A DNA stretch of 64,000 nucleotides from Rhodohalobacter sulfatireducens (lineage in GTDB: Bacteria > Bacteroidota > Rhodothermia > Balneolales > Balneolaceae), in assembly GCF_022012475.1 (NCBI RefSeq), contig NZ_JAKLWS010000005.1, positions 1-64,000 on the forward strand, given 5' to 3'. The notes below the pieces were generated by a model. The model did not search any database. It had not been told where the DNA came from and saw only the letters and a program-made list of their open reading frames with translations. The stretch's first letter is position 1. Every line of letters begins with the position of its first letter. This document shows positions 1-64,000 of the stretch, piece by piece. The translations under genes and the position numbers were made by a program.

Positions 1-2
1 GG

Positions 3-179
3 CTGTGGCTGCGCGGTGACGGGCAGGGCGGCTTTACCCCCGTTCCGCCGATGCAAAGCGGGCTCGTGGCTCCCGGTGACGTACGGGACATGCAAATCAT
101 ATCCACTGGAACAGGTAGACAACTGGTCATCTCCAACGTTGCAGACTCTATCCAGGTTTTTCAAATAAATCAACCATAA
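3..179 (+). CDS. C-terminal end of an FG-GAP/VCBS repeat protein (5' truncated)
   Basis: An open frame enters from the left edge and stops at TAA 177-179, giving about 58 residues beginning LWLRGDGQGGF and ending FQINQP. The RGDGQGGF...GDVRDM pattern is typical of the last blade of FG-GAP/VCBS (integrin-alpha-like) beta-propeller proteins that are exported in Bacteroidota. The next gene, also an FG-GAP type protein, starts 4 bases after the stop, so the two are probably cotranscribed. The first 60 bases are about 72 percent GC (43/60 counted), far above the rest of the window. Family call is moderate because only the tail is visible. Confidence 0.6.
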   Translation: MWLRGDGQGGFTPVPPMQSGLVAPGDVRDMQIISTGTGRQLVISNVADSIQVFQINQP

Positions 180-183
180 TCAT

Positions 184-1686
184 ATGAGAACATTTATACT
201 TACCGCATTATCGATCATTGTCCTGGCTATTGTTGCTTTCATTTTAAAAGATTGGTTCTTTTTCACTCCTGATAACTGGGAAAGACAGATTTCAGATATC
301 GGTTCAGCATCCTCACCAAGGGCAGTAGACTTAACAGGAGATGGTGTATTGGATATCGTAATGGGTGGGGGTGCTCGTGAATTCTCACCAACTAATTATG
401 GTGTGCTGGCATTTGATGGTAAAGATGGGAAGATTCTTTGGAATGTAGCTTCACGAAATCAGGTCATAGGATCACCCACTTTCTACGACATAAACAATGA
501 CGATATCCCGGATGTAATTATAGGTGGAAGAACTGCTATTTTATTTGCCATCGACGGAAAAAGCGGGAATGTTATTTGGGAGCATACACCGTCTTATGTT
601 GGAATGGATATTATAAACGATCGCTCAATCCTAAATTTTTACAATATTCAATTAATTCCTGATCAAGATGGAGATGGTTTGAAAGATCTGCTAACCGCTT
701 ATGGTGGTTTCATTAAAGCTCAACCCACTGATACAGACAGGCCCATTGGAAGTTTAATGGTGATTAGTTCAAAAGACGGTTCTACATTGGCGAAGGCTGA
801 AGTTCCTGACGGCCGCGAAACTTATATGTCTCCGCTTATTTATGATTTTCAAGGTGATGGCGAATTATCCGTCTTGTTCGGAACCGGTGGTGAAACAATC
901 AATGGCCACTTCTATAAAGCCAACCTTCAAAGTGTTTTGGAGGAAGACCTGTCAGATGCTGAAGTTTTGGCTGAGGGTCGAGGAAAGGGATTTATTGCAC
1001 CACCGGTAATAGCTAATATGAATGAGGATAATATTAAAGATATCATCGTTAATTCAGTTAACGGCAAGGTTTTTTGTATTGACGGCTCAACAAATGAGAT
1101 TCTTTGGGAAGCCAATTTGGGAGAAGAATTTGAAGGTTATACCTCTCCATCTCCGGGGCATTTTAATTCTGATGATACTTTAGATTTTTTTGTCAGTTAC
1201 GGTCACGGTGTTTGGCCGGCTATTGATTTTGCCTACCAGGTAATGCTTGACGGTTCAGACGGATCAATTATTTCCGCGCATACAGCCGGTACGTTTCAAT
1301 ACGCATCACCTGTAACCTTCGATTTTAGCCAAGACGGGAAAGATGACGCATTAGTCATAACCAATGGTAAAGAAGATGAAACAACCGGCATGAGCACAAT
1401 TGAAATTTATGTAAATGAGATGCTGGCTTTTGATCCGCACAGCCAAACCCAGTTTCGTATTCACGAAAAGAATGCCGGATCAAACCTTGGTTCAACACCT
1501 CTGCTCACAGACCTTGATAATGACGGATACTTAGATATCATTTACAGCTATATGAATGATCCAATAAACTACTATTCATTTAAATCATTGCGAATTGAAC
1601 GGATTGAGATGGATATTCAACTGGATGAGCCGATAAAATGGGGGGAGTATATGGGACCCGGTTATGATGGGGTCTATAAAGATTGA
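184..1686 (+). CDS. Membrane-anchored or secreted FG-GAP / PQQ-like beta-propeller protein
   Basis: A 500-residue protein with an N-terminal hydrophobic segment (residues about 3-21) that acts as signal or anchor. After it come repeated calcium-binding-like loops such as DLTGDGVLDIV (about 49-59), DINNDDIPDVI (about 102-112), DQDGDGLKDL and DLDNDGYLDII near the C-terminus, each followed by short beta-strand text. This is the FG-GAP/VCBS propeller pattern mixed with PQQ-like blades (FDGKDGKILW, IDGKSGNVIW, IDGSTNEILW). Such proteins sit outside the cytoplasm; the ligand or enzyme activity cannot be told from sequence. The ATG at 184 lies 4 bases after the upstream stop, suggesting an operon with the truncated homologue. 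Confidence 0.8.
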   Translation: MRTFILTALSIIVLAIVAFILKDWFFFTPDNWERQISDIGSASSPRAVDLTGDGVLDIVMGGGAREFSPTNYGVLAFDGKDGKILWNVASRNQVIGSPTFYDINNDDIPDVIIGGRTAILFAIDGKSGNVIWEHTPSYVGMDIINDRSILNFYNIQLIPDQDGDGLKDLLTAYGGFIKAQPTDTDRPIGSLMVISSKDGSTLAKAEVPDGRETYMSPLIYDFQGDGELSVLFGTGGETINGHFYKANLQSVLEEDLSDAEVLAEGRGKGFIAPPVIANMNEDNIKDIIVNSVNGKVFCIDGSTNEILWEANLGEEFEGYTSPSPGHFNSDDTLDFFVSYGHGVWPAIDFAYQVMLDGSDGSIISAHTAGTFQYASPVTFDFSQDGKDDALVITNGKEDETTGMSTIEIYVNEMLAFDPHSQTQFRIHEKNAGSNLGSTPLLTDLDNDGYLDIIYSYMNDPINYYSFKSLRIERIEMDIQLDEPIKWGEYMGPGYDGVYKD

Positions 1687-1873
1687 GTTTGCAGGAAGAC
1701 GGTGTAAACGCGTTCACCAGTTCAGTTCTTTTTAGTGAAATAGAGGTCTTAACCACTCAGTAACGTGAATATCCGAGGTACCCTCTCACAACTCTTCCCG
1801 CAAGGCGATCCCTTTGGGAAAGGAACTTCTTCCGACGGCTGTCGGGATGTGTACTCTTGAATTCATGATTTAA
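1687..1873. other. Intergenic stretch before the RAYT-associated repeat
   Basis: Between the FG-GAP gene and the left 131-bp repeat. I see no coding frame of note and no clear terminator hairpin with a T-run. Confidence 0.4.
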
Positions 1874-2004
1874 GCCACCTTCAAGCGTGCGATAGCTCCT
1901 TGAAGAGTGGCGGTGATGAAGGTCAACCAGTCAATAACGAAACGACCAGAATACCACAACTCTTCAAGGATCCCGGAAATGCACCGTGAACTCTTGAAGG
2001 TTGT
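1874..2004. repeat. Left 131-bp palindromic (REPIN-like) repeat flanking the RAYT gene
   Basis: This block recurs almost unchanged, in the same orientation and with the same length, at 2747-2877. Internally it is palindromic: TCCTTGAAGAGT (1897-1908) pairs with ACTCTTCAAGGA (1959-1970), and CCTTCAAG (1878-1885) pairs with CTTGAAGG (1993-2000). The arrangement of short complementary arms next to a REP-associated transposase is what REP/REPIN substrates look like. That it is the substrate of the neighbouring transposase is inference. Confidence 0.8.
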
Positions 2005-2108
2005 ACAAGCCAAACCACATATTGCAAGTGCTTATTTTGGTGTAATTACTTGAAGATTATTTGATTTTATGTTATTTGTCTTGAGTAATAAGAAGGAGTA
2101 TCAAGAAG

Positions 2109-2738
2109 ATGCAACTCAGGGAAAAAAATTACTACCATATCTATTACAGGGGAATTGATAAAAAAGATCTATTCTTAACAGAAACCGACTATCACCACCT
2201 TCTGACCAAGTATCAATACTATCTTTTCATTGCAGTTGAAACCTATGCATTCTGCCCATTAAAAAATCATATTCATCTTATAGTGCGCGTAAGATCTGCT
2301 GAAGAGCAAAGAAGCTTAGTAAAGAGGCTGAAGCGTAAACCAAGTTCCGAATTCTATGGATTAAACTATTCTGAATTCAGAGTACAATCGGCCTCCATAC
2401 AATTCGGGCATCTGTTTAATAGCTACACAAAATATTTTAATAAAAAGTATGAGAGATCAGGAGTTCTGTACGATGGGCGTTTTAAAAGAATTGAAATTGA
2501 CAGCGAGGAGTACTTAACTCAATTGATCTGTTATATTCATCGGAATCCAATACATCATGGAATTACCAGGGAATATACCTCATATCCTTATTCTTCTTAC
2601 AATGAGATCATGTTGAGAGAGAAAAGTATTACCAACAAGCAGAAAGTGTTTGAATGGATGGGAGGAGAAGAAAATTTTAAAAGGGCTCATGAAGAGTTTA
2701 AAAAGAAGTTAAGTGAACAATATTTTTTGGAAGAGTAA
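2109..2738 (+). mobile_element. REP-associated tyrosine transposase (RAYT, IS200-like Y1 transposase)
   Basis: A 209-residue single-strand DNA transposase of the HUH/Y1 superfamily. The metal-binding HUH motif reads NHIHLIV (His54, His56), GRFKR follows near residue 123-127 and the catalytic tyrosine is most likely Tyr142 in YIHRNP, the arrangement seen in RAYTs, which are somewhat longer than classical IS200 TnpA proteins. The gene has a good ribosome site (AGAAGGAG at 2091-2098, 10 bases before the ATG), uncommon in this window. It lies exactly between two direct 131-bp copies of a palindromic repeat, so gene plus repeats form one unit. RAYTs are usually domesticated and maintain REP sequences. 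The frame is intact, so the protein is probably functional. Confidence 0.9.
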
Positions 2739-2746
2739 CAAACTCA

Positions 2747-2877
2747 GCCACCTTTAATCGTGCGATAGCTCCTTGAAGAGTGGCGGGGATAAAGCCCAAC
2801 CAGTCAATAACGAAACGATCAAAATTCTACAACTCTTCAAGGATCCCGGAAATGCACCGTGAACTCTTGAAGGTTGT
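2747..2877. repeat. Right 131-bp palindromic (REPIN-like) repeat flanking the RAYT gene
   Basis: Direct copy of the block at 1874-2004. The inner arms TCCTTGAAGAGT (2770-2781) and ACTCTTCAAGGA (2832-2843) are perfectly kept. The outer left arm has drifted (CCTTTAAT against CCTTCAAG) while its partner CTTGAAGG (2866-2873) is kept. It begins 8 bases after the transposase stop codon. Confidence 0.8.
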
Positions 2878-3359
2878 TTCGGACCGTGCTACTGTGAGAG
2901 TTAGCAGGAACTCCAAAAGTGGCGCGGATAGAGGGCTGACCGGTAACCGCTTGGTTTAATTCACTTTCAGCCAGATCCGGTTAGATCAATCGTTTTGCTT
3001 ACAATTCCAATGACCAGCCGTCACGATCAACTCTTTGAGTAGTTTTTAGATCAGGATGCGGTGAATCGGTAGTTTGTTTGAGGCGTGGTTTTTTTTCTTG
3101 CCAGCGCAATGTTTCTTCTTAAATATGAGTATGCAAATTAAAAAGAGTTCTGAGCCAGCAGGAAAAATACAATGTCTTTATTAATTAACGACAGTTCTAG
3201 ATGATAATGATGGATTAAATGATTGAATAGATGACATTGAATTGAAAATGTGTTTTCGACTCCTCTGACGGTTCGGGGTAGGCAGGCTCAAAATCACGAT
3301 TTTAAATAAATTTATATCGAGCTGACGTTAATTTAAGGCACCGGGTAGGATCGCAAACC
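2878..3359. other. Intergenic stretch without a recognised gene
   Basis: About 480 bases between the right RAYT repeat and the convergent DUF4249 gene. A short minus-strand frame ending at 2999 (…RVDRDGWSLEL stop) could be the remnant of a gene tail but is too short and frameshifted upstream to name. No clear terminator. Confidence 0.3.
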
Positions 3360-4265
3360 TTATTGAAATGGATCTTCCTCAGGACATGAAATTATATTTC
3401 CCTTCTGATCCAAACACCCCTTGTAAGGAACATATTTACTGTCAATTCCAATGACATACCCAAGTCCGTTTTCAATATTATTCAAAGTTTGAGGTAGAGC
3501 GTAAATTACATCATTCAATGTTTCAATCTCTTCATCCCACTCTGTACTTGATGAGGCAACAAAAACCTGTCTGTATACAACTTCAAATTCACCTTCCGGA
3601 GGCAATAGTAATTGCCTTTCTATCTCATTGAGTTCAGCATCCGGGTCGATTTCTACCGTATAGAAACCGGGAAATTCCTCTACTTCCTCAGCTTCATTTC
3701 GATAAGCAAACGTAAAGGTTCTAATTGCTTCAAAGTCCGTTGCTACGAGCCTAACATAATATCTTACCTGGATATCAGCTAAATTTACGCTACTATCAAC
3801 TAAGACATAGTACTCGGGTGGTGCTCCCGGTACAGTAAGTACAGCTACGATGGGCGTAGGTAATTCAGCCGGTGTTTGAACAGTTACATGGCTCTCCTCG
3901 CCACTTTCGAGTTGAGCTGAAAGACGATACGATTGACTATTTTCGAGGGGTTCATCCGTCCAAAAATTCAAAAAATTCCTGCCTTGTTGAAAGAGACTGT
4001 CGTTCATAACGATTTCATGACCGGTATTAACATTTTCAATCGTTACTCTAATATTTTTCCCATTATTCTGCAGATCTACCTGTTCCCGAACAGGAGTGAT
4101 ATGTACCCATTGAGTATCAGCAGAGGCATCGAGATAGCCGTACATCGAAAAAAACAATTCATTGTTTGATTCGAGCGGTTCAAACGATTGGTTGCATCCT
4201 GAAAACAGGATAAACAGCAAGAAAAACCCAAACATTACTGAAGAGGAGAAAGATTTTACTTTCAT
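3360..4265 (-). CDS. DUF4249 family outer-membrane-associated lipoprotein
   Basis: Starting at the ATG at 4265 the protein is 301 residues with a lipoprotein signal: basic start, hydrophobic run, and lipobox LFSGC with the lipidated Cys at residue 24. The mature part begins FEPLESNNELFFSMYGYLD and is rich in beta strands, matching DUF4249 proteins of Bacteroidota, which are nearly always encoded beside a TonB-dependent receptor and are thought to be its accessory lipoprotein. That pairing is seen here: the receptor gene lies immediately upstream on the same strand. An upstream in-frame ATG at 4385 overlaps the receptor stop codon (TAATG) and would add 40 hydrophilic residues. I prefer the internal start because it gives a proper signal peptide. 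Confidence 0.8.
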   Translation of the reverse strand: MKVKSFSSSVMFGFFLLFILFSGCNQSFEPLESNNELFFSMYGYLDASADTQWVHITPVREQVDLQNNGKNIRVTIENVNTGHEIVMNDSLFQQGRNFLNFWTDEPLENSQSYRLSAQLESGEESHVTVQTPAELPTPIVAVLTVPGAPPEYYVLVDSSVNLADIQVRYYVRLVATDFEAIRTFTFAYRNEAEEVEEFPGFYTVEIDPDAELNEIERQLLLPPEGEFEVVYRQVFVASSSTEWDEEIETLNDVIYALPQTLNNIENGLGYVIGIDSKYVPYKGCLDQKGNIISCPEEDPFQ

Positions 4266-4384
4266 ATTTTTAAAGATGCAGGTGCTTTCCGATTGAACCG
4301 AACTTGGCTGTTGAAATTTATCAGCAGTTTGTTTCATAATGCCATCTTTCACTTTTGCCATTTTTCTTTTTACTTCATACATCA

Positions 4385-6658
4385 TTAATCAATCTCCAAC
4401 TCAAGTGTGGCATATGGCAGAAATGGCAATTGATCTATACGTCGTTGTGTAAAAACATCGTAATAGAAGATATTGGTTTGATCGTAAATGTTAATCGCCC
4501 CCACTTGCAGATTCAATGCAGTACCGGAGTTTGTAAGCTGGAAACTTCTCTCAACTGAAACATCTAAACGATGAACAACCGGCATTCGCCCCTGGTATGG
4601 TTTATCAAGTATTACGCGGCGTGTACCACGGTCGGTGGTTACATCAGGCAGACGTTCTCTGAAATCTAACAGGTCATCAAACCCAAGAGGACGCGTATAA
4701 GGTAAGCCGGTTCCCAACTGCCATCGTGAACCAATGGTAAAGCCGCCTACATCTACGCTAAACAGAAGGTTCACCTGGTGACGGCGATCATGCGGCGGAT
4801 TGTATTCCTGGATCTCTTCTCCAAACCAAACATTAAAATGATCTTGTGCCGATGTGTAAAGAGTATGGCTGTATCCATATCCTGCAAGAGCATAAAATCG
4901 TCCCCGGTTGTACTCAACGCGGATATCCGCTCCATATACTTCGCCATCAGCAAGGGCAAGATCTGTTGTGAACCGGGCGATGGTACTCCATACCGGAACC
5001 GCGATATTCGACATGGTTTTATAATATCCCTCAATAGAATAGGAAAAACCCCGAAGAATCTCCTGCTGCCATCCCAGCAATCCATGTACGGATGTCATTT
5101 GATCGGCACCTAAAGGTGTTCCCGACCAGGCCACAAACACGGAGCTGAGATCCCGCATATCACTAATACCCACAATAGATTGTTTATAAATGCCTAAAGA
5201 ACCGCTGATCTCCTGTGCTTCATCATCAAACGGCAAGAGTGAAAATCTGAACCGGGGTTCAAAGCTCAATCCATATCCCTGAGGATTGAAGGATACGGCT
5301 GAACCCGGCTGGACAGTGAACCGATCTCCAATATTAATCGCCGTTTCAAGATATCCACCCAATGCTAACTCAGAGTAATTATCCCCGGTTATTCCGACAA
5401 ATTTTTCGCCAAGATTATAACTGAGGTAGTTCAGTTTTGTAAAAAAACCATAATCGAACCGAACATCTCCACGATATTGACGAAGATTAAGATCTACATT
5501 CAATCCAAATACGCCCGATGAAAAACCAAAGGGTTCTGATTCTGTGACTTTATTCGAAAAATGAGTGATGCTCATATTTGTATCCATAAGAGCTCGAGAC
5601 CCTTCCGGCAAAGCTACACATTTGCCACCCAAAACAATATTCCGCCACTGGATACTTTCCGGTTGCTCAAAGTCCATTCTTCCCCTGTCGTATGTATGCA
5701 TAAGCATGGCCGAGCAACGAGTATTTTGATCGATATAACTGCTTTTCAAAAACTGGCTTTGAAATTTAAGAGGCTGATCTTCTACCGGGTACCATGTACT
5801 TGTTTCCTCAATCAGTGAATTCCGCATTGAGAAGACAAATGAGGATTCCCCCTTTGAAATTGGGCCTTCCGCCATCACTTCTGCCGCAAAAGGACTGATA
5901 GATCCTGATCCTTTATATTGTTCACGGTCTCCATGCCTCATCTGGATATCCAAAACGGATGAGAGCCTTCCTGTATATCTCGGTCCAAATCCACCTGCAT
6001 AAAAATCGGCTCCTGAAACGAGGCTAGAGGGAAAGGGTGAATAAAATCCTACAATATGAGCCGGTTTGTAGATCATGGCTCCATCCACCAAAGCCATATT
6101 CTGGGAAGGCGTTCCACCGCGAATGAAAAACTGTCCACCGCGATCGCCCATCGCCACAACACCGGGAAGGGTCTGCAGGTAAGTTACAAGATCACCCGTA
6201 GCGGGGCTGGGTACCCGTGTCATATCAACCGGTGTAATTCGCTGGCGACCTTCATCTCTCATTGCAGCCCCGGTAGATTCCGAAACCACAACTTCATCCA
6301 TCATCGCATCATCGGGATCGAGGGCAGTGTTGATGGAACGGTCCTCCCCTCTTCTCAACGAAATCGTATCCTGCTCAGCTACATAGCCGATGAAGCTTAT
6401 TCGCACAATCCATGTTCCCGGTTCAATGGAACCGATACTGTAAAAACCATCGCTGTCAGCTGATGTACCGCGCCTGGTATCATCCTCTGTTGATTCCAAT
6501 ATCACATTCGCACCATAAAGCGGCTCGCCGGTTACATTATCCGTAATTAACCCCTGGATTGATGCATCCTGCGCAAAGATTCGTTCAGCAGAGAAAAGTA
6601 AAAAGCCAAACGAAAATAATATCACAGAAAGGAAACGAGCCACATTCAGATTATTCAT
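4385..6658 (-). CDS. TonB-dependent receptor with N-terminal carboxypeptidase-regulatory-like domain
   Basis: A 757-residue outer membrane receptor. Signal peptide about 1-29, then a CarboxypepD_reg-like domain (about 32-115, with ITDNVTGEPLYGANV and GFYSIGSIEPGTW), the linker DEVVVSES, a plug domain (about 135-240, with LQTLPGVVAMGDRGGQFFIRGG) and a beta-barrel ending in LPYATLELEID. The barrel is shorter than in SusC proteins. It imports an unknown ligand using TonB energy. The DUF4249 lipoprotein follows directly on the same strand, a standard two-gene receptor unit. The protein is complete. Confidence 0.9.
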   Translation of the reverse strand: MNNLNVARFLSVILFSFGFLLFSAERIFAQDASIQGLITDNVTGEPLYGANVILESTEDDTRRGTSADSDGFYSIGSIEPGTWIVRISFIGYVAEQDTISLRRGEDRSINTALDPDDAMMDEVVVSESTGAAMRDEGRQRITPVDMTRVPSPATGDLVTYLQTLPGVVAMGDRGGQFFIRGGTPSQNMALVDGAMIYKPAHIVGFYSPFPSSLVSGADFYAGGFGPRYTGRLSSVLDIQMRHGDREQYKGSGSISPFAAEVMAEGPISKGESSFVFSMRNSLIEETSTWYPVEDQPLKFQSQFLKSSYIDQNTRCSAMLMHTYDRGRMDFEQPESIQWRNIVLGGKCVALPEGSRALMDTNMSITHFSNKVTESEPFGFSSGVFGLNVDLNLRQYRGDVRFDYGFFTKLNYLSYNLGEKFVGITGDNYSELALGGYLETAINIGDRFTVQPGSAVSFNPQGYGLSFEPRFRFSLLPFDDEAQEISGSLGIYKQSIVGISDMRDLSSVFVAWSGTPLGADQMTSVHGLLGWQQEILRGFSYSIEGYYKTMSNIAVPVWSTIARFTTDLALADGEVYGADIRVEYNRGRFYALAGYGYSHTLYTSAQDHFNVWFGEEIQEYNPPHDRRHQVNLLFSVDVGGFTIGSRWQLGTGLPYTRPLGFDDLLDFRERLPDVTTDRGTRRVILDKPYQGRMPVVHRLDVSVERSFQLTNSGTALNLQVGAINIYDQTNIFYYDVFTQRRIDQLPFLPYATLELEID

Positions 6659-7109
6659 AGAGTTGAATGATTATATGACGAAATTCTTATCAACACTTGA
6701 TGATGTCTTTCTTTTGAAACCAGATTAGATTTGTTCAAAGCAAATTGAGCCGCAGCAAAAAATTTATTGTTTCATACCAAAACAAAATAATAATCTATTC
6801 CAACATTGAAAGCGGTTTTTAGAACGAATTTTTACTTTTTTGTAAAAGTTTTGAATAATGTGAAAACTGATCGGCGATTGTTTTATTGCTTACCAAGCGA
6901 CAGAGTATCAAACACTATGAATTCGGCAGTTGAAGCCGATTCAACTGCCAAGGTAGATTTCTCGGCCGATGAGCCTCGCCTGCCCTTTCGGTCTTTGGGC
7001 AAGCAAATCTTCTTTGCATAACCTTCTTAAATCAATAGAACTCAAAAGAGCTTACATTAACACTTTTCGAACTTTGTTCAATCAATATCATGTATGGCAG
7101 ATTTTATCA
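6659..7109. other. Intergenic stretch upstream of the TonB receptor
   Basis: About 450 AT-rich bases that should hold the minus-strand promoter of the receptor near 6700-6800 and the 3' end of the metallohydrolase transcript. I could not identify a convincing promoter motif, terminator or small gene. Confidence 0.3.
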
Positions 7110-9353
7110 CTAATCAGATTGATATGGCGATGTTCGTCCGAACTCAACAGCACGATGTGATATGCTTTCATAGACAGCTCTACCCTCTTCCAAAAGATCT
7201 AATACTGCTTCTTTTTGCTCATTACTTTCAAAAAGGGCTTTTGTCTGAACCCAATCCTCTAACCTGTTGATGACGCTGATAAACTCAGCCGTTTCTTCTG
7301 CAAATCCACGTGGGCGTTGTTCAAAATTTACGAAGACAGGATTGGAATGAGCTCCTTCCGTTCGCGCAGCAATCCAGGCACTATCATTCAAAGTTATGGT
7401 TTGATTGATTCCATTTCCTTTTGCCACCACTTCGCCATTCACCACAATTTCAACCGGTTGCATTCCATCGGGGTTTAATGCAGAAGCCTCAATATGTACC
7501 TCAACGGATCCATCTGTATAAGGTATTTCATTCCCCGGTTTTAGACCATCCACTGTAAAAAACAGCATAGGCCCTTTTGTGATAAAACTCCGGCCATGCT
7601 TTAATCCATCAAGCCAGTTATCCACGTTAAACGTATCCTCTCCAAGGTACACATAGGCACGTGGTGTATCTTTCATCGACCAGTCAGGTCCCGATGTAGC
7701 GAAGATGTTAAACCCGCAATTCAGCAGTTTGTACCAGACATCAAGCTGACCGGCATTCCCGTAGATCTCAGCGAGGTGCATATTCCCGAGGGCTGCATTC
7801 ACGGGCATCTCAAACCCGGTGGAAGGCCATGTTGCAAAGATGGGTTCCTCTTCTGTAATGTATGATCCAAAGTGAGCCCCAATAGTTACTCCACCCTGCT
7901 CAACCGCATCTTTAAGGATAAATTCATTAGGTGGATAATCAGGACCTCCCATTTCTCCGATTGAACCGGAAGCAATTGGAAATATCAATCGATCCAGTCC
8001 AAGAAGAGCTAAATGACCATAGGGGTTATTCCGATATTCTTCTCCATAGGTGATCAGGTGATCGGAATTAGAATGGCTTTTCAGGGGGCCCATCGGGTAT
8101 TCATCGGCATAGATAGCATGATCTACACGTTCACCCTGAAGCGTCAATATAGCTGAGACTCCAAACCCCTCCCCTTGTGTTACCAACGGCCAAAATCGGC
8201 TGTATTGAACCGGCAGGCCTACATCAGTTGTGTGAATGTGGGTATGACCAGAATACCAACCGCGATTCTTCATGTTGATCCACCGCTTTAAGGGTTCCGT
8301 GACGATTCCATCTTCAGGAACCTGCACTTCAACAGGTTCATATTCAAATCCATGATAGATTCGCGCAGTTTTCCCTTCAGGCTCAACCCCCAATTTTGCC
8401 CTGCCATTGATATAGAAAAAAGGTCCATTTTGAAATGTCCACAACGGTGTTTGCCAACCGACCGACTCACGATCTACAGCATAAGATGGACCTTGCAGAG
8501 GCGTCCAATATCTATTTCCTTCTTCATCTTTAACTTCAACGCGAACGGGGAGTGGATCTCCGCTTTCATCATCCCGGATATCAAACTGAATTGCATTTTC
8601 TGAATCAATGGTCTTCTCGTTCTCTGAATATTCTGCATGATTGATATCGAATTGAGTTTCTGCGGAAATGTGATTGTACCAGTCGTAGGTGGCGGGAAGA
8701 GTCCCGGAACCGCGGACTGTGAATGAACCCATAAAATTATCTTCCTGATTAATAGTGATCGTGGCCGCTTCAGTTCCTTCATCCATGGGAGCCACGTACA
8801 CAAACGTGTATAGGGGTTGATCTTTTGTCAGCATGATCTCTTTCGACCAGAACAAAATTTCTTCGCTTTCTGAACTCTCCAACTTAAGATGAGTGTGCCC
8901 CGGGCTCTCCGTTGTGAATTCAACCAAAACAACTTCTCTTGACCCAACAGGTGTATCAACTTCAGACTTTAATCCAGAAATTGATATTTCATCCCCGAAA
9001 CGAATACTGATAGACGGAAACTGATCCATTTTTTCACTGAAATAAGTTCGGCTATTTTCTAATAATTGCGTTCTTAAATCAGTGGAAAGTTTTACCTGTT
9101 TCTGCACATCCGGATGATCGATATTTAATCCCTGGTCATCTGTCATTTCCCGGATTTCCCAGGATTCCTCTCTCAAAGTTTGCCAATTCTTGAAGAGTGA
9201 TTCTGCTCCCGCATCAGAGTGACGCAAAGTCTGAATAGCCATCATATAATCGTTCAGTTCTGCCAATTCCGGATTGGTTTTTGGATCGTGAGCTGATGAT
9301 ATATCTGTGATCATCAACAAAACTATGAATAGGAGAAGTGTTTTCTTTACCAT
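7110..9353 (-). CDS. Secreted CehA/McbA-type metallohydrolase (PHP-like domain)
   Basis: A 747-residue protein with a cleavable signal peptide (MVKKTLLLFIVLLMITDISSA). The N-terminal half is beta-rich and includes a carboxypeptidase-regulatory-like segment. The C-terminal half opens with NRGWYSGHTHIHTT (around residue 365-378), the HxH metal-binding start of PHP-superfamily hydrolases, followed by further His/Asp-rich text (HSNSDHLITYGEEYRN, IGAHFG, SGPDWS) expected for a multinuclear metal site. CehA and McbA cleave carbamate pesticides, but most family members have unknown natural substrates, so the reaction is not predicted. It stands alone on the minus strand, with a repeat array behind it (9456-10177). 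Confidence 0.75.
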   Translation of the reverse strand: MVKKTLLLFIVLLMITDISSAHDPKTNPELAELNDYMMAIQTLRHSDAGAESLFKNWQTLREESWEIREMTDDQGLNIDHPDVQKQVKLSTDLRTQLLENSRTYFSEKMDQFPSISIRFGDEISISGLKSEVDTPVGSREVVLVEFTTESPGHTHLKLESSESEEILFWSKEIMLTKDQPLYTFVYVAPMDEGTEAATITINQEDNFMGSFTVRGSGTLPATYDWYNHISAETQFDINHAEYSENEKTIDSENAIQFDIRDDESGDPLPVRVEVKDEEGNRYWTPLQGPSYAVDRESVGWQTPLWTFQNGPFFYINGRAKLGVEPEGKTARIYHGFEYEPVEVQVPEDGIVTEPLKRWINMKNRGWYSGHTHIHTTDVGLPVQYSRFWPLVTQGEGFGVSAILTLQGERVDHAIYADEYPMGPLKSHSNSDHLITYGEEYRNNPYGHLALLGLDRLIFPIASGSIGEMGGPDYPPNEFILKDAVEQGGVTIGAHFGSYITEEEPIFATWPSTGFEMPVNAALGNMHLAEIYGNAGQLDVWYKLLNCGFNIFATSGPDWSMKDTPRAYVYLGEDTFNVDNWLDGLKHGRSFITKGPMLFFTVDGLKPGNEIPYTDGSVEVHIEASALNPDGMQPVEIVVNGEVVAKGNGINQTITLNDSAWIAARTEGAHSNPVFVNFEQRPRGFAEETAEFISVINRLEDWVQTKALFESNEQKEAVLDLLEEGRAVYESISHRAVEFGRTSPYQSD

Positions 9354-9455
9354 TTTATTTCAATTTTCAAACATTTTAACTCTTATAGCTCGAGTATCTT
9401 ACTCGCGCTCATCCTCATAAACACAAACCAGTACTTTGCAATATTTCAAAACTAG

Positions 9456-10177
9456 ACTCTGCGATACCCAGCGATCTCAGCGGTTCACCAAATATAACCG
9501 CAGGGGGCGCAGAGAAACGCTGAGACAAGCTCATACACACAATTTAATCCTAAATCTATCTCGCATGAAATATGTTTTAAAAAACATGTTCCTTGATTGC
9601 GAAAGCATCTTCGATCATGCACATTTCAACAAGTACAAACGAGATGTTTCCCTTATCTAATCTATAAACAAAATACTCCGCGATACCCAGCGGTCTCAGC
9701 GGTTCACTATGTATAACCGCAGGGGGCGCAGAGGTACGCTGTGAAGATCATGCAAGTCACACAATTTAATTCTAAATCTATCTTGTACGAAAATTGTTTT
9801 AAATACCTAGTCCTTGATTGCGAAAGCATCTTCGATCATGCACATTTCAACAAGTACAAATGAGAGGTTTACCCTATCTAATCTATAAATAAAATACTCC
9901 GCGATCTCAGCGGTTTCAAATGTATAACCGCAGGGGGCGCAGAGGTACGCTGTGAAGATCATGCAAGTCTCACAATTTAATTCTAAATCTATCTTGTACG
10001 AAAATTGTTTTAAAAACCTAGTTCTTGATTGCGAAAGCATCTTCGATCATGCACATTTTAACATGTACAAACGAGATGTTTACCCTATCTAATCTAAAAA
10101 ATACTCCGCGATACCCAGCGATCTCAGCGGTTCACTATGTATAACCGCAGGGGGCGCAGAGAAACGCTGAGAGTATC
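9456..10177. repeat. Tandem array: three full copies (about 207-221 bp) and one partial copy of an intergenic repeat
   Basis: Units begin at 9456, 9675, 9896 and 10103, each with ACTCYGCGAT. Every full unit has a palindromic head (for example CTCTGCG...AGCGGTT against AACCGC...CGCAGAG, with the constant AACCGCAGGGGGCGCAGAG), then CACAATTTAATYCTAAATCTATCT, then TTGATTGCGAAAGCATCTTCGATCATGCACATTT, then CCTATCTAATCTA. The fourth unit keeps only the head. Unit lengths are 219, 221 and 207 bases. Copy 3 lacks part of the head. The open frames that cross it on both strands are by-products of the repeat. The head resembles GC-rich intergenic hairpins common in Bacteroidota (from memory, not searched). 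Confidence 0.9.
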
Positions 10178-10222
10178 ATATTCAAAACTGTATTTATTCC
10201 AAAACTTCCAGAATATAACTGC

Positions 10223-10257
10223 AAAAAAAAATCCCGGAAGGATAACCTCCCGGGATT
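10223..10257 (-). terminator. Rho-independent terminator after susD
   Basis: Read on the minus strand, AAATCCCGGGAGG pairs with CCTTCCGGGATTT (one bulge) and is followed by a run of T. It lies about 40 bases past the SusD stop codon. Confidence 0.85.
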
Positions 10258-10295
10258 TCACATCTGAAAATTTCAGAAAATAACTTAGTTGTTGA

Positions 10296-12095
10296 TTACC
10301 AACCTGGATTTTGTATCAAAGTAGAAGCTCCGTCTTGCTGACTCAGCTCGATCTGAACTGATGGAATCGGGAACCGGTAATAACGTTCAGTAACCTGTGC
10401 AGAAGCAGTGAGATACTCTCTTCGATTCTGCTCAACAGATATATAGTTATTAAGTGTTGGTTCCAGGATTCCCCATCGTTGAAGGTCAAACAATCGAGTT
10501 CCTTCCATACCAAGTTCCAGGCGACGCTCCGCACGAACAGCTGCACGCGCATAGTTTACGTCAGAGAAAGAACCTGCAGGATACATACCAACCTGGTAAT
10601 TTGCCCATGTAATAGATGGATCATCAAGAGGTACGGCTATCGTTGAACGATCACTACCGGGACCTTGTGCAGCTACTCCGGCTCGCATTCGGATCTCATT
10701 CACAATAGGACGAGCCAATTCAGGACTTCCGGTTTCCACATACGCCTCAGCAAGTTGAAGCATTACATCAGCATAACGCAGGATGTGAATCTTCACAGAG
10801 TTTAACTGGGTGTTTACCCAACCAACATTACTCTGAGCGTCACTGGCTTGTTCATGGACGTTTTTCTTGGGACTATAAGGTCCACCAAACGATGGCTGAC
10901 GAATCCAGCCCTCTTCGTGGGGTCCCCAGTCTTTATAAGGTACGCCGTCACGTCCTACTGTCCAGTCGATTCGAGGATCAACAGGAACCGTATTTTGTGT
11001 GCCATCAAACTCCTCGTCCTGGGCATTCCATGCTCGTGTAGCATCAAATACAGTCAGACCATCAGCTCCTCCGGCCATCGCAAGCGGAAGTCCGCTTCCG
11101 TCAACCTTAAAGAAGTTGACCAGGTTTTGAGAACCCTGGTGGAAACCACAGCAGCCGAATGGGCTACCGGAGTGAGGGAAGTTTAATCGCTCACCAAAGT
11201 TAGCATTATTACCATTGGGCTCACCGTCATTCGAAGATGCCTGGTAAGCAAGGATAGTTTCTGGACCATTGTAAAGATCACTGAATCCTGTCCATACATG
11301 ATGGTAGTTTTCTTCGAGTGCAAAAGGGCCGTTGTTCACTACATCCTCTAACACTGTTCTGGCAGCAGCATAATCTCCATTCCATGTGTACACCGTACCT
11401 AAGTAGGCTTTTGCAGACCAGGAAGTAGCACGACCTGCTTCACCGTTTCTTGGAGAATCGGGAAGAAGTGAGATCGCTTGCTCAAGGTCAGAAACAAGAT
11501 TTCCAACTACATCTACACCTTCATTTGTTTTCACAAATGAGTCATCTTCCTCAGTGTAATAGGGAATGTTTTCAAACTTTTGCCACAGATCAAAGTGGTA
11601 ATGAGCTCTCAGAAAGAGTGCCTCTCCACGAATACTGTTAGCATCCGCATCAGAGATTTCACCCGGTTGATTATTAAGAACCTGGTCTAACAGTTGGATG
11701 GCCGAGTTTGCCCGGTTTACACCTTCAAACTGTTTTCTCCAAGTATCGTTGAATCGTCCGTCAGCACCACCGGTAGACCAGTTATACTGTTCCATCTGGG
11801 TACCTACAGCATCATCTGTAGCCTCTGTTCCTTTGTAAGCGTCATCTGTCGTAATCGAGCTGAATGCCCAGTTACTCGCAGCTCCTGCCTGAAGGGAGAA
11901 GCCATTTGGGTTATCAAGCGCTCGATAAGCAGCGATCAAGGTTGCTTCAACTCCACTGGCATTCGCTAGTGTGTTTGCATCCAGCGAACCCTGCGGGGGT
12001 TGATTCAAGAAATCTTCACAGCCGTATAGAAATGTTCCCGCAATGAGAACAACAACTGTTCCAATCCAAAATTTACGTTTCATTATGTTTTTCAT
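10296..12095 (-). CDS. SusD/RagB family nutrient-binding outer membrane lipoprotein
   Basis: A 599-residue surface lipoprotein that forms the lid over the SusC channel and binds the imported glycan or peptide. The signal is MKNIMKRKFW followed by a hydrophobic run and lipobox LYGC with lipidated Cys26, then EDFLNQPPQGSLDANTLANA, the conserved SusD start. Helical TPR-like text (RGEALFLRAHYHFDLWQKFENIPYY) and the C-terminal motif RRLELGMEGTRLFDLQRWG plus YRFPIPSVQIELS are family hallmarks. It lies 25 bases downstream of susC and ahead of a strong terminator, so susC-susD is a two-gene operon. The cargo cannot be predicted. Confidence 0.95.
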   Translation of the reverse strand: MKNIMKRKFWIGTVVVLIAGTFLYGCEDFLNQPPQGSLDANTLANASGVEATLIAAYRALDNPNGFSLQAGAASNWAFSSITTDDAYKGTEATDDAVGTQMEQYNWSTGGADGRFNDTWRKQFEGVNRANSAIQLLDQVLNNQPGEISDADANSIRGEALFLRAHYHFDLWQKFENIPYYTEEDDSFVKTNEGVDVVGNLVSDLEQAISLLPDSPRNGEAGRATSWSAKAYLGTVYTWNGDYAAARTVLEDVVNNGPFALEENYHHVWTGFSDLYNGPETILAYQASSNDGEPNGNNANFGERLNFPHSGSPFGCCGFHQGSQNLVNFFKVDGSGLPLAMAGGADGLTVFDATRAWNAQDEEFDGTQNTVPVDPRIDWTVGRDGVPYKDWGPHEEGWIRQPSFGGPYSPKKNVHEQASDAQSNVGWVNTQLNSVKIHILRYADVMLQLAEAYVETGSPELARPIVNEIRMRAGVAAQGPGSDRSTIAVPLDDPSITWANYQVGMYPAGSFSDVNYARAAVRAERRLELGMEGTRLFDLQRWGILEPTLNNYISVEQNRREYLTASAQVTERYYRFPIPSVQIELSQQDGASTLIQNPGW

Positions 12096-12120
12096 GGTTT
12101 AATCCTTTTAAAATTATCTT

Positions 12121-15100
12121 TTAAAACGAGGCGTTTATACCCAGACTGAATATTCGATTTGATGGATATGCTCCACTGTCGATTCCCATGTACTGGTCAC
12201 GGGTGTCACCTGAACCGCCTGAGATATTTCTGGCTGGTAATGAAGGATCGAGTCCATCATACCCGGTAATGGTAAACAGGTTTTCGCCCTGCACATAGAT
12301 TCTCGCATTTCTCAGGCCGGGAATAACTCCGCCCGGAAGCGTATATCCAATCTGAAGGTTTCGCAATCTTAAATAGGATCCGTCTTCCACGTAAAAATCA
12401 CTGGGCTGACCACCACTAAAGGTGTCATTCAGGTCAATGCGTGGATACTTTGGATTGTTTACGACTTGTCCGTTTTCAACAACAGCAGATTTCGTTAAGA
12501 GATCTTCACGAACCGTTGTACTAAATGTTCGGAAAATGTAGAACTCTTTCTGCACATCGTAAATTTCATTTCCGATTGAAGCAAAGAAGGTAGTATTAAG
12601 ATCCCAGCTCTTATACTGAAGACCAATATCCAGTCCACCCGTAAAGTCCGGGTGCGGATTACCAATAATGGTTTCATCAGCTGCGCTGATATTTCCGTCT
12701 CCGTTCACATCAACAAACTTGAGTCGTCCGGGTGCGGCACCATCTTGTGTTACGTGGCTGTTCACTTCAGCTTCATTCATGAAAATACCATCAGTTTTCA
12801 ACCCGTAAAACGAACCAATTGGCTTACCAAGCTGGTTGATGGAAGTAAACCCGTGTCGACCAATGGTCGTTCCTGAAAAGAAGAACTCAGTGGTTCCATC
12901 AATCTTTCGGATCTCGTTCTTATAGGTCGACCCGTTGAATGAAAGCGTCCAATTCAGATCGGTCCCAACGGTTCCTCGTGTTCCAAGCGTAAAGTCAAAT
13001 CCGGTGTTTCTCATCTGACCAATGTTTACAATCGGAGGAGCTGCAAAACCTGCAGAAGCAGGGAGTTGCGGAGCGAAGAGAAGGTCATTGGTATCTCTCT
13101 GGTAAACGTCCAGGGCGAAGTTAAATCGACCGTCGAACATCTCCAGGTCAACACCTACGTTTATGGATTCGTTTTCTTCCCACTTCAAGTTGGGATTGCC
13201 ACGTACAACCTGTCGGTAACCGGCAACTACGGAAGTTCCGTCACCACCAATGTTGTAGAAGGTATCACCAACGCTACCACCATACTGGTTCACAGTTCGA
13301 CCCGATGGAATCTGCTGGTTTCCGGTGACGCCGTATCCGGCTCGAATCATCAAGTTGGAAATCAACTCACTGTCTTGCAAGAACGATTCATTGGAGACTC
13401 TCCAGCCCAAACTTGCGGCAGGGAATGTACCCCATCGGTTCGTGGACCCTAATCGGGAGGAACCGTCTCGTCGTACAGTCAAGTCGAGAAAGTATCTCTG
13501 GTCGTAGTTATACGCTACTTTACCAAAGAATGAGAGCAGAGAGGATTTAAATCCACCACTATTCACGTTTTTTGTACCCGGATCTGCAAGAGCATCCTGA
13601 ATGTACCGTGAACTCTCATTAGTGTTCAAGAGCTGTCCAATACTTCCGTTCAGGCTTCTGGTAACAAATTCGTTTGCTTCATGTCCAACCAATACGTCTA
13701 CATTGTGCACACCTGCAAACTGATCGATATACTGAAGTGTATTCGTCCAGGTCCAGTCGGTGTTTACATAGTTTCCTTCACCGATACCGTTCGTAAAACT
13801 CGGCTCAGAGTTTTCAGGAGCTACAGGGTTAAAGAACCGATAGGAACCTTCATTCAGGTTAAACCCTAAACGAGAAGTAACCAGTACTTTTTCCTGAACA
13901 TCAAACCGTCCGAAAACATTACCGAAAATTCGGTTATTTCGGCTTGGTCCTTCTTTGCTGTAGAATGCAGATTTCAAGGGATTGGATTGGTTACCGAGTC
14001 CAACTGCTTTACCGGAGGCCCACCAGCCGTTGATATCCTTCACAGGTACAACCGGCTGCATCAGGATATTTTTCCCGATAATACCACCCTCAGCATATCC
14101 GCCAGGGTTCCCCTGGATACCACCGTAGGTATGCTCTGTAGCAACCGATACGTTCTCACCGATGGTGATCAGGCCAAGGTCGAATTCGGTATTTACCCGA
14201 ACTGTTCCTCTTTGGAAACGGTTATAAGCTGCCGTTCCTTCCTGGTCGAGGTAGTTAAACGACACATTATAATTGTGGGAATCTGAACCACCGGCAACAC
14301 TAATGTTGTAGTTTTGCTGCAGTGCATTTCCAAACACCTCATCCCACCAGTTTGTACCTGAACTTGCAGGCATTATCAAACTATTCGGGAAGGAGTAAGA
14401 ACCCTCATCTACATTCATGGTTTGATTCGTACCATCATTCGGCCAAATGTAGTTGGGAATAGATGGGTTGTTTGGATCACCATAAATATTCGTTGGCACG
14501 GTTTGACCCGCATTTTCGTAGGATCTCTTAATTACTTCGTGATACTGAAGAGCATCGGTAATAACGAAATCATCATACCCGCGAATTGGTTGAGCAATTC
14601 CGGTTCTCACGTTCAGGTTCACCTGGGGTGCACCCGCGCTTCCGGTTTTGGTTTCGATGATAATCACACCATTGTTGGCGCGAGAACCATAGATTGAAGC
14701 AGCAGAAGCATCCTTCAATACCTGGATCGATTCGATGTCAGCAGGGTTCAACCAGTTGGCATAAGAGTCCTGAACCGGAGTACCGTCAATAATGTAGAGC
14801 GGATCGTTGTTCTGAAAAGAACTGATTCCACGAATACGAACGGTATTTCGGGCACCGGGTGATCCACTGGTTTGAACTGTGACACCGGGTACTCGACCGT
14901 CGAGGCGCTGAAGAACACTTGCGCTGGTTTCCCGCTCAACACTTTCAATGTCAACCGAGGCAACCGCACCGGTTACATCACCACGTCGCTGTGATGAATA
15001 ACCTGTTACAATCAGTTCGTCGAGATTAGCAATGGTTTCTTCCATTGTTATATCAATGTTCGTTCGGCCGGTAATTTGTTCCCGTACCGTTTGAAAACCA

Positions 15101-15387
15101 ACAAAAGAAAATACCAATACTCCGTTTTCGGGAGCATCTATTGTGTAATTTCCATTTAAGTCAGTTGTTGTTCCGATCTGAGTACCTTCCAAAGCAATAG
15201 ATACACCCGGCAGGGTTTCTCCACCAGTTGTGGTTACGGTTCCGGAGATTTCTATCTCCTGGGCAATCGCCGTTCCACAGAAAAGTACTGCAAGGAACAA
15301 ACTCATCATCACTTTTGTATAGCTACTCAGGCGATGACGTACAGAATCGAAAAAAAACTGAGACCGTAGCTTTTTGTTTTTTCTCAT
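12121..15387 (-). CDS. SusC/RagA family TonB-linked outer membrane transporter
   Basis: A 1088-residue TonB-dependent transporter. The N-terminus has a long basic lead, a hydrophobic signal ending FCGTAIAQ (about residue 43), a CarboxypepD_reg-like domain (about 45-125, GTVTTTGGETLPGVSIALEG), the TonB box region LDELIVTGYSSQRR and the plug, with the SusC signature NPADIESIQVLKDASAASIYG followed by SRANNGVIIIETK. The rest is a 22-strand-type barrel ending RIFSLGINASF. With SusD it forms the import complex for a large substrate. Upstream lies a long untranslated gap (15388-16030) that must hold the promoter; no adjacent regulator gene such as an anti-sigma/sigma pair or hybrid sensor is present. 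Confidence 0.96.
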   Translation of the reverse strand: MRKNKKLRSQFFFDSVRHRLSSYTKVMMSLFLAVLFCGTAIAQEIEISGTVTTTGGETLPGVSIALEGTQIGTTTDLNGNYTIDAPENGVLVFSFVGFQTVREQITGRTNIDITMEETIANLDELIVTGYSSQRRGDVTGAVASVDIESVERETSASVLQRLDGRVPGVTVQTSGSPGARNTVRIRGISSFQNNDPLYIIDGTPVQDSYANWLNPADIESIQVLKDASAASIYGSRANNGVIIIETKTGSAGAPQVNLNVRTGIAQPIRGYDDFVITDALQYHEVIKRSYENAGQTVPTNIYGDPNNPSIPNYIWPNDGTNQTMNVDEGSYSFPNSLIMPASSGTNWWDEVFGNALQQNYNISVAGGSDSHNYNVSFNYLDQEGTAAYNRFQRGTVRVNTEFDLGLITIGENVSVATEHTYGGIQGNPGGYAEGGIIGKNILMQPVVPVKDINGWWASGKAVGLGNQSNPLKSAFYSKEGPSRNNRIFGNVFGRFDVQEKVLVTSRLGFNLNEGSYRFFNPVAPENSEPSFTNGIGEGNYVNTDWTWTNTLQYIDQFAGVHNVDVLVGHEANEFVTRSLNGSIGQLLNTNESSRYIQDALADPGTKNVNSGGFKSSLLSFFGKVAYNYDQRYFLDLTVRRDGSSRLGSTNRWGTFPAASLGWRVSNESFLQDSELISNLMIRAGYGVTGNQQIPSGRTVNQYGGSVGDTFYNIGGDGTSVVAGYRQVVRGNPNLKWEENESINVGVDLEMFDGRFNFALDVYQRDTNDLLFAPQLPASAGFAAPPIVNIGQMRNTGFDFTLGTRGTVGTDLNWTLSFNGSTYKNEIRKIDGTTEFFFSGTTIGRHGFTSINQLGKPIGSFYGLKTDGIFMNEAEVNSHVTQDGAAPGRLKFVDVNGDGNISAADETIIGNPHPDFTGGLDIGLQYKSWDLNTTFFASIGNEIYDVQKEFYIFRTFSTTVREDLLTKSAVVENGQVVNNPKYPRIDLNDTFSGGQPSDFYVEDGSYLRLRNLQIGYTLPGGVIPGLRNARIYVQGENLFTITGYDGLDPSLPARNISGGSGDTRDQYMGIDSGAYPSNRIFSLGINASF

Positions 15388-16021
15388 ATTGAGTCCATGT
15401 GGTTATGGTTAATGTTTAAGGTAGATTATTATCCGCTGGTTAACGGATACTATCGACTGGATGGAAAAGCAGTAGTTTAAAATTCTAACAGCAGTGCATA
15501 CACTTATTAGAAGTGCCGAAGAGCAATTGTATATACTGTCTATTAAAATTTGTAACCCATGTTCACCATCACACCAAGCAACTGATAGGTTGACCTAACA
15601 ATTACTATCAAACTGTAGTAATAATAAAAAAGCCCTTCCAATATTAAAAACAGTAAATTAAAAAAATATCTTTTAGAGAAAATGAGTTCCAGGCTTAACA
15701 AATGAGCCTAGAGTACTAATTCTAAGAAAATAATTATTCCATGTTAAGTACATGTTATTACATATTTTAAGACCCTACAAATGATGAAGATTTTCTAATT
15801 GTTCTACTTTGTAAAGAATTACAGCCTACATTTTTACAGGTACAATTTTTTACAGATAAAATACACACCCTCTTCACATATAAATTTATGTGCACGTTTT
15901 GAGAACAAGAACTAATTTAGGATACACTACTCTTTTATTTTTGCTAAAATCCTTATCTAAATAGACCTTTATTTGGAGCAATTAATCTTTTAAAAAAATC
16001 AACCATTAAAGTATTTTTAAC
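15388..16021. other. Long AT-rich intergenic region upstream of susC
   Basis: About 630 bases without a credible frame. It should carry the susC promoter and leader on the minus strand, but I could not pick out a reliable promoter or riboswitch. Confidence 0.3.
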
Positions 16022-16030
16022 CAATGGAAT

Positions 16031-16341
16031 CATAACTGTCCAAAATGTTTTTGAAATTAGAAGTTATGGAGTCTGTCTCAGGCTTTCAGCCTGCCGGCAG
16101 GACTAGCCTGTAGACTTGGGGCGATGCCCCAAGCTACGTTATTACAGGCTTTCAGCCTGAAATATTACAGCCCAGGGCATCGCCCTGGGTAGAAACATGA
16201 AAACCATTGGCAGGCTGAAAGCCTGAGACAGATCCCGATTTGTTCAAGTAGGAATTGGATATTGAGAACCATGCAATATCTGGCCATACATTCGGAAAAC
16301 AACAATTTTTTTCAACTTTAGAAACGTTTTGGACAGTTATG
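16031..16341. mobile_element. MITE-like non-coding insertion element, 311 bp
   Basis: The ends are inverted repeats: left CATAACTGTCCAAAA (from 16031) and the reverse complement of 16313-16341 share 24 of 28 positions, with the outermost 15 identical. Directly outside each end is the same 9-mer CAATGGAAT (16022-16030 and 16342-16350), a perfect target-site duplication. There is no transposase frame inside, so it would need a transposase in trans. A 9-bp duplication and ends starting CA(T) would suit some IS4-family groups, but this is only a guess. It landed about 10 bases past the stop of the minus-strand phosphoesterase gene. Confidence 0.85.
16073..16231. repeat. Nested three-arm palindrome inside the MITE
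   Basis: A perfect 23-bp inverted repeat (16073-16095 with 16209-16231) encloses a second inverted pair, GGGCGATGCCC (16119-16129) with GGGCATCGCCC (16175-16185), and a central palindromic 15-mer CAGGCTTTCAGCCTG (16145-16159). All three share the same centre at 16152. The inner arms are themselves hairpins (TTGGGGCGATGCCCCAA and CCCAGGGCATCGCCCTGGG), and the 15-mer recurs at 16079-16093 and inverted at 16211-16225. Confidence 0.9.
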
Positions 16342-16351
16342 CAATGGAATA

Positions 16352-16861
16352 TTATACCGGCTCTCCGACTTTCCCTAAATTTATCACTTCCACATCCAGG
16401 ATTTTTCCGGAATCTACAGAAAATCGTAAAACTGTTCGGTAAACCTGGAACCCTTGTTTGCCGGCAGCCCCGGGATTCATGTAGAGCATTTTTTTAAGGG
16501 ATTGGTCTCTCGCAATTTTTAAAATATGAGAATGGCCACAGATAAAAAGGTCAGGAGTATTGGTTTCGATCTCTTTTCGGATCGGAATACAGTAACGACC
16601 GGGAATCCCCCCGATGTGTGTCATCCAAACATCTACCCCATCACAATCAAATCGTTGATGCAGCGGATATTTAGATCGAATGTCATCTCCATCAATATTC
16701 CCATAAACACCTGTTACGGGAGCAATTTTTTCCAACTCCTCGGCTATTTCAATTCTACCAAAATCGCCGGCGTGCCATATTTCATCCCGGTCGGAAAAAA
16801 AATCATGGATTTGGGGATCAAGATAATTATGTGTATCCGATATAAGTCCTATCTTTCTCAT
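16352..16861 (-). CDS. YfcE/MJ0936-type metallophosphoesterase
   Basis: A 169-residue cytoplasmic phosphodiesterase of the calcineurin-like fold. All metal and catalytic motifs are visible: SDTHN (Asp9, His11), HAGD (Asp33), YGNID (Asn55), MTHIG (His82) and GHSH (His110, His112). Length is normal for the small YfcE/MJ0936 group, which hydrolyse phosphodiesters in vitro; physiological substrate is unknown. The gene stands alone on the minus strand, with the glycosyltransferase divergent from it (92-base gap). Its 3' flank was interrupted by the MITE, whose target duplication ends 1 base before the stop codon, so any original terminator was displaced. Confidence 0.9.
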   Translation of the reverse strand: MRKIGLISDTHNYLDPQIHDFFSDRDEIWHAGDFGRIEIAEELEKIAPVTGVYGNIDGDDIRSKYPLHQRFDCDGVDVWMTHIGGIPGRYCIPIRKEIETNTPDLFICGHSHILKIARDQSLKKMLYMNPGAAGKQGFQVYRTVLRFSVDSGKILDVEVINLGKVGEPV

Positions 16862-16953
16862 GCATCTGTAAATGGTAACATCTATTTATGATGATAGGAA
16901 TCCTGTAGAAGCTTGCAAAACTTTTTAGTCAAAATCTGAGACTTTTTTTCATC

Positions 16954-17988
16954 GTGCAACATTCATTTAGCATAATAATAGTCACCTGGAATGCCTTAGA
17001 ACATCTGCAGCGATTTCTGCCTTCTGTTGCAGCCACCGACTATTCTGATTTTGAAGTAATAATCGCGAACAATGCCTCCGAAGATTCAACAGCTGAATGG
17101 ATCAAAACAAACTACCCGGAATGTAAGGTGATTACATACGATCGGAATTATGGATATGCAGCCGGCAATAACCGGGCGGTTAAATATGCTTCGGGTGAAA
17201 TTCTTGTCTTTTTAAATAATGATGTAAAAACTGAGCCCCATTGGCTTGATGGTTTTGATAATGTATTTCAAGATCGTTCGGTCGGGATCGCTCAACCCAA
17301 ATTACGCTCTGTAGAAGACCCGGAGTATTTTGAGTATGCAGGTGCGGCTGGTGGTTACATCGACTGGATGGGTTACCCGTTTTGCCGGGGCCGGTTAATT
17401 GATAAGGTGGAAAAAGATGAGGGCCAATACGATGAACGTTCTGAAATTTTTTGGGCTACCGGAGCGGCCTTCGCTATTCGAAAAGAACTTTTTATAAAAG
17501 CCGGTGGATTTGATGAGGATTTCGAGTTTCATATGGAAGAGATCGACCTATGTTGGCGATGTTTAAAGATCGGACTGAAAATTCAGTACGTACCCAACAG
17601 CACAGTATACCACCTTGGTGGCGGATCATTGCCTCATGGTTCACCACGGAAAGTTTTCTTTAACTACAGGAATAGTCTTTTGATGCTCCTGAAAAACTTA
17701 GATCGATTTATCATCCCGAAAATATTTTTCCGATTGATTTTAGATGGAATTTCAGGCGTTCGCTCTCTCCTCAAAGGAAAACCTGCAGAAACCTGGGCTA
17801 TCATCCGGGCCCATTTCTCTTTCTATGGAATGATTCCTACCACTCTTTCTAAGAGAACAGAACTGAAAAAAAAATCTACCACCCAAACGCCAAAAAACCT
17901 CGTTTTGATGCGATTGTTGATTATGGAATATTTCTTTCGAGGAAAAAAGACATTTAATGAATTAGAGTTCTCACCTAATAATAATTAG
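16954..17988 (+). CDS. Family 2 glycosyltransferase (rhamnosyltransferase-like)
   Basis: A 344-residue GT-A fold enzyme that transfers a sugar from a nucleotide donor. Visible motifs are SIIIVTWNALEHL at the N-terminus, VIIANNASEDST (about 35-46), FLNNDV (metal-binding NND at about 88-90) and the acceptor-side HMEEIDLCWRC (about residue 192), as in WbbL-type rhamnosyltransferases of cell-surface polysaccharides. No transmembrane segments are obvious. The start is GTG at 16954, the only start that keeps the first beta strand; no clear ribosome site. It stands alone between divergent and convergent genes, so its polysaccharide pathway cannot be inferred. Confidence 0.88.
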   Translation: MQHSFSIIIVTWNALEHLQRFLPSVAATDYSDFEVIIANNASEDSTAEWIKTNYPECKVITYDRNYGYAAGNNRAVKYASGEILVFLNNDVKTEPHWLDGFDNVFQDRSVGIAQPKLRSVEDPEYFEYAGAAGGYIDWMGYPFCRGRLIDKVEKDEGQYDERSEIFWATGAAFAIRKELFIKAGGFDEDFEFHMEEIDLCWRCLKIGLKIQYVPNSTVYHLGGGSLPHGSPRKVFFNYRNSLLMLLKNLDRFIIPKIFFRLILDGISGVRSLLKGKPAETWAIIRAHFSFYGMIPTTLSKRTELKKKSTTQTPKNLVLMRLLIMEYFFRGKKTFNELEFSPNNN

Positions 17989-18295
17989 TAAATAACTTGG
18001 CTCGTTGAGTCGTAAATTTTATATAAAACGTGTTGACAGGTTAAGATTGTATGCTAAAGCCCTATACTCAACTGGAATGACCTTTAATAGCTTTTGTCAT
18101 TCCTCCCGACAGCGGTCGGGAAAAAGCACCCGAATTTTCCCCTTTCGACCAGTGCAACGAAGCCTTGGCATAGTTGTAAGGGGGATAGGGGGATGATCAG
18201 CCTGAAAAACATTCTTCATTCAATATAAACAAATATCGCTTTGTGAATTCAACCGGTAAAAGCATTTATAAAGCTAATTCGTAAATTTTTGGGTT
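17989..18295. other. Intergenic stretch between convergent genes
   Basis: Contains a short perfect hairpin CCCGAC-AGCG-GTCGGG at 18105-18120 without a T-run on either strand, so not a normal terminator. No gene recognised. Confidence 0.3.
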
Positions 18296-18322
18296 AAAAA
18301 AAAACGGGTCAGCGACCCGTTC
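18296..18322 (-). terminator. Rho-independent terminator after the carboxylesterase gene
   Basis: Stem ACGGGTC (18304-18310) with GACCCGT (18314-18320), loop AGC; on the minus strand it is followed by a run of eight or more T. Confidence 0.85.
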
Positions 18323-18330
18323 TACATAAA

Positions 18331-19998
18331 TTACAACATCTGTCTTGCTTCCCGATCCGGATCATTGACAATTCTGCACTCATCATTCAGAATCATCGTT
18401 TCACCATTTTCTGTAGAGTATGTCGTCCATTCAGGCAGATCACTCACATTCGGATCACCTGTTCTCATAAATTGGTTCAGAGCGGCCGACATCTTTTGTG
18501 ATAGTCGTCTGGGCCTTGCCCCTCCTCCCGTGTGGGTCAACATCCGATCTGTATTATCGAACCAGAAACAGATATCTAAGCAGTGAAAAGCACGCATTCG
18601 TCCGTTGAACATTGGCGGTTCCCATCCAAACCAGGCAACATAAACCGGGGCTTGCTGTTGCACTTTCGCATTGGCCGTTTCAATCAACCCTTGACGATTA
18701 CTGATAACCATAATCATAATTTCAACAGGCTTTTTATCAGGGAATGCATCACAATACGCATCCACCACCGGACCTGCCTTTTCACCAAGTCCTCCGGAAA
18801 AACCGGCTTGTTCCGCGAGTGATTCTTTCACCTGGTCAAACGTCCACTCTTCCATTTCAGGATTGTTACGTGCCACGCTCCATTCATGAAATGTACTGCA
18901 GATCAGCATGGGAATATCAGACGATAGCCCATTTGGATCTGAAAAGTATTGACTTTTCGGCAGATTCCGTCCATCTGCAACCGGACCGAATGAACCGAAT
19001 CCGGATCCACCATGATCCTCCCGGTATTTTCGAGCCGCCTCATTAGCGATTCGCAGATACTCTTCCGAAGGAATCTCCTGGAGCTTTTCGACATCACCTT
19101 CACTCAGGCCGGCTTCTTCTAAAATGTATTGCCCCACTCCTTGTGACCGCTCCTGATCAATTCCATCCAATGTAGATCCACTTAATGGCACAGCTTTATG
19201 AAACAGGCCTTGTGCTTTTTCCATCGCCATTAACGTACAAACTTTGGCACCACCGCCGGACTGCCCCATAATGGTCACGTTCCCGGGATCACCATCAAAG
19301 TTTTCGATATTATCGCGAACCCATTCGAGAGCGGCTACCATATCGAGAGCGCCAACATTTCCGGAATCCGCAAACTTGCTCCCTCCTACCCCGGACAGGT
19401 CAGAAAATCCAATCGGACCTAATCGGTGATTAATTGAAACAAAAACCGTATCGTGATTTCGGCTAAAGTTTGCGCCGTGATACCCATCTTGCTCAATGCC
19501 ATTTCCATTTGTGTAACCTCCGCCGTGCAACCAAACCAAAACAGGGCGTTTTTGATTATCGCCAATTGATGGTGTCCAAACATTCAACTTTAAGCAGTCT
19601 TCACCGATGTTATCATAATTCCAATGATCCTGCCAGGATTGATACGAATTGCTGTATCGACCCTCCATAATCTGCGGAGCCGAATCGCCCCACCAAACCG
19701 CCGGATAAACATCGTCACCCCACGGTTCCGGTTTTTGTGGTGGCATGAATCGATTTTCACCGGCCGTACTCGCCCCGTACGGAATGCCCCTGAAATTGTA
19801 GATATCATTCAGAATAAATCCATGAACTTTACCGTATTGAGTATCCGTAATTGCGGTGTCATCATTAATGATTAAAACCTGCTCTCCCGGTTCATCTGCA
19901 CTCACTCCATTTTTAGAAAGTCCGGGGATTGATCCCAAACCAAGTCCTGCTGCTCCAAGTCCCATCGTTTGTAAGAAATTTCGCCTGTTCGTTTTCAT
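18331..19998 (-). CDS. Tat-exported type B carboxylesterase
   Basis: A 555-residue alpha/beta hydrolase of the carboxylesterase type B (para-nitrobenzyl esterase) family that cleaves carboxylic esters. The N-terminus TNRRNFLQTMGLGAAGLGLG is a twin-arginine (Tat) signal, so the enzyme is exported folded. Family motifs: oxyanion HGGG (158-161), signature EDCLKLNVW (133-141), and nucleophile Ser247 in GQSGGG. The C-terminal AFHCLDICFWF probably carries the catalytic His. It lies just downstream (131-base gap) of another secreted esterase on the same strand and ends at a good terminator, so the two likely form an operon for extracellular or periplasmic ester hydrolysis. Substrate unknown. Confidence 0.92.
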   Translation of the reverse strand: MKTNRRNFLQTMGLGAAGLGLGSIPGLSKNGVSADEPGEQVLIINDDTAITDTQYGKVHGFILNDIYNFRGIPYGASTAGENRFMPPQKPEPWGDDVYPAVWWGDSAPQIMEGRYSNSYQSWQDHWNYDNIGEDCLKLNVWTPSIGDNQKRPVLVWLHGGGYTNGNGIEQDGYHGANFSRNHDTVFVSINHRLGPIGFSDLSGVGGSKFADSGNVGALDMVAALEWVRDNIENFDGDPGNVTIMGQSGGGAKVCTLMAMEKAQGLFHKAVPLSGSTLDGIDQERSQGVGQYILEEAGLSEGDVEKLQEIPSEEYLRIANEAARKYREDHGGSGFGSFGPVADGRNLPKSQYFSDPNGLSSDIPMLICSTFHEWSVARNNPEMEEWTFDQVKESLAEQAGFSGGLGEKAGPVVDAYCDAFPDKKPVEIMIMVISNRQGLIETANAKVQQQAPVYVAWFGWEPPMFNGRMRAFHCLDICFWFDNTDRMLTHTGGGARPRRLSQKMSAALNQFMRTGDPNVSDLPEWTTYSTENGETMILNDECRIVNDPDREARQML

Positions 19999-20129
19999 GG
20001 TTGAGGTGTTTTTTGTTATGGTTGATTCGATTTAAAAAATTGTTGATTGAAATCATAGAAATTCAATCGTTTTCAGATCCTCTCTGACACTGACAGGTTC
20101 TATCTATCAATTAATTTCACACAAAAATA

Positions 20130-21317
20130 TTATTGAAAAAGCATTGGCGTAAATTCAGACAGGTACATCCGCCATATATCCCAGGTGTGACCACCTCCGC
20201 TCTCGCGATACACATAATCAAAATCGTGGCTGTCCAGAACCTCCCTCATATTGTTGACACTTTCGAAAAGAAAATCATCCGTCCCACATGCAATCCAGTA
20301 AAGTTCGTACCCGCTTTCTTGTAGATCACCGATATTTTGATTGGTGAGTTCAAGGTGTGCCCGGGCATCCATTCCAAACTGAGTTTCTTCAATAATTCCC
20401 ATACTCATCACTCCGTAGTAATCAAACATGTCCGGATGCTTGAGCGCCAGTTTCTGGGTTTGCCAACCACCCATCGATAAACCTGTTACTGCACGATATT
20501 CCTTCCCTGTTTTTACCTGATAATTCTCTTCGATATATGGGATCACATCCGCAACCAAGCTCTCTTCAAATCGCTCGTTAGCCATTGGGTTGGGTGAATT
20601 CGATTCGCGTGCCGGTTCATGTCCCGGGGTTACGTGCCAGGCTGAAGATTGGTTCGGATTTCCATTTGTCATTACAACGATCATCGACTCAGCCTCTCCG
20701 GAATGAATCAAGTTATCCATGATACGGTTTGCAAAACCCAATTCGGTCCAGGCGTTTTCATCACCTCCACCACCATGGAGCAGGTATACAACGGGATAAT
20801 CCTGATCGCTTTCATTGTAATTCGGCGGCAGATATACTTTCATTCTTCGCTGATCCATATTCAGCGTGGGCGATGAATACCAAACTTCCTCAATGGTTCC
20901 TTTTTTTTGACCACTCAACTGAACATTTTTACTTCCTTCACCCGGAAGAATAAATGCACTAAATGTATTACGAACATCTCGAATCACCCATGGATTATGT
21001 GGATCGATGGTTCGAACTCCATCTACGTTATATGAGTAGATATAGTAATCAGGTTTAAGATCTGAAATAGTCAGTTCCCAAACTCCTTCCTCTCCTTTTT
21101 CCAGATGTTCCGAAGCGCCCCAGCCCTGCATCCAGCTTCCACTGATTTTAACCGAATCTGCCGTCGCTGCCATGATTCGAAACGTTACCGCTCCATCTTC
21201 ATGAATCTCCGGTGAAACTACCGGGTCTTGTTGGAATTGAGCTGATGCTGATGTTATAAGAACCCCAAAGAAGCCAACGAGAAGAAAAGCTTTTTTTATA
21301 ATATGTTTTGATTTCAT
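20130..21317 (-). CDS. Secreted CE1-like esterase with N-terminal CBM48-like (E-set) domain
   Basis: A 395-residue protein. Signal peptide MKSKHIIKKAFLLVGFFGVLITSASA, then an Ig-like/CBM48-type domain (about 35-125, with VTFRIMAATADSVKISGSW and GVWELTISDLKPDYYIYSYNVDG), then an alpha/beta-hydrolase of the Fes/feruloyl-esterase type (about 145-395). Oxyanion region YLLHGGGGDENAW (about 178-190), nucleophile Ser281 in GLSMGG, acid probably Asp in CGTDDFLFE, and His377 in GGGHTWDIWR. This architecture is typical of xylan/feruloyl or acetyl esterases in Bacteroidota glycan-degradation loci. The exact ester is not determinable. It precedes the carboxylesterase gene on the same strand. Confidence 0.92.
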   Translation of the reverse strand: MKSKHIIKKAFLLVGFFGVLITSASAQFQQDPVVSPEIHEDGAVTFRIMAATADSVKISGSWMQGWGASEHLEKGEEGVWELTISDLKPDYYIYSYNVDGVRTIDPHNPWVIRDVRNTFSAFILPGEGSKNVQLSGQKKGTIEEVWYSSPTLNMDQRRMKVYLPPNYNESDQDYPVVYLLHGGGGDENAWTELGFANRIMDNLIHSGEAESMIVVMTNGNPNQSSAWHVTPGHEPARESNSPNPMANERFEESLVADVIPYIEENYQVKTGKEYRAVTGLSMGGWQTQKLALKHPDMFDYYGVMSMGIIEETQFGMDARAHLELTNQNIGDLQESGYELYWIACGTDDFLFESVNNMREVLDSHDFDYVYRESGGGHTWDIWRMYLSEFTPMLFQ

Positions 21318-21531
21318 GTTATTGTCAGTGGTTGGTTGTAAGTAGTTATTTTTGATTTTTTAATGACTTTCAAGCGTCTCTATTTCCTTAAAGAGTTTGA
21401 TTTAAATTCACGATTCTAATACTTCATAGTTAATGGTTACCGATGCTAAGTCAGGCAGAACAATTATTATTGTTACATAATACAACAATTGTAATTGTTT
21501 AAAAGTCAGATATCAAATTAAATTGTAGATT

Positions 21532-22209
21532 TTGCTCCTAACTGATGTAATTTTAGAACTATTTACATTCAGAAATTTAAAACATGTAGGTAATACAGAT
21601 TTGAGTTCTTTATCTGAATCGACAGACTGGCAAGAGATTATAAAAAAATGGTGGGGCTCAATAATCCTGCTTCCGTTTATGGCATATCAGCTTCACCAGG
21701 CATATTGGACTCTCAATTTTAATATTTTTTTCAGCATCAGTTACTCATTTCCCTTCCCTGTGAATGTTGAAAAATTTCTGCTCAACAATTTTTTGTTGAT
21801 TGTTCATGAAGCCGGCCACACATTCTTCAGCATATTTGGATCAAGAGTTATTACAATACTCGGTGGTTCTTTAAATGAGATACTTCTTCCAATATTGATT
21901 GTCATCTTTACAATCTTCAATCGATTCATTAAAGGCACTCAGTTTTCACTATACCTTTTAGGATCAGCTTGGTTCAGCGTAGCATTTTATGCGGCTGATG
22001 GGGGTCAGCGCCAGCTCCCTCTCATCGGTAATCTTGGAAAAGAATCACACGATTGGTACAATCTGTTATATCATTTTGATATGCTGGATTCAGATATGGA
22101 AATTGCACTTACGTTTGTAACTATCGGTATTATGATCTATTTGGCAGCTATCTCCGTTCCGCTTTGGCTTAAGCGATACCAAAGCTTAGATTTAGATCTG
22201 AAACTTTAA
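21532..22209 (+). CDS. Multi-pass membrane protein with HEAGH zinc-protease-like motif
   Basis: A 225-residue protein with about four to five hydrophobic segments. The second carries LLIVHEAGHTFFS (His92, Glu93, His96), the HExxH zinc site found in membrane-embedded M50-like proteins, followed by ITILGGSLNEILLPILIVIF. The conserved later segment AFYAADGGQRQLPLIG...HDWYNLLYHFDML is shared with a widespread uncharacterised family. The frame has no early ATG: an in-frame TAG at 21526-21528 forces a TTG start at 21532, while the first ATG (Met50) would remove the first helix. Activity is unproven. The lycopene cyclase gene follows after 69 bases on the same strand. Confidence 0.65.
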   Translation: MLLTDVILELFTFRNLKHVGNTDLSSLSESTDWQEIIKKWWGSIILLPFMAYQLHQAYWTLNFNIFFSISYSFPFPVNVEKFLLNNFLLIVHEAGHTFFSIFGSRVITILGGSLNEILLPILIVIFTIFNRFIKGTQFSLYLLGSAWFSVAFYAADGGQRQLPLIGNLGKESHDWYNLLYHFDMLDSDMEIALTFVTIGIMIYLAAISVPLWLKRYQSLDLDLKL

Positions 22210-22278
22210 CTTAATGTTGAACGGACATTTTAGAAGAAGGGTTTAAAGACTACAAATTTTCATTTGATTTAAACTTTA

Positions 22279-23457
22279 GTGGCTAATAAAAAACAGTTCG
22301 ACATTATCATTGCAGGTGCAGGAGCTGCCGGACTCAGCCTACTTTGGCGAATCTTAAATTCGTCAGTTCTCAGAGATCAGAAGATTTTGCTTATCGACCA
22401 ATCCTTTGAACCTGCCAACGATAAGACATGGTGTTTCTGGGAAGATCTTTCTCTGCCCAATGAAGGGGTTATTCACCACTCCTGGGAAAAGCTACTTGTG
22501 AAAATTGCCGGAGAGGATTACTCGGAAAATCTCAATGAGTACGTGTATAAATGTATCAGAAGTGAAAATTTTACTCATCATATATTACAGCAAGCAGAAA
22601 AAAGTGAGCAAGTCACATTCTTGGAAGCGGGTATTAAGGACTTTATCTCTGATGGTCAATTTGGATTTGTACAAACAACCAAAGGTGAATTTAAATCCCG
22701 GAAAATTTTTCAAAGTGCCTTAAAACCTTCCGGTTTCGATAATCTTGAGGTAGACATATCCTTAATCCAACATTTTCTCGGGTGGGAAATCAACATCAAC
22801 AAAAATCTGTTTGATCCAAACCTGGCAATATTTATGGACTTTGAAGTACCGCAGTCAGATGGCACTTCGTTTATTTACTTATTGCCTTTCTCCCAAAACA
22901 AAGCCCTGGTTGAATACACCATTTTTTCAGAAAATTTATTAGAAAAAGATCGGTACAGAGAACAGGTAAGAAATTATCTGGAAACTCGATATAATTTGCA
23001 CAAAGATGACTTTTCAATCGAACGAGAAGAGTTTGGAGCCATTCCGATGGAAGATCGAAAATATCCGGCAAAGTATTGCGATTTTGTTTGGAATATTGGA
23101 ACCATTGGAGGATTCGCAAAACCCTCTACCGGTTATGCATTCAGCAGGATTCAAAAACGCAGTTTGGAAATTATGAATGCATTGGAATCACAAAATCCAA
23201 TTCCCGAAAGACGTGCCTCATCCTACCGTTTCAGGGTATATGATATTATGATGCTCTACCTTCTTTCACATGAAAGAGATAATGCATTAAGAGCATTTGA
23301 ATGCTTGTTTCAAAAAAACAGTTTTGATCAGGTACTCAAATTTTTATCTGAAGAATCCAATCCGGCTCTTGAATTGTCTATTTTTTCTAAGATGCCGTAT
23401 ATGCCATTTTTCAGATCAATGTATAAGATGAAGCACCGAATTTTCACGGGCGTTTAA
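22279..23457 (+). CDS. crtY: Lycopene beta-cyclase family flavoprotein
   Basis: A 392-residue FAD-dependent cyclase that closes the end ring(s) of lycopene to give gamma- or beta-carotene. Motifs: dinucleotide-binding GAGAAGLSLLWR (about 13-24), NDKTWCFWE (about 50-58), and the family C-terminal motif IGGFAKPSTGYAFSRIQ. Length matches bacterial CrtY proteins. The start is GTG at 22279, which places the FAD motif normally. No other carotenoid genes adjoin it; a carotenoid hydratase-like gene and a glycosyltransferase lie about 35 kb away in this window (58835-61134). Symbol is by family; CrtY versus other lycopene cyclase subtypes is not settled. Confidence 0.88.
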   Translation: MANKKQFDIIIAGAGAAGLSLLWRILNSSVLRDQKILLIDQSFEPANDKTWCFWEDLSLPNEGVIHHSWEKLLVKIAGEDYSENLNEYVYKCIRSENFTHHILQQAEKSEQVTFLEAGIKDFISDGQFGFVQTTKGEFKSRKIFQSALKPSGFDNLEVDISLIQHFLGWEININKNLFDPNLAIFMDFEVPQSDGTSFIYLLPFSQNKALVEYTIFSENLLEKDRYREQVRNYLETRYNLHKDDFSIEREEFGAIPMEDRKYPAKYCDFVWNIGTIGGFAKPSTGYAFSRIQKRSLEIMNALESQNPIPERRASSYRFRVYDIMMLYLLSHERDNALRAFECLFQKNSFDQVLKFLSEESNPALELSIFSKMPYMPFFRSMYKMKHRIFTGV

Positions 23458-23761
23458 ATTTTATTTTTCTTATTCTGGAATTAAGAAATCGGAAAAAATA
23501 TTCATCAATAGTCTTTATTTGGTTCTTAGTAAAGTATTATTGAACAAAATTTTAAATTTTTTACACATAAAATTTTATAATTTTTCTAAAATAGTGACTA
23601 TTTGTCAAAATCTAATTTCTATTTTTATTTAGGTTTACAAGACTAATTTATTTAATCTATAATTTTTTCGTAGATACTTGACTCATAATTTTCTAATTAT
23701 TTTATTAATCGGTCCAAGTATCTAAAGGTTTTTTTTTGGGTCTTATTCAATTGGGGTAAAA
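23458..23761. other. AT-rich intergenic stretch upstream of the beta-helix lipoprotein gene
   Basis: About 300 very AT-rich bases, presumably carrying the promoter of the next gene. No motif or small gene could be supported. Confidence 0.3.
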
Positions 23762-24886
23762 ATGAACAAATGGGTGAAACTATATTTATCGCTGGGTTTG
23801 CTATCTCTTATTTTCATTGAGAGTTGCTCAGACACTGGTAGTTCCGGTCAGGTAAAACTATATCCGGGTGATAATTTTCAACAAGCAAACGACAATTTCC
23901 CTGCAGGTACTGTATTTGTTATTGCCAACGGTGTACATCAAAAACAGCGTGTGCACAATCCAAAGTCAGGGAATGTGTGGCTGGGAGAAAAGGGCGCTAT
24001 TATGGATGGGCTAAATTCCATAACAGCTGCTTTCACAGGCAAAGCTGTAAATGTTTCTATACAAGGTGTTGAGATAAGAAATTATGTTGATAATGGAATC
24101 TATTTTGATGCCGGAGAAAAGGTTAGTTTCAAACGACTTAGGATCACTGATACCGGCTCAGGAACAGGTGAACTGAATGGTGCCATACGTTTGAATGATG
24201 TATCCGATATTACGGTCTCGCACAGTTACTTCGCCAGAGTTTCATCTGCTATACTACCCTCCTATTGTGAAGGCCCGATTTTGATTGACTGGAATACAGG
24301 TATAAATATTGGCAGAAACTTTGTCCAGTTGGGTAAATGCAGAGGAGAGAACATCCGAATTGAATATAACACGATGGAAAGGAAGGGCGATTATCTCAGG
24401 CCAGGCGCAAGGGATGTTGAAGATTGGATATCAATTTATCGATCCAGTGGCACAACAGACAATCCTATCCAAGTGAGATACAATCGGGCAAGAGGACACG
24501 GCCATTCTAAGTACGGTTCATTCATTATGCTGGGTGATGCCGGAGGAAAACATCAACTTGCCTATGGAAATGTTGGTGTGACACCGGGACAGGTTGGAAT
24601 CGGAATAGCCGGCGGTGAAGACATCAAAGTTGACAGCAATATTCTCTACAGCGATGAATGGAGAGACAGCAATATTGCACTTTACTCAGCAGACTACAGT
24701 GAGCCTGAACCGTGTAATAATCATATAATTACAAATAATCGCTCTTTGTGGTATAACAGGACTGGTGTTCAAAATAATCTATGGACTGATCAAGACTGTA
24801 ATCCAATTCTCGATAATAATACTTACCCCGATTACAGTTTAAACCATAGTATCTGGGAGTCTTCAAAAGCGGCCCGTGGTAATTAA
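23762..24886 (+). CDS. Right-handed parallel beta-helix lipoprotein
   Basis: A 374-residue exported protein. The N-terminus is a lipoprotein signal with lipobox FIESC (Cys22) followed by SDTGSSG. The body shows the stacked-coil pattern of pectate-lyase-like beta-helices: VSIQGVEIRNYVDNGIYFD, VSFKRLRITDTGSGTG, ITVSHSYFARVSSAI, IRIEYNTMERKGDY, IKVDSNILYSDEW. Such folds bind or cleave acidic polysaccharides, but no specific catalytic signature is recognisable, so enzyme activity is open. It stands alone and converges on the PIG-L gene with only 5 bases between stop codons; no terminator hairpin separates them. Confidence 0.8.
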   Translation: MNKWVKLYLSLGLLSLIFIESCSDTGSSGQVKLYPGDNFQQANDNFPAGTVFVIANGVHQKQRVHNPKSGNVWLGEKGAIMDGLNSITAAFTGKAVNVSIQGVEIRNYVDNGIYFDAGEKVSFKRLRITDTGSGTGELNGAIRLNDVSDITVSHSYFARVSSAILPSYCEGPILIDWNTGINIGRNFVQLGKCRGENIRIEYNTMERKGDYLRPGARDVEDWISIYRSSGTTDNPIQVRYNRARGHGHSKYGSFIMLGDAGGKHQLAYGNVGVTPGQVGIGIAGGEDIKVDSNILYSDEWRDSNIALYSADYSEPEPCNNHIITNNRSLWYNRTGVQNNLWTDQDCNPILDNNTYPDYSLNHSIWESSKAARGN

Positions 24887-24891
24887 CGGGT

Positions 24892-25611
24892 TTAGTCAGA
24901 ATCATCGTCCATCTGATCTGAAATACTCTCCAAACGATTATTTATATCTTCACCAAAGATTTCAAAGGGGACTTCGTTGTCCACCACATTTTTTACGTTA
25001 CTATCATTAATTACTTCCTGGTATGTTTCATAGCAATCGAGGGCATCATGGAATTTTTGCATATCCTTCTCAGAGCAGGTCTCAATAAATTTAATGTCCT
25101 CATCCTCTGAGGCTTCAAGCCGAAACTTTCCATCCAGGTCAACCTCACCCATGCGTGTAAAAAGTGCAAGGCGTTTTGGATGTTCGCCTCCCTCCTCTTT
25201 CATTTTACAGAAAACTCGTTTCACAACAGCATGCGTCACTAAATGATCGTGAAATCCACTTATACCATGCACCGCATATGTAACAAGAATATCCGGTTTT
25301 ATTTTTTTGATATGCGTCTCTATGAGCTCTTCTATTTCAATGGGACTGATATTTTTTAGTTCACCATCCGGCATATCAAGAACTTCCATTCCAGTTAATC
25401 CCAACGTTTTTTCAACACACTTCATCTCATTATATCGAATCTCTCCCATCTCCTCTTTATTCACCCCCAACCTGAACCGTTGTTTAGTAGCTTCTCCTTT
25501 GGTGAGTGTTAAAAGATATACTTCATAACCTTGGCGTAACTGAGCTGATATAGCAGGTGCGGGTCCAAAGGATTCGTCATCCGGATGTGGAAATATGTAG
25601 AGTATTCTCAT
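24892..25611 (-). CDS. PIG-L (LmbE-like) family zinc deacetylase
   Basis: A 239-residue cytoplasmic deacetylase of the LmbE/BshB type, which removes acetyl from N-acetylglucosamine-like moieties. The zinc and catalytic motif PHPDDE is at residues 8-13, and the third zinc ligand is expected in GFHDHLVTHAVV (about residue 117-128). Length is normal. BshB in bacillithiol synthesis is one possibility, but no bshA or bshC is nearby, so the substrate is left open. The acidic tail (SDQMDDDSD) is unusual but uninformative. Confidence 0.88.
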   Translation of the reverse strand: MRILYIFPHPDDESFGPAPAISAQLRQGYEVYLLTLTKGEATKQRFRLGVNKEEMGEIRYNEMKCVEKTLGLTGMEVLDMPDGELKNISPIEIEELIETHIKKIKPDILVTYAVHGISGFHDHLVTHAVVKRVFCKMKEEGGEHPKRLALFTRMGEVDLDGKFRLEASEDEDIKFIETCSEKDMQKFHDALDCYETYQEVINDSNVKNVVDNEVPFEIFGEDINNRLESISDQMDDDSD

Positions 25612-25755
25612 TCTTTAAGTAAATTTTTTGCTGAAAATTTAAATAGATAACTCACGATAAATTCAATAATTACATAAAATTATTTTTGATCTATTAACAT
25701 TTCTAATTTAATTATTGATTCCAGATTGCAATTCTACACCTAAACATATTTAAAA

Positions 25756-26829
25756 ATGAATCAAGCTGACAGTTTAACAAACCAGGAGATTGTAGCAAGT
25801 GTAAATGATCCAATACATCTGCTTATTATTTTTTCAATCATGATCATTGCCGGAGTTCTTGGCGGTGGTGCAGCTTATATGATCGAAAAATATACTTCCT
25901 CAACGATGAATAACACTCTTAAACCGGAGTTCTATATTTTAATTGGTGTTTGTGCATCACTGCTTGTGCCCTTATTTATGACAACCATATCAAGTGATCT
26001 GCTCGAAAACAGCAGGAAAAATCATCTTGATTATTTTGTGTTTGCGGGATTTTGTCTTATCGCAGCAATTTCTGCTCATCGTTTTATTACATCTATTTCT
26101 GAAAAAATACTGAAGCAGTTTGAAGACACAACCCAAAAAATTGAAACGGCCGGTATGAAACTCCAATCTAATGAAAATCGCCAGGAATTAGATAAAGAGA
26201 TAAATACCCTGAGAGACAATTTAGAACATGAACAATTCTTTTACTTTACTAAAGAGAGGGCGGATTCGATTCTTATGAAAATTCTTTCTCTCAGCAATGA
26301 AGGAGAAAAAACACACTACTTTTCAGAATTAATTAAACATTATTTTTCGGCATCAAAATTTGACCAAATCAATGCCATTGTTGATGAGTATTCCAATAAA
26401 ATCAATTTAAATGAGCTTACCTGGGCAAACGTAGCGATTGCAAACATGAATCTCTACAGCAGAACCCAGAATAAAGACTACAGGAAAAAGTCGGTGTATG
26501 CTCTGCAAAAATCGATTGAATTGAATGAGTTCTACGGTGAACCGTATGCAATTCATATCTATTTGAATTTAATTGATTTTGCTTCTGTAGAAACCGATGA
26601 GGAAAGAGAGGCAATCTCTAATACTATTGGTGGTCTGATTGGAGAAATTAAGAAGAAGGGAGTTGAAACAGCCTATGATGCTTACACATATTTCCTCGCA
26701 AATGATGGTAACACATTCAAAGTTTATAATGAGATTCTCCGGAATCGATTCGCTGAAGATTTCAAGAATTTAGAAGAGTTAGCGATAGGATCTAACCTGG
26801 GGAAGCAGAATAATCCAAGTTTGGCATAA
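25756..26829 (+). CDS. Three-helix membrane protein with cytoplasmic helical domain (YEATS-associated-type N-terminus)
   Basis: A 357-residue protein. Three transmembrane helices lie in the first about 120 residues (LLIIFSIMIIAGVLGGGAAYMI, PEFYILIGVCASLLVPLFM, HLDYFVFAGFCLIAAISAHRF). The segment CASLLVPLFMTTISSDLL resembles the three-helix module attached to bacterial YEATS proteins, though no YEATS domain is visible. A coiled-coil-like stretch (about 115-160) and a TPR-like helical domain (about 170-350) follow. No enzyme motifs. It ends at a bidirectional terminator shared with nrdJ. Function unknown; signalling or scaffolding is a guess. Confidence 0.7.
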   Translation: MNQADSLTNQEIVASVNDPIHLLIIFSIMIIAGVLGGGAAYMIEKYTSSTMNNTLKPEFYILIGVCASLLVPLFMTTISSDLLENSRKNHLDYFVFAGFCLIAAISAHRFITSISEKILKQFEDTTQKIETAGMKLQSNENRQELDKEINTLRDNLEHEQFFYFTKERADSILMKILSLSNEGEKTHYFSELIKHYFSASKFDQINAIVDEYSNKINLNELTWANVAIANMNLYSRTQNKDYRKKSVYALQKSIELNEFYGEPYAIHIYLNLIDFASVETDEEREAISNTIGGLIGEIKKKGVETAYDAYTYFLANDGNTFKVYNEILRNRFAEDFKNLEELAIGSNLGKQNNPSLA

Positions 26830-26868
26830 AAAAACCTGCCCTCCGAGTCATCGGAACGGCAGGTTTTT
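26827..26868. terminator. Bidirectional terminator between the membrane-protein gene and nrdJ
   Basis: Stem AAAACCTGCC (26831-26840) with GGCAGGTTTT (26858-26867), inner stem TCCGA/TCGGA, A-run before and T-run after, so it can serve both converging transcripts. Confidence 0.9.
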
Positions 26869-26927
26869 GAATCGTTTAAGTCAACACTCCATCTCCGCCA
26901 AATTTGAGCCGGAAACGAAGTATACTT

Positions 26928-29900
26928 TTAGGAGCACCCTGTTGTAGATCCACAAGTCATGCATTTCAAACATGTACCGTTGCGAATCATTGTCATGCTC
27001 CCGCATTCGGAGCAGGAATCGCCTGTATATCCAAGTTGTTTCGCTCTGTCGTAATCAGATTCAGCATCATCCTTTTGATACTGCTCTTTTTGAACGACAT
27101 TTGCTCCTTGGTTTACAGTTTTAGGTTTATTTTTGGTTTGAGACTTTTTTGCCACCTCATCGGCGAGGTCCTCCTCTTCGGATGGCCGAAGTTTTCGTTT
27201 GAGGATATCTTCGGGAGCCACGTGCGCCAGGTCTTCCCGGCCCAAATAGGTTACGGCTAGCTCTCTGAATATATAATCGATCACCGAGGTCGTCATTTTT
27301 ATATGAGGACTACCGTTAACCATGCCACTCGGCTCAAATTTCGTAAAGGTAAATGCATCCACGAATTCTTCGAGTGGAACACCATGTTGTAAACCAAGTG
27401 AAATTGCGATGGCAAAGCAGTTTGTGAGACTTCTGAATGCAGCACCTTCGCGATGCATGTCAATAAAGATCTCACCGAGCTGACCGTTATCGTATTCACC
27501 GGTTCTCAGATAGACACTTTGTCCGCCTATTTTCACTTTCTGTGTATAACCGCTTCTGCGGAACGGTAATCGCTGACGTCGAGCCACATATTTGTGAATA
27601 ATCTTCTCTGCGGTTTGAACCACTTTGTCTTGCGCTGCTGCGGTTTCTTCATCTTCATCTTCGAGTTCTTCAATTACGTCACTCATAGAGTTCAATGGTT
27701 GACTCAACTTCGAACCATCTCGATAAAGAGCGTTAGCCTTCAACATTTTCTCCCAGGATTGCATGTATGCATCCTTGAAGTCCTCAACCGTAGCTTCATT
27801 CGGCAGATTAATGGTCTTGGAAATAGCACCTGAAATGAACGGTTGTGCAGCTGCCATCATATTGATATGACCTTCCGCGGAAATAAATCGCTTCCCGATT
27901 CTTCCGCACTTGTTAGCACAGTCGAAAACAGGATAATGTTTTTCTTCAAGATGAGGTGCACCCTCGATCGTCATTGTACCACAGACATAATCATTGGCGT
28001 CCTGGATCTGATCCTTCGAGAATCCAAGGAAACGTAGCATGTCGAAGTTATGATCGGACAATTGATCTTCTGAAAGGCCGAGTACATCTTTACAGAAATC
28101 CTCACCCAGCGTCCAGTGGTTAAATGCAAATTTGATGTCGAAACTACCGGGCAGAGCCTCTTCTACAGCTTCCAGTTTTTCATCTGTAAAACCTTTCTCT
28201 TTTAACGATTCAGGATTGATATGAGGGCACCCTTCAAGCGTTCCGGAGCCTTTGGCATATCTAATGATTTCATCAATCTCTTTCTCTTTGTACCCGAGAT
28301 TTTTAAGAGCTAACGGCACACTCTGGTTGATGATCTTAAAGTAACCGCCTCCGGCCAGTTTCTTGAATTTAACCAATGCAAAATCAGGTTCAATTCCGGT
28401 TGTATCACAGTCCATCACCAGTCCAATTGTTCCGGTTGGCGCGATAACCGTGACCTGGGCATTTCGGTATCCATGCTCTTCACCCATCTCTACCGCTTCA
28501 TCGGCATTTTTTTGAGCAGCATTCAAAAGGTATGCCGGGCAGTGATCTTCACTGATTCCCATGGGCTTAATCGTCAACCCTTCATATTCCTCGTTATCCG
28601 CATCGTACGCGGCCCGTTTGTGATTTCGAAGAACCCGAAGCATATGTTCCTTATTCCGCTCATATCCTTCAAATGCACCAAGTTCACTGGCAAGCTCAGC
28701 ACTTGTAGCATAGGCTTTCATGTGCATCATACTCGTGATAGCACCGGCAATGGCACATCCCTTTTCACTATCGTACGGAACACCCTGTACCATAAGGGCC
28801 GCACCAATATTGGCAAAGCCAAGGCCCAATGTGCGGTAAATGTAAGATAAGTCTGCAATTTCTTTGGATGGGAACTGCGCCATCAACACAGAAATTTCAA
28901 GAACAACGGTCCAAAGTCTTGACGCTTGTTGAATTGATTCCACATCAAACTCGCTGCAATCCTCATCCTTGAAATACTTCATCAGATTCAGTGATGCAAG
29001 ATTACATGCCGTGTTATCAAGGAACATATATTCCGAGCAGGGATTACTCGCATTAATCGGTCCATCTTCAGGGCACGTATGCCATTCGTTTATAGTATCG
29101 TGATATTGAGCTCCCGGGTCGGCACAAGACCACGCCGCATAACTAATTTGTTCCCAGAGATCACGAGCCTGCATGGTTTTCAAAGGCTCAGGTTCTCTGC
29201 CCTCTTTCTTAGCCCTCTTCCGCTCAACCCTGCCGTAAAGATTCCACTCTTTGTTATCTACAACGGCTTTCATGAAACTGTTTGGTACCCGAACAGAGTT
29301 ATTAGAATTTTGTCCGCTTACTGTGGCATACGCCTCTGAATTCCAGTCAGTATCATACGTATCAAATTCAATATCGGTAAATCCCTGTGCTGCTAACTGA
29401 ATGACCCGTTCAATATAATTTAATGGAACCTGGTCTCTCTTTGCCTTTTTAATTGCTTCACCTAGATCTTCATTCTTGATAGGATCACGACTCACAGCTC
29501 CGTTGTATGTCTTTCCATCAATTTCTACAGGTTCATTGCAAAGCCTTATAATTTTTTTGAGATGCTTCTCGGTAATTTTCGAACCGGTAACGATTGACGC
29601 TACTTTCTGCTCTTCGCGAACCTTCCAGTTGATATACTCTTCAATGTCGGGGTGATCTAAATCGAGCGTAACCATTTTGGCAGCTCTGCGCGTAGTACCG
29701 CCGGATTTGATTGCACCGGCTGCACGATCACCGATCTTCAGGAAACTCATCAGGCCGGAGGACTTTCCACCACCGCTCAGTGGTTCATTTTCTCCTCGAA
29801 TTTTTGAAAAATTACTGCCGGTACCTGACCCATATTTAAAAAGGCGAGCTTCCCGAACCCACAGATCCATTATACCGCCTTCATTTACAAGGTCATCATC

Positions 29901-30515
29901 AATACTTTGGATGAAGCAAGCATGGGGCTGTGGATGTGAATAGGCGTCTTCTGATTTTTTAAGCTCACCTGTTTTGCCATCTACATAATAGTGACCTTGT
30001 GCGGGGCCATTAATCCCGTATGCCCAATGTAAACCCGTGTTGAACCACTGCGGACTGTTTGGCGCCGCCATTTGATTGGCAAGCATATACCGAAGTTCAT
30101 CGTAAAAGATTTTTGCATCTTCTTCTGAATCGAAGTAATCGTGTTTCCATCCCCAATAGGTCCAGCATCCTGCCAGCCGATGAAATACCTGCTTACTGTC
30201 AATTTCATGACTGTAGCGATCATCTTCATCAATTTTTTCGAGAGCTTTCTCGTCAGGTACAGAACGTTGTAACCACGATGGTACTCCTTTCTCTTTAACC
30301 TTTTTTACTTTTGCCGGAACACCTGCTTTACGAAAATATTTTTGAGCGATGATATCCGTCGAGACTTGCGACCAGGAGGATGGCACTTCCACGTCTTCCA
30401 TCTGAAAAATAAGCGAGCCGTCAGGATTCTTAATTTCTGATTTTCTCTTCTCGAACTTGATATCTTCGTACGGCGAACTCCATTCTTCGTTGGTATAAAA
30501 ACGCTTAAATTTCAT
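26928..30515 (-). CDS. nrdJ: Adenosylcobalamin-dependent (class II) ribonucleotide reductase
   Basis: A 1195-residue enzyme that makes deoxyribonucleotides using vitamin B12. Recognisable parts: [15 protein letters not shown] near residue 155, [25 protein letters not shown] (substrate-site region), the active-site stretch [44 protein letters not shown], and a C-terminal zinc-ribbon-like redox tail with CSEC, CLKCMTC and final GCS that recharges the active-site disulfide. Length matches the long NrdJ form. The minus-strand ribosome site GAGGAG (30525-30530) is well placed. The upstream gap contains DnaA boxes. No nrdAB genes or cobalamin riboswitch are visible here. Confidence 0.96.
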
Positions 30516-30524
30516 AAATATATT

Positions 30525-30530
30525 CTCCTC
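30525..30530 (-). promoter_or_regulatory. Ribosome binding site of nrdJ
   Basis: GAGGAG on the minus strand, 9 bases before the ATG at 30515. Worth noting because most genes in this window lack a Shine-Dalgarno sequence. Confidence 0.7.
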
Positions 30531-30657
30531 TTTTACTATCTATTAATGTGTGAGAGCGCTAAAAAAAATTTCTGCTGGTGATTTGGCTTTTTAGCGAGAA
30601 AATGTATCAAGCAATATATTTGTGAGAGCAAGACACAGCAAGAAAAAAATCAATTAC

Positions 30658-31080
30658 TTTTCCACAATTTCCGGAAGTTATCCACATTTAGAACTGCATT
30701 AAAAAAATTAGCTGAATTTGAAAAATTAAAGCCAGGCAAATTATCCTATTTTCGTGATCATATAGATAGAAATTAAGTTTTACAGAACTATAGATTATCA
30801 AGATGTGAATAATTTCATGAGTTTATTTGCCTAATTAGCCGGTTTTTGTACTTATCAACAAGTAAAAAAGTTATCAACATTTTAAATTTTGGGTGAAAAA
30901 ATTCCATTAATTTTTTTTATAAATTATTTTATTTTGAATTTAATTTATATTCTTATAAATACTTTTAAAGGAATATTTTTACATTTTTATGATCATTAAT
31001 CTTATATTATAATATGAATTTCTTCATTAATTTTTATGACCATACTTCTGCATTTCTATATCGTATTAAATGATTGATAT
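30658..31080. promoter_or_regulatory. DnaA-box cluster with adjoining AT-rich stretch (candidate oriC or DnaA-controlled nrdJ upstream region)
   Basis: DnaA-box-like 9-mers: TTTTCCACA (30658-30666), TTATCCACA (30678-30686, perfect), TTATTCACA on the minus strand (30804-30812, matches TTATNCACA), TTATCAACA (30852-30860) and TTATCAACA (30871-30879). Directly to the right, 30901-31020 contains only about 12 G or C in 120 bases, like a DNA unwinding element. The whole 734-base gap 30516-31249 has no intact gene. No dnaA, dnaN or gidA gene is in the window. Confidence 0.55.
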
Positions 31081-31249
31081 TTGATTATAAAAAATCACAA
31101 AAGAAAGAATATCAATCTATTTAGAAGAAGCTACAATCATTTTAGGTGATTTATCAAGCTAGCTGTGAATCAGACAAATGTTACTTTCATGCGATTCATG
31201 TGATTAGAATCAAACCGTTTTTTTAATCTCTGAATTTTATTCCTTTATC

Positions 31250-32029
31250 ATGGATTTAATTACAAGATATTTGGCCATAATAATGGTCTTCATATTTACT
31301 AATAATCAGAGTGGAATTGCTCAGTCAATTGAACTACAACCGGATAGTTTTGTTCGTTATGTGATGGACCCTGCAACCTTCCAAGAAGATGCTAATTCGA
31401 ACTCGATTTGGAAACTGGCGCCTTCGGCAGAAAAGATCCTACTATTTACAGATCGGGCACAAAAGATAATGGTGAACCAATTATTAAAGCCAGCTCGAAT
31501 CAATCCGTTTCAAGTGTAAAAAATGAAATTTCTGCAAATGCTGAGGACTTTCCGATTATTGATGGGAATGGATGATCGAATCTGTGCTCGAATCAGGAGA
31601 TGTAACAAAAAAGATGGTGATGACTATGCTGCACGTTTTTATATCACGTTTGAATATCCTGTTTTAATTTTTGTATTGGAGATAAATCAAGTACAGGTTT
31701 TATCAAACATTCACATCTTTTGACGTCTCCACTCGCGCCTTGAATTATATATGGGCAAACAAATCAGATGCTGGATCGATTCATCCGATTCCATATACAG
31801 ATTGGGTTCAAGTTCTGTCAGTTCAATTTGGAAATGAGAAGGCGTGTACCTCGCAATCTGAAAAGAGAAATATCCCGGAGGATTATAGAGCTGCATTGGA
31901 GAACAACCACCTGCCATTACAGGTATACAGATTATGACAGACTCAGATAATACGGGGGAATATGCAAGAGCTGGATATGAAAAAATAATCTTGAGAAAAG
32001 AGTCTGACTCAGACAGCCTGAATGATTAG
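31250..32029 (+). pseudogene. Decayed DUF3047 family secreted protein
   Basis: The first 89 residues keep a signal peptide (IIMVFIFTNNQSGIAQ). After that the DUF3047 pattern continues only by switching frame several times: WEWMIESVLESGDV near 31560-31610, KKDGDDYAARFYITF near 31605-31650, ALNYIWANKSDAGSIHPIPYTDWV and GNEKACTSQSEKRNIPEDYRAAL in the frame 31737-31937, and finally IMTDSDNTGEYARAGYEKIIL up to the TAG at 32027-32029. At least four frame changes are needed, with in-frame stops between, so the gene is dead. DUF3047 function is unknown. Confidence 0.8.
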
Positions 32030-32078
32030 TGTAAATACCGTAAATTTTGGCAATACATATCATCAAAAAAATAAAAAA

Positions 32079-32825
32079 ATGCCAAATTTAGAGTATTCAT
32101 ACTCAGTACCATTTAAAGTGCGCTCCTACGAGGTTGATCACAATAAGGAGGCATCTATCTCTGCAATTTGCAACTATTTTCAAGAGGCTGCCGGTTTACA
32201 TGCCAGGAAGTTAGAATTTGATATCTCCGACCTTCAAAAGCAGGGACTAACATGGATCTTGTACAAGCTGCAAGTGAAGGTTCACGTATACCCTGAGCGA
32301 TGGGAGACGGTACATGTTAAAACATGGCCCTCTACCGGAGATGGATTGCGAGCGTATCGAGATTATGAGCTTTACAATGAAAATGATGAGCTTTTGGCCG
32401 TTGGGTTAAGTCAGTGGATGGTAGTAGACGTCCGAAAAAAACGGCCGGTAAAAATGCCGGATGAGCTTATGAGCAGTCGCTTTGAAACTGATAGCCATGT
32501 TTTAGAGCTTCACAAAAGTAATCTAAAAAAACTTGACAGTGATAAAGCAACTTTTATCACCACAGCCGGGCTGAACGACCTGGATATGAACAAACACGTT
32601 AATAATGTACGGTATATTGATTGGGTGACAGGCTACAATCATTCAGAAAAGGCCCAAAAAAAATGCAATGAGATAATCATCCAGTTCTCTGCCGAAACAA
32701 AAGCAGGCGATAAGATTTATCTTTCAAATCAAACAAACCCGAATCTGAATGATGAAATTAACTCTACTCTATTCAAAAATAATGATAAGCAGATCATTGC
32801 AAATGCAAGAACGAGTTGGTCGTAA
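32079..32825 (+). CDS. Acyl-ACP thioesterase (FatA/FatB-like double hotdog)
   Basis: A 248-residue thioesterase that releases fatty acids from acyl carrier protein. The first hotdog half starts YSYSVPFKVRSYEVDHNKEASISAICNYFQEAAG and includes WILYKLQVKVHVYPERW and GLRAYRDYEL; the second contains the typical LNDLDMNKHVNNVRYIDW. I start at ATG 32079 (MPNLEYSYSVPF), matching the usual N-terminus; an upstream in-frame ATG at 32022 overlaps the dead DUF3047 tail and would add 19 unrelated residues. The gene converges on small minus-strand membrane genes with 3 bases between stop codons. Proteins of this type are common in Bacteroidota. Confidence 0.88.
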   Translation: MPNLEYSYSVPFKVRSYEVDHNKEASISAICNYFQEAAGLHARKLEFDISDLQKQGLTWILYKLQVKVHVYPERWETVHVKTWPSTGDGLRAYRDYELYNENDELLAVGLSQWMVVDVRKKRPVKMPDELMSSRFETDSHVLELHKSNLKKLDSDKATFITTAGLNDLDMNKHVNNVRYIDWVTGYNHSEKAQKKCNEIIIQFSAETKAGDKIYLSNQTNPNLNDEINSTLFKNNDKQIIANARTSWS

Positions 32826-32828
32826 TCA

Positions 32829-32987
32829 TTAACCCTTATCAATAACCTCGGGTTCATCACTCCTGTCTCTACGAAAATCTGATGGGTGACCTTCCATCTC
32901 TTTGAACTCTTTGAAGGTATATATCAGCCCAATTAAAAAGAGTACGACAACAAAGATTCCTGACGTAAATATAAACGGTGCGTTCAT
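32829..32987 (-). CDS. Small single-pass membrane protein (52 aa)
   Basis: ATG at 32987 overlaps the TGA of the preceding 58-residue gene (ATGA). The product starts MNAPFIFTSGIFVVVLFLIGLIYTF, one membrane helix, followed by a charged tail FKEFKEMEGHPSDFRRDRSDEPEVIDKG. The overlap and clean hydrophobic/charged layout support a real gene. Function unknown. Confidence 0.65.
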   Translation of the reverse strand: MNAPFIFTSGIFVVVLFLIGLIYTFKEFKEMEGHPSDFRRDRSDEPEVIDKG

Positions 32988-33160
32988 TGGCGATCTCCAT
33001 ATTTAATGATTTTAAAATATGCGCCAAATCCCAGAATTGAGGGTACCCATATACCAACAAACAGACCGGCATCCTGATCTACTGTAAACCATAATGCAAT
33101 AGAGAGGATCATGGACACCAATGCTGCCGCAAGAATAAAGTAATCTGATTTATTCAGCAT
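32984..33160 (-). CDS. Small two-pass membrane protein (58 aa)
   Basis: Start ATG 33160. The product is MLNKSDYFILAAALVSMILSI..., with helix 1 (about 8-26), a short polar loop and helix 2 (about 32-48, GLFVGIWVPSILGFGAYF), ending KIIKYGDRQ. The stop overlaps the next start by 4 bases (ATGA), suggesting translational coupling with the 52-residue gene. I recognise the general type (small membrane proteins with FVGIWVPSILG) as recurring in related bacteria, without a known role. Confidence 0.7.
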   Translation of the reverse strand: MLNKSDYFILAAALVSMILSIALWFTVDQDAGLFVGIWVPSILGFGAYFKIIKYGDRQ

Positions 33161-33252
33161 GTAGATAAAATTTATTAGTTGTAATTTCCATTTTTAACAA
33201 GGAACAATTACAACATATCGTTCCTACAGCGTCAATAAAGCCAGACTATCTG

Positions 33253-34074
33253 CTATTCGTTCCAATTCGGTGCGAACGATGGGTTTACCAAACGTTTGGT
33301 TTTATCGAGTTCGTCGATCTGTTGGAAATGTTCATCAGAAAGTTCAAAGTCAAAAATATCCATATTCTCTTCCAGGTGCTCTTTTGAGGAAGCCTTTGGA
33401 ATAGTGATGACATTTTCCTGCTCAATCAACCATCTGAGAGAAACCTGTACAGCAGATTTGCCATACTCATTACCGATCGCAATAAGTTCCTCATTCTCAG
33501 TTACCTGTCCCTGTGCCAACGGACTATAAGCGGTAATTAGAAAATCGTGATCATACGAATAATCCAGTAGATCAAACTGAGCCAGAAAGGGATGGTATTC
33601 AACCTGGTTTGTAAGGATTGGAATTCTATGCTCCTCTACTACTTCCCTGGTCAAACCCATTGGAAAATTGCTAATTCCAACATTTAGAGCTTTACCCTGG
33701 TCCCGCAGGGTTAACATAGCTTCAAAAGTTTGTTGAATAGAAAATTGGTCGTTAGGCCAGTGGATTAAAAGAAGATCAACATAAGGTGTTCGTAACTGGC
33801 GTAAACTATCTTCAACTGACTGAAGAACATCATCGTGTTCAAGATTTGTGTGCCAAATCTTTGTGGTAAGGAACACATCTTCTCGGTTAACGGGCGAGGA
33901 GTAAATAGCGTCCCCCACCTCTTTTTCATTTTTATACATTTGGGCTGTATCAACATGTCTGTAGCCCATGGCCAAAGCTTCTGTAACCGTTTGATTACAC
34001 TCTCTGCCATATAGCCTGTAGGTTCCAATTCCAATCTCCGGAATTTTAACTCCCTGAACTGATTTATACTGCAT
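33253..34074 (-). CDS. Aldo/keto reductase
   Basis: A 273-residue NADPH-dependent carbonyl reductase of the TIM-barrel AKR family. The catalytic tetrad is visible: Asp42 and Tyr47 in GYRHVDTAQMYKNE, Lys72 in TTKIWH, and His in LLLIHWPND (about 105). C-terminal cofactor motif IPKASSKEHLEEN and length match the AKR5-like (2,5-diketo-gluconate reductase type) group. It reduces aldehydes or ketones; the physiological substrate is not predictable. It is 64 bases downstream of the sorted lamin-tail protein gene on the same strand and may be read through from it. Confidence 0.92.
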   Translation of the reverse strand: MQYKSVQGVKIPEIGIGTYRLYGRECNQTVTEALAMGYRHVDTAQMYKNEKEVGDAIYSSPVNREDVFLTTKIWHTNLEHDDVLQSVEDSLRQLRTPYVDLLLIHWPNDQFSIQQTFEAMLTLRDQGKALNVGISNFPMGLTREVVEEHRIPILTNQVEYHPFLAQFDLLDYSYDHDFLITAYSPLAQGQVTENEELIAIGNEYGKSAVQVSLRWLIEQENVITIPKASSKEHLEENMDIFDFELSDEHFQQIDELDKTKRLVNPSFAPNWNE

Positions 34075-34138
34075 GGATATTTTTTACTGCGTATGCCTGT
34101 TTAATTAAAATTAGCTTTTTATCGTGTTAATTGAATGG

Positions 34139-36625
34139 TTACTTAATCAATGTAATTTTTCGCGTAAAAATTCGGCTTCCTGTTTCAAGTTGTACGATGT
34201 AGATACCGCTTGGCTTGTCGGAAGCATCCCAAAGAAGTGAATGTTCACCCTGCTGGACAACATCATCCAATAACAGGGCTACTTGCTGTCCCACTATGTT
34301 GTAAACCCCCACACGTACGCTTCGCTCTTCCGGGATATAAAAATTAATGTTGGTTGACGGGTTAAATGGATTAGGATAATTCGGCCGAAGCTCAATACTA
34401 TTCGGTACCTCTTCCTCCTCCGTTGCATTCGAGAATGACTCGTAAGGTTTCACGTTTACAACAAATCGGGGTCGCTCAACAGGATTGATTGATCTGATTT
34501 TTGGTGAATCTGAAAGTTCCCGCTCTCTATTTTCCGAAGAATCTATATACCTAAAGCGATATTCATTCTCTTCTCTCAGGTTTACGACCGTACCATTGAA
34601 TGTATCTTCAATCGTAATCACCCACTCATCCGGTAATTTATCACTTATATTCCAGCGAAGTACTGCACCACCTGCATCATTTGATACCTGGTGGCCTAAT
34701 CCAAGTTCATACTCCTTATCTATTTGCTGTGGCAGATGTGTGAATGAATTATAACTCTCATCCGATAGTGTTGACGTTAAATATAAATGCTGTGAACCTT
34801 CAACACTTTGACCCGAGATAGATGACTCTTCAAGTACCAATTTAGGAAGGTCATACCGAATCTCATCGTACTGAGTGGGTATATCCATAAAGCCTACCAT
34901 CACAACATCAGATAGAACAGAGCTTTCCTGGTCATCCGGGAGAATTTCAAACTCAACATATCGATCTGGAATCGGACTTCGAATTTGATTTTCAGAGGCA
35001 CTGAGTAATTCAGCTACACTCCCGTGAACCATTAACGGCGTCCAGTAATCAGTTTGAACCTGATTCGTTAGAGATAAATTGAATTTCTTCTTTTGTGGAT
35101 TCCAAACCTGGGTAACGGGAAAAGCCTGTCTGAAACTTTGGTTGTTACTTTGTATGGCATCCCGTTCCGTATTTATTGGTATTGATAAGAAATCCGATTG
35201 ATCCGTGAAAGAGGTTTCTATATCAGATCTCGTACTTTGATTTCCAACTACTTCTGTAAAAAGAGATACCGGGGTATCATCTGCTTTTTCTACTAATACA
35301 GGTGTATAAGGTTCAATAGATCCTACATCTAGTTCGGTACCATCCAGTTTGTAAAAATCCAATGGCTGGTTCCGGTTCAATTGCTGGACTGGCGTACCGG
35401 GAAATGAGACCAGGTAAACTCCACTTTGGCTAAGTGTTTTTTTGAACATTCGTCCCGTACTTCCCTCAACACCGGGCGATCCAAACAATTCCTGGAAGTA
35501 TGATGTTTGCGAAGCTGTAAAGTCCTGCATACTTGAATAACCGTCGTAGGCTTGTGATACCCTATTGAGTTCTACAGCTACACCGGATTCAGTTGGTTGA
35601 TAAGTTGCTGAGGCGATTAAATTTCCATCACGTTCCAATTCAACTCTGCCTCCGTCTGAAGTTACCATTGAGCCCGGGTAAAAATAACTATTTTCAACAC
35701 CTTCAAGACTGGAAATATCGACATTCGAAATCACCGTAAAATTATAGGGTTCAACAAATATATCCTGCTGAATAACTCTTGACCCACTACCGGTTACCAG
35801 TTCAATACCTTTCAGTGAAACAGAAGACTCCCCGGGGTTATAAATTTCTACATATTCAAATTCAGATCCATTTACATCTGATGAAGGTAAAATTTCTGTG
35901 ATAATAAGATCTCCCCTGTTAAGCGAATTCTGCTCTACTTTTTCAGGAAAAATTTCCATCCTCTGCAGAGCCATGGGAATTCGTTCTGTCACAGGATCTT
36001 CCTCATCAATCGTCCACATTAAATGGATTGTATCAGAGGGGCGCAGGTAAACATCATCAATATTCAGATGAAGTGAAAAAGAGCTCCAGGCATCTTCAAC
36101 AGAACGAAGAGAAGATTCGTCAATCACACCACTTGGCAGGTTGTTCCACTCCCCATCATTAACTTTATACTTCAGCTCAAAATCATTTACACTTTCATTT
36201 CCAAAGAAATTATACATGAAATCGAATGCAACAATAAAATTGCCAAAACTAAACTCACTCTTGTTTTGAATTGAAGCTACAAAAAATGTTTGATAGGGTG
36301 AATTTTCAAGTTGAACACGGCCAGGAGCAGTACCATAAATACCACCTGGAACATAGTAGTTTTCTTCACTGTTTGCTTCCCGGTAAGACTGCCACTGATT
36401 ATTTGCAAGAGTAAATTCAGGTGAGAGAATCGTTTCAAATTCAAATAAACCGACAGTGACAGAAGATTCATTTTTCGCAGATGCTCCCTGTGAGAAACGG
36501 ACTTCCAGAGGAGTGTCATTTTCGAGTAAAATTTGAGCAGTAGATACAGTTACACTACCCCCGATCAAAACAACGGATACAGAAAATAAAATTGCTAAGA
36601 AGAAGGCACGTAACTTTCGTCCCAT
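34139..36625 (-). CDS. Lamin-tail-domain protein with type IX secretion sorting domain
   Basis: An 828-residue exported protein. A signal peptide covers about residues 1-30. A lamin tail domain lies around 240-345 (RGDLIITEILPSSDVNGSEFEYVEIYNPGESSVSLKG). A long beta-rich middle follows. The C-terminal about 80 residues (ELRPNYPNPFNPSTNINFYIPEE ... VYNIVGQQVALLLD ... GIYIVQLETGSRIFTRKITLIK) form a type A T9SS sorting domain, so the protein crosses the outer membrane and may be attached at the surface. This is direct evidence that the organism has a type IX system. Role unknown; lamin tails often accompany secreted nucleases, but no nuclease motif was seen. Confidence 0.9.
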   Translation of the reverse strand: MGRKLRAFFLAILFSVSVVLIGGSVTVSTAQILLENDTPLEVRFSQGASAKNESSVTVGLFEFETILSPEFTLANNQWQSYREANSEENYYVPGGIYGTAPGRVQLENSPYQTFFVASIQNKSEFSFGNFIVAFDFMYNFFGNESVNDFELKYKVNDGEWNNLPSGVIDESSLRSVEDAWSSFSLHLNIDDVYLRPSDTIHLMWTIDEEDPVTERIPMALQRMEIFPEKVEQNSLNRGDLIITEILPSSDVNGSEFEYVEIYNPGESSVSLKGIELVTGSGSRVIQQDIFVEPYNFTVISNVDISSLEGVENSYFYPGSMVTSDGGRVELERDGNLIASATYQPTESGVAVELNRVSQAYDGYSSMQDFTASQTSYFQELFGSPGVEGSTGRMFKKTLSQSGVYLVSFPGTPVQQLNRNQPLDFYKLDGTELDVGSIEPYTPVLVEKADDTPVSLFTEVVGNQSTRSDIETSFTDQSDFLSIPINTERDAIQSNNQSFRQAFPVTQVWNPQKKKFNLSLTNQVQTDYWTPLMVHGSVAELLSASENQIRSPIPDRYVEFEILPDDQESSVLSDVVMVGFMDIPTQYDEIRYDLPKLVLEESSISGQSVEGSQHLYLTSTLSDESYNSFTHLPQQIDKEYELGLGHQVSNDAGGAVLRWNISDKLPDEWVITIEDTFNGTVVNLREENEYRFRYIDSSENRERELSDSPKIRSINPVERPRFVVNVKPYESFSNATEEEEVPNSIELRPNYPNPFNPSTNINFYIPEERSVRVGVYNIVGQQVALLLDDVVQQGEHSLLWDASDKPSGIYIVQLETGSRIFTRKITLIK

Positions 36626-36684
36626 AGGCAGTTTAACAGTTAGATATATTTCTACACTCTCTAATGTTAGAATTTATTCAATTA

Positions 36685-37593
36685 TTATCTACTATTTATG
36701 TCTGTTTTTTCCAGTTCAGCCGCTTTTTTTCTGCTTTTTTCGGTAATAAGCGCCAAATCTGGATTATTTTTATTGATAATAGCTTTATAAACGTTTAAAG
36801 CGGCTTCTCTATTTCCGAGATTTTCCAAAATATCTGCTTTTTTATACAAAAAGATTACGTTGTCAGGCAGATCTTTGGTCAGTTTTTCTGCATAATGAAG
36901 AGCATCTTCCAATCTCCCCTCTTTTTGATACAAATACATGAGCATCATTTTGGCGTCATTGCTGACATATGAATCACTCTCTGCAGCTATTTTTAGTTCA
37001 TGAAATCCATCCTCTATTTCTGCATTTAATCCAAAAATATTGGTTGCCCATTTCATTCCACTTGGTACGCTGCCCACCATATAGTAAAACATTCCTTTGC
37101 CGATACGCGCATCTGGCCTGTTAGAATCGATGGAAAGCAGCTGCCGGGTGTAATTGAATCCTTTCAAACCGCTTTGAAGTGCTATTCGATGCTCACCTTG
37201 TCCCGCAGCAACCAGCCCTCGATATCCATATAAACCACTTAACATCAAAACCATTGTAGTGTCTGTTGATGTTTCTTCCAACTTTTGCTGACTCAACTCT
37301 ACAGCTATCTCAGATTTTTTTAAAAATTCACTTGCCAACTGTTCAGATTGATCCACAAAAAAGTATTCCAGGAAAGGCATCATACTCTCAAAAAAATAGG
37401 GAGTTGGATCATCGGGATGACGAGTTTTAATCTGTTCAAAATTTCGGTTGGCCCGATCCCAATCTGTTTGATAAAAAGCTTCGATTCCGGAGTTCAATCT
37501 ATCTTCATACCAGGACTTTTCAGCCTTGATAGATTCTGTTGAATCATTAATTAATGGCATATACAGCAAAAGAAAGAGAAAAGCTATTATCAT
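36685..37593 (-). CDS. Exported tetratricopeptide repeat protein
   Basis: A 302-residue protein with an N-terminal hydrophobic segment (MIIAFLFLLLYMPLI) serving as signal or anchor. The remainder is alpha-helical with TPR-type pairs, clearest at ASYVSNDAKMMLMYLYQKEGRLEDALHYAEKLTKD and DNVIFLYKKADILENLGNREAALNVYKAII near the C-terminus. No catalytic motif. It probably scaffolds periplasmic or membrane partners. It lies 64 bases after the symporter gene and 59 before the sorted lamin-tail gene on the same strand, so likely within one transcription unit. Confidence 0.8.
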   Translation of the reverse strand: MIIAFLFLLLYMPLINDSTESIKAEKSWYEDRLNSGIEAFYQTDWDRANRNFEQIKTRHPDDPTPYFFESMMPFLEYFFVDQSEQLASEFLKKSEIAVELSQQKLEETSTDTTMVLMLSGLYGYRGLVAAGQGEHRIALQSGLKGFNYTRQLLSIDSNRPDARIGKGMFYYMVGSVPSGMKWATNIFGLNAEIEDGFHELKIAAESDSYVSNDAKMMLMYLYQKEGRLEDALHYAEKLTKDLPDNVIFLYKKADILENLGNREAALNVYKAIINKNNPDLALITEKSRKKAAELEKTDINSR

Positions 37594-37657
37594 TGAAAGT
37601 CAATCAATTAATGAATGTATTTCCTGTTTATCTAAGTGAACTTTCCAATAAAAAGTT

Positions 37658-38968
37658 TCATGACTCATCATCGTCAAAATGTAACGGCCCTAACTTTCCT
37701 TCAGTATAAGCTACAGCAACAGAAACAGCAGCGTCTCCCGTAACATTTACCGCCGTTCTGAGCATATCAAGAATTCTGTCAACACCAAGTATTAACGCAA
37801 TTCCTTCCAGTGGAACCTGAACTGCCTGGAGAACAATAACAAGCATAATGATCCCTGCCCCAGGTACTCCTGCAGCTCCTATTGATGCAAGTGTAGCCGT
37901 TAATACTATTGTCAACTGTTGGGCGATGGACAGATCCAACCCGAGTGCCTGAGCAATAAAAACTGCTGCAACTGCTTGGTAGAGACTCGTCCCATCCATA
38001 TTTATAGTGGCTCCTACCGGAAGCACAAAGCTTGAAACTTCATCCTCAACTCCCAAATTTTTCTCGACTCTCTCCATCGTAACCGGAAGTGTAGCAACAC
38101 TCGAGCTCGTACTAAAGCCAAGCAATACAGCCGGTTGAATAGCCCGGAAAAAATCCCTGAGCTTCATTTTGCTGAAAATTTTAAACAAGCTGGAGTAAAC
38201 CACAATCACATGAATAAGAAGTCCAATGACTACAGTAATACAATACCAACCGAGGGCTTTTAAAAGGACCAGTGCCTGACCGATATCATCACCTGCAAGA
38301 TCAATAATAACAACGGCCATCAAAGCAAAGACTCCGTACGGAGCAAGTTTCATGATGAGATCCACAATTTTAATGATCACATCATTTAACGCCTCGAATA
38401 CATTGATGAGCACCTGTGATTTTTGAAGGGGAATTTGAACAATTCCAATTCCAAGAAGAACGGCTACAAATACAATCTGAAGCATGTTGCCATTATCAGA
38501 TGCGGCAGCAAAAAAGTTTTCCGGAACAATATCAACAATGAATTGAAGTGGACTCTGTTCAAGGAGTTGGTCGGCTGCATCTCCCCTCTCCTGGACACCT
38601 TCCCCATAACTCTCCATGAGTGAAGTACGTGTTTCTTCTGGTAATGTCTTGCCGGGTTGAATGATATTGACCGAAGTCAATCCTATAGTAATAGCAAAAA
38701 CCGTAGTGACCATATAAATTCCGATGGTTTTTCCACCCATCCTGGAAAGCTTGGTCATATCATTCAGGCTTGTTACACCAACAACCAGTGATGCTAATAC
38801 AAGCGGAACTGCGATAAGTTTTAAAAGTGTAATGAAAATATCGCCAAAGGGACGAACATAATTGCTCGTGAACTCATTGAACCCTGCAATGCTTGACAGG
38901 AGTCCCCAAATAAGCCCAAGTATCAGTCCGATAATAATTTGCCAGTGTAGCTTTCTATACCATTTCAT
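37658..38968 (-). CDS. Dicarboxylate/amino acid:cation symporter (DAACS, GltP/DctA-like)
   Basis: A 436-residue inner membrane transporter using Na+ or H+ to import glutamate, aspartate or C4-dicarboxylates. Eight or so hydrophobic segments are visible. The signature serine-rich loop GFSTSSSVATLPVTMERVEKNLGV, the substrate region VGATINMDGTSLYQAVAAVFIAQ, GAAGVPGAGIIML and DRILDMLRTAVNVTGDAAVSVAVA place it firmly in the family. Its start overlaps the DUF92 stop by 4 bases (ATGA), so translation is coupled. Substrate choice between glutamate and dicarboxylates cannot be decided. Confidence 0.94.
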   Translation of the reverse strand: MKWYRKLHWQIIIGLILGLIWGLLSSIAGFNEFTSNYVRPFGDIFITLLKLIAVPLVLASLVVGVTSLNDMTKLSRMGGKTIGIYMVTTVFAITIGLTSVNIIQPGKTLPEETRTSLMESYGEGVQERGDAADQLLEQSPLQFIVDIVPENFFAAASDNGNMLQIVFVAVLLGIGIVQIPLQKSQVLINVFEALNDVIIKIVDLIMKLAPYGVFALMAVVIIDLAGDDIGQALVLLKALGWYCITVVIGLLIHVIVVYSSLFKIFSKMKLRDFFRAIQPAVLLGFSTSSSVATLPVTMERVEKNLGVEDEVSSFVLPVGATINMDGTSLYQAVAAVFIAQALGLDLSIAQQLTIVLTATLASIGAAGVPGAGIIMLVIVLQAVQVPLEGIALILGVDRILDMLRTAVNVTGDAAVSVAVAYTEGKLGPLHFDDDES

Positions 38969-39804
38969 AGAAGGAGGAGTTGAGTGATTAAATAAGCAGC
39001 CAGTCCGCTAATACCGGTAGATGCCCAGTTGATGAAGCTGTTTGTGAATGAATTATTTGCATCGCTAAAATCTTCGGGAGGTTCCAGATCGATCTTATTG
39101 TCGAGGAGAATAGCCCCCGCAAAAGAGTCAATCAATAAACCGGTAATACCCCCAACAAATACAATTGCAAAAAATTTAAGTGGAGATAAAATTTCTAAGT
39201 TAAAGATAAACAGACCAATCAATAACGCTCCTAACACACCTGCAAGCGTTCCTTTAAGGCTGATACCTCCGTCAGTTCCGGGCTCTACTTTTTCAAAAGT
39301 TGTAATTTTCCAAGTTCTTCCCGGTTTTAAAGTCCCAATCTCAGTAGCCCATGTATCAGCGGTAGATGCAGCAACTACAGCAAAAGCAGCTATCAAGTAA
39401 GCTATCGAATTTAAAGTAAACCAAAGAGTGCAGAATACAGCTACCCAAAATCCATTGGCCCAAACCTGGTATCCATCTCTGCGTCGGTCTTTAAAAATTT
39501 GTACAGAATTGGTGGAATCATCGGATGTTCGGCTGTTTAGAACAGTGAGGAAGCTGCTTACTCCAAAAAAGAAGGCAACTGCAAACGCGAGTGTCCACCC
39601 ACCGAATCCAAGGACGATTGTTCCGAGAATAACCACTGCCTTTGTAGCTTCAAGCGAGATCCAATTGGTTAAAAAGGTGGTGTACGCTACAAAGATAGAT
39701 AGTACCAACCCAATCAAAACCATAACATGATCTCCCATCCTGCCCTCAAGGATAAAAAGGTAGATAAGCGTTAAACCAAATAAGTAGTTTATGAGCCGGT
39801 ACAA
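38965..39804 (-). CDS. DUF92 (TMEM19/VTE6-like) membrane protein
   Basis: A 279-residue protein with about six or seven transmembrane helices. Family motifs are KDRRRDGYQVWANGF, AASTADTWATEIGTL and GTDGGISLKGTLAGVLGALLIG. The family includes the plant phytyl-phosphate kinase VTE6, so a polyprenyl-phosphate kinase role is possible, but bacterial members are uncharacterised. It sits 3 bases after the small DUF3098 gene and overlaps the symporter gene, forming a tight operon. Confidence 0.88.
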   Translation of the reverse strand: MYRLINYLFGLTLIYLFILEGRMGDHVMVLIGLVLSIFVAYTTFLTNWISLEATKAVVILGTIVLGFGGWTLAFAVAFFFGVSSFLTVLNSRTSDDSTNSVQIFKDRRRDGYQVWANGFWVAVFCTLWFTLNSIAYLIAAFAVVAASTADTWATEIGTLKPGRTWKITTFEKVEPGTDGGISLKGTLAGVLGALLIGLFIFNLEILSPLKFFAIVFVGGITGLLIDSFAGAILLDNKIDLEPPEDFSDANNSFTNSFINWASTGISGLAAYLITQLLLL

Positions 39805-39807
39805 AAT

Positions 39808-40065
39808 TTACGATGAGCTGTTCGTTGTTGAGGGATCATTTATTTTGTGATCTTTTTTAAGGATAGCATACAATACGGTAACATACCCTGCCATAATTAC
39901 AACCGGAGATATATAAAGGGAGATAAATCCCTGGACTTCGTTCTCAATTCTCATTGCAGTAAAACCAATCACGAGAAACAGCAACCCCAAACCAATTAGT
40001 TTATAATTCAAAGGGGTAAAAAGCATCGGTTTTTGATCGTCTTTTTTTCTTTTTTTTGCAGACAT
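39808..40065 (-). CDS. DUF3098 small membrane protein
   Basis: An 85-residue protein with two transmembrane helices (NYKLIGLGLLFLVIGFTAM and ISPVVIMAGYVTVLYAIL) between a basic N-terminus and a polar tail. The pattern of F(T/G)xxNYxLxxxGLxxxVIGF followed by SPxVxxxGYxxxxxAI fits DUF3098, a Bacteroidota family often encoded near cell-division or lipid genes. Function unknown. It begins the minus-strand run toward DUF92 and the symporter; maf is divergent 97 bases away, so a bidirectional promoter lies at 40066-40162. Confidence 0.8.
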   Translation of the reverse strand: MSAKKRKKDDQKPMLFTPLNYKLIGLGLLFLVIGFTAMRIENEVQGFISLYISPVVIMAGYVTVLYAILKKDHKINDPSTTNSSS

Positions 40066-40162
40066 GAGTGCTAATTAAACGGTTCTGTTTTGTAGGTTTG
40101 ATTCATTAAGTTATTTAATTATCCGTAACTGAAAAAACAGATCTGAACGAAGTATACAAAAT

Positions 40163-40774
40163 ATGAAAGTTATTTTGGCATCTGCCAGTCCCCGGAGAGC
40201 TCAACTGCTGACTCAGGTCGGAATTCATTTTGAGATAGATCCATCATCGATTGAAGAAACATTTTCAGAAGATACACCGCCTCATGAGGTTGTTCAACTC
40301 CTTGCCCGCCATAAGGCAGAGGATGTAGCCAAGCGCCATCCCGAGCAATTTTTAATTGCTGCAGATACAATCGTTTGTCTTCATAATGAAATTCTTGGTA
40401 AACCAAACAATAAAGATCAGGCATCGGAGTTTCTTCAAAAATTGAGCGGACAAACACATGATGTCTTAAGTGGAGTTTATGCCGGAAAAACTGACTCGGC
40501 CGGAAAATTTCGTTCTGAAATCTGTTTTTTTGAAAGAACAAAAGTAACATTTTCTTCGTTAACTGAATTAGAAATTGAACAGTACATCAAATATGGACAG
40601 CCCTTTGACAAAGCCGGTTCCTATGGTATTCAAGATGATCTGGGTTCATTGTTTGTCGAAAAAATCAATGGCGATTATTATAATGTAGTTGGATTCCCAC
40701 TGCATCGATTTTATGATATGATGAAAACTGAGATGCCGGATATCCACAAGAAACTTTTCTTCCAGACTTCATGA
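40163..40774 (+). CDS. maf: Maf family nucleotide pyrophosphatase
   Basis: A 203-residue cytoplasmic enzyme that hydrolyses non-canonical or pyrimidine nucleoside triphosphates. Motifs: LASASPRRAQLL (residues about 5-16), DPSSIEET, AADTIVCL (catalytic Asp about 68), LGKPNNKDQASEFLQKLSGQTHDVLSGV, and DKAGSYGIQ. Length and motif order are standard for the Maf/YhdE group. The stop overlaps the next start (ATGA), so it is coupled to the TPR gene downstream. Confidence 0.93.
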   Translation: MKVILASASPRRAQLLTQVGIHFEIDPSSIEETFSEDTPPHEVVQLLARHKAEDVAKRHPEQFLIAADTIVCLHNEILGKPNNKDQASEFLQKLSGQTHDVLSGVYAGKTDSAGKFRSEICFFERTKVTFSSLTELEIEQYIKYGQPFDKAGSYGIQDDLGSLFVEKINGDYYNVVGFPLHRFYDMMKTEMPDIHKKLFFQTS

Positions 40775-42675
40775 AAACAAAATTATTTTTTCTATTACTA
40801 AGTTTTGTTCTTCTTTTTCCATTCACATCGTATGGGCAAACTGAGGATTATCAAACGGCCAACCAGTTAATCCAGCAACAAAGATATGAAGAAGCGTTGC
40901 CCATCATCCGTTCCCTATACGAACAAAATCCAAGATCTTTTGTTTATTTCGACAGATATACACGCTGTTTAATTAATCTCAAGCAGTTCGATGAGGCGGA
41001 GGAAGTTGCTCGGAACCAAGCACAGAATAGTCGATTTCAATTACAGGCCTCAACAAAGTTAGCAGAGATTCTCCATTTGAAGGGAGAGCGTGAGAAAGCT
41101 TTAGAGACGTGGAATCAAATTATTGAGCGGAACAGGGGAAGCCAGCAAGCCTACTATGCAACAGGAAATTCTATGACCAGCCGCCAGGAGTTTGATGCTG
41201 CTGTTGAATTGTATAATGAAGCTCGGGAGGATTTGAACAACGACTCTCTTTTTCTGAATGAGCTGGCAAATACTTACCTGCAAGCAGGCAGATTTGAAGA
41301 ATCGGTTGAAGAATATTTTCGGTTGATTGTCCAATCTCCGGATCAGATGAGTTTAGTGCAGCAGCGCTTTTTAAGAATGAGAGATGATAAACTCTATGAG
41401 ATCGCTGCTTTTGAGCTAGAAGATCAACTCCTGCAATTGGACACAGAACACCAATCCTACTCTCCTCTTTATCAATTATTAATTTGGCTCTTGCTTGAAA
41501 CGGATGAACATCAACGGGCTTTTGTTTTCGCGAGACAATATGAAAATCAGACGGAGTATTCTATCTATTCACTCTTTTCCCTTGGAAATCAGCTACTGTC
41601 TGCGCGAAATTTCGAGCTGGCTACCCAGGCTTTTCAATACTACACAGATTCTACTGAATCTTCGCTTCGTTTTCGGGCGAAGGAGAGTCTGGCAGCTGCT
41701 TACCGCGAGTGGGGAGAATATCTCAAGCAAAACAATATTGAAACATCCTCCCGGCAGGACGAGAAATTCAGTCGATCTTACGAAGTCAATCAGCAACTTC
41801 TTGACGCAACACCCAACTACGAAAATGCTCCTGAAATCTATTCAAACCTGATTGATCTCTCTGTGGATTTTTACAAAGATATTGATAAAGCTGAAACCTG
41901 GTACAACCATATGCAACGAAGAATTGCAGCCGGGGAAAATCCATATCTCTATTACGCCGAAGGCAGAATCGCACTCTTCAGAAAAGATTTTGTTACTGCG
42001 AGACAAGCATTGACACGGGCTGATAAACAATCTGATGAATCTGAATTGTCAGAAAAGACAAGGTATTATTTGAGCCTTTCTGATTTCTTTGCCGGTGATT
42101 TTGATTTCGCTGAAATTCAGCTTAAAACTCTTGAACGACGGAATACATCTTACTACGCCAATGATGCGATTAAATTGAGAATGTGGATTAAGAATGGTTT
42201 GAGGGCTGACTCAACCGGAAGTCTTTTAGAGACAATTGGCAATTCACTATACTCCATTCATATTGGTAATTACAATGAAGCACTACGGCAACTTGAACCG
42301 ATTCTTGCTCAAACGAATCATTCCTTCTCAGATGACTTAATTCTTGAACTCTCTAAAGAACTTCCCGACCAATACAATCGTTTAAAGCTTCAATTGGTTG
42401 ACAGGGCAATTCAATCTCAGCCCTATAGTCCACTTAAAGAACGGCTCTTGTGGGATCAGGTTACGCTTATTGAATATTTCATGAAAAATATAGATCTGCC
42501 TCCTCCACCGCCTAATATGTACACCTATTCATTTCTAGATTCTAATGTGAATATGGAGTTCACCGAGCAAAATCTTGTTGATCTATATGAAGAAATACTC
42601 ATTGAATTTCCCAACGGTTTTTATGCACCTTTTGTAAGAGAAAAACTTGAAAATATGGAAACAGCTTCCACATAA
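40771..42675 (+). CDS. Exported tetratricopeptide repeat protein (634 aa)
   Basis: A signal peptide (MKTKLFFLLLSFVLLFPFTSYG) is followed by helical repeats of TPR character from the start, for example ANQLIQQQRYEEALPIIRSLYEQNP, LNELANTYLQAGRFEESVEEYFRLI and LYEEILIEFPNGFYAPFVREKL at the C-terminus. Likely a periplasmic scaffold. The gene overlaps maf by 4 bases and is followed after 3 bases by the next secreted-protein gene, so maf, this gene and the next form an operon. No specific partner can be named. Confidence 0.85.
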   Translation: MKTKLFFLLLSFVLLFPFTSYGQTEDYQTANQLIQQQRYEEALPIIRSLYEQNPRSFVYFDRYTRCLINLKQFDEAEEVARNQAQNSRFQLQASTKLAEILHLKGEREKALETWNQIIERNRGSQQAYYATGNSMTSRQEFDAAVELYNEAREDLNNDSLFLNELANTYLQAGRFEESVEEYFRLIVQSPDQMSLVQQRFLRMRDDKLYEIAAFELEDQLLQLDTEHQSYSPLYQLLIWLLLETDEHQRAFVFARQYENQTEYSIYSLFSLGNQLLSARNFELATQAFQYYTDSTESSLRFRAKESLAAAYREWGEYLKQNNIETSSRQDEKFSRSYEVNQQLLDATPNYENAPEIYSNLIDLSVDFYKDIDKAETWYNHMQRRIAAGENPYLYYAEGRIALFRKDFVTARQALTRADKQSDESELSEKTRYYLSLSDFFAGDFDFAEIQLKTLERRNTSYYANDAIKLRMWIKNGLRADSTGSLLETIGNSLYSIHIGNYNEALRQLEPILAQTNHSFSDDLILELSKELPDQYNRLKLQLVDRAIQSQPYSPLKERLLWDQVTLIEYFMKNIDLPPPPPNMYTYSFLDSNVNMEFTEQNLVDLYEEILIEFPNGFYAPFVREKLENMETAST

Positions 42676-42678
42676 ATC

Positions 42679-43956
42679 ATGATCAAAAAACATTTTTTGA
42701 AAATAGTTTTCATTCTTATTGTCAGTTTTGGCCTGGCAAGTCTAAGCTATGCCCAAAGGGTCTTAATCCCGATGGGCGGCTCGCAAACCAATCATCTGAA
42801 AGCTTATGGAGTGATCTTCAATCACATCGATGAGGGAGAATCCGGTATGTGGTTACTGAACTATCGTGGTGGCAGTTTTTTGACTACGGCTACAAACGAC
42901 ATCGTTCGGAAAAGCAGGCTTAAAAATGTAAGCGTAGAAACCATTTCAGAGTCTGAAGCCGCATCTATTATCGCGGAAGTTGAGCAGCCCAATGTGAATA
43001 TGGCGGCCATTAACCTTGAAAAATCCCCCAGTATTGCCGTCTATACCCCGCCGGATGCTCTACCCTGGGATGACGCCGTTACACTTGCTCTCGATTATGC
43101 CGAGATCCCATACGATAAGGTTTATGACACTGAAGTTCTTACCGGTGCCCTTGATGAGTACGACTGGCTCCATCTGCATCACGAAGATTTTACGGGTCAG
43201 TATGGAAAATTCTGGGCCATCTATCGAACTCAGCCCTGGTACATTGCCAGTGTGCGAGAACAAGAAAAATTGGCCCGGGAGTTAGGTTTTGGAAAGGTGA
43301 GCCAGCTAAAGCTAGAAGTGGTACATAAAATTCGCGATTTCGTAATGCAGGGTGGATTTATGTTCGCGATGTGTTCTGCAACTGATACGTTTGATATGGC
43401 ACTTGCAAGCGAGAATTTAGATCCGCTACCCACTCCAATGGACGGGGATCCGATCGATCCGAATGTAAATGAAAAACTGAATTACGAATACACATTTGCA
43501 TTCGAAAATTTTGAGATGATCACTGATCCGTATATCTACGAGCATTCAGATATAGACATTGAGGTAGATTTAAACCGAATTAGTGAAAGCCTCGATTATT
43601 TTACTCTTTTTGAGTTTTCAGCCAAATGGGATCCTGTACCAACCATGCTAACTCAAAACCATGTAAGCAGTATTCCGGGATTCTATGGACAGGCAACAGC
43701 TTTTCAAAAAGATAAAGTAAAAAGCAGTGTCGTAATCCTGGCAGAATCACCGGGCCGAAACCAGGTAAAATATGTTCACGGTAATGTTGGACGCGGGACA
43801 TTTACATTTTACGCCGGTCATGATCCTGAAGATTATACACATCGAGTTGGAGATCCGCCCACCGACCTAAGCCTTCATACCAATAGTCCAGGCTACCGTC
43901 TAATTCTGAACAATATCCTCTTCCCCGCTGCTGAGAAAAAGAAAAAACAAACGTAG
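42679..43956 (+). CDS. Secreted protein of a family often mislabelled asparagine synthetase B
   Basis: A 425-residue protein with a signal peptide ending SLSYAQ (about 25). The text SQTNHLKAYGVIFNHID, GESGMWLLNYRGGSFLT, DYDWLHLHHEDFTGQYGKFW and FVMQGGFMFAMCSATDTFD looks like a glutamine-amidotransferase-1-like or DUF4159-type flavodoxin fold with a Cys in the MCSATDTFD loop. Homologues are, as I recall, sometimes annotated asparagine synthetase B, but there is no N-terminal nucleophile Cys and no ATP-pyrophosphatase motif, and it is exported, so that name is probably wrong. Function unknown. Third gene of the maf operon. Confidence 0.7.
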   Translation: MIKKHFLKIVFILIVSFGLASLSYAQRVLIPMGGSQTNHLKAYGVIFNHIDEGESGMWLLNYRGGSFLTTATNDIVRKSRLKNVSVETISESEAASIIAEVEQPNVNMAAINLEKSPSIAVYTPPDALPWDDAVTLALDYAEIPYDKVYDTEVLTGALDEYDWLHLHHEDFTGQYGKFWAIYRTQPWYIASVREQEKLARELGFGKVSQLKLEVVHKIRDFVMQGGFMFAMCSATDTFDMALASENLDPLPTPMDGDPIDPNVNEKLNYEYTFAFENFEMITDPYIYEHSDIDIEVDLNRISESLDYFTLFEFSAKWDPVPTMLTQNHVSSIPGFYGQATAFQKDKVKSSVVILAESPGRNQVKYVHGNVGRGTFTFYAGHDPEDYTHRVGDPPTDLSLHTNSPGYRLILNNILFPAAEKKKKQT

Positions 43957-43972
43957 TTCAGCGGACAGTAAA

Positions 43973-44169
43973 CAGTTGGAAGTAAGCAATTGGCAATTGA
44001 GTTCATCATTTTGAACAAGATAGAAGTAGTGAATGAAGTAAGGTAATCTCAAATCAAATTATCGTTTAAGGATACATCATAAATTCATACAATTTTCTCT
44101 TGTTCAACCATTTAAAACTCTTACTTTATTGAGTCAATCAAATCATTGTTAACTGCTTACTGTCAACTG
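43973..44169. repeat. Possible small palindromic element between the secreted-protein gene and mazG
   Basis: Left CAGTTGGAAGTAAGCAATTGGC (43973-43994) and the reverse complement of 44148-44169 agree at 17 of 22 positions. Inside, TTGAACAAGA (44011-44020) is perfectly complementary to TCTTGTTCAA (44098-44107). No target duplication could be confirmed. Confidence 0.5.
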
Positions 44170-44173
44170 AAAA

Positions 44174-44935
44174 ATGACCCCATCCGATAAATTTGAAGAT
44201 TTTGTTGAACTTGTATCCATCCTCCGAAAAGAGTGCCCGTGGGATCGAAAACAGACACACGATTCCATAAAAGATAACTTGATAGAAGAAGCCTACGAAG
44301 CAGTTGAAGCGATTGATAACGGAGACTATGATGAACTTTCCAGGGAACTGGGTGACCTGTTGCTACATGTAGTTTTTCACAGCAAAATGGCGTCCGAAAC
44401 AGAATCCTTCTCAATTGAAGATGTGATCTACAGAATCTCTGAAAAGCTGATTCGACGCCACCCACATGTTTTTGATGATGTTGAAGTAGATGATGAAAAG
44501 GATGTGGCCACCAACTGGGAATCGATCAAATTAAAAGAAGGAAAAGAATCGATCCTGGATGGCGTTCCCAAACATCTTCCCGGCCTGATTCGTGCACAGC
44601 GAATGCAAGAAAAAGCCGGCAATGTTGGATTCGACTGGTCAGAGTGGCAATTAGCGTGGGTGAAATTGGACGAAGAGCTTGAGGAGTGGCGTGAGTCCGT
44701 CGCAAATCAATCGAAAGAAGATCAGCGCGAGGAATTTGGAGACCTGATTTTTAGCCTTGTAAATGTAGGGCGACTTTTAGAATTGAACGCAGAAGATTCT
44801 TTACGTCTGGCAAATAAAAAGTTTAATGAACGTTTTCGATATATCGAAAAGAGACTCTCAGAGCAGGGAAAGTCCGTTACCGATTCTACCCTTGAAGAGA
44901 TGGACAAATTTTGGGAAGAATCTAAAACTAAATGA
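44174..44935 (+). CDS. mazG: Nucleoside triphosphate pyrophosphohydrolase MazG
   Basis: A 253-residue house-cleaning enzyme that hydrolyses NTPs and dNTPs to the monophosphates. It has the two tandem MazG domains: the first with LRKECPWDRKQTH, EEAYEAVEAIDNGDYDELSRELGDLLLHVVFHS (metal-binding EExxE...ExxD), the linker RRHPHVFDD, and the second with AGNVGFDW, DEELEEWRE and EEFGDLIFSLVNVGR. Length is that of full two-domain MazG. It has its own promoter region after the palindromic spacer; no operon partner is evident, citrate synthase following after 211 bases. Confidence 0.95.
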   Translation: MTPSDKFEDFVELVSILRKECPWDRKQTHDSIKDNLIEEAYEAVEAIDNGDYDELSRELGDLLLHVVFHSKMASETESFSIEDVIYRISEKLIRRHPHVFDDVEVDDEKDVATNWESIKLKEGKESILDGVPKHLPGLIRAQRMQEKAGNVGFDWSEWQLAWVKLDEELEEWRESVANQSKEDQREEFGDLIFSLVNVGRLLELNAEDSLRLANKKFNERFRYIEKRLSEQGKSVTDSTLEEMDKFWEESKTK

Positions 44936-45146
44936 TAGAAGATTCTGTTTGTTAAATATATTTACAGGCGTGTTATTACTTCTATTATCGTGCACTGTTT
45001 TGTATTTTAGTTCCATTGAATAACAAACCTGCAATAGCAGATTTCATTTTAATTTTCTCTTTTTTTCGGGATAGAGCCGGATAAAGCTCATTTGAAAAAT
45101 TGAATTAACAAATATCCTATAACTAAAAAAGACTTTAGATAAGATA

Positions 45147-46298
45147 ATGGCGGAGCAAAATTTAGAAAATATTGATTTGGAGCAGTACCCTCATATAAAT
45201 AAAGGACTTGCCGGTATTGTTGCTTTCTCAACCACTAAAAGTTTCATTGACGGACAAACAGGTGATCTTATTTATGCAGGTTATCACATCGATACACTTG
45301 CTGAAAATGCCACCTTTGAAGAAGTTTGCTTTTTGCTATGGAATGACCGCCTTCCGAACCAAGAGGAGTTAGATGAGCTGCACAATAAATTGCGTAGTGA
45401 AAGACAACTACCGGAACCTGTTATTGAATATATTAAAAACACTAGGAAAGATGCCGAACCAATGGCTGTACTCCGAACCGCTGTGTCGATGCTTGCGGAT
45501 TTCCAGGATGATTCCAATGATACAAATCATGCAATCGCAGTAACGGCTCAGATTCCAACAATCATTGCCGCTTTCGATCGCGTTCGAAATGGAAAAGAAG
45601 TTGTTTCTCCACTTGACGAAGGAAGCACGGCTTTCAATTTTCTATATATGTTGAACGGTGAAAAACCCGGACAGGCAGCCGAAAAAACAATGAATCTTTG
45701 CCTCGTACTTCATGCCGAGCATGGAATGAATGCTTCCACTTTTACATGCCGAACAATTTGTGCCACCGAATCTGATATGTTTTCTGCAGTAACAGGTGCC
45801 ATCGGAGCATTGAAAGGCCCCCTTCATGGCGGAGCTAATACGGCTGTGATGAATATGTTGCTTAACCTTAAAGAGCAAGGTGAGAATGCAGACCCTGTTA
45901 AATTCACAAAAGAGAAACTGAATAAGAAAGAAAAAATGATGGGTTTTGGGCACAGGGTTTACAAAACCTTTGATCCAAGAGCCGTTCATCTGCGAAAAAT
46001 GTCGAAAGAACTTTCTGAGGAAACCGGTCATGAATACCTTTATGAGTGGTCTGAAGCGATGGTAAAAACGATGAAAGAAGAGAAAAATATTGATCCGAAT
46101 GTGGATTTCTTCTCTGCGTCAGTTTACTACTCTATCGGAATTCAACCCGACCTTTATACTTGTATTTTTACTATGAGCCGGATTTCCGGGTGGACCGCTC
46201 ACTTCTTTGAACAAAAAGCCAACAATCGATTGATTCGTCCAAGAGCCTTATACGTCGGAGAAAAAAATCTCGACTGGGTTCCTGTTGAAGACAGATAA
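45147..46298 (+). CDS. gltA: Citrate synthase (type II-like, Si-citrate synthase)
   Basis: A 383-residue enzyme that condenses oxaloacetate and acetyl-CoA at the entry of the TCA cycle. Active-site regions: HAEHGMNASTFTCR (about residue 188-201), GPLHGGANTAVMNML (about 228-242, catalytic His), MGFGHRVYKTFDPRA (about 265-280, catalytic His) and FFSASVYYSIGI with the catalytic Asp nearby. The short length groups it with citrate/2-methylcitrate synthases of Gram-positive-type; substrate preference is assumed to be citrate because no prp genes adjoin. A strong terminator follows. Confidence 0.94.
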   Translation: MAEQNLENIDLEQYPHINKGLAGIVAFSTTKSFIDGQTGDLIYAGYHIDTLAENATFEEVCFLLWNDRLPNQEELDELHNKLRSERQLPEPVIEYIKNTRKDAEPMAVLRTAVSMLADFQDDSNDTNHAIAVTAQIPTIIAAFDRVRNGKEVVSPLDEGSTAFNFLYMLNGEKPGQAAEKTMNLCLVLHAEHGMNASTFTCRTICATESDMFSAVTGAIGALKGPLHGGANTAVMNMLLNLKEQGENADPVKFTKEKLNKKEKMMGFGHRVYKTFDPRAVHLRKMSKELSEETGHEYLYEWSEAMVKTMKEEKNIDPNVDFFSASVYYSIGIQPDLYTCIFTMSRISGWTAHFFEQKANNRLIRPRALYVGEKNLDWVPVEDR

Positions 46299-46313
46299 AA
46301 GAAAAGCTTAATT

Positions 46314-46352
46314 AAAAGCCCTGTATAGCTATAAGTTATACAGGGCTTTTTT
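46314..46352 (+). terminator. Rho-independent terminator after citrate synthase
   Basis: Stem AAAAGCCCTGTATA (46314-46327) with TATACAGGGCTTTT (46337-46350) followed by more T. The A-run before it could also stop the converging alanine dehydrogenase transcript. Confidence 0.9.
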
Positions 46353-46386
46353 ATTGAAGTAAATTGAAGATAAACTTTTTGTTATT

Positions 46387-47499
46387 TCAAAGCACTTCTT
46401 CAACAGGTGTATAGTCCATCTCAAATGCTTCGGCAACGTCTTTGTATACAATTTTACCATCTACAATATTTAAACCTTTCAGAAGCTCTACATCATCTTC
46501 AAGGGCCTTCTTCCAGCCTTTATTGGCTATTTGCACCGCATATGGTAACGTTACATTCGTGAGTCCCATGGTTGATGTGTACGGAACAGCACCCGGCATA
46601 TTTGCCACACAATAATGAACTACATCATCTATGATAAAGATAGGATCATCATGAGTTGTCGGTTTCGACGTTTCAAAACACCCCCCCTGGTCTATAGCAA
46701 CATCAACCATGACCGTGCCCGGCCTCATCAACCCAAGCATATCTTTTCTAATTAAATTTGGGGCTTTGGCTCCGGGAATAAGCACTGCACCAATAATCAA
46801 ATCAGTATCAGCCAACAAATTTCGAATATTCCCCTCTGTTGAATAGAGGGTTCGAACGTTTTTTGGCATGACATCATCGAGGTAACGGAGTTTTTGAACA
46901 TTTACATCCAGGATGGTTGTATTAGCCCCCATTCCCGCCGCAATTTTTGCTGCGTTCACTCCAACAATTCCGCCGCCCAGTACAATCACGTTTGCAGGTG
47001 CTACTCCCGGAATCCCGCCCATCAAGATCCCTCTCCCACCGCTTGATTTTTCGAGGTATTTTGCACCTTCTTGAGAAGCCATTCGCCCGGCCACTTCACT
47101 CATGGGAATCAGAAGTGGAAGCGAACCGTTTTTCTTTTCTACAGTTTCGTAAGCAATGGCCACTGCTCCGGAATCGCGTACGGCTTCTGTTAACTCCTGG
47201 CTTGCGGCAAAGTGGAAGTAAGTAAATATAATTTGTCCTTCTCTCATCCTTGGGTATTCAACGGCGATCGGTTCTTTAACTTTCATAATCATATCCGACT
47301 GCCCCCAAATCTCCTCAACGTTTTCTACTATCTCCGCCCCTCTTTCCTCATACATCTCATTTGTAAATCCACTTCCGAGGCCGGCTTCGTTTTCAACTAA
47401 AACTTTATGACCATGTCTTTTAAGTTGAAGAACTCCTGCCGGTTGTACGGATACCCGGTTCTCTTGTGATTTAATCTCTTTTGGAACTCCAATAATCAT
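46387..47499 (-). CDS. ald: Alanine dehydrogenase
   Basis: A 370-residue NAD-dependent enzyme interconverting L-alanine with pyruvate and ammonia. Clear motifs: MIIGVPKEIKSQENRVSVQPAGV, the substrate Lys region MIMKVKEP (about 73-80), FTYFHFAAS with catalytic His (about 95), the NAD-binding GGGIVGVNAAKIAAGMGA (about 174-191) and VDVAIDQGGCFETSKPTTH. Length is typical (about 370). Converges on citrate synthase; monocistronic as far as visible. Confidence 0.95.
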   Translation of the reverse strand: MIIGVPKEIKSQENRVSVQPAGVLQLKRHGHKVLVENEAGLGSGFTNEMYEERGAEIVENVEEIWGQSDMIMKVKEPIAVEYPRMREGQIIFTYFHFAASQELTEAVRDSGAVAIAYETVEKKNGSLPLLIPMSEVAGRMASQEGAKYLEKSSGGRGILMGGIPGVAPANVIVLGGGIVGVNAAKIAAGMGANTTILDVNVQKLRYLDDVMPKNVRTLYSTEGNIRNLLADTDLIIGAVLIPGAKAPNLIRKDMLGLMRPGTVMVDVAIDQGGCFETSKPTTHDDPIFIIDDVVHYCVANMPGAVPYTSTMGLTNVTLPYAVQIANKGWKKALEDDVELLKGLNIVDGKIVYKDVAEAFEMDYTPVEEVL

Positions 47500-47633
47500 A
47501 TTTCTAACCCTATATTTTGATGGATATTTTCCTAATAAAGGTAGAAAAATTTAACCTAAATTATGAGAGTGTATAGAGATTTGTTGTAAGATATCAACTA
47601 CTGAATCTTGTAAAATTAAATTCTGAGAATTGT

Positions 47634-47909
47634 CTATTTCGAACTCTTTTGTATAGCCTTAATTTTTGCAATTCCCTTATCAGTAAGTGTGATATGGCCA
47701 TATAAAAAAGGGCCGCCTATTGTGGTGAGCTCAATCAGTTTTTGATCACTCATATACTCGAAATAGTATCGGATCTCTTTTCTGCCGAAATCGAGATTTT
47801 TGTTTAGTTCCTCAACCGAAATCTTATACCCGGATTCATAGTCGCTGATTTCGGCCGCTTCACTTAAAATTTTCTCGCACTTTTTATTGAAACCTTTTCC
47901 AATTAACAT
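47634..47909 (-). CDS. Small protein, possible winged-helix
   Basis: A 91-residue protein, mostly helical (GFNKKCEKILSEAAEIS...SVEELNKNLDFGRKEIRYYFEYMSDQKLIEL) with a beta hairpin and GHITLTDKGIAKIKAI at the end. The LTDKGI turn after a short wing is common in winged-helix proteins of the MarR/PadR sort, so a DNA-binding role is possible. No sure family. It is on its own, divergent from the DUF58 gene. Confidence 0.6.
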   Translation of the reverse strand: MLIGKGFNKKCEKILSEAAEISDYESGYKISVEELNKNLDFGRKEIRYYFEYMSDQKLIELTTIGGPFLYGHITLTDKGIAKIKAIQKSSK

Positions 47910-48094
47910 CCGACTGTAGATTTATGAGTGATACTTAGTGTTTATGGATGTTATAGATTCATCAATATAGCTTATGAAAGGGTTAACTAACTGTTAAGCT
48001 ATTGTTAAGAATCCTATATTTTAAACCCTACTTTTGAATACATTATTTTGAGTTCGGTTGCAGAAGTGATTATCATCCTACCCAATTAATCTTT

Positions 48095-48970
48095 ATGATT
48101 TCAAAAGAAATTTTATCAAAAATCCGTAAGCTTGAAATTCACACCAAAGGGTTGGTGAACAACATCTTTAGTGGTGAATATCAATCTGCTTTCAAAGGTC
48201 GTGGAATGGAGTTCTCTGAAGTCCGTGAATACACGTTTGGAGATGACGTCCGGCAGATCGACTGGAATGTAACCGCCCGCAGTTCGGAACCATACATTAA
48301 AGTATTTGAGGAGGAGCGTGAGCAGACTCTCATGCTCTGTGTGGATATATCCCCAAGTGGATATTTTGGCAGCCATTCTCAAACTAAAATGGAACTCGCC
48401 ATCGAAATCTGTGCTGTATTGGCTTTCAGTGCTATCAAAAATGGAGATAAGGTTGGTTTGGTCCTGTTTTCGGATAAAATTGAAAAAGTAGTTCCACCCA
48501 AAAAAGGTCGTACTCATGTGTTACGCTTAATCAGGGAACTTTATACAACCGAACCCGACGGAACCTCCACCAATATCGGTGAAGCACTTTCGTATGTGAA
48601 CCGGTTATTAACGCGTCGATCTATTCTTGTCTTGGCTTCAGATTTCCAGGATGAAAACTTTGAGAAACAGCACAGAATCACTACTCAAAAACACGATCTT
48701 GTGAATCTTGTGATTAATGACAGGCTTGAAGAGGATCTGCCGGATATCGGAATAGTTCCTTTCAGAGATGCCGAAACAGGAAAAGAATCACTCGTAGATA
48801 CATCCAGCAAAAAAGTTCGTGAAGCATACCGAAAGCGGGTTCAGGAGAGGAAAAAATCACTTCAGGAATACTTCCTCAAAAACAAAATGGATTCGATAGA
48901 TGTGTACACAAACGAGTCGTACATCAAACCGCTCATCAACTTTTTCCAACGCAGAATCAGTCGATTTTAA
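48095..48970 (+). CDS. DUF58 domain protein (Bat/MoxR-associated)
   Basis: A 291-residue cytoplasmic protein with a VWA-like second half. Hallmarks: KGRGMEFSEVREYTFGDDVRQIDWNVTARSSEPYIKVFEEERE (DUF58 core), then MLCVDISPSGYFGS, a divergent MIDAS, and LVLASDFQD. In Bacteroidota this gene normally follows a MoxR ATPase gene and precedes Bat genes. Here no moxR is in front; the Bat-like genes resume at 50419 after an inserted minus-strand M23 peptidase gene. Role in envelope stress or chaperone-like complex assembly is only inferred from the family. Confidence 0.9.
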   Translation: MISKEILSKIRKLEIHTKGLVNNIFSGEYQSAFKGRGMEFSEVREYTFGDDVRQIDWNVTARSSEPYIKVFEEEREQTLMLCVDISPSGYFGSHSQTKMELAIEICAVLAFSAIKNGDKVGLVLFSDKIEKVVPPKKGRTHVLRLIRELYTTEPDGTSTNIGEALSYVNRLLTRRSILVLASDFQDENFEKQHRITTQKHDLVNLVINDRLEEDLPDIGIVPFRDAETGKESLVDTSSKKVREAYRKRVQERKKSLQEYFLKNKMDSIDVYTNESYIKPLINFFQRRISRF

Positions 48971-48973
48971 GAT

Positions 48974-50239
48974 TTAGTTCATCGCCAGCTCATCAGGTTC
49001 TTGTACAGAATTCAGCATATTGTCGAATCTTTGGACTCTCATCATGAACTCATCCATGTATATTTCCTGAAGTCCCTCAGAAGGCGGGAAATCATATGTT
49101 ACCGAATTAACAGGTGATCCATGTTTATAGAGCCTGTAGCAAAGATGTGGTCCCGTTGCAAGGCCTGTTTGACCAACATATCCAATTACCTGGCCTTGCT
49201 CTACATTTGCACCGGCATGAATTCCTCTTGCAAAACGGCTCATATGCAAATAAGCGGTTTTGTATACACTGTTATGCTTGATCTGAACAATGTTACCATT
49301 TCCACCTCTGCGTTGAGCCTCCGTTACAACTCCGTCACCGGCAGCAAGAATGGGCGTCCCCGAGGGCGCTGCATAATCCGTTCCGTAGTGAGGACGATTT
49401 CTTTTTAGAATTGGGTGATATCTGTTTCTTGAAAAACTTGAGCTGATTCGCGGATTGTATTCAAAAGGTACTCTCATCATTTCGCGCCGCATGCTGTTTC
49501 CTTCCGGGTCATAGTAACCGCTGTCATCACCATAATCGTAATAGTAAGCCCGCAGCTCTTTTCCGCGATGAACAAATTCTGCTGCCCGAACTTTACCTAT
49601 CCCGATATATTCACCGTTCACGTATCGATCTTCATACACAGCTTTAAACTGATCCCCCATCTGTAGTGCATAAAAATCAACTGTCCAAGCATAGATATTT
49701 GCCAATTCAACCACCAGCCGCTGCGATACCTCTTGTTCCATCAAGGCATTGGCAAGTGAGCTGTGAATGGTACCCGATATAGTTCGAACAACGGTATCAA
49801 TTGGAATAGAACCATTCTCAATTGTGATTTCATCTTTCCAGTTGATGGTTGTAAACTCCGTCGGTGAACGATGCCAGACAAATGCAAAAACACCCGAATC
49901 ATCCCGATATAATCGATAGTCCTGCCCTGGAATCATTCTGTTCAGCCTGACAATACCATTTGCCTCTTGCTGGATTTGATGAATCTTCTCCGGTGATACG
50001 CCCTGACCATTTAAAATAATATAGAGCGATTCATTTCGATTAATTTCATCATCCAGTATTTCAATATCAGCTATTTTCATCCCATATTCGTCGACTTCCG
50101 GAGCAGGTGGAATCTCAGAAAGATTTTGGGTGGTAATAGACTCTTTTTCGGGGTAGTGAATTGCACTGTGGCTCCACTGAATGAGCAGAAGGATGATCAC
50201 AGATGTAAGAGACACAAGAGCTAAATGTTTTTTTGGCAT
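48974..50239 (-). CDS. M23 family (LytM-type) peptidoglycan endopeptidase, membrane-anchored
   Basis: A 421-residue protein with an N-terminal membrane anchor (LVSLTSVIILLLIQWSH), a LysM/OapA-like N-domain (about 70-130) and a C-terminal M23 domain. Zinc-site and catalytic residues: His284 and Asp288 in HYGTDYA, His332 in YLHMS and His365 in TGPHLCYR. The usual HxH at the end is HxC here: Cys367 replaces the second His. That substitution occurs in a known Bacteroidota subgroup (from memory). The enzyme probably trims peptidoglycan cross-links. Its stop codon is 3 bases from the convergent DUF58 stop. Confidence 0.9.
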   Translation of the reverse strand: MPKKHLALVSLTSVIILLLIQWSHSAIHYPEKESITTQNLSEIPPAPEVDEYGMKIADIEILDDEINRNESLYIILNGQGVSPEKIHQIQQEANGIVRLNRMIPGQDYRLYRDDSGVFAFVWHRSPTEFTTINWKDEITIENGSIPIDTVVRTISGTIHSSLANALMEQEVSQRLVVELANIYAWTVDFYALQMGDQFKAVYEDRYVNGEYIGIGKVRAAEFVHRGKELRAYYYDYGDDSGYYDPEGNSMRREMMRVPFEYNPRISSSFSRNRYHPILKRNRPHYGTDYAAPSGTPILAAGDGVVTEAQRRGGNGNIVQIKHNSVYKTAYLHMSRFARGIHAGANVEQGQVIGYVGQTGLATGPHLCYRLYKHGSPVNSVTYDFPPSEGLQEIYMDEFMMRVQRFDNMLNSVQEPDELAMN

Positions 50240-50418
50240 ACAGTCAGTTTATTTGAGAAGCATGGCTGTAGATGATTTTCAAAGAAAATAATAGAATTGC
50301 TCTTTTAATCATAATTGAATTGTGTATTTAATAAACCATTTCCACTTTCGTTAAAGCATTCGTTATCTTATGGACTTGTAAATTTTTTGAGTATTGAAAC
50401 TGAATCATAACTGACTAC

Positions 50419-51411
50419 GTGAAACCGGCAAGATTTACTGCTTTTTTGATTCTCATTTTAAGCTTCACGGCTTTGGCCGAAGCGCAACAAGTTCACACTT
50501 ATGTGGGTACTGATTCTCTCCAGGTCGGCGACACATTTACCTATACCATTGTTTTTGATGGAAATTACAGCAGCATTCAGTTTCCCGACGAAGAAAATTT
50601 TGAAGAAGATCTTTCGGTAAATTCAATCCAGAGATATCAATCGCCCGCAGGAAGAGACAGTATTGTCTATAATCTCCAGTTTTTTGCGATTGAGGACTTA
50701 ACCATAGAGTCAAAAGAGATTACCGTACAAACGGAAGAGAGTGATACGACTTTTACAACAGCCCCCGTACCACTTTTCTTTAAAACTTCCCTGGCAGCAG
50801 ATGATGATGAATTCCGTCCCATGAAGCCCATTTTTGATTTTGCCAGAACCTGGTGGCCATGGATTCTCGGTTTGATTGTTCTGCTAATCGCCGGGTATTA
50901 TTTTTACCAATGGTATTCAAACCGTGAAGTCCCGGAAGAACCAGAAACCGAAGAACCTGCCCCACCTGCTCCGTTCTCGAGTCCACTCGACGAACTCAAG
51001 GAAACAATATCCAGTCTTACAGATGTTGAAGACCTCGTGACTGAAGAACAGTTCGAGCAATTTTATATCGATCTGGGGGATGCAATACGGCTTTACATAA
51101 AACGGGTTTATGAATTCCAGGCTTTGGAAATGACAACTTCCGAAATCACGCTCACTCTCCAGGAAGAACTTGCACCGCCTAAATTGATCTCCATAACCCG
51201 AAAAGTTCTGAATGAAGCTGATATTGTGAAATTTGCAAACTTTAATCCAGGTACAAAGGGAGCTAAATCGGCCCGGGAAACGGCTCAAACATTTATTGAA
51301 ACTGCAGATGTAGTAAATTTCGAGCAGATCAAGTACATGAAGTACAAGTACGAAGTAAAGCATGGTATTCGTGAGGACAACATCAAACAAACAACCGAAA
51401 AGCCGTCATGA
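50419..51411 (+). CDS. BatD/DUF4381-like membrane protein of the Bat cluster
   Basis: A 330-residue protein: signal peptide ending ALAEAQ (about 22), a periplasmic beta domain (QVHTYVGTDSLQVGDTFTYTIVF…, about 23-130) of the oxygen-tolerance BatD type, one membrane helix (WWPWILGLIVLLIAGYYFY, about 148-166), a proline/glutamate-rich linker and a cytoplasmic helical domain resembling DUF4381 (EEQFEQFYIDLGDAIRLYIKRVYEFQALEMTTSEI). The start is GTG at 50419. The stop overlaps the VWA gene start (ATGA), so the two are coupled and probably interact. Confidence 0.75.
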   Translation: MKPARFTAFLILILSFTALAEAQQVHTYVGTDSLQVGDTFTYTIVFDGNYSSIQFPDEENFEEDLSVNSIQRYQSPAGRDSIVYNLQFFAIEDLTIESKEITVQTEESDTTFTTAPVPLFFKTSLAADDDEFRPMKPIFDFARTWWPWILGLIVLLIAGYYFYQWYSNREVPEEPETEEPAPPAPFSSPLDELKETISSLTDVEDLVTEEQFEQFYIDLGDAIRLYIKRVYEFQALEMTTSEITLTLQEELAPPKLISITRKVLNEADIVKFANFNPGTKGAKSARETAQTFIETADVVNFEQIKYMKYKYEVKHGIREDNIKQTTEKPS

Positions 51412-52406
51412 CCTGGGCAAATCCTGAATTTTTCTGGCTGCTGATCCTGATCCCGCTTTACATCGGGTATAAGGTGTGGTTTGTACTTACGAAAAAAGAT
51501 CCATCTCTTACGTTTTCATCAACAAACTTTTTAAAAGATTTGCCCGGTAATTATCGTGCTTATCTTATTTGGTTAACGCCGGTTCTGTATGTAGCTGCTT
51601 ATACCCTATTTGTAGTAGCGTTGGCTCGTCCGCAGTTGGAAAATTCAAATATCGAGAGAAGTGCAGAGGGGATCGATATTATCATGAGTATCGACATCTC
51701 ATCTTCCATGCTGGCAGAGGATATTTCTCCCAACCGTTTATCAGCGGCAAAATCTGTGGCATCTGACTTTATCAATGAGCGGCTTTCAGACCGAATTGGA
51801 ATCAATGTTTTTGCACGCGAGAGTTTTACAGTAGTCCCTCCTACCCTGGATCATGATCTCGTAAAGAATATGCTGGAAACCATTGATGTCGGGACGGTTC
51901 GAGACGGTACGGCTATCGGGATGGGAATTGCCACCTCTATTAACCGCCTGAGGGATAGTGAGGCGGAAAGCAAAGTGATTATTCTTTTGACGGATGGGAT
52001 GAATAATGCCGGTGAGATCGACCCAATTACGGCTGGTGAGATGGCCGCTACGTTTGGAATCAGAATTTATACTTTAGGAATTGGAACGAGAGGAACAGCC
52101 CCCTACCCTGTAGATGATCCGGTGTTTGGCAGACGTTACCAAAATGTGGAAGTCAATATCGATGAAGAGATGCTCACTCAGGTTGCAAATCAAACCGGAG
52201 GACAGTATTACAGGGCTACTGACCTGCAGGAGCTAATCGCCATTTATGATGAAATTGACCAGTTGGAACAATCAGAAATCGAAGAGATTATTTATATCGA
52301 CCGGGAAGACCTGTATCCCTGGTATCTTGGTTCCGGAATACTGCTTTTGTTGTTGGGTTTTTTAAACGAACGATTTTTCGCACGGTCGCCCTTGTTCTAC
52401 TCTTGA
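51408..52406 (+). CDS. BatA-like von Willebrand factor A domain membrane protein
   Basis: A 332-residue protein with N-terminal membrane helices (LLILIPLYIGYKVWFVL and LIWLTPVLYVAAYTLFVVALA), a VWA domain with MIDAS motif DISSSM (about residue 95) and later TDGMNNAGEID, and a C-terminal helix (LGSGILLLLLGFLNERFF). This TM-VWA-TM plan is that of BatA in Bacteroidota aerotolerance operons. It is coupled to the preceding BatD/DUF4381-like gene by a 4-base overlap, and mfd begins only 21 bases downstream, so the Bat genes and mfd may share a transcript. Confidence 0.9.
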   Translation: MTWANPEFFWLLILIPLYIGYKVWFVLTKKDPSLTFSSTNFLKDLPGNYRAYLIWLTPVLYVAAYTLFVVALARPQLENSNIERSAEGIDIIMSIDISSSMLAEDISPNRLSAAKSVASDFINERLSDRIGINVFARESFTVVPPTLDHDLVKNMLETIDVGTVRDGTAIGMGIATSINRLRDSEAESKVIILLTDGMNNAGEIDPITAGEMAATFGIRIYTLGIGTRGTAPYPVDDPVFGRRYQNVEVNIDEEMLTQVANQTGGQYYRATDLQELIAIYDEIDQLEQSEIEEIIYIDREDLYPWYLGSGILLLLLGFLNERFFARSPLFYS

Positions 52407-52427
52407 GAAAATGAGTATCAGTAAAAT

Positions 52428-55400
52428 ATGATTGAGCAGATTACATCAGCTATTCAGCAAAATTTAGGATTAACGACCTCAAAAATTGCTGATTTTTTAA
52501 ACCAGAAGAAGATCCTGGAATGGGATGGCTTTACGGGATCATCGGCAAATTTTCTTTTGGCCGATCTTCTGAAGAAAGAAAGTACACTTCTCTATATCGC
52601 CAAAGATTTTGAAAAGGCGGCCTCCGTTGCATCCGATTTTGAAGAGATGGGCGTTTCGAATATTTACCTCTTCCCTCCCACCAGAAATAAACCGTATGAT
52701 CACGAGAAGGTGGTTGATATGTCGATCATGGTACAGCGCTCTGAAGTGTTAGAGATGCTAAAAGAGAAGCCATCGCTGACCATTATTGCCTCAGTGGATG
52801 CCATTACGGAAAAACTCGTGCCGGCAAGCCAATTTTACGAGTCGTCCATTCACTTGGAAAAGGGTGACGAATATCCACCTAACAAACTTTCCGAGAAGCT
52901 TGCAGATCAGGGATACAGGGCAACACGATTTGTAGATGCACCGGGCGAGTATGCCATTCGCGGAGGGATTTTTGATGTATTTCCTTTTTCCGGAGAGTAC
53001 CCGGTTCGGCTTGAATTTTTTGGTGATGAGATCGATTCAATTCGAGAGTTTGACCCCGATTCACAACGATCCATAGCTTTTTTGAATGATACACGGTTAG
53101 TTCCAAACGCTGCTTCATCAGAAAATGGGAATAAGGAAAGTTTGATGACCTATTTGCCTGAAGATGCAATTCTCGCCGCTGAGGATACCGACTTGATCCA
53201 TGAAGAGATTCAGCAACATTTTGAAAAAGCAGAAGAAGTCTACCAAAAGATCGACCAGGAAAAACATTCGCCACCTTCATCAGAATATTTAGGCGTGCAT
53301 GAATGGGATGAGGCGGTACAAGCTTATGGGATGATTATGCTTGGTAGCTTTAATCAAAATATTACGGCGGATAAAACAATGTCCCTGGGCACTTCTCCGC
53401 ATCCATCATTCAATGGGAGTTTTAAACTGCTTCGGGATTTTATAACTGATCAGACCAAAAAACAAGTTCACACCTATATTCTCACCGATCATGAGAATCA
53501 GAAAGACCGATTTGAAAATATCTTAGGTGAATCGGGAAACGATTTTCAGTACAGCGTACTCATACAAAATCTTCAGGAAGGCTTTTTACTACCGCAGAAT
53601 AAACTCGCAATCCTCACTGATCACCAAATCTTCAATCGGTACCACCGTCCACGGATCAAACGGAAGCGGGTACGAGGCGGGATCTCTTTCAAAGAGATGA
53701 AGGACTTAAATATCGGTGACTATGTTGTCCACGTTGATTACGGTATTGGGAAGTTTGCAGGATTCAAAAAAATAGAAGTCCGCGGAGCTGTCCAGGAAAC
53801 CGCCGTTCTGAGATATAAGGAAGATTCCATCCTCTACGTGAATGTTTCCAGCCTCCACAAACTCCAGAAATATTCCGGGAAGGAGGGCAAAGTCCCGCGA
53901 ATTACAAAGCTTGGCTCCGGTCAATGGGCTCGAAAAAAGGCCAGCACCAAGAAAAAAGTTAAAGACATTGCGAAGGAGCTGATTGAACTTTATGCCAAAC
54001 GTAAAGCTCAGAAAGCTTACGAATTTTCAACAGACAATGCGTGGCAAACCGAGATGGAAGCACGGTTTGAGTTCGAAGAAACGCCTGACCAAATGGATGC
54101 CATTAACGCAGTCAAGAACGATATGGAATCTTCCCAACCGATGGATAGACTGATCTGTGGTGATGTTGGGTTTGGTAAAACGGAAGTCGCTATTCGTGCT
54201 GCATTTAAAGCAGTGATGGATCAAAAACAGGTTGCCGTATTAGTTCCTACAACCATTTTGGCCGACCAGCATTATAAAACGTTTTGCAAACGGATGGAGG
54301 AGTTCCCGGTTAAAATTGATGTTATCTCCAGATTTAGAACGAAAGCCGAGCAGAAGCAGATTATCAAAGATCTGAAAGAAGGAAAAACAGATATTTTGAT
54401 TGGCACCCATCGAATTGTCTCCAAAGATGTGAGATTCAAGAACCTTGGTTTGATGGTGATTGACGAGGAGCAGCGATTTGGCGTCTCCGTGAAAGAGAAA
54501 CTTAAAGAGTTCAGGGCAACGGTTGATGTGCTCACTCTTACGGCCACACCGATTCCAAGAACGCTTCAGTTCTCCCTGATGGGCGCACGCGACCTCAGCA
54601 TTATCAACACTCCACCCCCGAACCGTCAACCGGTCTACACCGAAATTCACAGTTTTGATGAATCGCTAATTCGAGATGCTATCATCCAGGAAATTTCTCG
54701 TGGCGGCCAGGTCTTTTTTATTCATAATCGTGTAAAAAATATTGAAGAAGTAGCCGGAATGATTCGGGAACTTGTTCCGGATATTCGCGTTCGTTTTGCT
54801 CACGGTCAGATGACGGGATCCAAGCTCGAAAAGATAATCAGTGATTTCTATCTAAATAAATTCGATGTCCTTGTATCCACTAACATTGTTGAAAACGGAA
54901 TTGATATCGCCAATGCAAATACAATGATTATCAACAATGCGAATAATTTTGGATTATCTGAACTGCACCAGTTGCGTGGAAGAGTTGGGCGATCAAATCG
55001 TAAAGCCTACTGTTATTTAATCACTCCACCCGTAAATACACTCTCTCCCGAAGCCCGAAAACGTCTTACTGCACTCGAAGAGTTTTCTGACCTGGGATCG
55101 GGCTTTAACATCGCGATGCGGGATCTTGACATTCGCGGAGCCGGAGACATTCTGGGAGCCGAACAAAGCGGCTACATTTCTGATATTGGATTCGAACTCT
55201 ACACGAAAATTCTAGATGATGCCGTTCGCGAATTAAAGGAAACGGAGTACAGTGCGCTCTTTAAGCATGAAGAGAAGAAAATTGACTATCCCGACACAAA
55301 AGTTGAGTTCGATCTCTCAGCTTATCTCGAAAACTCTTATGTACAAGACAGTGTGGAGCGACTCAACTTATATCGAAAACTTTCTGAGGTTGAGAATCTC

Positions 55401-55778
55401 GAGCAGATCGATGAGTGGAAAAATGAGTTGGAAGACCGGTTTGGTGATATCCCTGACAGCGGAACCAACCTGATGAAAGCTGCAAAAATTAAGTTTTTGG
55501 CATCGAGATTATTTTTCAAAAAGGTAACCGTTCGTTCGGACAGAATGTGGCTGCTCTGCCCTAAAAATGAGAGTGACCTGGGTGACCATTTTTATGATGA
55601 AGGACATTTTCAAAGCACAATGAAGAAAATCCAAAGTTTTGAAGATAATCCGTTTCAAGTTGTTCAGAAAAATGATGCCGTTACATTTGTGATATCAAAT
55701 ATTGCCGATGTGGATGAGGCAATTGAATACTTGAAAACTCTGCGAAATGCTGAAGTTGCCGAAAGTGAACCGGTATGA
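52428..55778 (+). CDS. mfd: Transcription-repair coupling factor Mfd
   Basis: An 1116-residue ATP-dependent translocase that displaces stalled RNA polymerase and recruits UvrA to DNA lesions. Domains in order: UvrB-like N-terminus (about 1-350, with GEYAIRGGIFDVFPF), RNA-polymerase-interacting CarD-like domain (about 425-490, with GDYVVHVDYGIGKFAGFKK), superfamily 2 helicase with Walker A GDVGFGKTE (about 577), DEEQRFGV box (about 680), motif III TATPIPRTLQF, motif VI QLRGRVGRS, and a C-terminal UvrA-regulating TRCF domain. All motor motifs are intact. The stop overlaps tsaC (ATGA). Confidence 0.97.
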   Translation: MIEQITSAIQQNLGLTTSKIADFLNQKKILEWDGFTGSSANFLLADLLKKESTLLYIAKDFEKAASVASDFEEMGVSNIYLFPPTRNKPYDHEKVVDMSIMVQRSEVLEMLKEKPSLTIIASVDAITEKLVPASQFYESSIHLEKGDEYPPNKLSEKLADQGYRATRFVDAPGEYAIRGGIFDVFPFSGEYPVRLEFFGDEIDSIREFDPDSQRSIAFLNDTRLVPNAASSENGNKESLMTYLPEDAILAAEDTDLIHEEIQQHFEKAEEVYQKIDQEKHSPPSSEYLGVHEWDEAVQAYGMIMLGSFNQNITADKTMSLGTSPHPSFNGSFKLLRDFITDQTKKQVHTYILTDHENQKDRFENILGESGNDFQYSVLIQNLQEGFLLPQNKLAILTDHQIFNRYHRPRIKRKRVRGGISFKEMKDLNIGDYVVHVDYGIGKFAGFKKIEVRGAVQETAVLRYKEDSILYVNVSSLHKLQKYSGKEGKVPRITKLGSGQWARKKASTKKKVKDIAKELIELYAKRKAQKAYEFSTDNAWQTEMEARFEFEETPDQMDAINAVKNDMESSQPMDRLICGDVGFGKTEVAIRAAFKAVMDQKQVAVLVPTTILADQHYKTFCKRMEEFPVKIDVISRFRTKAEQKQIIKDLKEGKTDILIGTHRIVSKDVRFKNLGLMVIDEEQRFGVSVKEKLKEFRATVDVLTLTATPIPRTLQFSLMGARDLSIINTPPPNRQPVYTEIHSFDESLIRDAIIQEISRGGQVFFIHNRVKNIEEVAGMIRELVPDIRVRFAHGQMTGSKLEKIISDFYLNKFDVLVSTNIVENGIDIANANTMIINNANNFGLSELHQLRGRVGRSNRKAYCYLITPPVNTLSPEARKRLTALEEFSDLGSGFNIAMRDLDIRGAGDILGAEQSGYISDIGFELYTKILDDAVRELKETEYSALFKHEEKKIDYPDTKVEFDLSAYLENSYVQDSVERLNLYRKLSEVENLEQIDEWKNELEDRFGDIPDSGTNLMKAAKIKFLASRLFFKKVTVRSDRMWLLCPKNESDLGDHFYDEGHFQSTMKKIQSFEDNPFQVVQKNDAVTFVISNIADVDEAIEYLKTLRNAEVAESEPV

Positions 55779-56722
55779 AAGTGACTCTTGAAAAAGCATC
55801 GGAATTAATCAAACAGGGAGAAACTGTAGCGATTCCAACCGAAACCGTCTATGGCCTTGCTGCTGATGCTTTCAATATAAATGCCGTAAAAAAAATTTTT
55901 GAGCAGAAAGGTCGCCCGGCAGATAATCCTTTGATCGTTCACATCTGTGATTTAAATCAATTACAAGATGTGGCCAAAGATTTTTCCGATGATTTGCAAA
56001 AACTAACCGACCGCTTTTGGCCGGGTCCTTTGAGTGTTGTTTTAAAAAAGAGAAAATCTGTTCCGGACATTGTTACCGGAGGTTTGGATACGGTAGCTGT
56101 ACGAATGCCTGATCATCCGTTGACGCTGGAACTCATCAAAAAAACCGGCCCGTTGACAGCACCAAGTGCAAATAAATCGGGTCGCCCCAGTCCTACAAAT
56201 CCCAGACATGTCATCGAAGACTTTGGAGATGATTTTCCCATCCTGGACGGTGGCGCATCTAAACTGGGATTGGAATCTACCGTCCTGGATTTGAGCGGTG
56301 ACTCTATTACGATTCTTCGTCCCGGATTTGTCGATTCAAAGATGATTCAAGATCTGCTCAAAAAAGAAGTGAAGCTGATAGCCGAATCAGATAAAAAGTC
56401 TGGAAAAAAAAGTCCCGGAACTCGCTTTACACATTATAAGCCAAAAGCTTCTGTAAAATGGCTGGATTATTCCGTAAAAAACATCAGTGATTCTGACAGT
56501 TATTTCATCTTCCATTCAAAAACAATCAAATCCTCAAACCGGAAAAATGTTCACACCTACCAAGGTGACTATTCATCATTGGCTAGAGACCTGTATGATC
56601 ACTTTCGAACTGCAGACTATATCTCCTGCAGTACGATTTATATTGAACCGTTCACGGACGAAAAAATACACCCTTTAATTCCCGCTCTCAAAGACCGAAT
56701 TAAACGCGCAATTAGTTCCTGA
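55775..56722 (+). CDS. tsaC: L-threonylcarbamoyladenylate synthase, Sua5 type
   Basis: A 315-residue enzyme that makes threonylcarbamoyl-AMP for the t6A37 tRNA modification. The YrdC core has PTETVYGLAADAFN (about 21-34), KGRPADNPLIVH, PGPLSVVLKK, SANKSGRPSPT and LESTVLDL followed by ILRPGFV. After it comes GTRFTHYKPKASVKWL and a C-terminal Sua5 domain, so this is the long Sua5 form rather than short TsaC. Coupled to mfd by a 4-base overlap. Partner genes tsaB/D/E are outside the window. Confidence 0.94.
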   Translation: MKVTLEKASELIKQGETVAIPTETVYGLAADAFNINAVKKIFEQKGRPADNPLIVHICDLNQLQDVAKDFSDDLQKLTDRFWPGPLSVVLKKRKSVPDIVTGGLDTVAVRMPDHPLTLELIKKTGPLTAPSANKSGRPSPTNPRHVIEDFGDDFPILDGGASKLGLESTVLDLSGDSITILRPGFVDSKMIQDLLKKEVKLIAESDKKSGKKSPGTRFTHYKPKASVKWLDYSVKNISDSDSYFIFHSKTIKSSNRKNVHTYQGDYSSLARDLYDHFRTADYISCSTIYIEPFTDEKIHPLIPALKDRIKRAISS

Positions 56723-56973
56723 TTCAGCCCAAATCTGATTAAAGCGGCAAATTCTACACAGGGTAAGACAAATTAATCCATCCTCTAAAACCCTGTTTTT
56801 ATATACATTTTTGCGCTTTTAGAAAAGAAAGAAAATTCAAAAAAACACAATAATCTGGAGGATAGTTCATAGAAAAAAAAATAAAAAAAATCCAAACGAT
56901 TTGAAGTTAAAAGTGTGTTGAGGGTTAAAATTGATTCGAAAGTCAAGTAAAATTAAACCAACCCAAAAATAAA

Positions 56974-58740
56974 ATGGATTCGAAGATAGTAACTAAAATT
57001 AACACACTTTTGCTCATAGCTTTAGTGAGTTTTGGATTATTCATCTCATGCAGTGATGATAACAACGGCGGCGGAATGGACCCCGACCCAGATACCAATA
57101 CTAACATAGTTGAGACAGCCACCGATGACGGCAATTTCGACATACTCGTGCAAGCCATTCAAGATGCCGGATTGGCAGATGCACTTCAGGGTACCGGCCC
57201 TTTCACCGTATTTGCACCAACTGATGATGCTTTTGACGGATTGCCTGATGGCGTACTTGAAAGCCTTACAACAGAACAATTAGCTGAAATACTTCAATTT
57301 CACGTAATATCAGGTGCGGCAATATCATCCGGCAGTCTTGCTGCAACACAAGATGTAGAAACTCTGCTTGGAGAAGAGATTCTTGTGCAAGCAAATGGCG
57401 GAGTTACTGTTAACGGGTCTGCAAACGTGATTACTGCAGATGTAGAAGCTTCTAATGGAATCATTCACGCGATCGACTCAATTCTATTACCGCAAAGTAT
57501 TAGAATAGCACTTGGACTCCCTAACATCGTTGATCAAGCTGTTGAACTCGGCAATTTTACAACTCTTGCAGGCGCTCTCGAGCAAGTTGGACTTACAACT
57601 ACACTCAAGTACACAGGTGATTATACTGTATTTGCGCCGAGCGATGATGCATTCAGTGCTCTTCCGGATGGACTTCTCGGAAGTTTAACTGATGAGCAAT
57701 TGACTGAAATTCTTACTTATCATGTACTTTCCGGCGAAGTATTTGCAGACGATTTAGGAGCTGAACAAGCCCCGGCTTCACTTGAAGGTGGAGAAGTGTT
57801 TGTAACGAAAGATGGTGACGGTAATGTGACGGTTAATGGATCAGCTTCCGTGGTCGCTGCAGATGTTGATGTTACAAATGGTGTTATTCATGCCATAGAC
57901 CAGGTAATTCTTCCTGATGCATACGGCACCGTTGTTGATGCTGCTTCCAAACGCTATGATTTTGAAACGCTGGTCAGCGCTGTAGTTGATGCCGGATTGG
58001 CTGACGCACTGTCTGCAGCCGATGGAACTTTTACCGTATTTGCACCAACCGATGATGCCTTCGCAGCTCTTCCGGAGGGTCTCCTGGCAAGCCTGTCAGT
58101 AGAACAACTAGCTACTATCCTGAGTTACCATGTTTTACCGGTTGAAGTAGCTTCCGGTGATTTAGAAGATGAGCAAGCTCCTGCTTCACTAACTGACGAG
58201 GCAGTTTATGTGACTGTGGCGGACGGTAATGTTACTGTGAATGGATCTGCAGGTGTTGTTGCAGCTGACATTGCTACCAGTAACGGAACAATTCATGCCA
58301 TTGATCAAGTAATACTTCCGAATGCATTTTTGGATATTGTTGGGATAGCTTCTAAAAACTATATGCTGAGTACTTTAGTCACATTGGTTGCTGATGCTGA
58401 TCTCGTTTCAACTCTCCAGGGAGATGGACCATTTACAGTGTTTGCGCCGACCAACGCTGCATTCGAAGCTGTAAGTGAAACATTAGAAACCTTAACACCT
58501 GAGCAGGTAGAAGAGGTACTTTTATACCATACTGCTGCCACAGAGGCGCTTTCTGGTAGTCTTTCAGATGGAATGACGGTAACAACAGTCCAGGGAGAAG
58601 ATATTACTGTTAATATTGATGGAGAAGGAAATGTAACTTTGAACGGCTCCGTGAATGTTACTACAGTTGACCTCCAGGGAACGAACGGTGTAATTCATAT
58701 TATAGATGGTGTGTTATTACCACCAAGCTACACTGATTAA
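56974..58740 (+). CDS. Lipoprotein with four fasciclin (FAS1) domains
   Basis: A 588-residue surface lipoprotein. Signal and lipobox LFISC (Cys27), an acidic linker SDDNNGGGMDPDPDTNTN, then four FAS1 domains (about 45-175, 180-315, 318-450, 455-588). Each shows the H1 motif (GPFTVFAPTDDAF, DYTVFAPSDDAF, GTFTVFAPTDDAF, GPFTVFAPTNAAF) and H2 motif (NGIIHAIDSILLPQ, NGVIHAIDQVILP, NGTIHAIDQVILP, NGVIHIIDGVLLPP). FAS1 domains mediate adhesion between cells or to matrix. Single-gene unit with its own terminator; the 250-base AT-rich gap upstream should hold its promoter. Confidence 0.95.
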   Translation: MDSKIVTKINTLLLIALVSFGLFISCSDDNNGGGMDPDPDTNTNIVETATDDGNFDILVQAIQDAGLADALQGTGPFTVFAPTDDAFDGLPDGVLESLTTEQLAEILQFHVISGAAISSGSLAATQDVETLLGEEILVQANGGVTVNGSANVITADVEASNGIIHAIDSILLPQSIRIALGLPNIVDQAVELGNFTTLAGALEQVGLTTTLKYTGDYTVFAPSDDAFSALPDGLLGSLTDEQLTEILTYHVLSGEVFADDLGAEQAPASLEGGEVFVTKDGDGNVTVNGSASVVAADVDVTNGVIHAIDQVILPDAYGTVVDAASKRYDFETLVSAVVDAGLADALSAADGTFTVFAPTDDAFAALPEGLLASLSVEQLATILSYHVLPVEVASGDLEDEQAPASLTDEAVYVTVADGNVTVNGSAGVVAADIATSNGTIHAIDQVILPNAFLDIVGIASKNYMLSTLVTLVADADLVSTLQGDGPFTVFAPTNAAFEAVSETLETLTPEQVEEVLLYHTAATEALSGSLSDGMTVTTVQGEDITVNIDGEGNVTLNGSVNVTTVDLQGTNGVIHIIDGVLLPPSYTD

Positions 58741-58778
58741 TTAAGTTAGCGCAAGTTAGTACCATTACCCTAAAAAGA

Positions 58779-58811
58779 GAAAGGCAGTATGTTTTACGTA
58801 CTGCCTTTTTT
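58779..58811. terminator. Terminator after the fasciclin gene, usable on both strands
   Basis: Stem GGCAGTA...TACTGCC centred near 58794 with A/G-rich lead and a T-run after; also positioned to stop the converging carotenoid-hydratase transcript. Confidence 0.85.
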
Positions 58812-58834
58812 CTTTTAAAAAACCATTTAGAACC

Positions 58835-59896
58835 CTACCAAGTCCAGCGATAAAGAACAGGATTTTTTTGTACCCAGTGGTTCTTTCCGGGATAAGCTAT
58901 TCTCATATTTACAAGTGGCCAATACATTTTATGATAAATTCTACCCGGTTTGATGTATTCAGAAATACCTTTAGCTTCCTCAATTCCAACTTCCGATCTC
59001 ATTAGTAGCCTACCACCAAAGCGTTGATAAAAAGGGCCACTATCCAAGATTTCATCTAATTGTAAATACATTTCTGAATCTTTCGCCTTAGCCCGAATCT
59101 TACGTGCCGTCTTCAACCCGAATAGGGATAATTCATGGTTGGATGTTTCAATATCATTACATCGTAAAATTTCTCCACTTTTATCAATCAGCCAGGCCTT
59201 TTTTTCCCAAATTTCATTTTTATTCATCAAGTAATATACAAACGTAGAGTTGTTGAGATGATATCGACCCCAGTACCACTCAACAAAACTCTCTTTTAGA
59301 GGTTCGAATCCCACATTATGATCGTGATATCCTAAACCATTAAAATTTATTTCCTCATCATGGTACCCTGAAACCTTAATGTTCCCCGATACATGACATG
59401 AAGGCATCACCAGATTCCATTCATGAGATTCTTGTCCATTATCTTTTGAAGGACTGAACGGCTGAGACTGCCGGTCTGCACTGAATGTAAGATCGGCTAC
59501 AATTGAATCTCCATTAGAAAGTGACTGGTCTAATGAAATTGAATATTCAAGTCGGGTTTGGTGACTTCGACCTTCAAAACGGTTATTTTCTACTCTTCCT
59601 TTTGGCAGTTTATTTGAATATTCCGCTGATTTTGAATCAACTTCCCGAAAAGAGTAATAGATTGGTTTACTACCTTTATAAATCGATATACTGATAGCCG
59701 GATACTGTTCTGCATTAGCGGATGAATTTTTCTCTTGGGCCTCTATATATCTTCGGGAAAATGGGTTTCCTTCATAAAAAATGATGACAAGTTTGTACCC
59801 GTCTGTGGATTGTGCATCAAAGTACCACCACTCATAACTCCCTGAAATCTTCTTCTCGGTTTTCGTATCCTTTGAGTAATTTGATATTATATTCAT
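58835..59896 (-). CDS. crtC: Carotenoid 1,2-hydratase-like protein (CrtC family)
   Basis: A 353-residue protein of the CrtC/hydroxyneurosporene synthase family, lipocalin-type fold. Typical text: SGSYEWWYFDAQSTDGYKLVIIFYEGNPFSRRY near the N-terminus and GLGYHDHNVGFEPLKESFVEWYWGRYHL in the middle, then the second barrel. CrtC adds water across the 1,2 double bond of acyclic carotenoid ends. It is divergent (65-base gap) from a membrane glycosyltransferase that could glycosylate the resulting hydroxyl, and crtY is elsewhere in the window, so a hydroxylated monocyclic carotenoid is plausible. The symbol is by family; function is not proven. Confidence 0.8.
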   Translation of the reverse strand: MNIISNYSKDTKTEKKISGSYEWWYFDAQSTDGYKLVIIFYEGNPFSRRYIEAQEKNSSANAEQYPAISISIYKGSKPIYYSFREVDSKSAEYSNKLPKGRVENNRFEGRSHQTRLEYSISLDQSLSNGDSIVADLTFSADRQSQPFSPSKDNGQESHEWNLVMPSCHVSGNIKVSGYHDEEINFNGLGYHDHNVGFEPLKESFVEWYWGRYHLNNSTFVYYLMNKNEIWEKKAWLIDKSGEILRCNDIETSNHELSLFGLKTARKIRAKAKDSEMYLQLDEILDSGPFYQRFGGRLLMRSEVGIEEAKGISEYIKPGRIYHKMYWPLVNMRIAYPGKNHWVQKNPVLYRWTW

Positions 59897-59961
59897 AGCA
59901 TCAAAAGAATGGTAAGGGCATTGATTTCGTTCTTAACCTCTACCATTTTAACGACAATATC

Positions 59962-61134
59962 ATGGCAATACAAGTAATTACCTGGCTTCTTTTTTTTGCT
60001 TTAATTTACCTATTGATCACTTCCCTGATTTTTATTCGAAACCGATTCGAACTTACCCCTCTTAGTACTTCACCAACATCTACCGAAAATCCAAAAGTAT
60101 CTGTCTGTATTCCTGCAAGGAATGAAGAAAATAAAATTGGGAAACTGTTGGCATCTCTCGAAAATCAAACCTGGGAAAATTATTCGGTACATGTTATGGA
60201 CGACCAATCCGCAGACCGAACATTTGAAATCGCTGAATCATATCAAAAAAAATTCCCAAACAATTTTTTTGTTCATAAGGGCGAAGACAAACCGGGTAAC
60301 TGGTTAGGGAAACCCTGGGCATGCTACCAGTTATCAAAAAAATCTGATGGAGATATCCTTCTTTTTCTTGATGCAGATACTGAGGTTGCTCCAACAATGC
60401 TTGAGCACACCGTGAACTCCATGAATCACTACGAGTTAGATATGTTGACTGTTTGGCCCCGTCAAAAACTGATTACCTTTTGGGAAAACACCATCATCCC
60501 TGTGGTCTACTATACTTTATTAACATTGCTGCCTTCTATTTATGTCTACAGGGATCCAAGATGGATGCCATCAAAACTGCGAAAAAAGATGGCTCCTAAA
60601 TTTGCAGCTGCCTGCGGCCAATGTATTGCTTTCAGACGTGATACATATGGAAAAATTGGCGGCCATGAAGCAGTTAAAGATCAAGTCGTAGAAGATGTAG
60701 AACTCGCAAAAACTATAAAAAAAAATGGATATGTCTTGCGAATGTTCAGTGGAATCGGCTCTGTAACCTGCCGGATGTATAATAATAGTAAAGAGATATT
60801 TGAAGGATTGAGAAAAAACTTTTTATTGGGTTTCAATGAGAATATACCTGCATTTATCATTGCAGGGCTGCTTCATTTAATAGTATTTGTATTGCCATTT
60901 TTTACACTCATTTTTTCGTTATTAATCTTTGATCCTACAATCTTTTTTCTTTCAATTGCATGTATCTCATTCATTCTTACTTTGAGATTAATTCTTGCTT
61001 TATGGTATCGTAATAATCCTTTGTTTGCATTTACACATCCCATTGCAGTTCTTTGGTTTCAGCTATTGGCTATTGTAAAGATCCGGGATTATTACAGCAG
61101 CAGTACAATCGTTTGGAAAGGCAGAGAAGTTTAA
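59962..61134 (+). CDS. Membrane glycosyltransferase family 2, possibly carotenoid glycosyltransferase (CruC/CrtQ-like)
   Basis: A 390-residue GT2 enzyme with one N-terminal helix (VITWLLFFALIYLLITSLIFI) and three or four C-terminal helices (IPAFIIAGLLHLIVFVLPFFTL onward). The catalytic part has VSVCIPARNEENKIGKLLASLE, VMDDQSADRTFEIA, PGNWLGKPWACYQ and metal-binding FLDADTE (about 136). The layout matches carotenoid glycosyltransferases such as CruC and CrtQ, and the adjacent divergent crtC-like gene supports it, but other lipid-linked acceptors remain possible. xerC follows after 56 bases. Confidence 0.8.
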   Translation: MAIQVITWLLFFALIYLLITSLIFIRNRFELTPLSTSPTSTENPKVSVCIPARNEENKIGKLLASLENQTWENYSVHVMDDQSADRTFEIAESYQKKFPNNFFVHKGEDKPGNWLGKPWACYQLSKKSDGDILLFLDADTEVAPTMLEHTVNSMNHYELDMLTVWPRQKLITFWENTIIPVVYYTLLTLLPSIYVYRDPRWMPSKLRKKMAPKFAAACGQCIAFRRDTYGKIGGHEAVKDQVVEDVELAKTIKKNGYVLRMFSGIGSVTCRMYNNSKEIFEGLRKNFLLGFNENIPAFIIAGLLHLIVFVLPFFTLIFSLLIFDPTIFFLSIACISFILTLRLILALWYRNNPLFAFTHPIAVLWFQLLAIVKIRDYYSSSTIVWKGREV

Positions 61135-61190
61135 AATCAATCCTTTAACAGCTGTTTATTTTTATTGAATTAGATTGCATATTGAAGTAG

Positions 61191-62111
61191 ATGAAGGAGT
61201 TGATCAAGAAATATCTTAAGTATCTGAAAATTGAACGCAATTCTTCTGAACACACTATTACCTCGTATCAAAATGATCTTTATCAGCTCCATGGTTCCGC
61301 TTCCCGGCACCTTGAGCAGGATGAAAATTCTCTTGATATTTCAGAAATTGACAGGCTTATCATCAGACTTTGGCTTGGAGAGCTTACTGAAGAAGGTATG
61401 GCAAGAAGTACAATCGCAAGAAAAGTAGCAGCCGTTCGTTCATTTTTTAAATACTGTTTTAAAAGAGGTTATATCCAAAAAAATCCTGCGCATTTGTTAA
61501 TTATCCCAAAGAAAGAACAGCGGTTACCTACAACGGTACAAACCGGCGAAATTAGTGAAATGATGGAACTTGCCGGTGAAAATGACCCCGCTACAATTCA
61601 GGAACGAGCAATCCTGGAACTCTTTTACTCAACGGGAATACGATTGAGTGAACTAACAAATCTAAATGTAAAGGATATTCAATTACACCAAAAACAATTG
61701 ACAGTTTTTGGCAAAGGAAGTAAGCAGCGAATAGTTCCACTTGGTGAAAAAGCTTTAACGGCCATTGAAAAGCATTTGGAACAAAGGAACCAGCTTTTTA
61801 CTTCTGATACTAGTAGAGATATAAATGCACTTTTTCTGTCGGTTGGAGGAAAAAGAATCTATCCGCGGATGGTTCAGAGAATTATCAAAAAATATTTACT
61901 GAAAGTGAGTGAAGTGACTCAAAAAAGTCCCCATACGCTTCGTCACAGTTTTGCAACACATATGCTTGATGCCGGAGCGGATATTCGCTTAATTAAAGAA
62001 TTTCTTGGGCATGCAAATCTAGCATCGACCCAAATTTATACACACACCAGTGTAGAACGTTTACAAAGAATATACAGTCAAGCCCACCCAAGGGCAGAAA
62101 ATAAATCCTAA
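61191..62111 (+). CDS. xerC: Tyrosine recombinase XerC/XerD
   Basis: A 306-residue recombinase with N-terminal SAM-like core-binding domain (about 1-100) and C-terminal catalytic domain. All active-site residues are present: Arg151 (STGIRLSE), Lys175 (GKGSKQR), His248 and Arg251 (HTLRH), His274 (LGHANL) and Tyr283 (STQIYTH). Size and motif text are those of housekeeping XerC/XerD that resolve chromosome dimers at dif, not of a prophage integrase. No tRNA or att site adjoins. hpf follows 11 bases downstream, the usual Bacteroidota xer-hpf pair. XerC versus XerD cannot be decided. Confidence 0.93.
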   Translation: MKELIKKYLKYLKIERNSSEHTITSYQNDLYQLHGSASRHLEQDENSLDISEIDRLIIRLWLGELTEEGMARSTIARKVAAVRSFFKYCFKRGYIQKNPAHLLIIPKKEQRLPTTVQTGEISEMMELAGENDPATIQERAILELFYSTGIRLSELTNLNVKDIQLHQKQLTVFGKGSKQRIVPLGEKALTAIEKHLEQRNQLFTSDTSRDINALFLSVGGKRIYPRMVQRIIKKYLLKVSEVTQKSPHTLRHSFATHMLDAGADIRLIKEFLGHANLASTQIYTHTSVERLQRIYSQAHPRAENKS

Positions 62112-62117
62112 AGGAGG
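62110..62117 (+). promoter_or_regulatory. Strong Shine-Dalgarno of hpf
   Basis: AAAGGAGG, 5 bases before the ATG at 62123 and overlapping the xerC stop. Near-perfect match to the anti-SD, rare among genes of this window, so hpf should be translated efficiently. Confidence 0.8.
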
Positions 62118-62122
62118 AAACT

Positions 62123-62422
62123 ATGAAGACTACATTCACAGCAAGGCATTTCCAAAGCAGTCCGGATTTAAAGGAATATTGCTTAAGCGCAGTAGAAAAG
62201 CTTGACCAGTTTTTCGATAAGATTATTGTCTGCGATATTATACTTAAACCCGGACATGATGATGATAACCCCTCAATTGCTGAACTGAATGTAAAAGTAC
62301 CAGGAACATTAATTAATTTGTCGGAAGCGGCGCCCAGTTACGAACAAGCAATGGGTGCTGCAGTTGACAACGCTGTAAGACAAATTAGAAAATACAAAAC
62401 CAAACATTTCGAACATCAATAA
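62123..62422 (+). CDS. hpf: Ribosome hibernation-promoting factor (short HPF/RaiA)
   Basis: A 99-residue protein with the HPF/YfiA fold that binds the 30S decoding region and silences ribosomes in stationary phase. Start MKTTFTARHFQSSPDLKEYCLSAVEKLDQFFDKI, then beta strands and AAPSYEQAMGAAVDNAVRQIRKYKTKH match the family. It lacks the C-terminal dimerisation domain of long HPF, so it is the short type. Coupled to xerC and closed by a terminator. Confidence 0.93.
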   Translation: MKTTFTARHFQSSPDLKEYCLSAVEKLDQFFDKIIVCDIILKPGHDDDNPSIAELNVKVPGTLINLSEAAPSYEQAMGAAVDNAVRQIRKYKTKHFEHQ

Positions 62423-62437
62423 AGTCTGTAACATTAT

Positions 62438-62495
62438 TTCCCGTACGGTGAATCATGCATCAATAGTAATGCAGTTGTCGTGCGGGATTTTTTTA
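62438..62495 (+). terminator. Rho-independent terminator after hpf
   Basis: Stem TCCCGTACG (62439-62447) with CGTGCGGGA (62479-62487), containing one G-T pair, inner TGCAT/ATGCA pairing, followed by seven T. Confidence 0.85.
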
Positions 62496-62534
62496 TTGTA
62501 AATTTCGAATAATTCTGAACCATAACTTAAACCA

Positions 62535-63563
62535 ATGTCTTTAGAAAACCAGGAAGCCATACCGATACGTGAAGATATCGAAGTATCTTACCTGATCGAG
62601 AAACTGAAAGAGCGTACTCAAATTGATATTGAAGCTTATGCGGGAAAGGATTATTCGAAAAAGAAGTTGGTCACTGAAGCCGATCTTCATCGTCCCGGTT
62701 TGGCATTAGCCGGCTATACCGACCTTTTTACCTATCAACGTATTCAGGTAATCGGAAATACGGAGTGTAATTTCCTGAGAAATTTATCCGAAAGTGAACG
62801 AACTAAATCGTTTGAAAAATTAGTTTCATTCGATCTGCCGGTCATCTTTATAACCAGCGGGAATGAACTTAGCAACGATCTTTTAAAAAAAGCTGAAAAT
62901 AGAGGAATTCCTGTCTATCGTACGGAGTTGGAAACCACAAAATTCATGTACCTTCTCCGCGATTTTCTTGAAGATTATTTTGCCCTACAAACCATGCTGC
63001 ATGGAACCATGGTAGATGTTTATGGAATTGGGATTCTGATCAGCGGAAAATCTGGGTTGGGTAAAAGCGAAGTAGCACTGGACCTCGTTGAAAGAGGACA
63101 TCGGCTTGTTTCTGATGATGTTGTAATGCTTACCAAAAAAAGTAATGTATTACTGGCATCCGCTACAGAGATGAACAAGCATTTTATGGAGATCCGCGGA
63201 CTGGGTATTATTGATGTGATGTCGATGTTTGGGATTCGCTCCATACGCTATCAAAAAAGACTTGAAGTTATCCTGGAACTTTCACTTTGGGAAGATACAG
63301 AAAACCTGAACCGCACAGGGCTCGACCACGATACTGTTGAAATTTTGGGAACAAAAATCCCCTTAATCCATTTACCTATTACTCCCGGCAAAAATATTAC
63401 TGTAATTGCCGAAGTCATTGCAATGAACTATCTGCTCAAACATTACGGCTATGATGCAGCTGAAGAGTTTCAGAAAAAAATCAAAAAGCATATAGCAGAT
63501 AAGAAAAATCGGCACGATATGCCAAGACGAGCTGTTGAATATTTTGAAGGGGATTTCGAGTAG
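62535..63563 (+). CDS. hprK: HPr kinase/phosphorylase
   Basis: A 342-residue bifunctional enzyme that phosphorylates HPr on serine and reverses it. The N-terminal domain covers about 1-145; the C-terminal P-loop domain has HGTMVDVYGIGILI (catalytic His156), Walker A GKSGLGKS (171-178), LVSDDVVML and the K3-loop region EIRGLGIIDVMSMFG. All key residues are present. It is unusually 25 or so residues longer than the Bacillus enzyme at the N-terminus. No ptsH/ptsI is in the window. The next gene encodes an M23 peptidase. Confidence 0.95.
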   Translation: MSLENQEAIPIREDIEVSYLIEKLKERTQIDIEAYAGKDYSKKKLVTEADLHRPGLALAGYTDLFTYQRIQVIGNTECNFLRNLSESERTKSFEKLVSFDLPVIFITSGNELSNDLLKKAENRGIPVYRTELETTKFMYLLRDFLEDYFALQTMLHGTMVDVYGIGILISGKSGLGKSEVALDLVERGHRLVSDDVVMLTKKSNVLLASATEMNKHFMEIRGLGIIDVMSMFGIRSIRYQKRLEVILELSLWEDTENLNRTGLDHDTVEILGTKIPLIHLPITPGKNITVIAEVIAMNYLLKHYGYDAAEEFQKKIKKHIADKKNRHDMPRRAVEYFEGDFE

Positions 63564-63648
63564 TTTATTGGACATTCCTCATTTTTATTTTACACCCTAA
63601 AAGTGTACCTTTTTGAATCTAACTTGATCTCTTTGTTGTTTATTTTCT

Positions 63649-64000
63649 ATGACAAGAAAAAACCATTTTTATTATGACTCAGACCGTTGCGAGTTTGTTC
63701 CTATAGAATACGATCTGAAAAAAAAGCTCATACACTCATTCTCTTTTTGGCTCATAAATGGAATTGTTTTGGCAGCGTTTGGTATTGCTTTACTTTCCAA
63801 TTATGTGGGTACTCCTGCCGAAATTATGCTTAAAGATGAGAATCAAGCACTTGTGGAGCAGCTAAAATTAGCTGAAACATCAATCACAGATATTGAGAAC
63901 CAGCTTGAATCTATTTCACAGCTTGATAATGAAATGTACCGTACAATTTTAGGACTCGACCCCGTTACTGAAGATCTTAGAATGGCGGGTACCGGCGGGT
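63649..64000 (+). CDS. M23 family peptidase, N-terminal part (3' truncated by window end)
   Basis: ATG at 63649 opens MTRKNHFYYDSDRCEFVPIEYDLKKK, then one membrane helix (about 33-52) and a coiled-coil-like stretch (NQALVEQLKLAETSITDIENQLES), reaching the window edge in frame after 117 residues. The YYDxDxCxFVPIEY start followed by helix and coiled coil is the usual N-terminus of membrane-anchored M23 peptidases in Bacteroidota. The catalytic domain is not visible, so the call is by N-terminal pattern. Confidence 0.7.
   Translation, partial: MTRKNHFYYDSDRCEFVPIEYDLKKKLIHSFSFWLINGIVLAAFGIALLSNYVGTPAEIMLKDENQALVEQLKLAETSITDIENQLESISQLDNEMYRTILGLDPVTEDLRMAGTGG

Follow-up and report, generated by a model that had tools for sequence, protein, structure and literature searches.

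The intergenic region upstream of nrdJ in Rhodohalobacter sulfatireducens is very probably a control region for DnaA binding, which would couple the dNTP supply to the initiation cycle. DnaA control of nrdJ had been proposed in the initial annotation as the second choice after a replication origin, and comparative genomics now supports it strongly: the box pair is present in 36/36 family genomes, lies at nrdJ in 48/48 computed positions, and stands out as islands in the alignment. The window, i.e. the whole stretch of DNA analysed (64,000 nucleotides), covers the first 64 kb of contig C94 (208 kb) in a draft genome of 5.1 Mb. Its relevant features are:

26928..30515, minus strand: nrdJ, adenosylcobalamin-dependent (class II) ribonucleotide reductase, 1195 aa (NCBIfam and Pfam)
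30613..30641, minus strand: probable nrdJ promoter, -35 TTGCTG at 30641-30636, 17-bp spacer, -10 TATATT at 30618-30613
30658-30666, plus strand: TTTTCCACA, a DnaA box of the promoter-proximal module, unchanged in 16/16 aligned genomes of the genus
30678-30686, plus strand: TTATCCACA, a DnaA box of the promoter-proximal module, unchanged in 16/16 aligned genomes of the genus
30804-30812, minus strand: TTATTCACA, an inverted DnaA box of the distal module, retained in 14/16 aligned genomes of the genus if one mismatch is allowed
30852-30860, plus strand: TTATCAACA, a DnaA box of the distal module, present in 14/16 aligned genomes of the genus
30871-30879, plus strand: TTATCAACA, a DnaA box of the distal module at 19-20 bp from the preceding one, present in 15/16 aligned genomes of the genus
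30901-31020, no strand: AT-rich block with 10% GC, beyond the distal module as seen from nrdJ

nrdJ is the sole ribonucleotide reductase (RNR) found in the genome. Specifically, PF02867 matches at nrdJ only, and neither the class I small subunit (PF00268) nor the class III enzyme (PF13597) was found in the window's genome. The protein scores 2034 bits against NCBIfam NF005736 (cut-off 1737) and 584 bits against TIGR02504 (cut-off 400). It carries PF08471 and PF02867 together with TSCPD; an ATP-cone is not among its Pfam domains. NrdR is the usual repressor of RNR genes. It was not found in 5/5 genomes of the order that were tested, and the same model matches 9/14 control genomes. A cobalamin riboswitch was rejected, since none of the Rfam matches in 26500-32500 was above chance.

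The five DnaA boxes span 222 bp (30658-30879), each with at most one mismatch to the E. coli consensus. When 30541-31249 was shuffled 1000 times with dinucleotides preserved, and boxes with at most one mismatch were counted, the mean was 0.22 boxes and the maximum 3; five boxes were seen in 0/1000 shuffles. The initial annotation had described five sites in 222 bases, which holds, and called two of them perfect, which does not: strictly, there is one exact E. coli consensus and four boxes with one mismatch. Its 120 bases of about 10 percent GC are indeed found at 30901-31020 (10% GC), the lowest-GC 120 bp of the window, and its 734-base gap agrees with the coordinates, from the nrdJ start at 30515 to the next ATG at 31250. 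The ORF beginning there is shorter than 90 aa; one that reaches this length does not begin until 32022. Between the array and the thioesterase gene, 31250-32020 holds one short ORF and none of 90 aa; this stretch may be a decayed gene.

Transcription of nrdJ is expected to start near 30606. The TTGCTG-N17-TATATT promoter is a nearly invariant island in the 16-species same-genus alignment; a scan with the sigma-70 consensus did not list it and gave no more predictions than in shuffles. The proximal pair starts 16 bp upstream of the -35 element, with its boxes centred at about -56 and -76 relative to the expected start. These two boxes are on the same strand and separated by an 11-bp gap, i.e. 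20 bp start to start, and would thus lie on about the same face of the helix. The distal module is located about 130-220 bp further upstream than the proximal one, at about -200 to -270 from the expected start.

The nrdJ upstream regions were compared in 29 genomes, and the 16 from the same genus were aligned. In the orientation of nrdJ, where the proximal pair is read as its complement, TTATCCACA-N11-TTTTCCACA is unchanged in 16/16 same-genus genomes, and the distal boxes are retained in 15, 14 and 14 of 16 (counted by eye with one mismatch allowed). Invariant or near-invariant columns among these 16 species correspond to the boxes and the promoter, the DNA between them being saturated with changes. 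It counts against the DnaA reading that the two boxes of the distal pair in the window's genome are TTATCAACA, which is off consensus. Most relatives show exact TTATCCACA at these positions.

We searched for the exact 29-bp pair in 40 relatives and, separately, in 296 genomes drawn from the phylum. Every sampled genome of the family has it (36/36), 35 with one copy and G299 with three. Outside the family, none of the 6 genomes from other families of the order and none of the 32 from the rest of the class has the pair, and it occurs in 4 of 222 from elsewhere in the phylum; three of these four lack an NrdJ match, and G224 has the pair and nrdJ on different contigs. At the level of the genus, 18/25 genomes contain the pair (G024 in two copies). 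The seven without it comprise three with no nrdJ match, three in which only the 3' part of nrdJ was matched, and G004, where nrdJ is complete but divergent (76%) and the exact pair is absent. In all genomes with a computed position (48/48) the pair is on the nrdJ strand, 127-348 bp upstream of the start, with a median of 141. Relatives from the order but outside the family have boxes upstream of nrdJ too, in other geometries, with one exception. In G026, a relative from the order, all boxes near the promoter are degenerate. Further loci named Balneola or Balneolaceae have three or four boxes in 500 bp in 4/4 cases, with about 0.05 expected. Boxes upstream of nrdJ were found in 0/11 Ignavibacteria/Melioribacteraceae, whose NrdJ is 63-67% identical. 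Strong constraint covers only part of the array, because G019 has lost the distal module and conservation of the exact pair stops at the family boundary. In 48 mostly alphaproteobacterial nrdJ upstream regions (L183-L240) we counted 0.21 DnaA-like boxes each versus 0.01 by shuffling, a weak indication of possible DnaA control of nrdJ in Alphaproteobacteria as well.

Distances between the distal and proximal modules group at 160-164, 172-177 and 185 bp, i.e. about 11 bp apart. Helical phasing of the module distance gives p about 0.04, with the distances read by eye and relatedness ignored, and we take this grouping as a hint of a DNA loop. The AT-rich block is missing from several relatives in which the boxes persist, G003 and G023 among them, and is therefore probably incidental. 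Two roles considered for it were rejected on the same grounds, namely an unwinding element and an equivalent of the cis AT-rich element that Sun et al. reportedly described for E. coli nrd in 1994.

The arrangement suggests how DnaA could act on nrdJ. DnaA bound to the proximal pair would contact or help RNA polymerase, and the distal module would stabilise or tune the proximal complex, perhaps via a DNA loop. As ATP-DnaA rises and spreads, nrdJ output would change, and dNTP synthesis by the sole RNR would thereby follow the initiation cycle. A conserved box site alone is compatible with either activation or repression. Since the proximal boxes are upstream of the core promoter and not over it, we infer that DnaA activates nrdJ rather than represses it. 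DnaA is a plausible main controller, because NrdR was not found in the five genomes tested and the window's genome yielded neither a class I small subunit nor a class III enzyme. More tentatively, one may imagine a family apparently without NrdR, with an RNR lacking the ATP-cone switch, in which DnaA is the main dNTP controller through a looped two-module array and a family-specific 20-bp double box at the promoter of a B12-dependent RNR; we regard this full version as possible rather than probable.

Several boxes in a fixed arrangement outside oriC are also what a DnaA-titrating or reactivating locus of the datA or DARS type would present if it lay beside nrdJ by chance. This is unlikely, given that the strongest constraint is on the promoter-adjacent pair, found at nrdJ in 48/48 computed genomes, and that boxes recur at nrdJ across the order in other geometries, whereas titration would not require the boxes to remain at a particular promoter. 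Titration could still be a secondary effect of the array.

Control by DnaA rather than by another protein is also favoured by the remaining box clusters of the genome. At least three boxes in 300 bp were seen only at nrdJ, dnaA and dtd/purM in about 1.85 Mb sampled from three genomes. The cluster directly upstream of dnaA (L010:3265-3531, on C92) has three exact boxes plus TTTTCCACA, is partly kept across the order and probably serves dnaA self-regulation. As DnaA is identified at nrdJ by sequence motif alone, a different transcription factor might use the TTATCCACA-like sites there, but we consider this very unlikely: the same two words occur in the same genome at dnaA, as TTTTCCACA-AG-TTATCCACA with a 2-bp gap versus the 11-bp gap at nrdJ, and again at the dtd/purM cluster, a standard-type DnaA is encoded (TIGR00362), and NrdR was not found.

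The main reading of the initial annotation, a chromosomal oriC in which DnaA fills the boxes and melts the AT-rich block, can draw on the long intergenic gap in which clustered boxes adjoin a block of 10% GC, but it is hardly credible because the skew sign is unchanged across the site here and at the orthologous site of another genome of the genus (G012), the skew flips near a different conserved cluster (dtd/purM), relatives can lack the AT-rich block and still have the boxes, and the boxes track nrdJ where nrdJ sits at unrelated places on large contigs. Both outcomes that the initial annotation had named as refuting an oriC were observed, a skew minimum at another place and a good DnaA-box cluster near that minimum, in the dtd/purM intergenic region. 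Nor does composition support the impression that genes lean away from the locus on both sides: GC skew has the same negative sign to the left and to the right of it and along most of the 208-kb contig, with no sign change at 30.7 kb. G012 is assembled in large contigs and its NrdJ is 90% identical; there the skew is positive on both sides of the nrdJ site (+0.05, +0.08), mainly negative on both sides of dnaA, and changes sign, negative to positive, at about 895-902 kb of contig C1. A DnaA-box cluster at C1 894,862-895,210, the counterpart of the dtd/purM cluster, adjoins this flip.

In the window's genome (G000), where skew was computed from sampled stretches, it turns positive near the dtd/purM cluster on contig C50 and the cumulative minimum is near 354 kb. 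The cluster itself lies at C50:362,079-362,426 (L155:7079-7426), unlinked to dnaA. Three to six boxes are present in the dtd/purM region in 9/9 genomes checked across the order, a set that excludes G005 and G023. One complete genome was sampled (G033, 4.29 Mb). Its skew is mainly negative up to about 250-500 kb and mainly positive beyond, a rough placement of the minimum as the skew is weak; dnaA maps to 0.7 kb, purM to 270 kb and nrdJ to 4.26 Mb. In both members of the genus the skew minimum is a few kb towards ffh from the dtd/purM box cluster, and the origin is thus placed to about 10 kb. The dtd/purM region is the best oriC candidate and probably the true origin region. An oriC at dnaA is not favoured, as the G012 skew is mainly negative on both sides of dnaA despite the upstream box cluster. 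The initial annotation appears to have been right that the origin can be apart from dnaA, because dnaA is not at the skew flip either.

Some smaller sites were seen in passing. An inverted DnaA-like pair (TTATCCACA, TTATCAACA) is located just upstream of ffh at L155:496-517 (C50:355496-355517) and at C1:901827-901848 in G012. Its position is thus shared by two species; it is separated from the dtd/purM cluster by about 6.6 kb and lies closer to the skew minimum. By eye, a transposase-like gene is inserted upstream of ffh near the probable origin (L154:18670-20000 and L155:1-295; C50 about 353.7-355.3 kb) and is not at the G012 site. Two further inverted pairs with exact TTATCCACA are at L023:6939-6961 (C127:96938-96960) and L021:7521-7576 (C82:15520-15575).

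Whether DnaA couples initiation and precursor supply is a long-standing question. With one RNR found and no NrdR found, such coupling can be tested here in a simpler system, and the same DnaA-RNR logic appears on a B12-dependent RNR in a phylum distant from E. coli. The dtd/purM cluster in turn offers a concrete oriC candidate for a lineage where dnaA does not mark the origin. In the accessible part of the literature, searched without most subscription journals, we found no report of DnaA control of nrdJ or of RNR in this phylum. DnaA control of RNR is known in E. coli; a B12-dependent enzyme under such control, with this geometry, would appear to be new.

In E. coli, NrdR, Fis and other regulators act on the class Ia RNR besides DnaA. 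Among known systems, datA and DARS are DnaA-bound places of E. coli (PMC11317965), and DnaA is proposed as a regulator of RNR expression at nrdAB of Caulobacter crescentus (PMC8203912). The nrdJ array is similar to datA and DARS in being a box cluster outside oriC, and differs in being tied to one promoter throughout the family. The Caulobacter case concerns a class I enzyme in Alphaproteobacteria, with control that is proposed and no family-wide array shown. At E. coli nrdD and purH, ChIP-seq found DnaA bound upstream of the genes (PMC11317965): at nrdJ, too, predicted DnaA sites are upstream of a nucleotide-synthesis gene, the difference being the 11-bp spacing. E. coli DnaA prefers double boxes 2-3 bp apart (PMC11317965), and the nrdJ geometry departs from this preference, with a gap of 11 bp throughout the family; a 2-bp gap is found at dnaA of the window's genome. 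The model is E. coli nrdAB, where DnaA-ADP or a low level of DnaA-ATP activates and a high level of DnaA-ATP represses (PMC8203912) and the double DnaA box is gTTATCCACAaagTTATGCACTt with a 3-bp gap (PMC11317965). Unlike this class Ia system, nrdJ encodes a B12-dependent class II enzyme, is the sole RNR found, and occurs in Balneolaceae, where NrdR was not detected. Its double box has a gap of 11 bp (20 bp start to start) where that of nrdAB has 3 bp, and a further module lies distal to it. Common to both are an RNR gene, clustered boxes beside its promoter and a same-strand double box.
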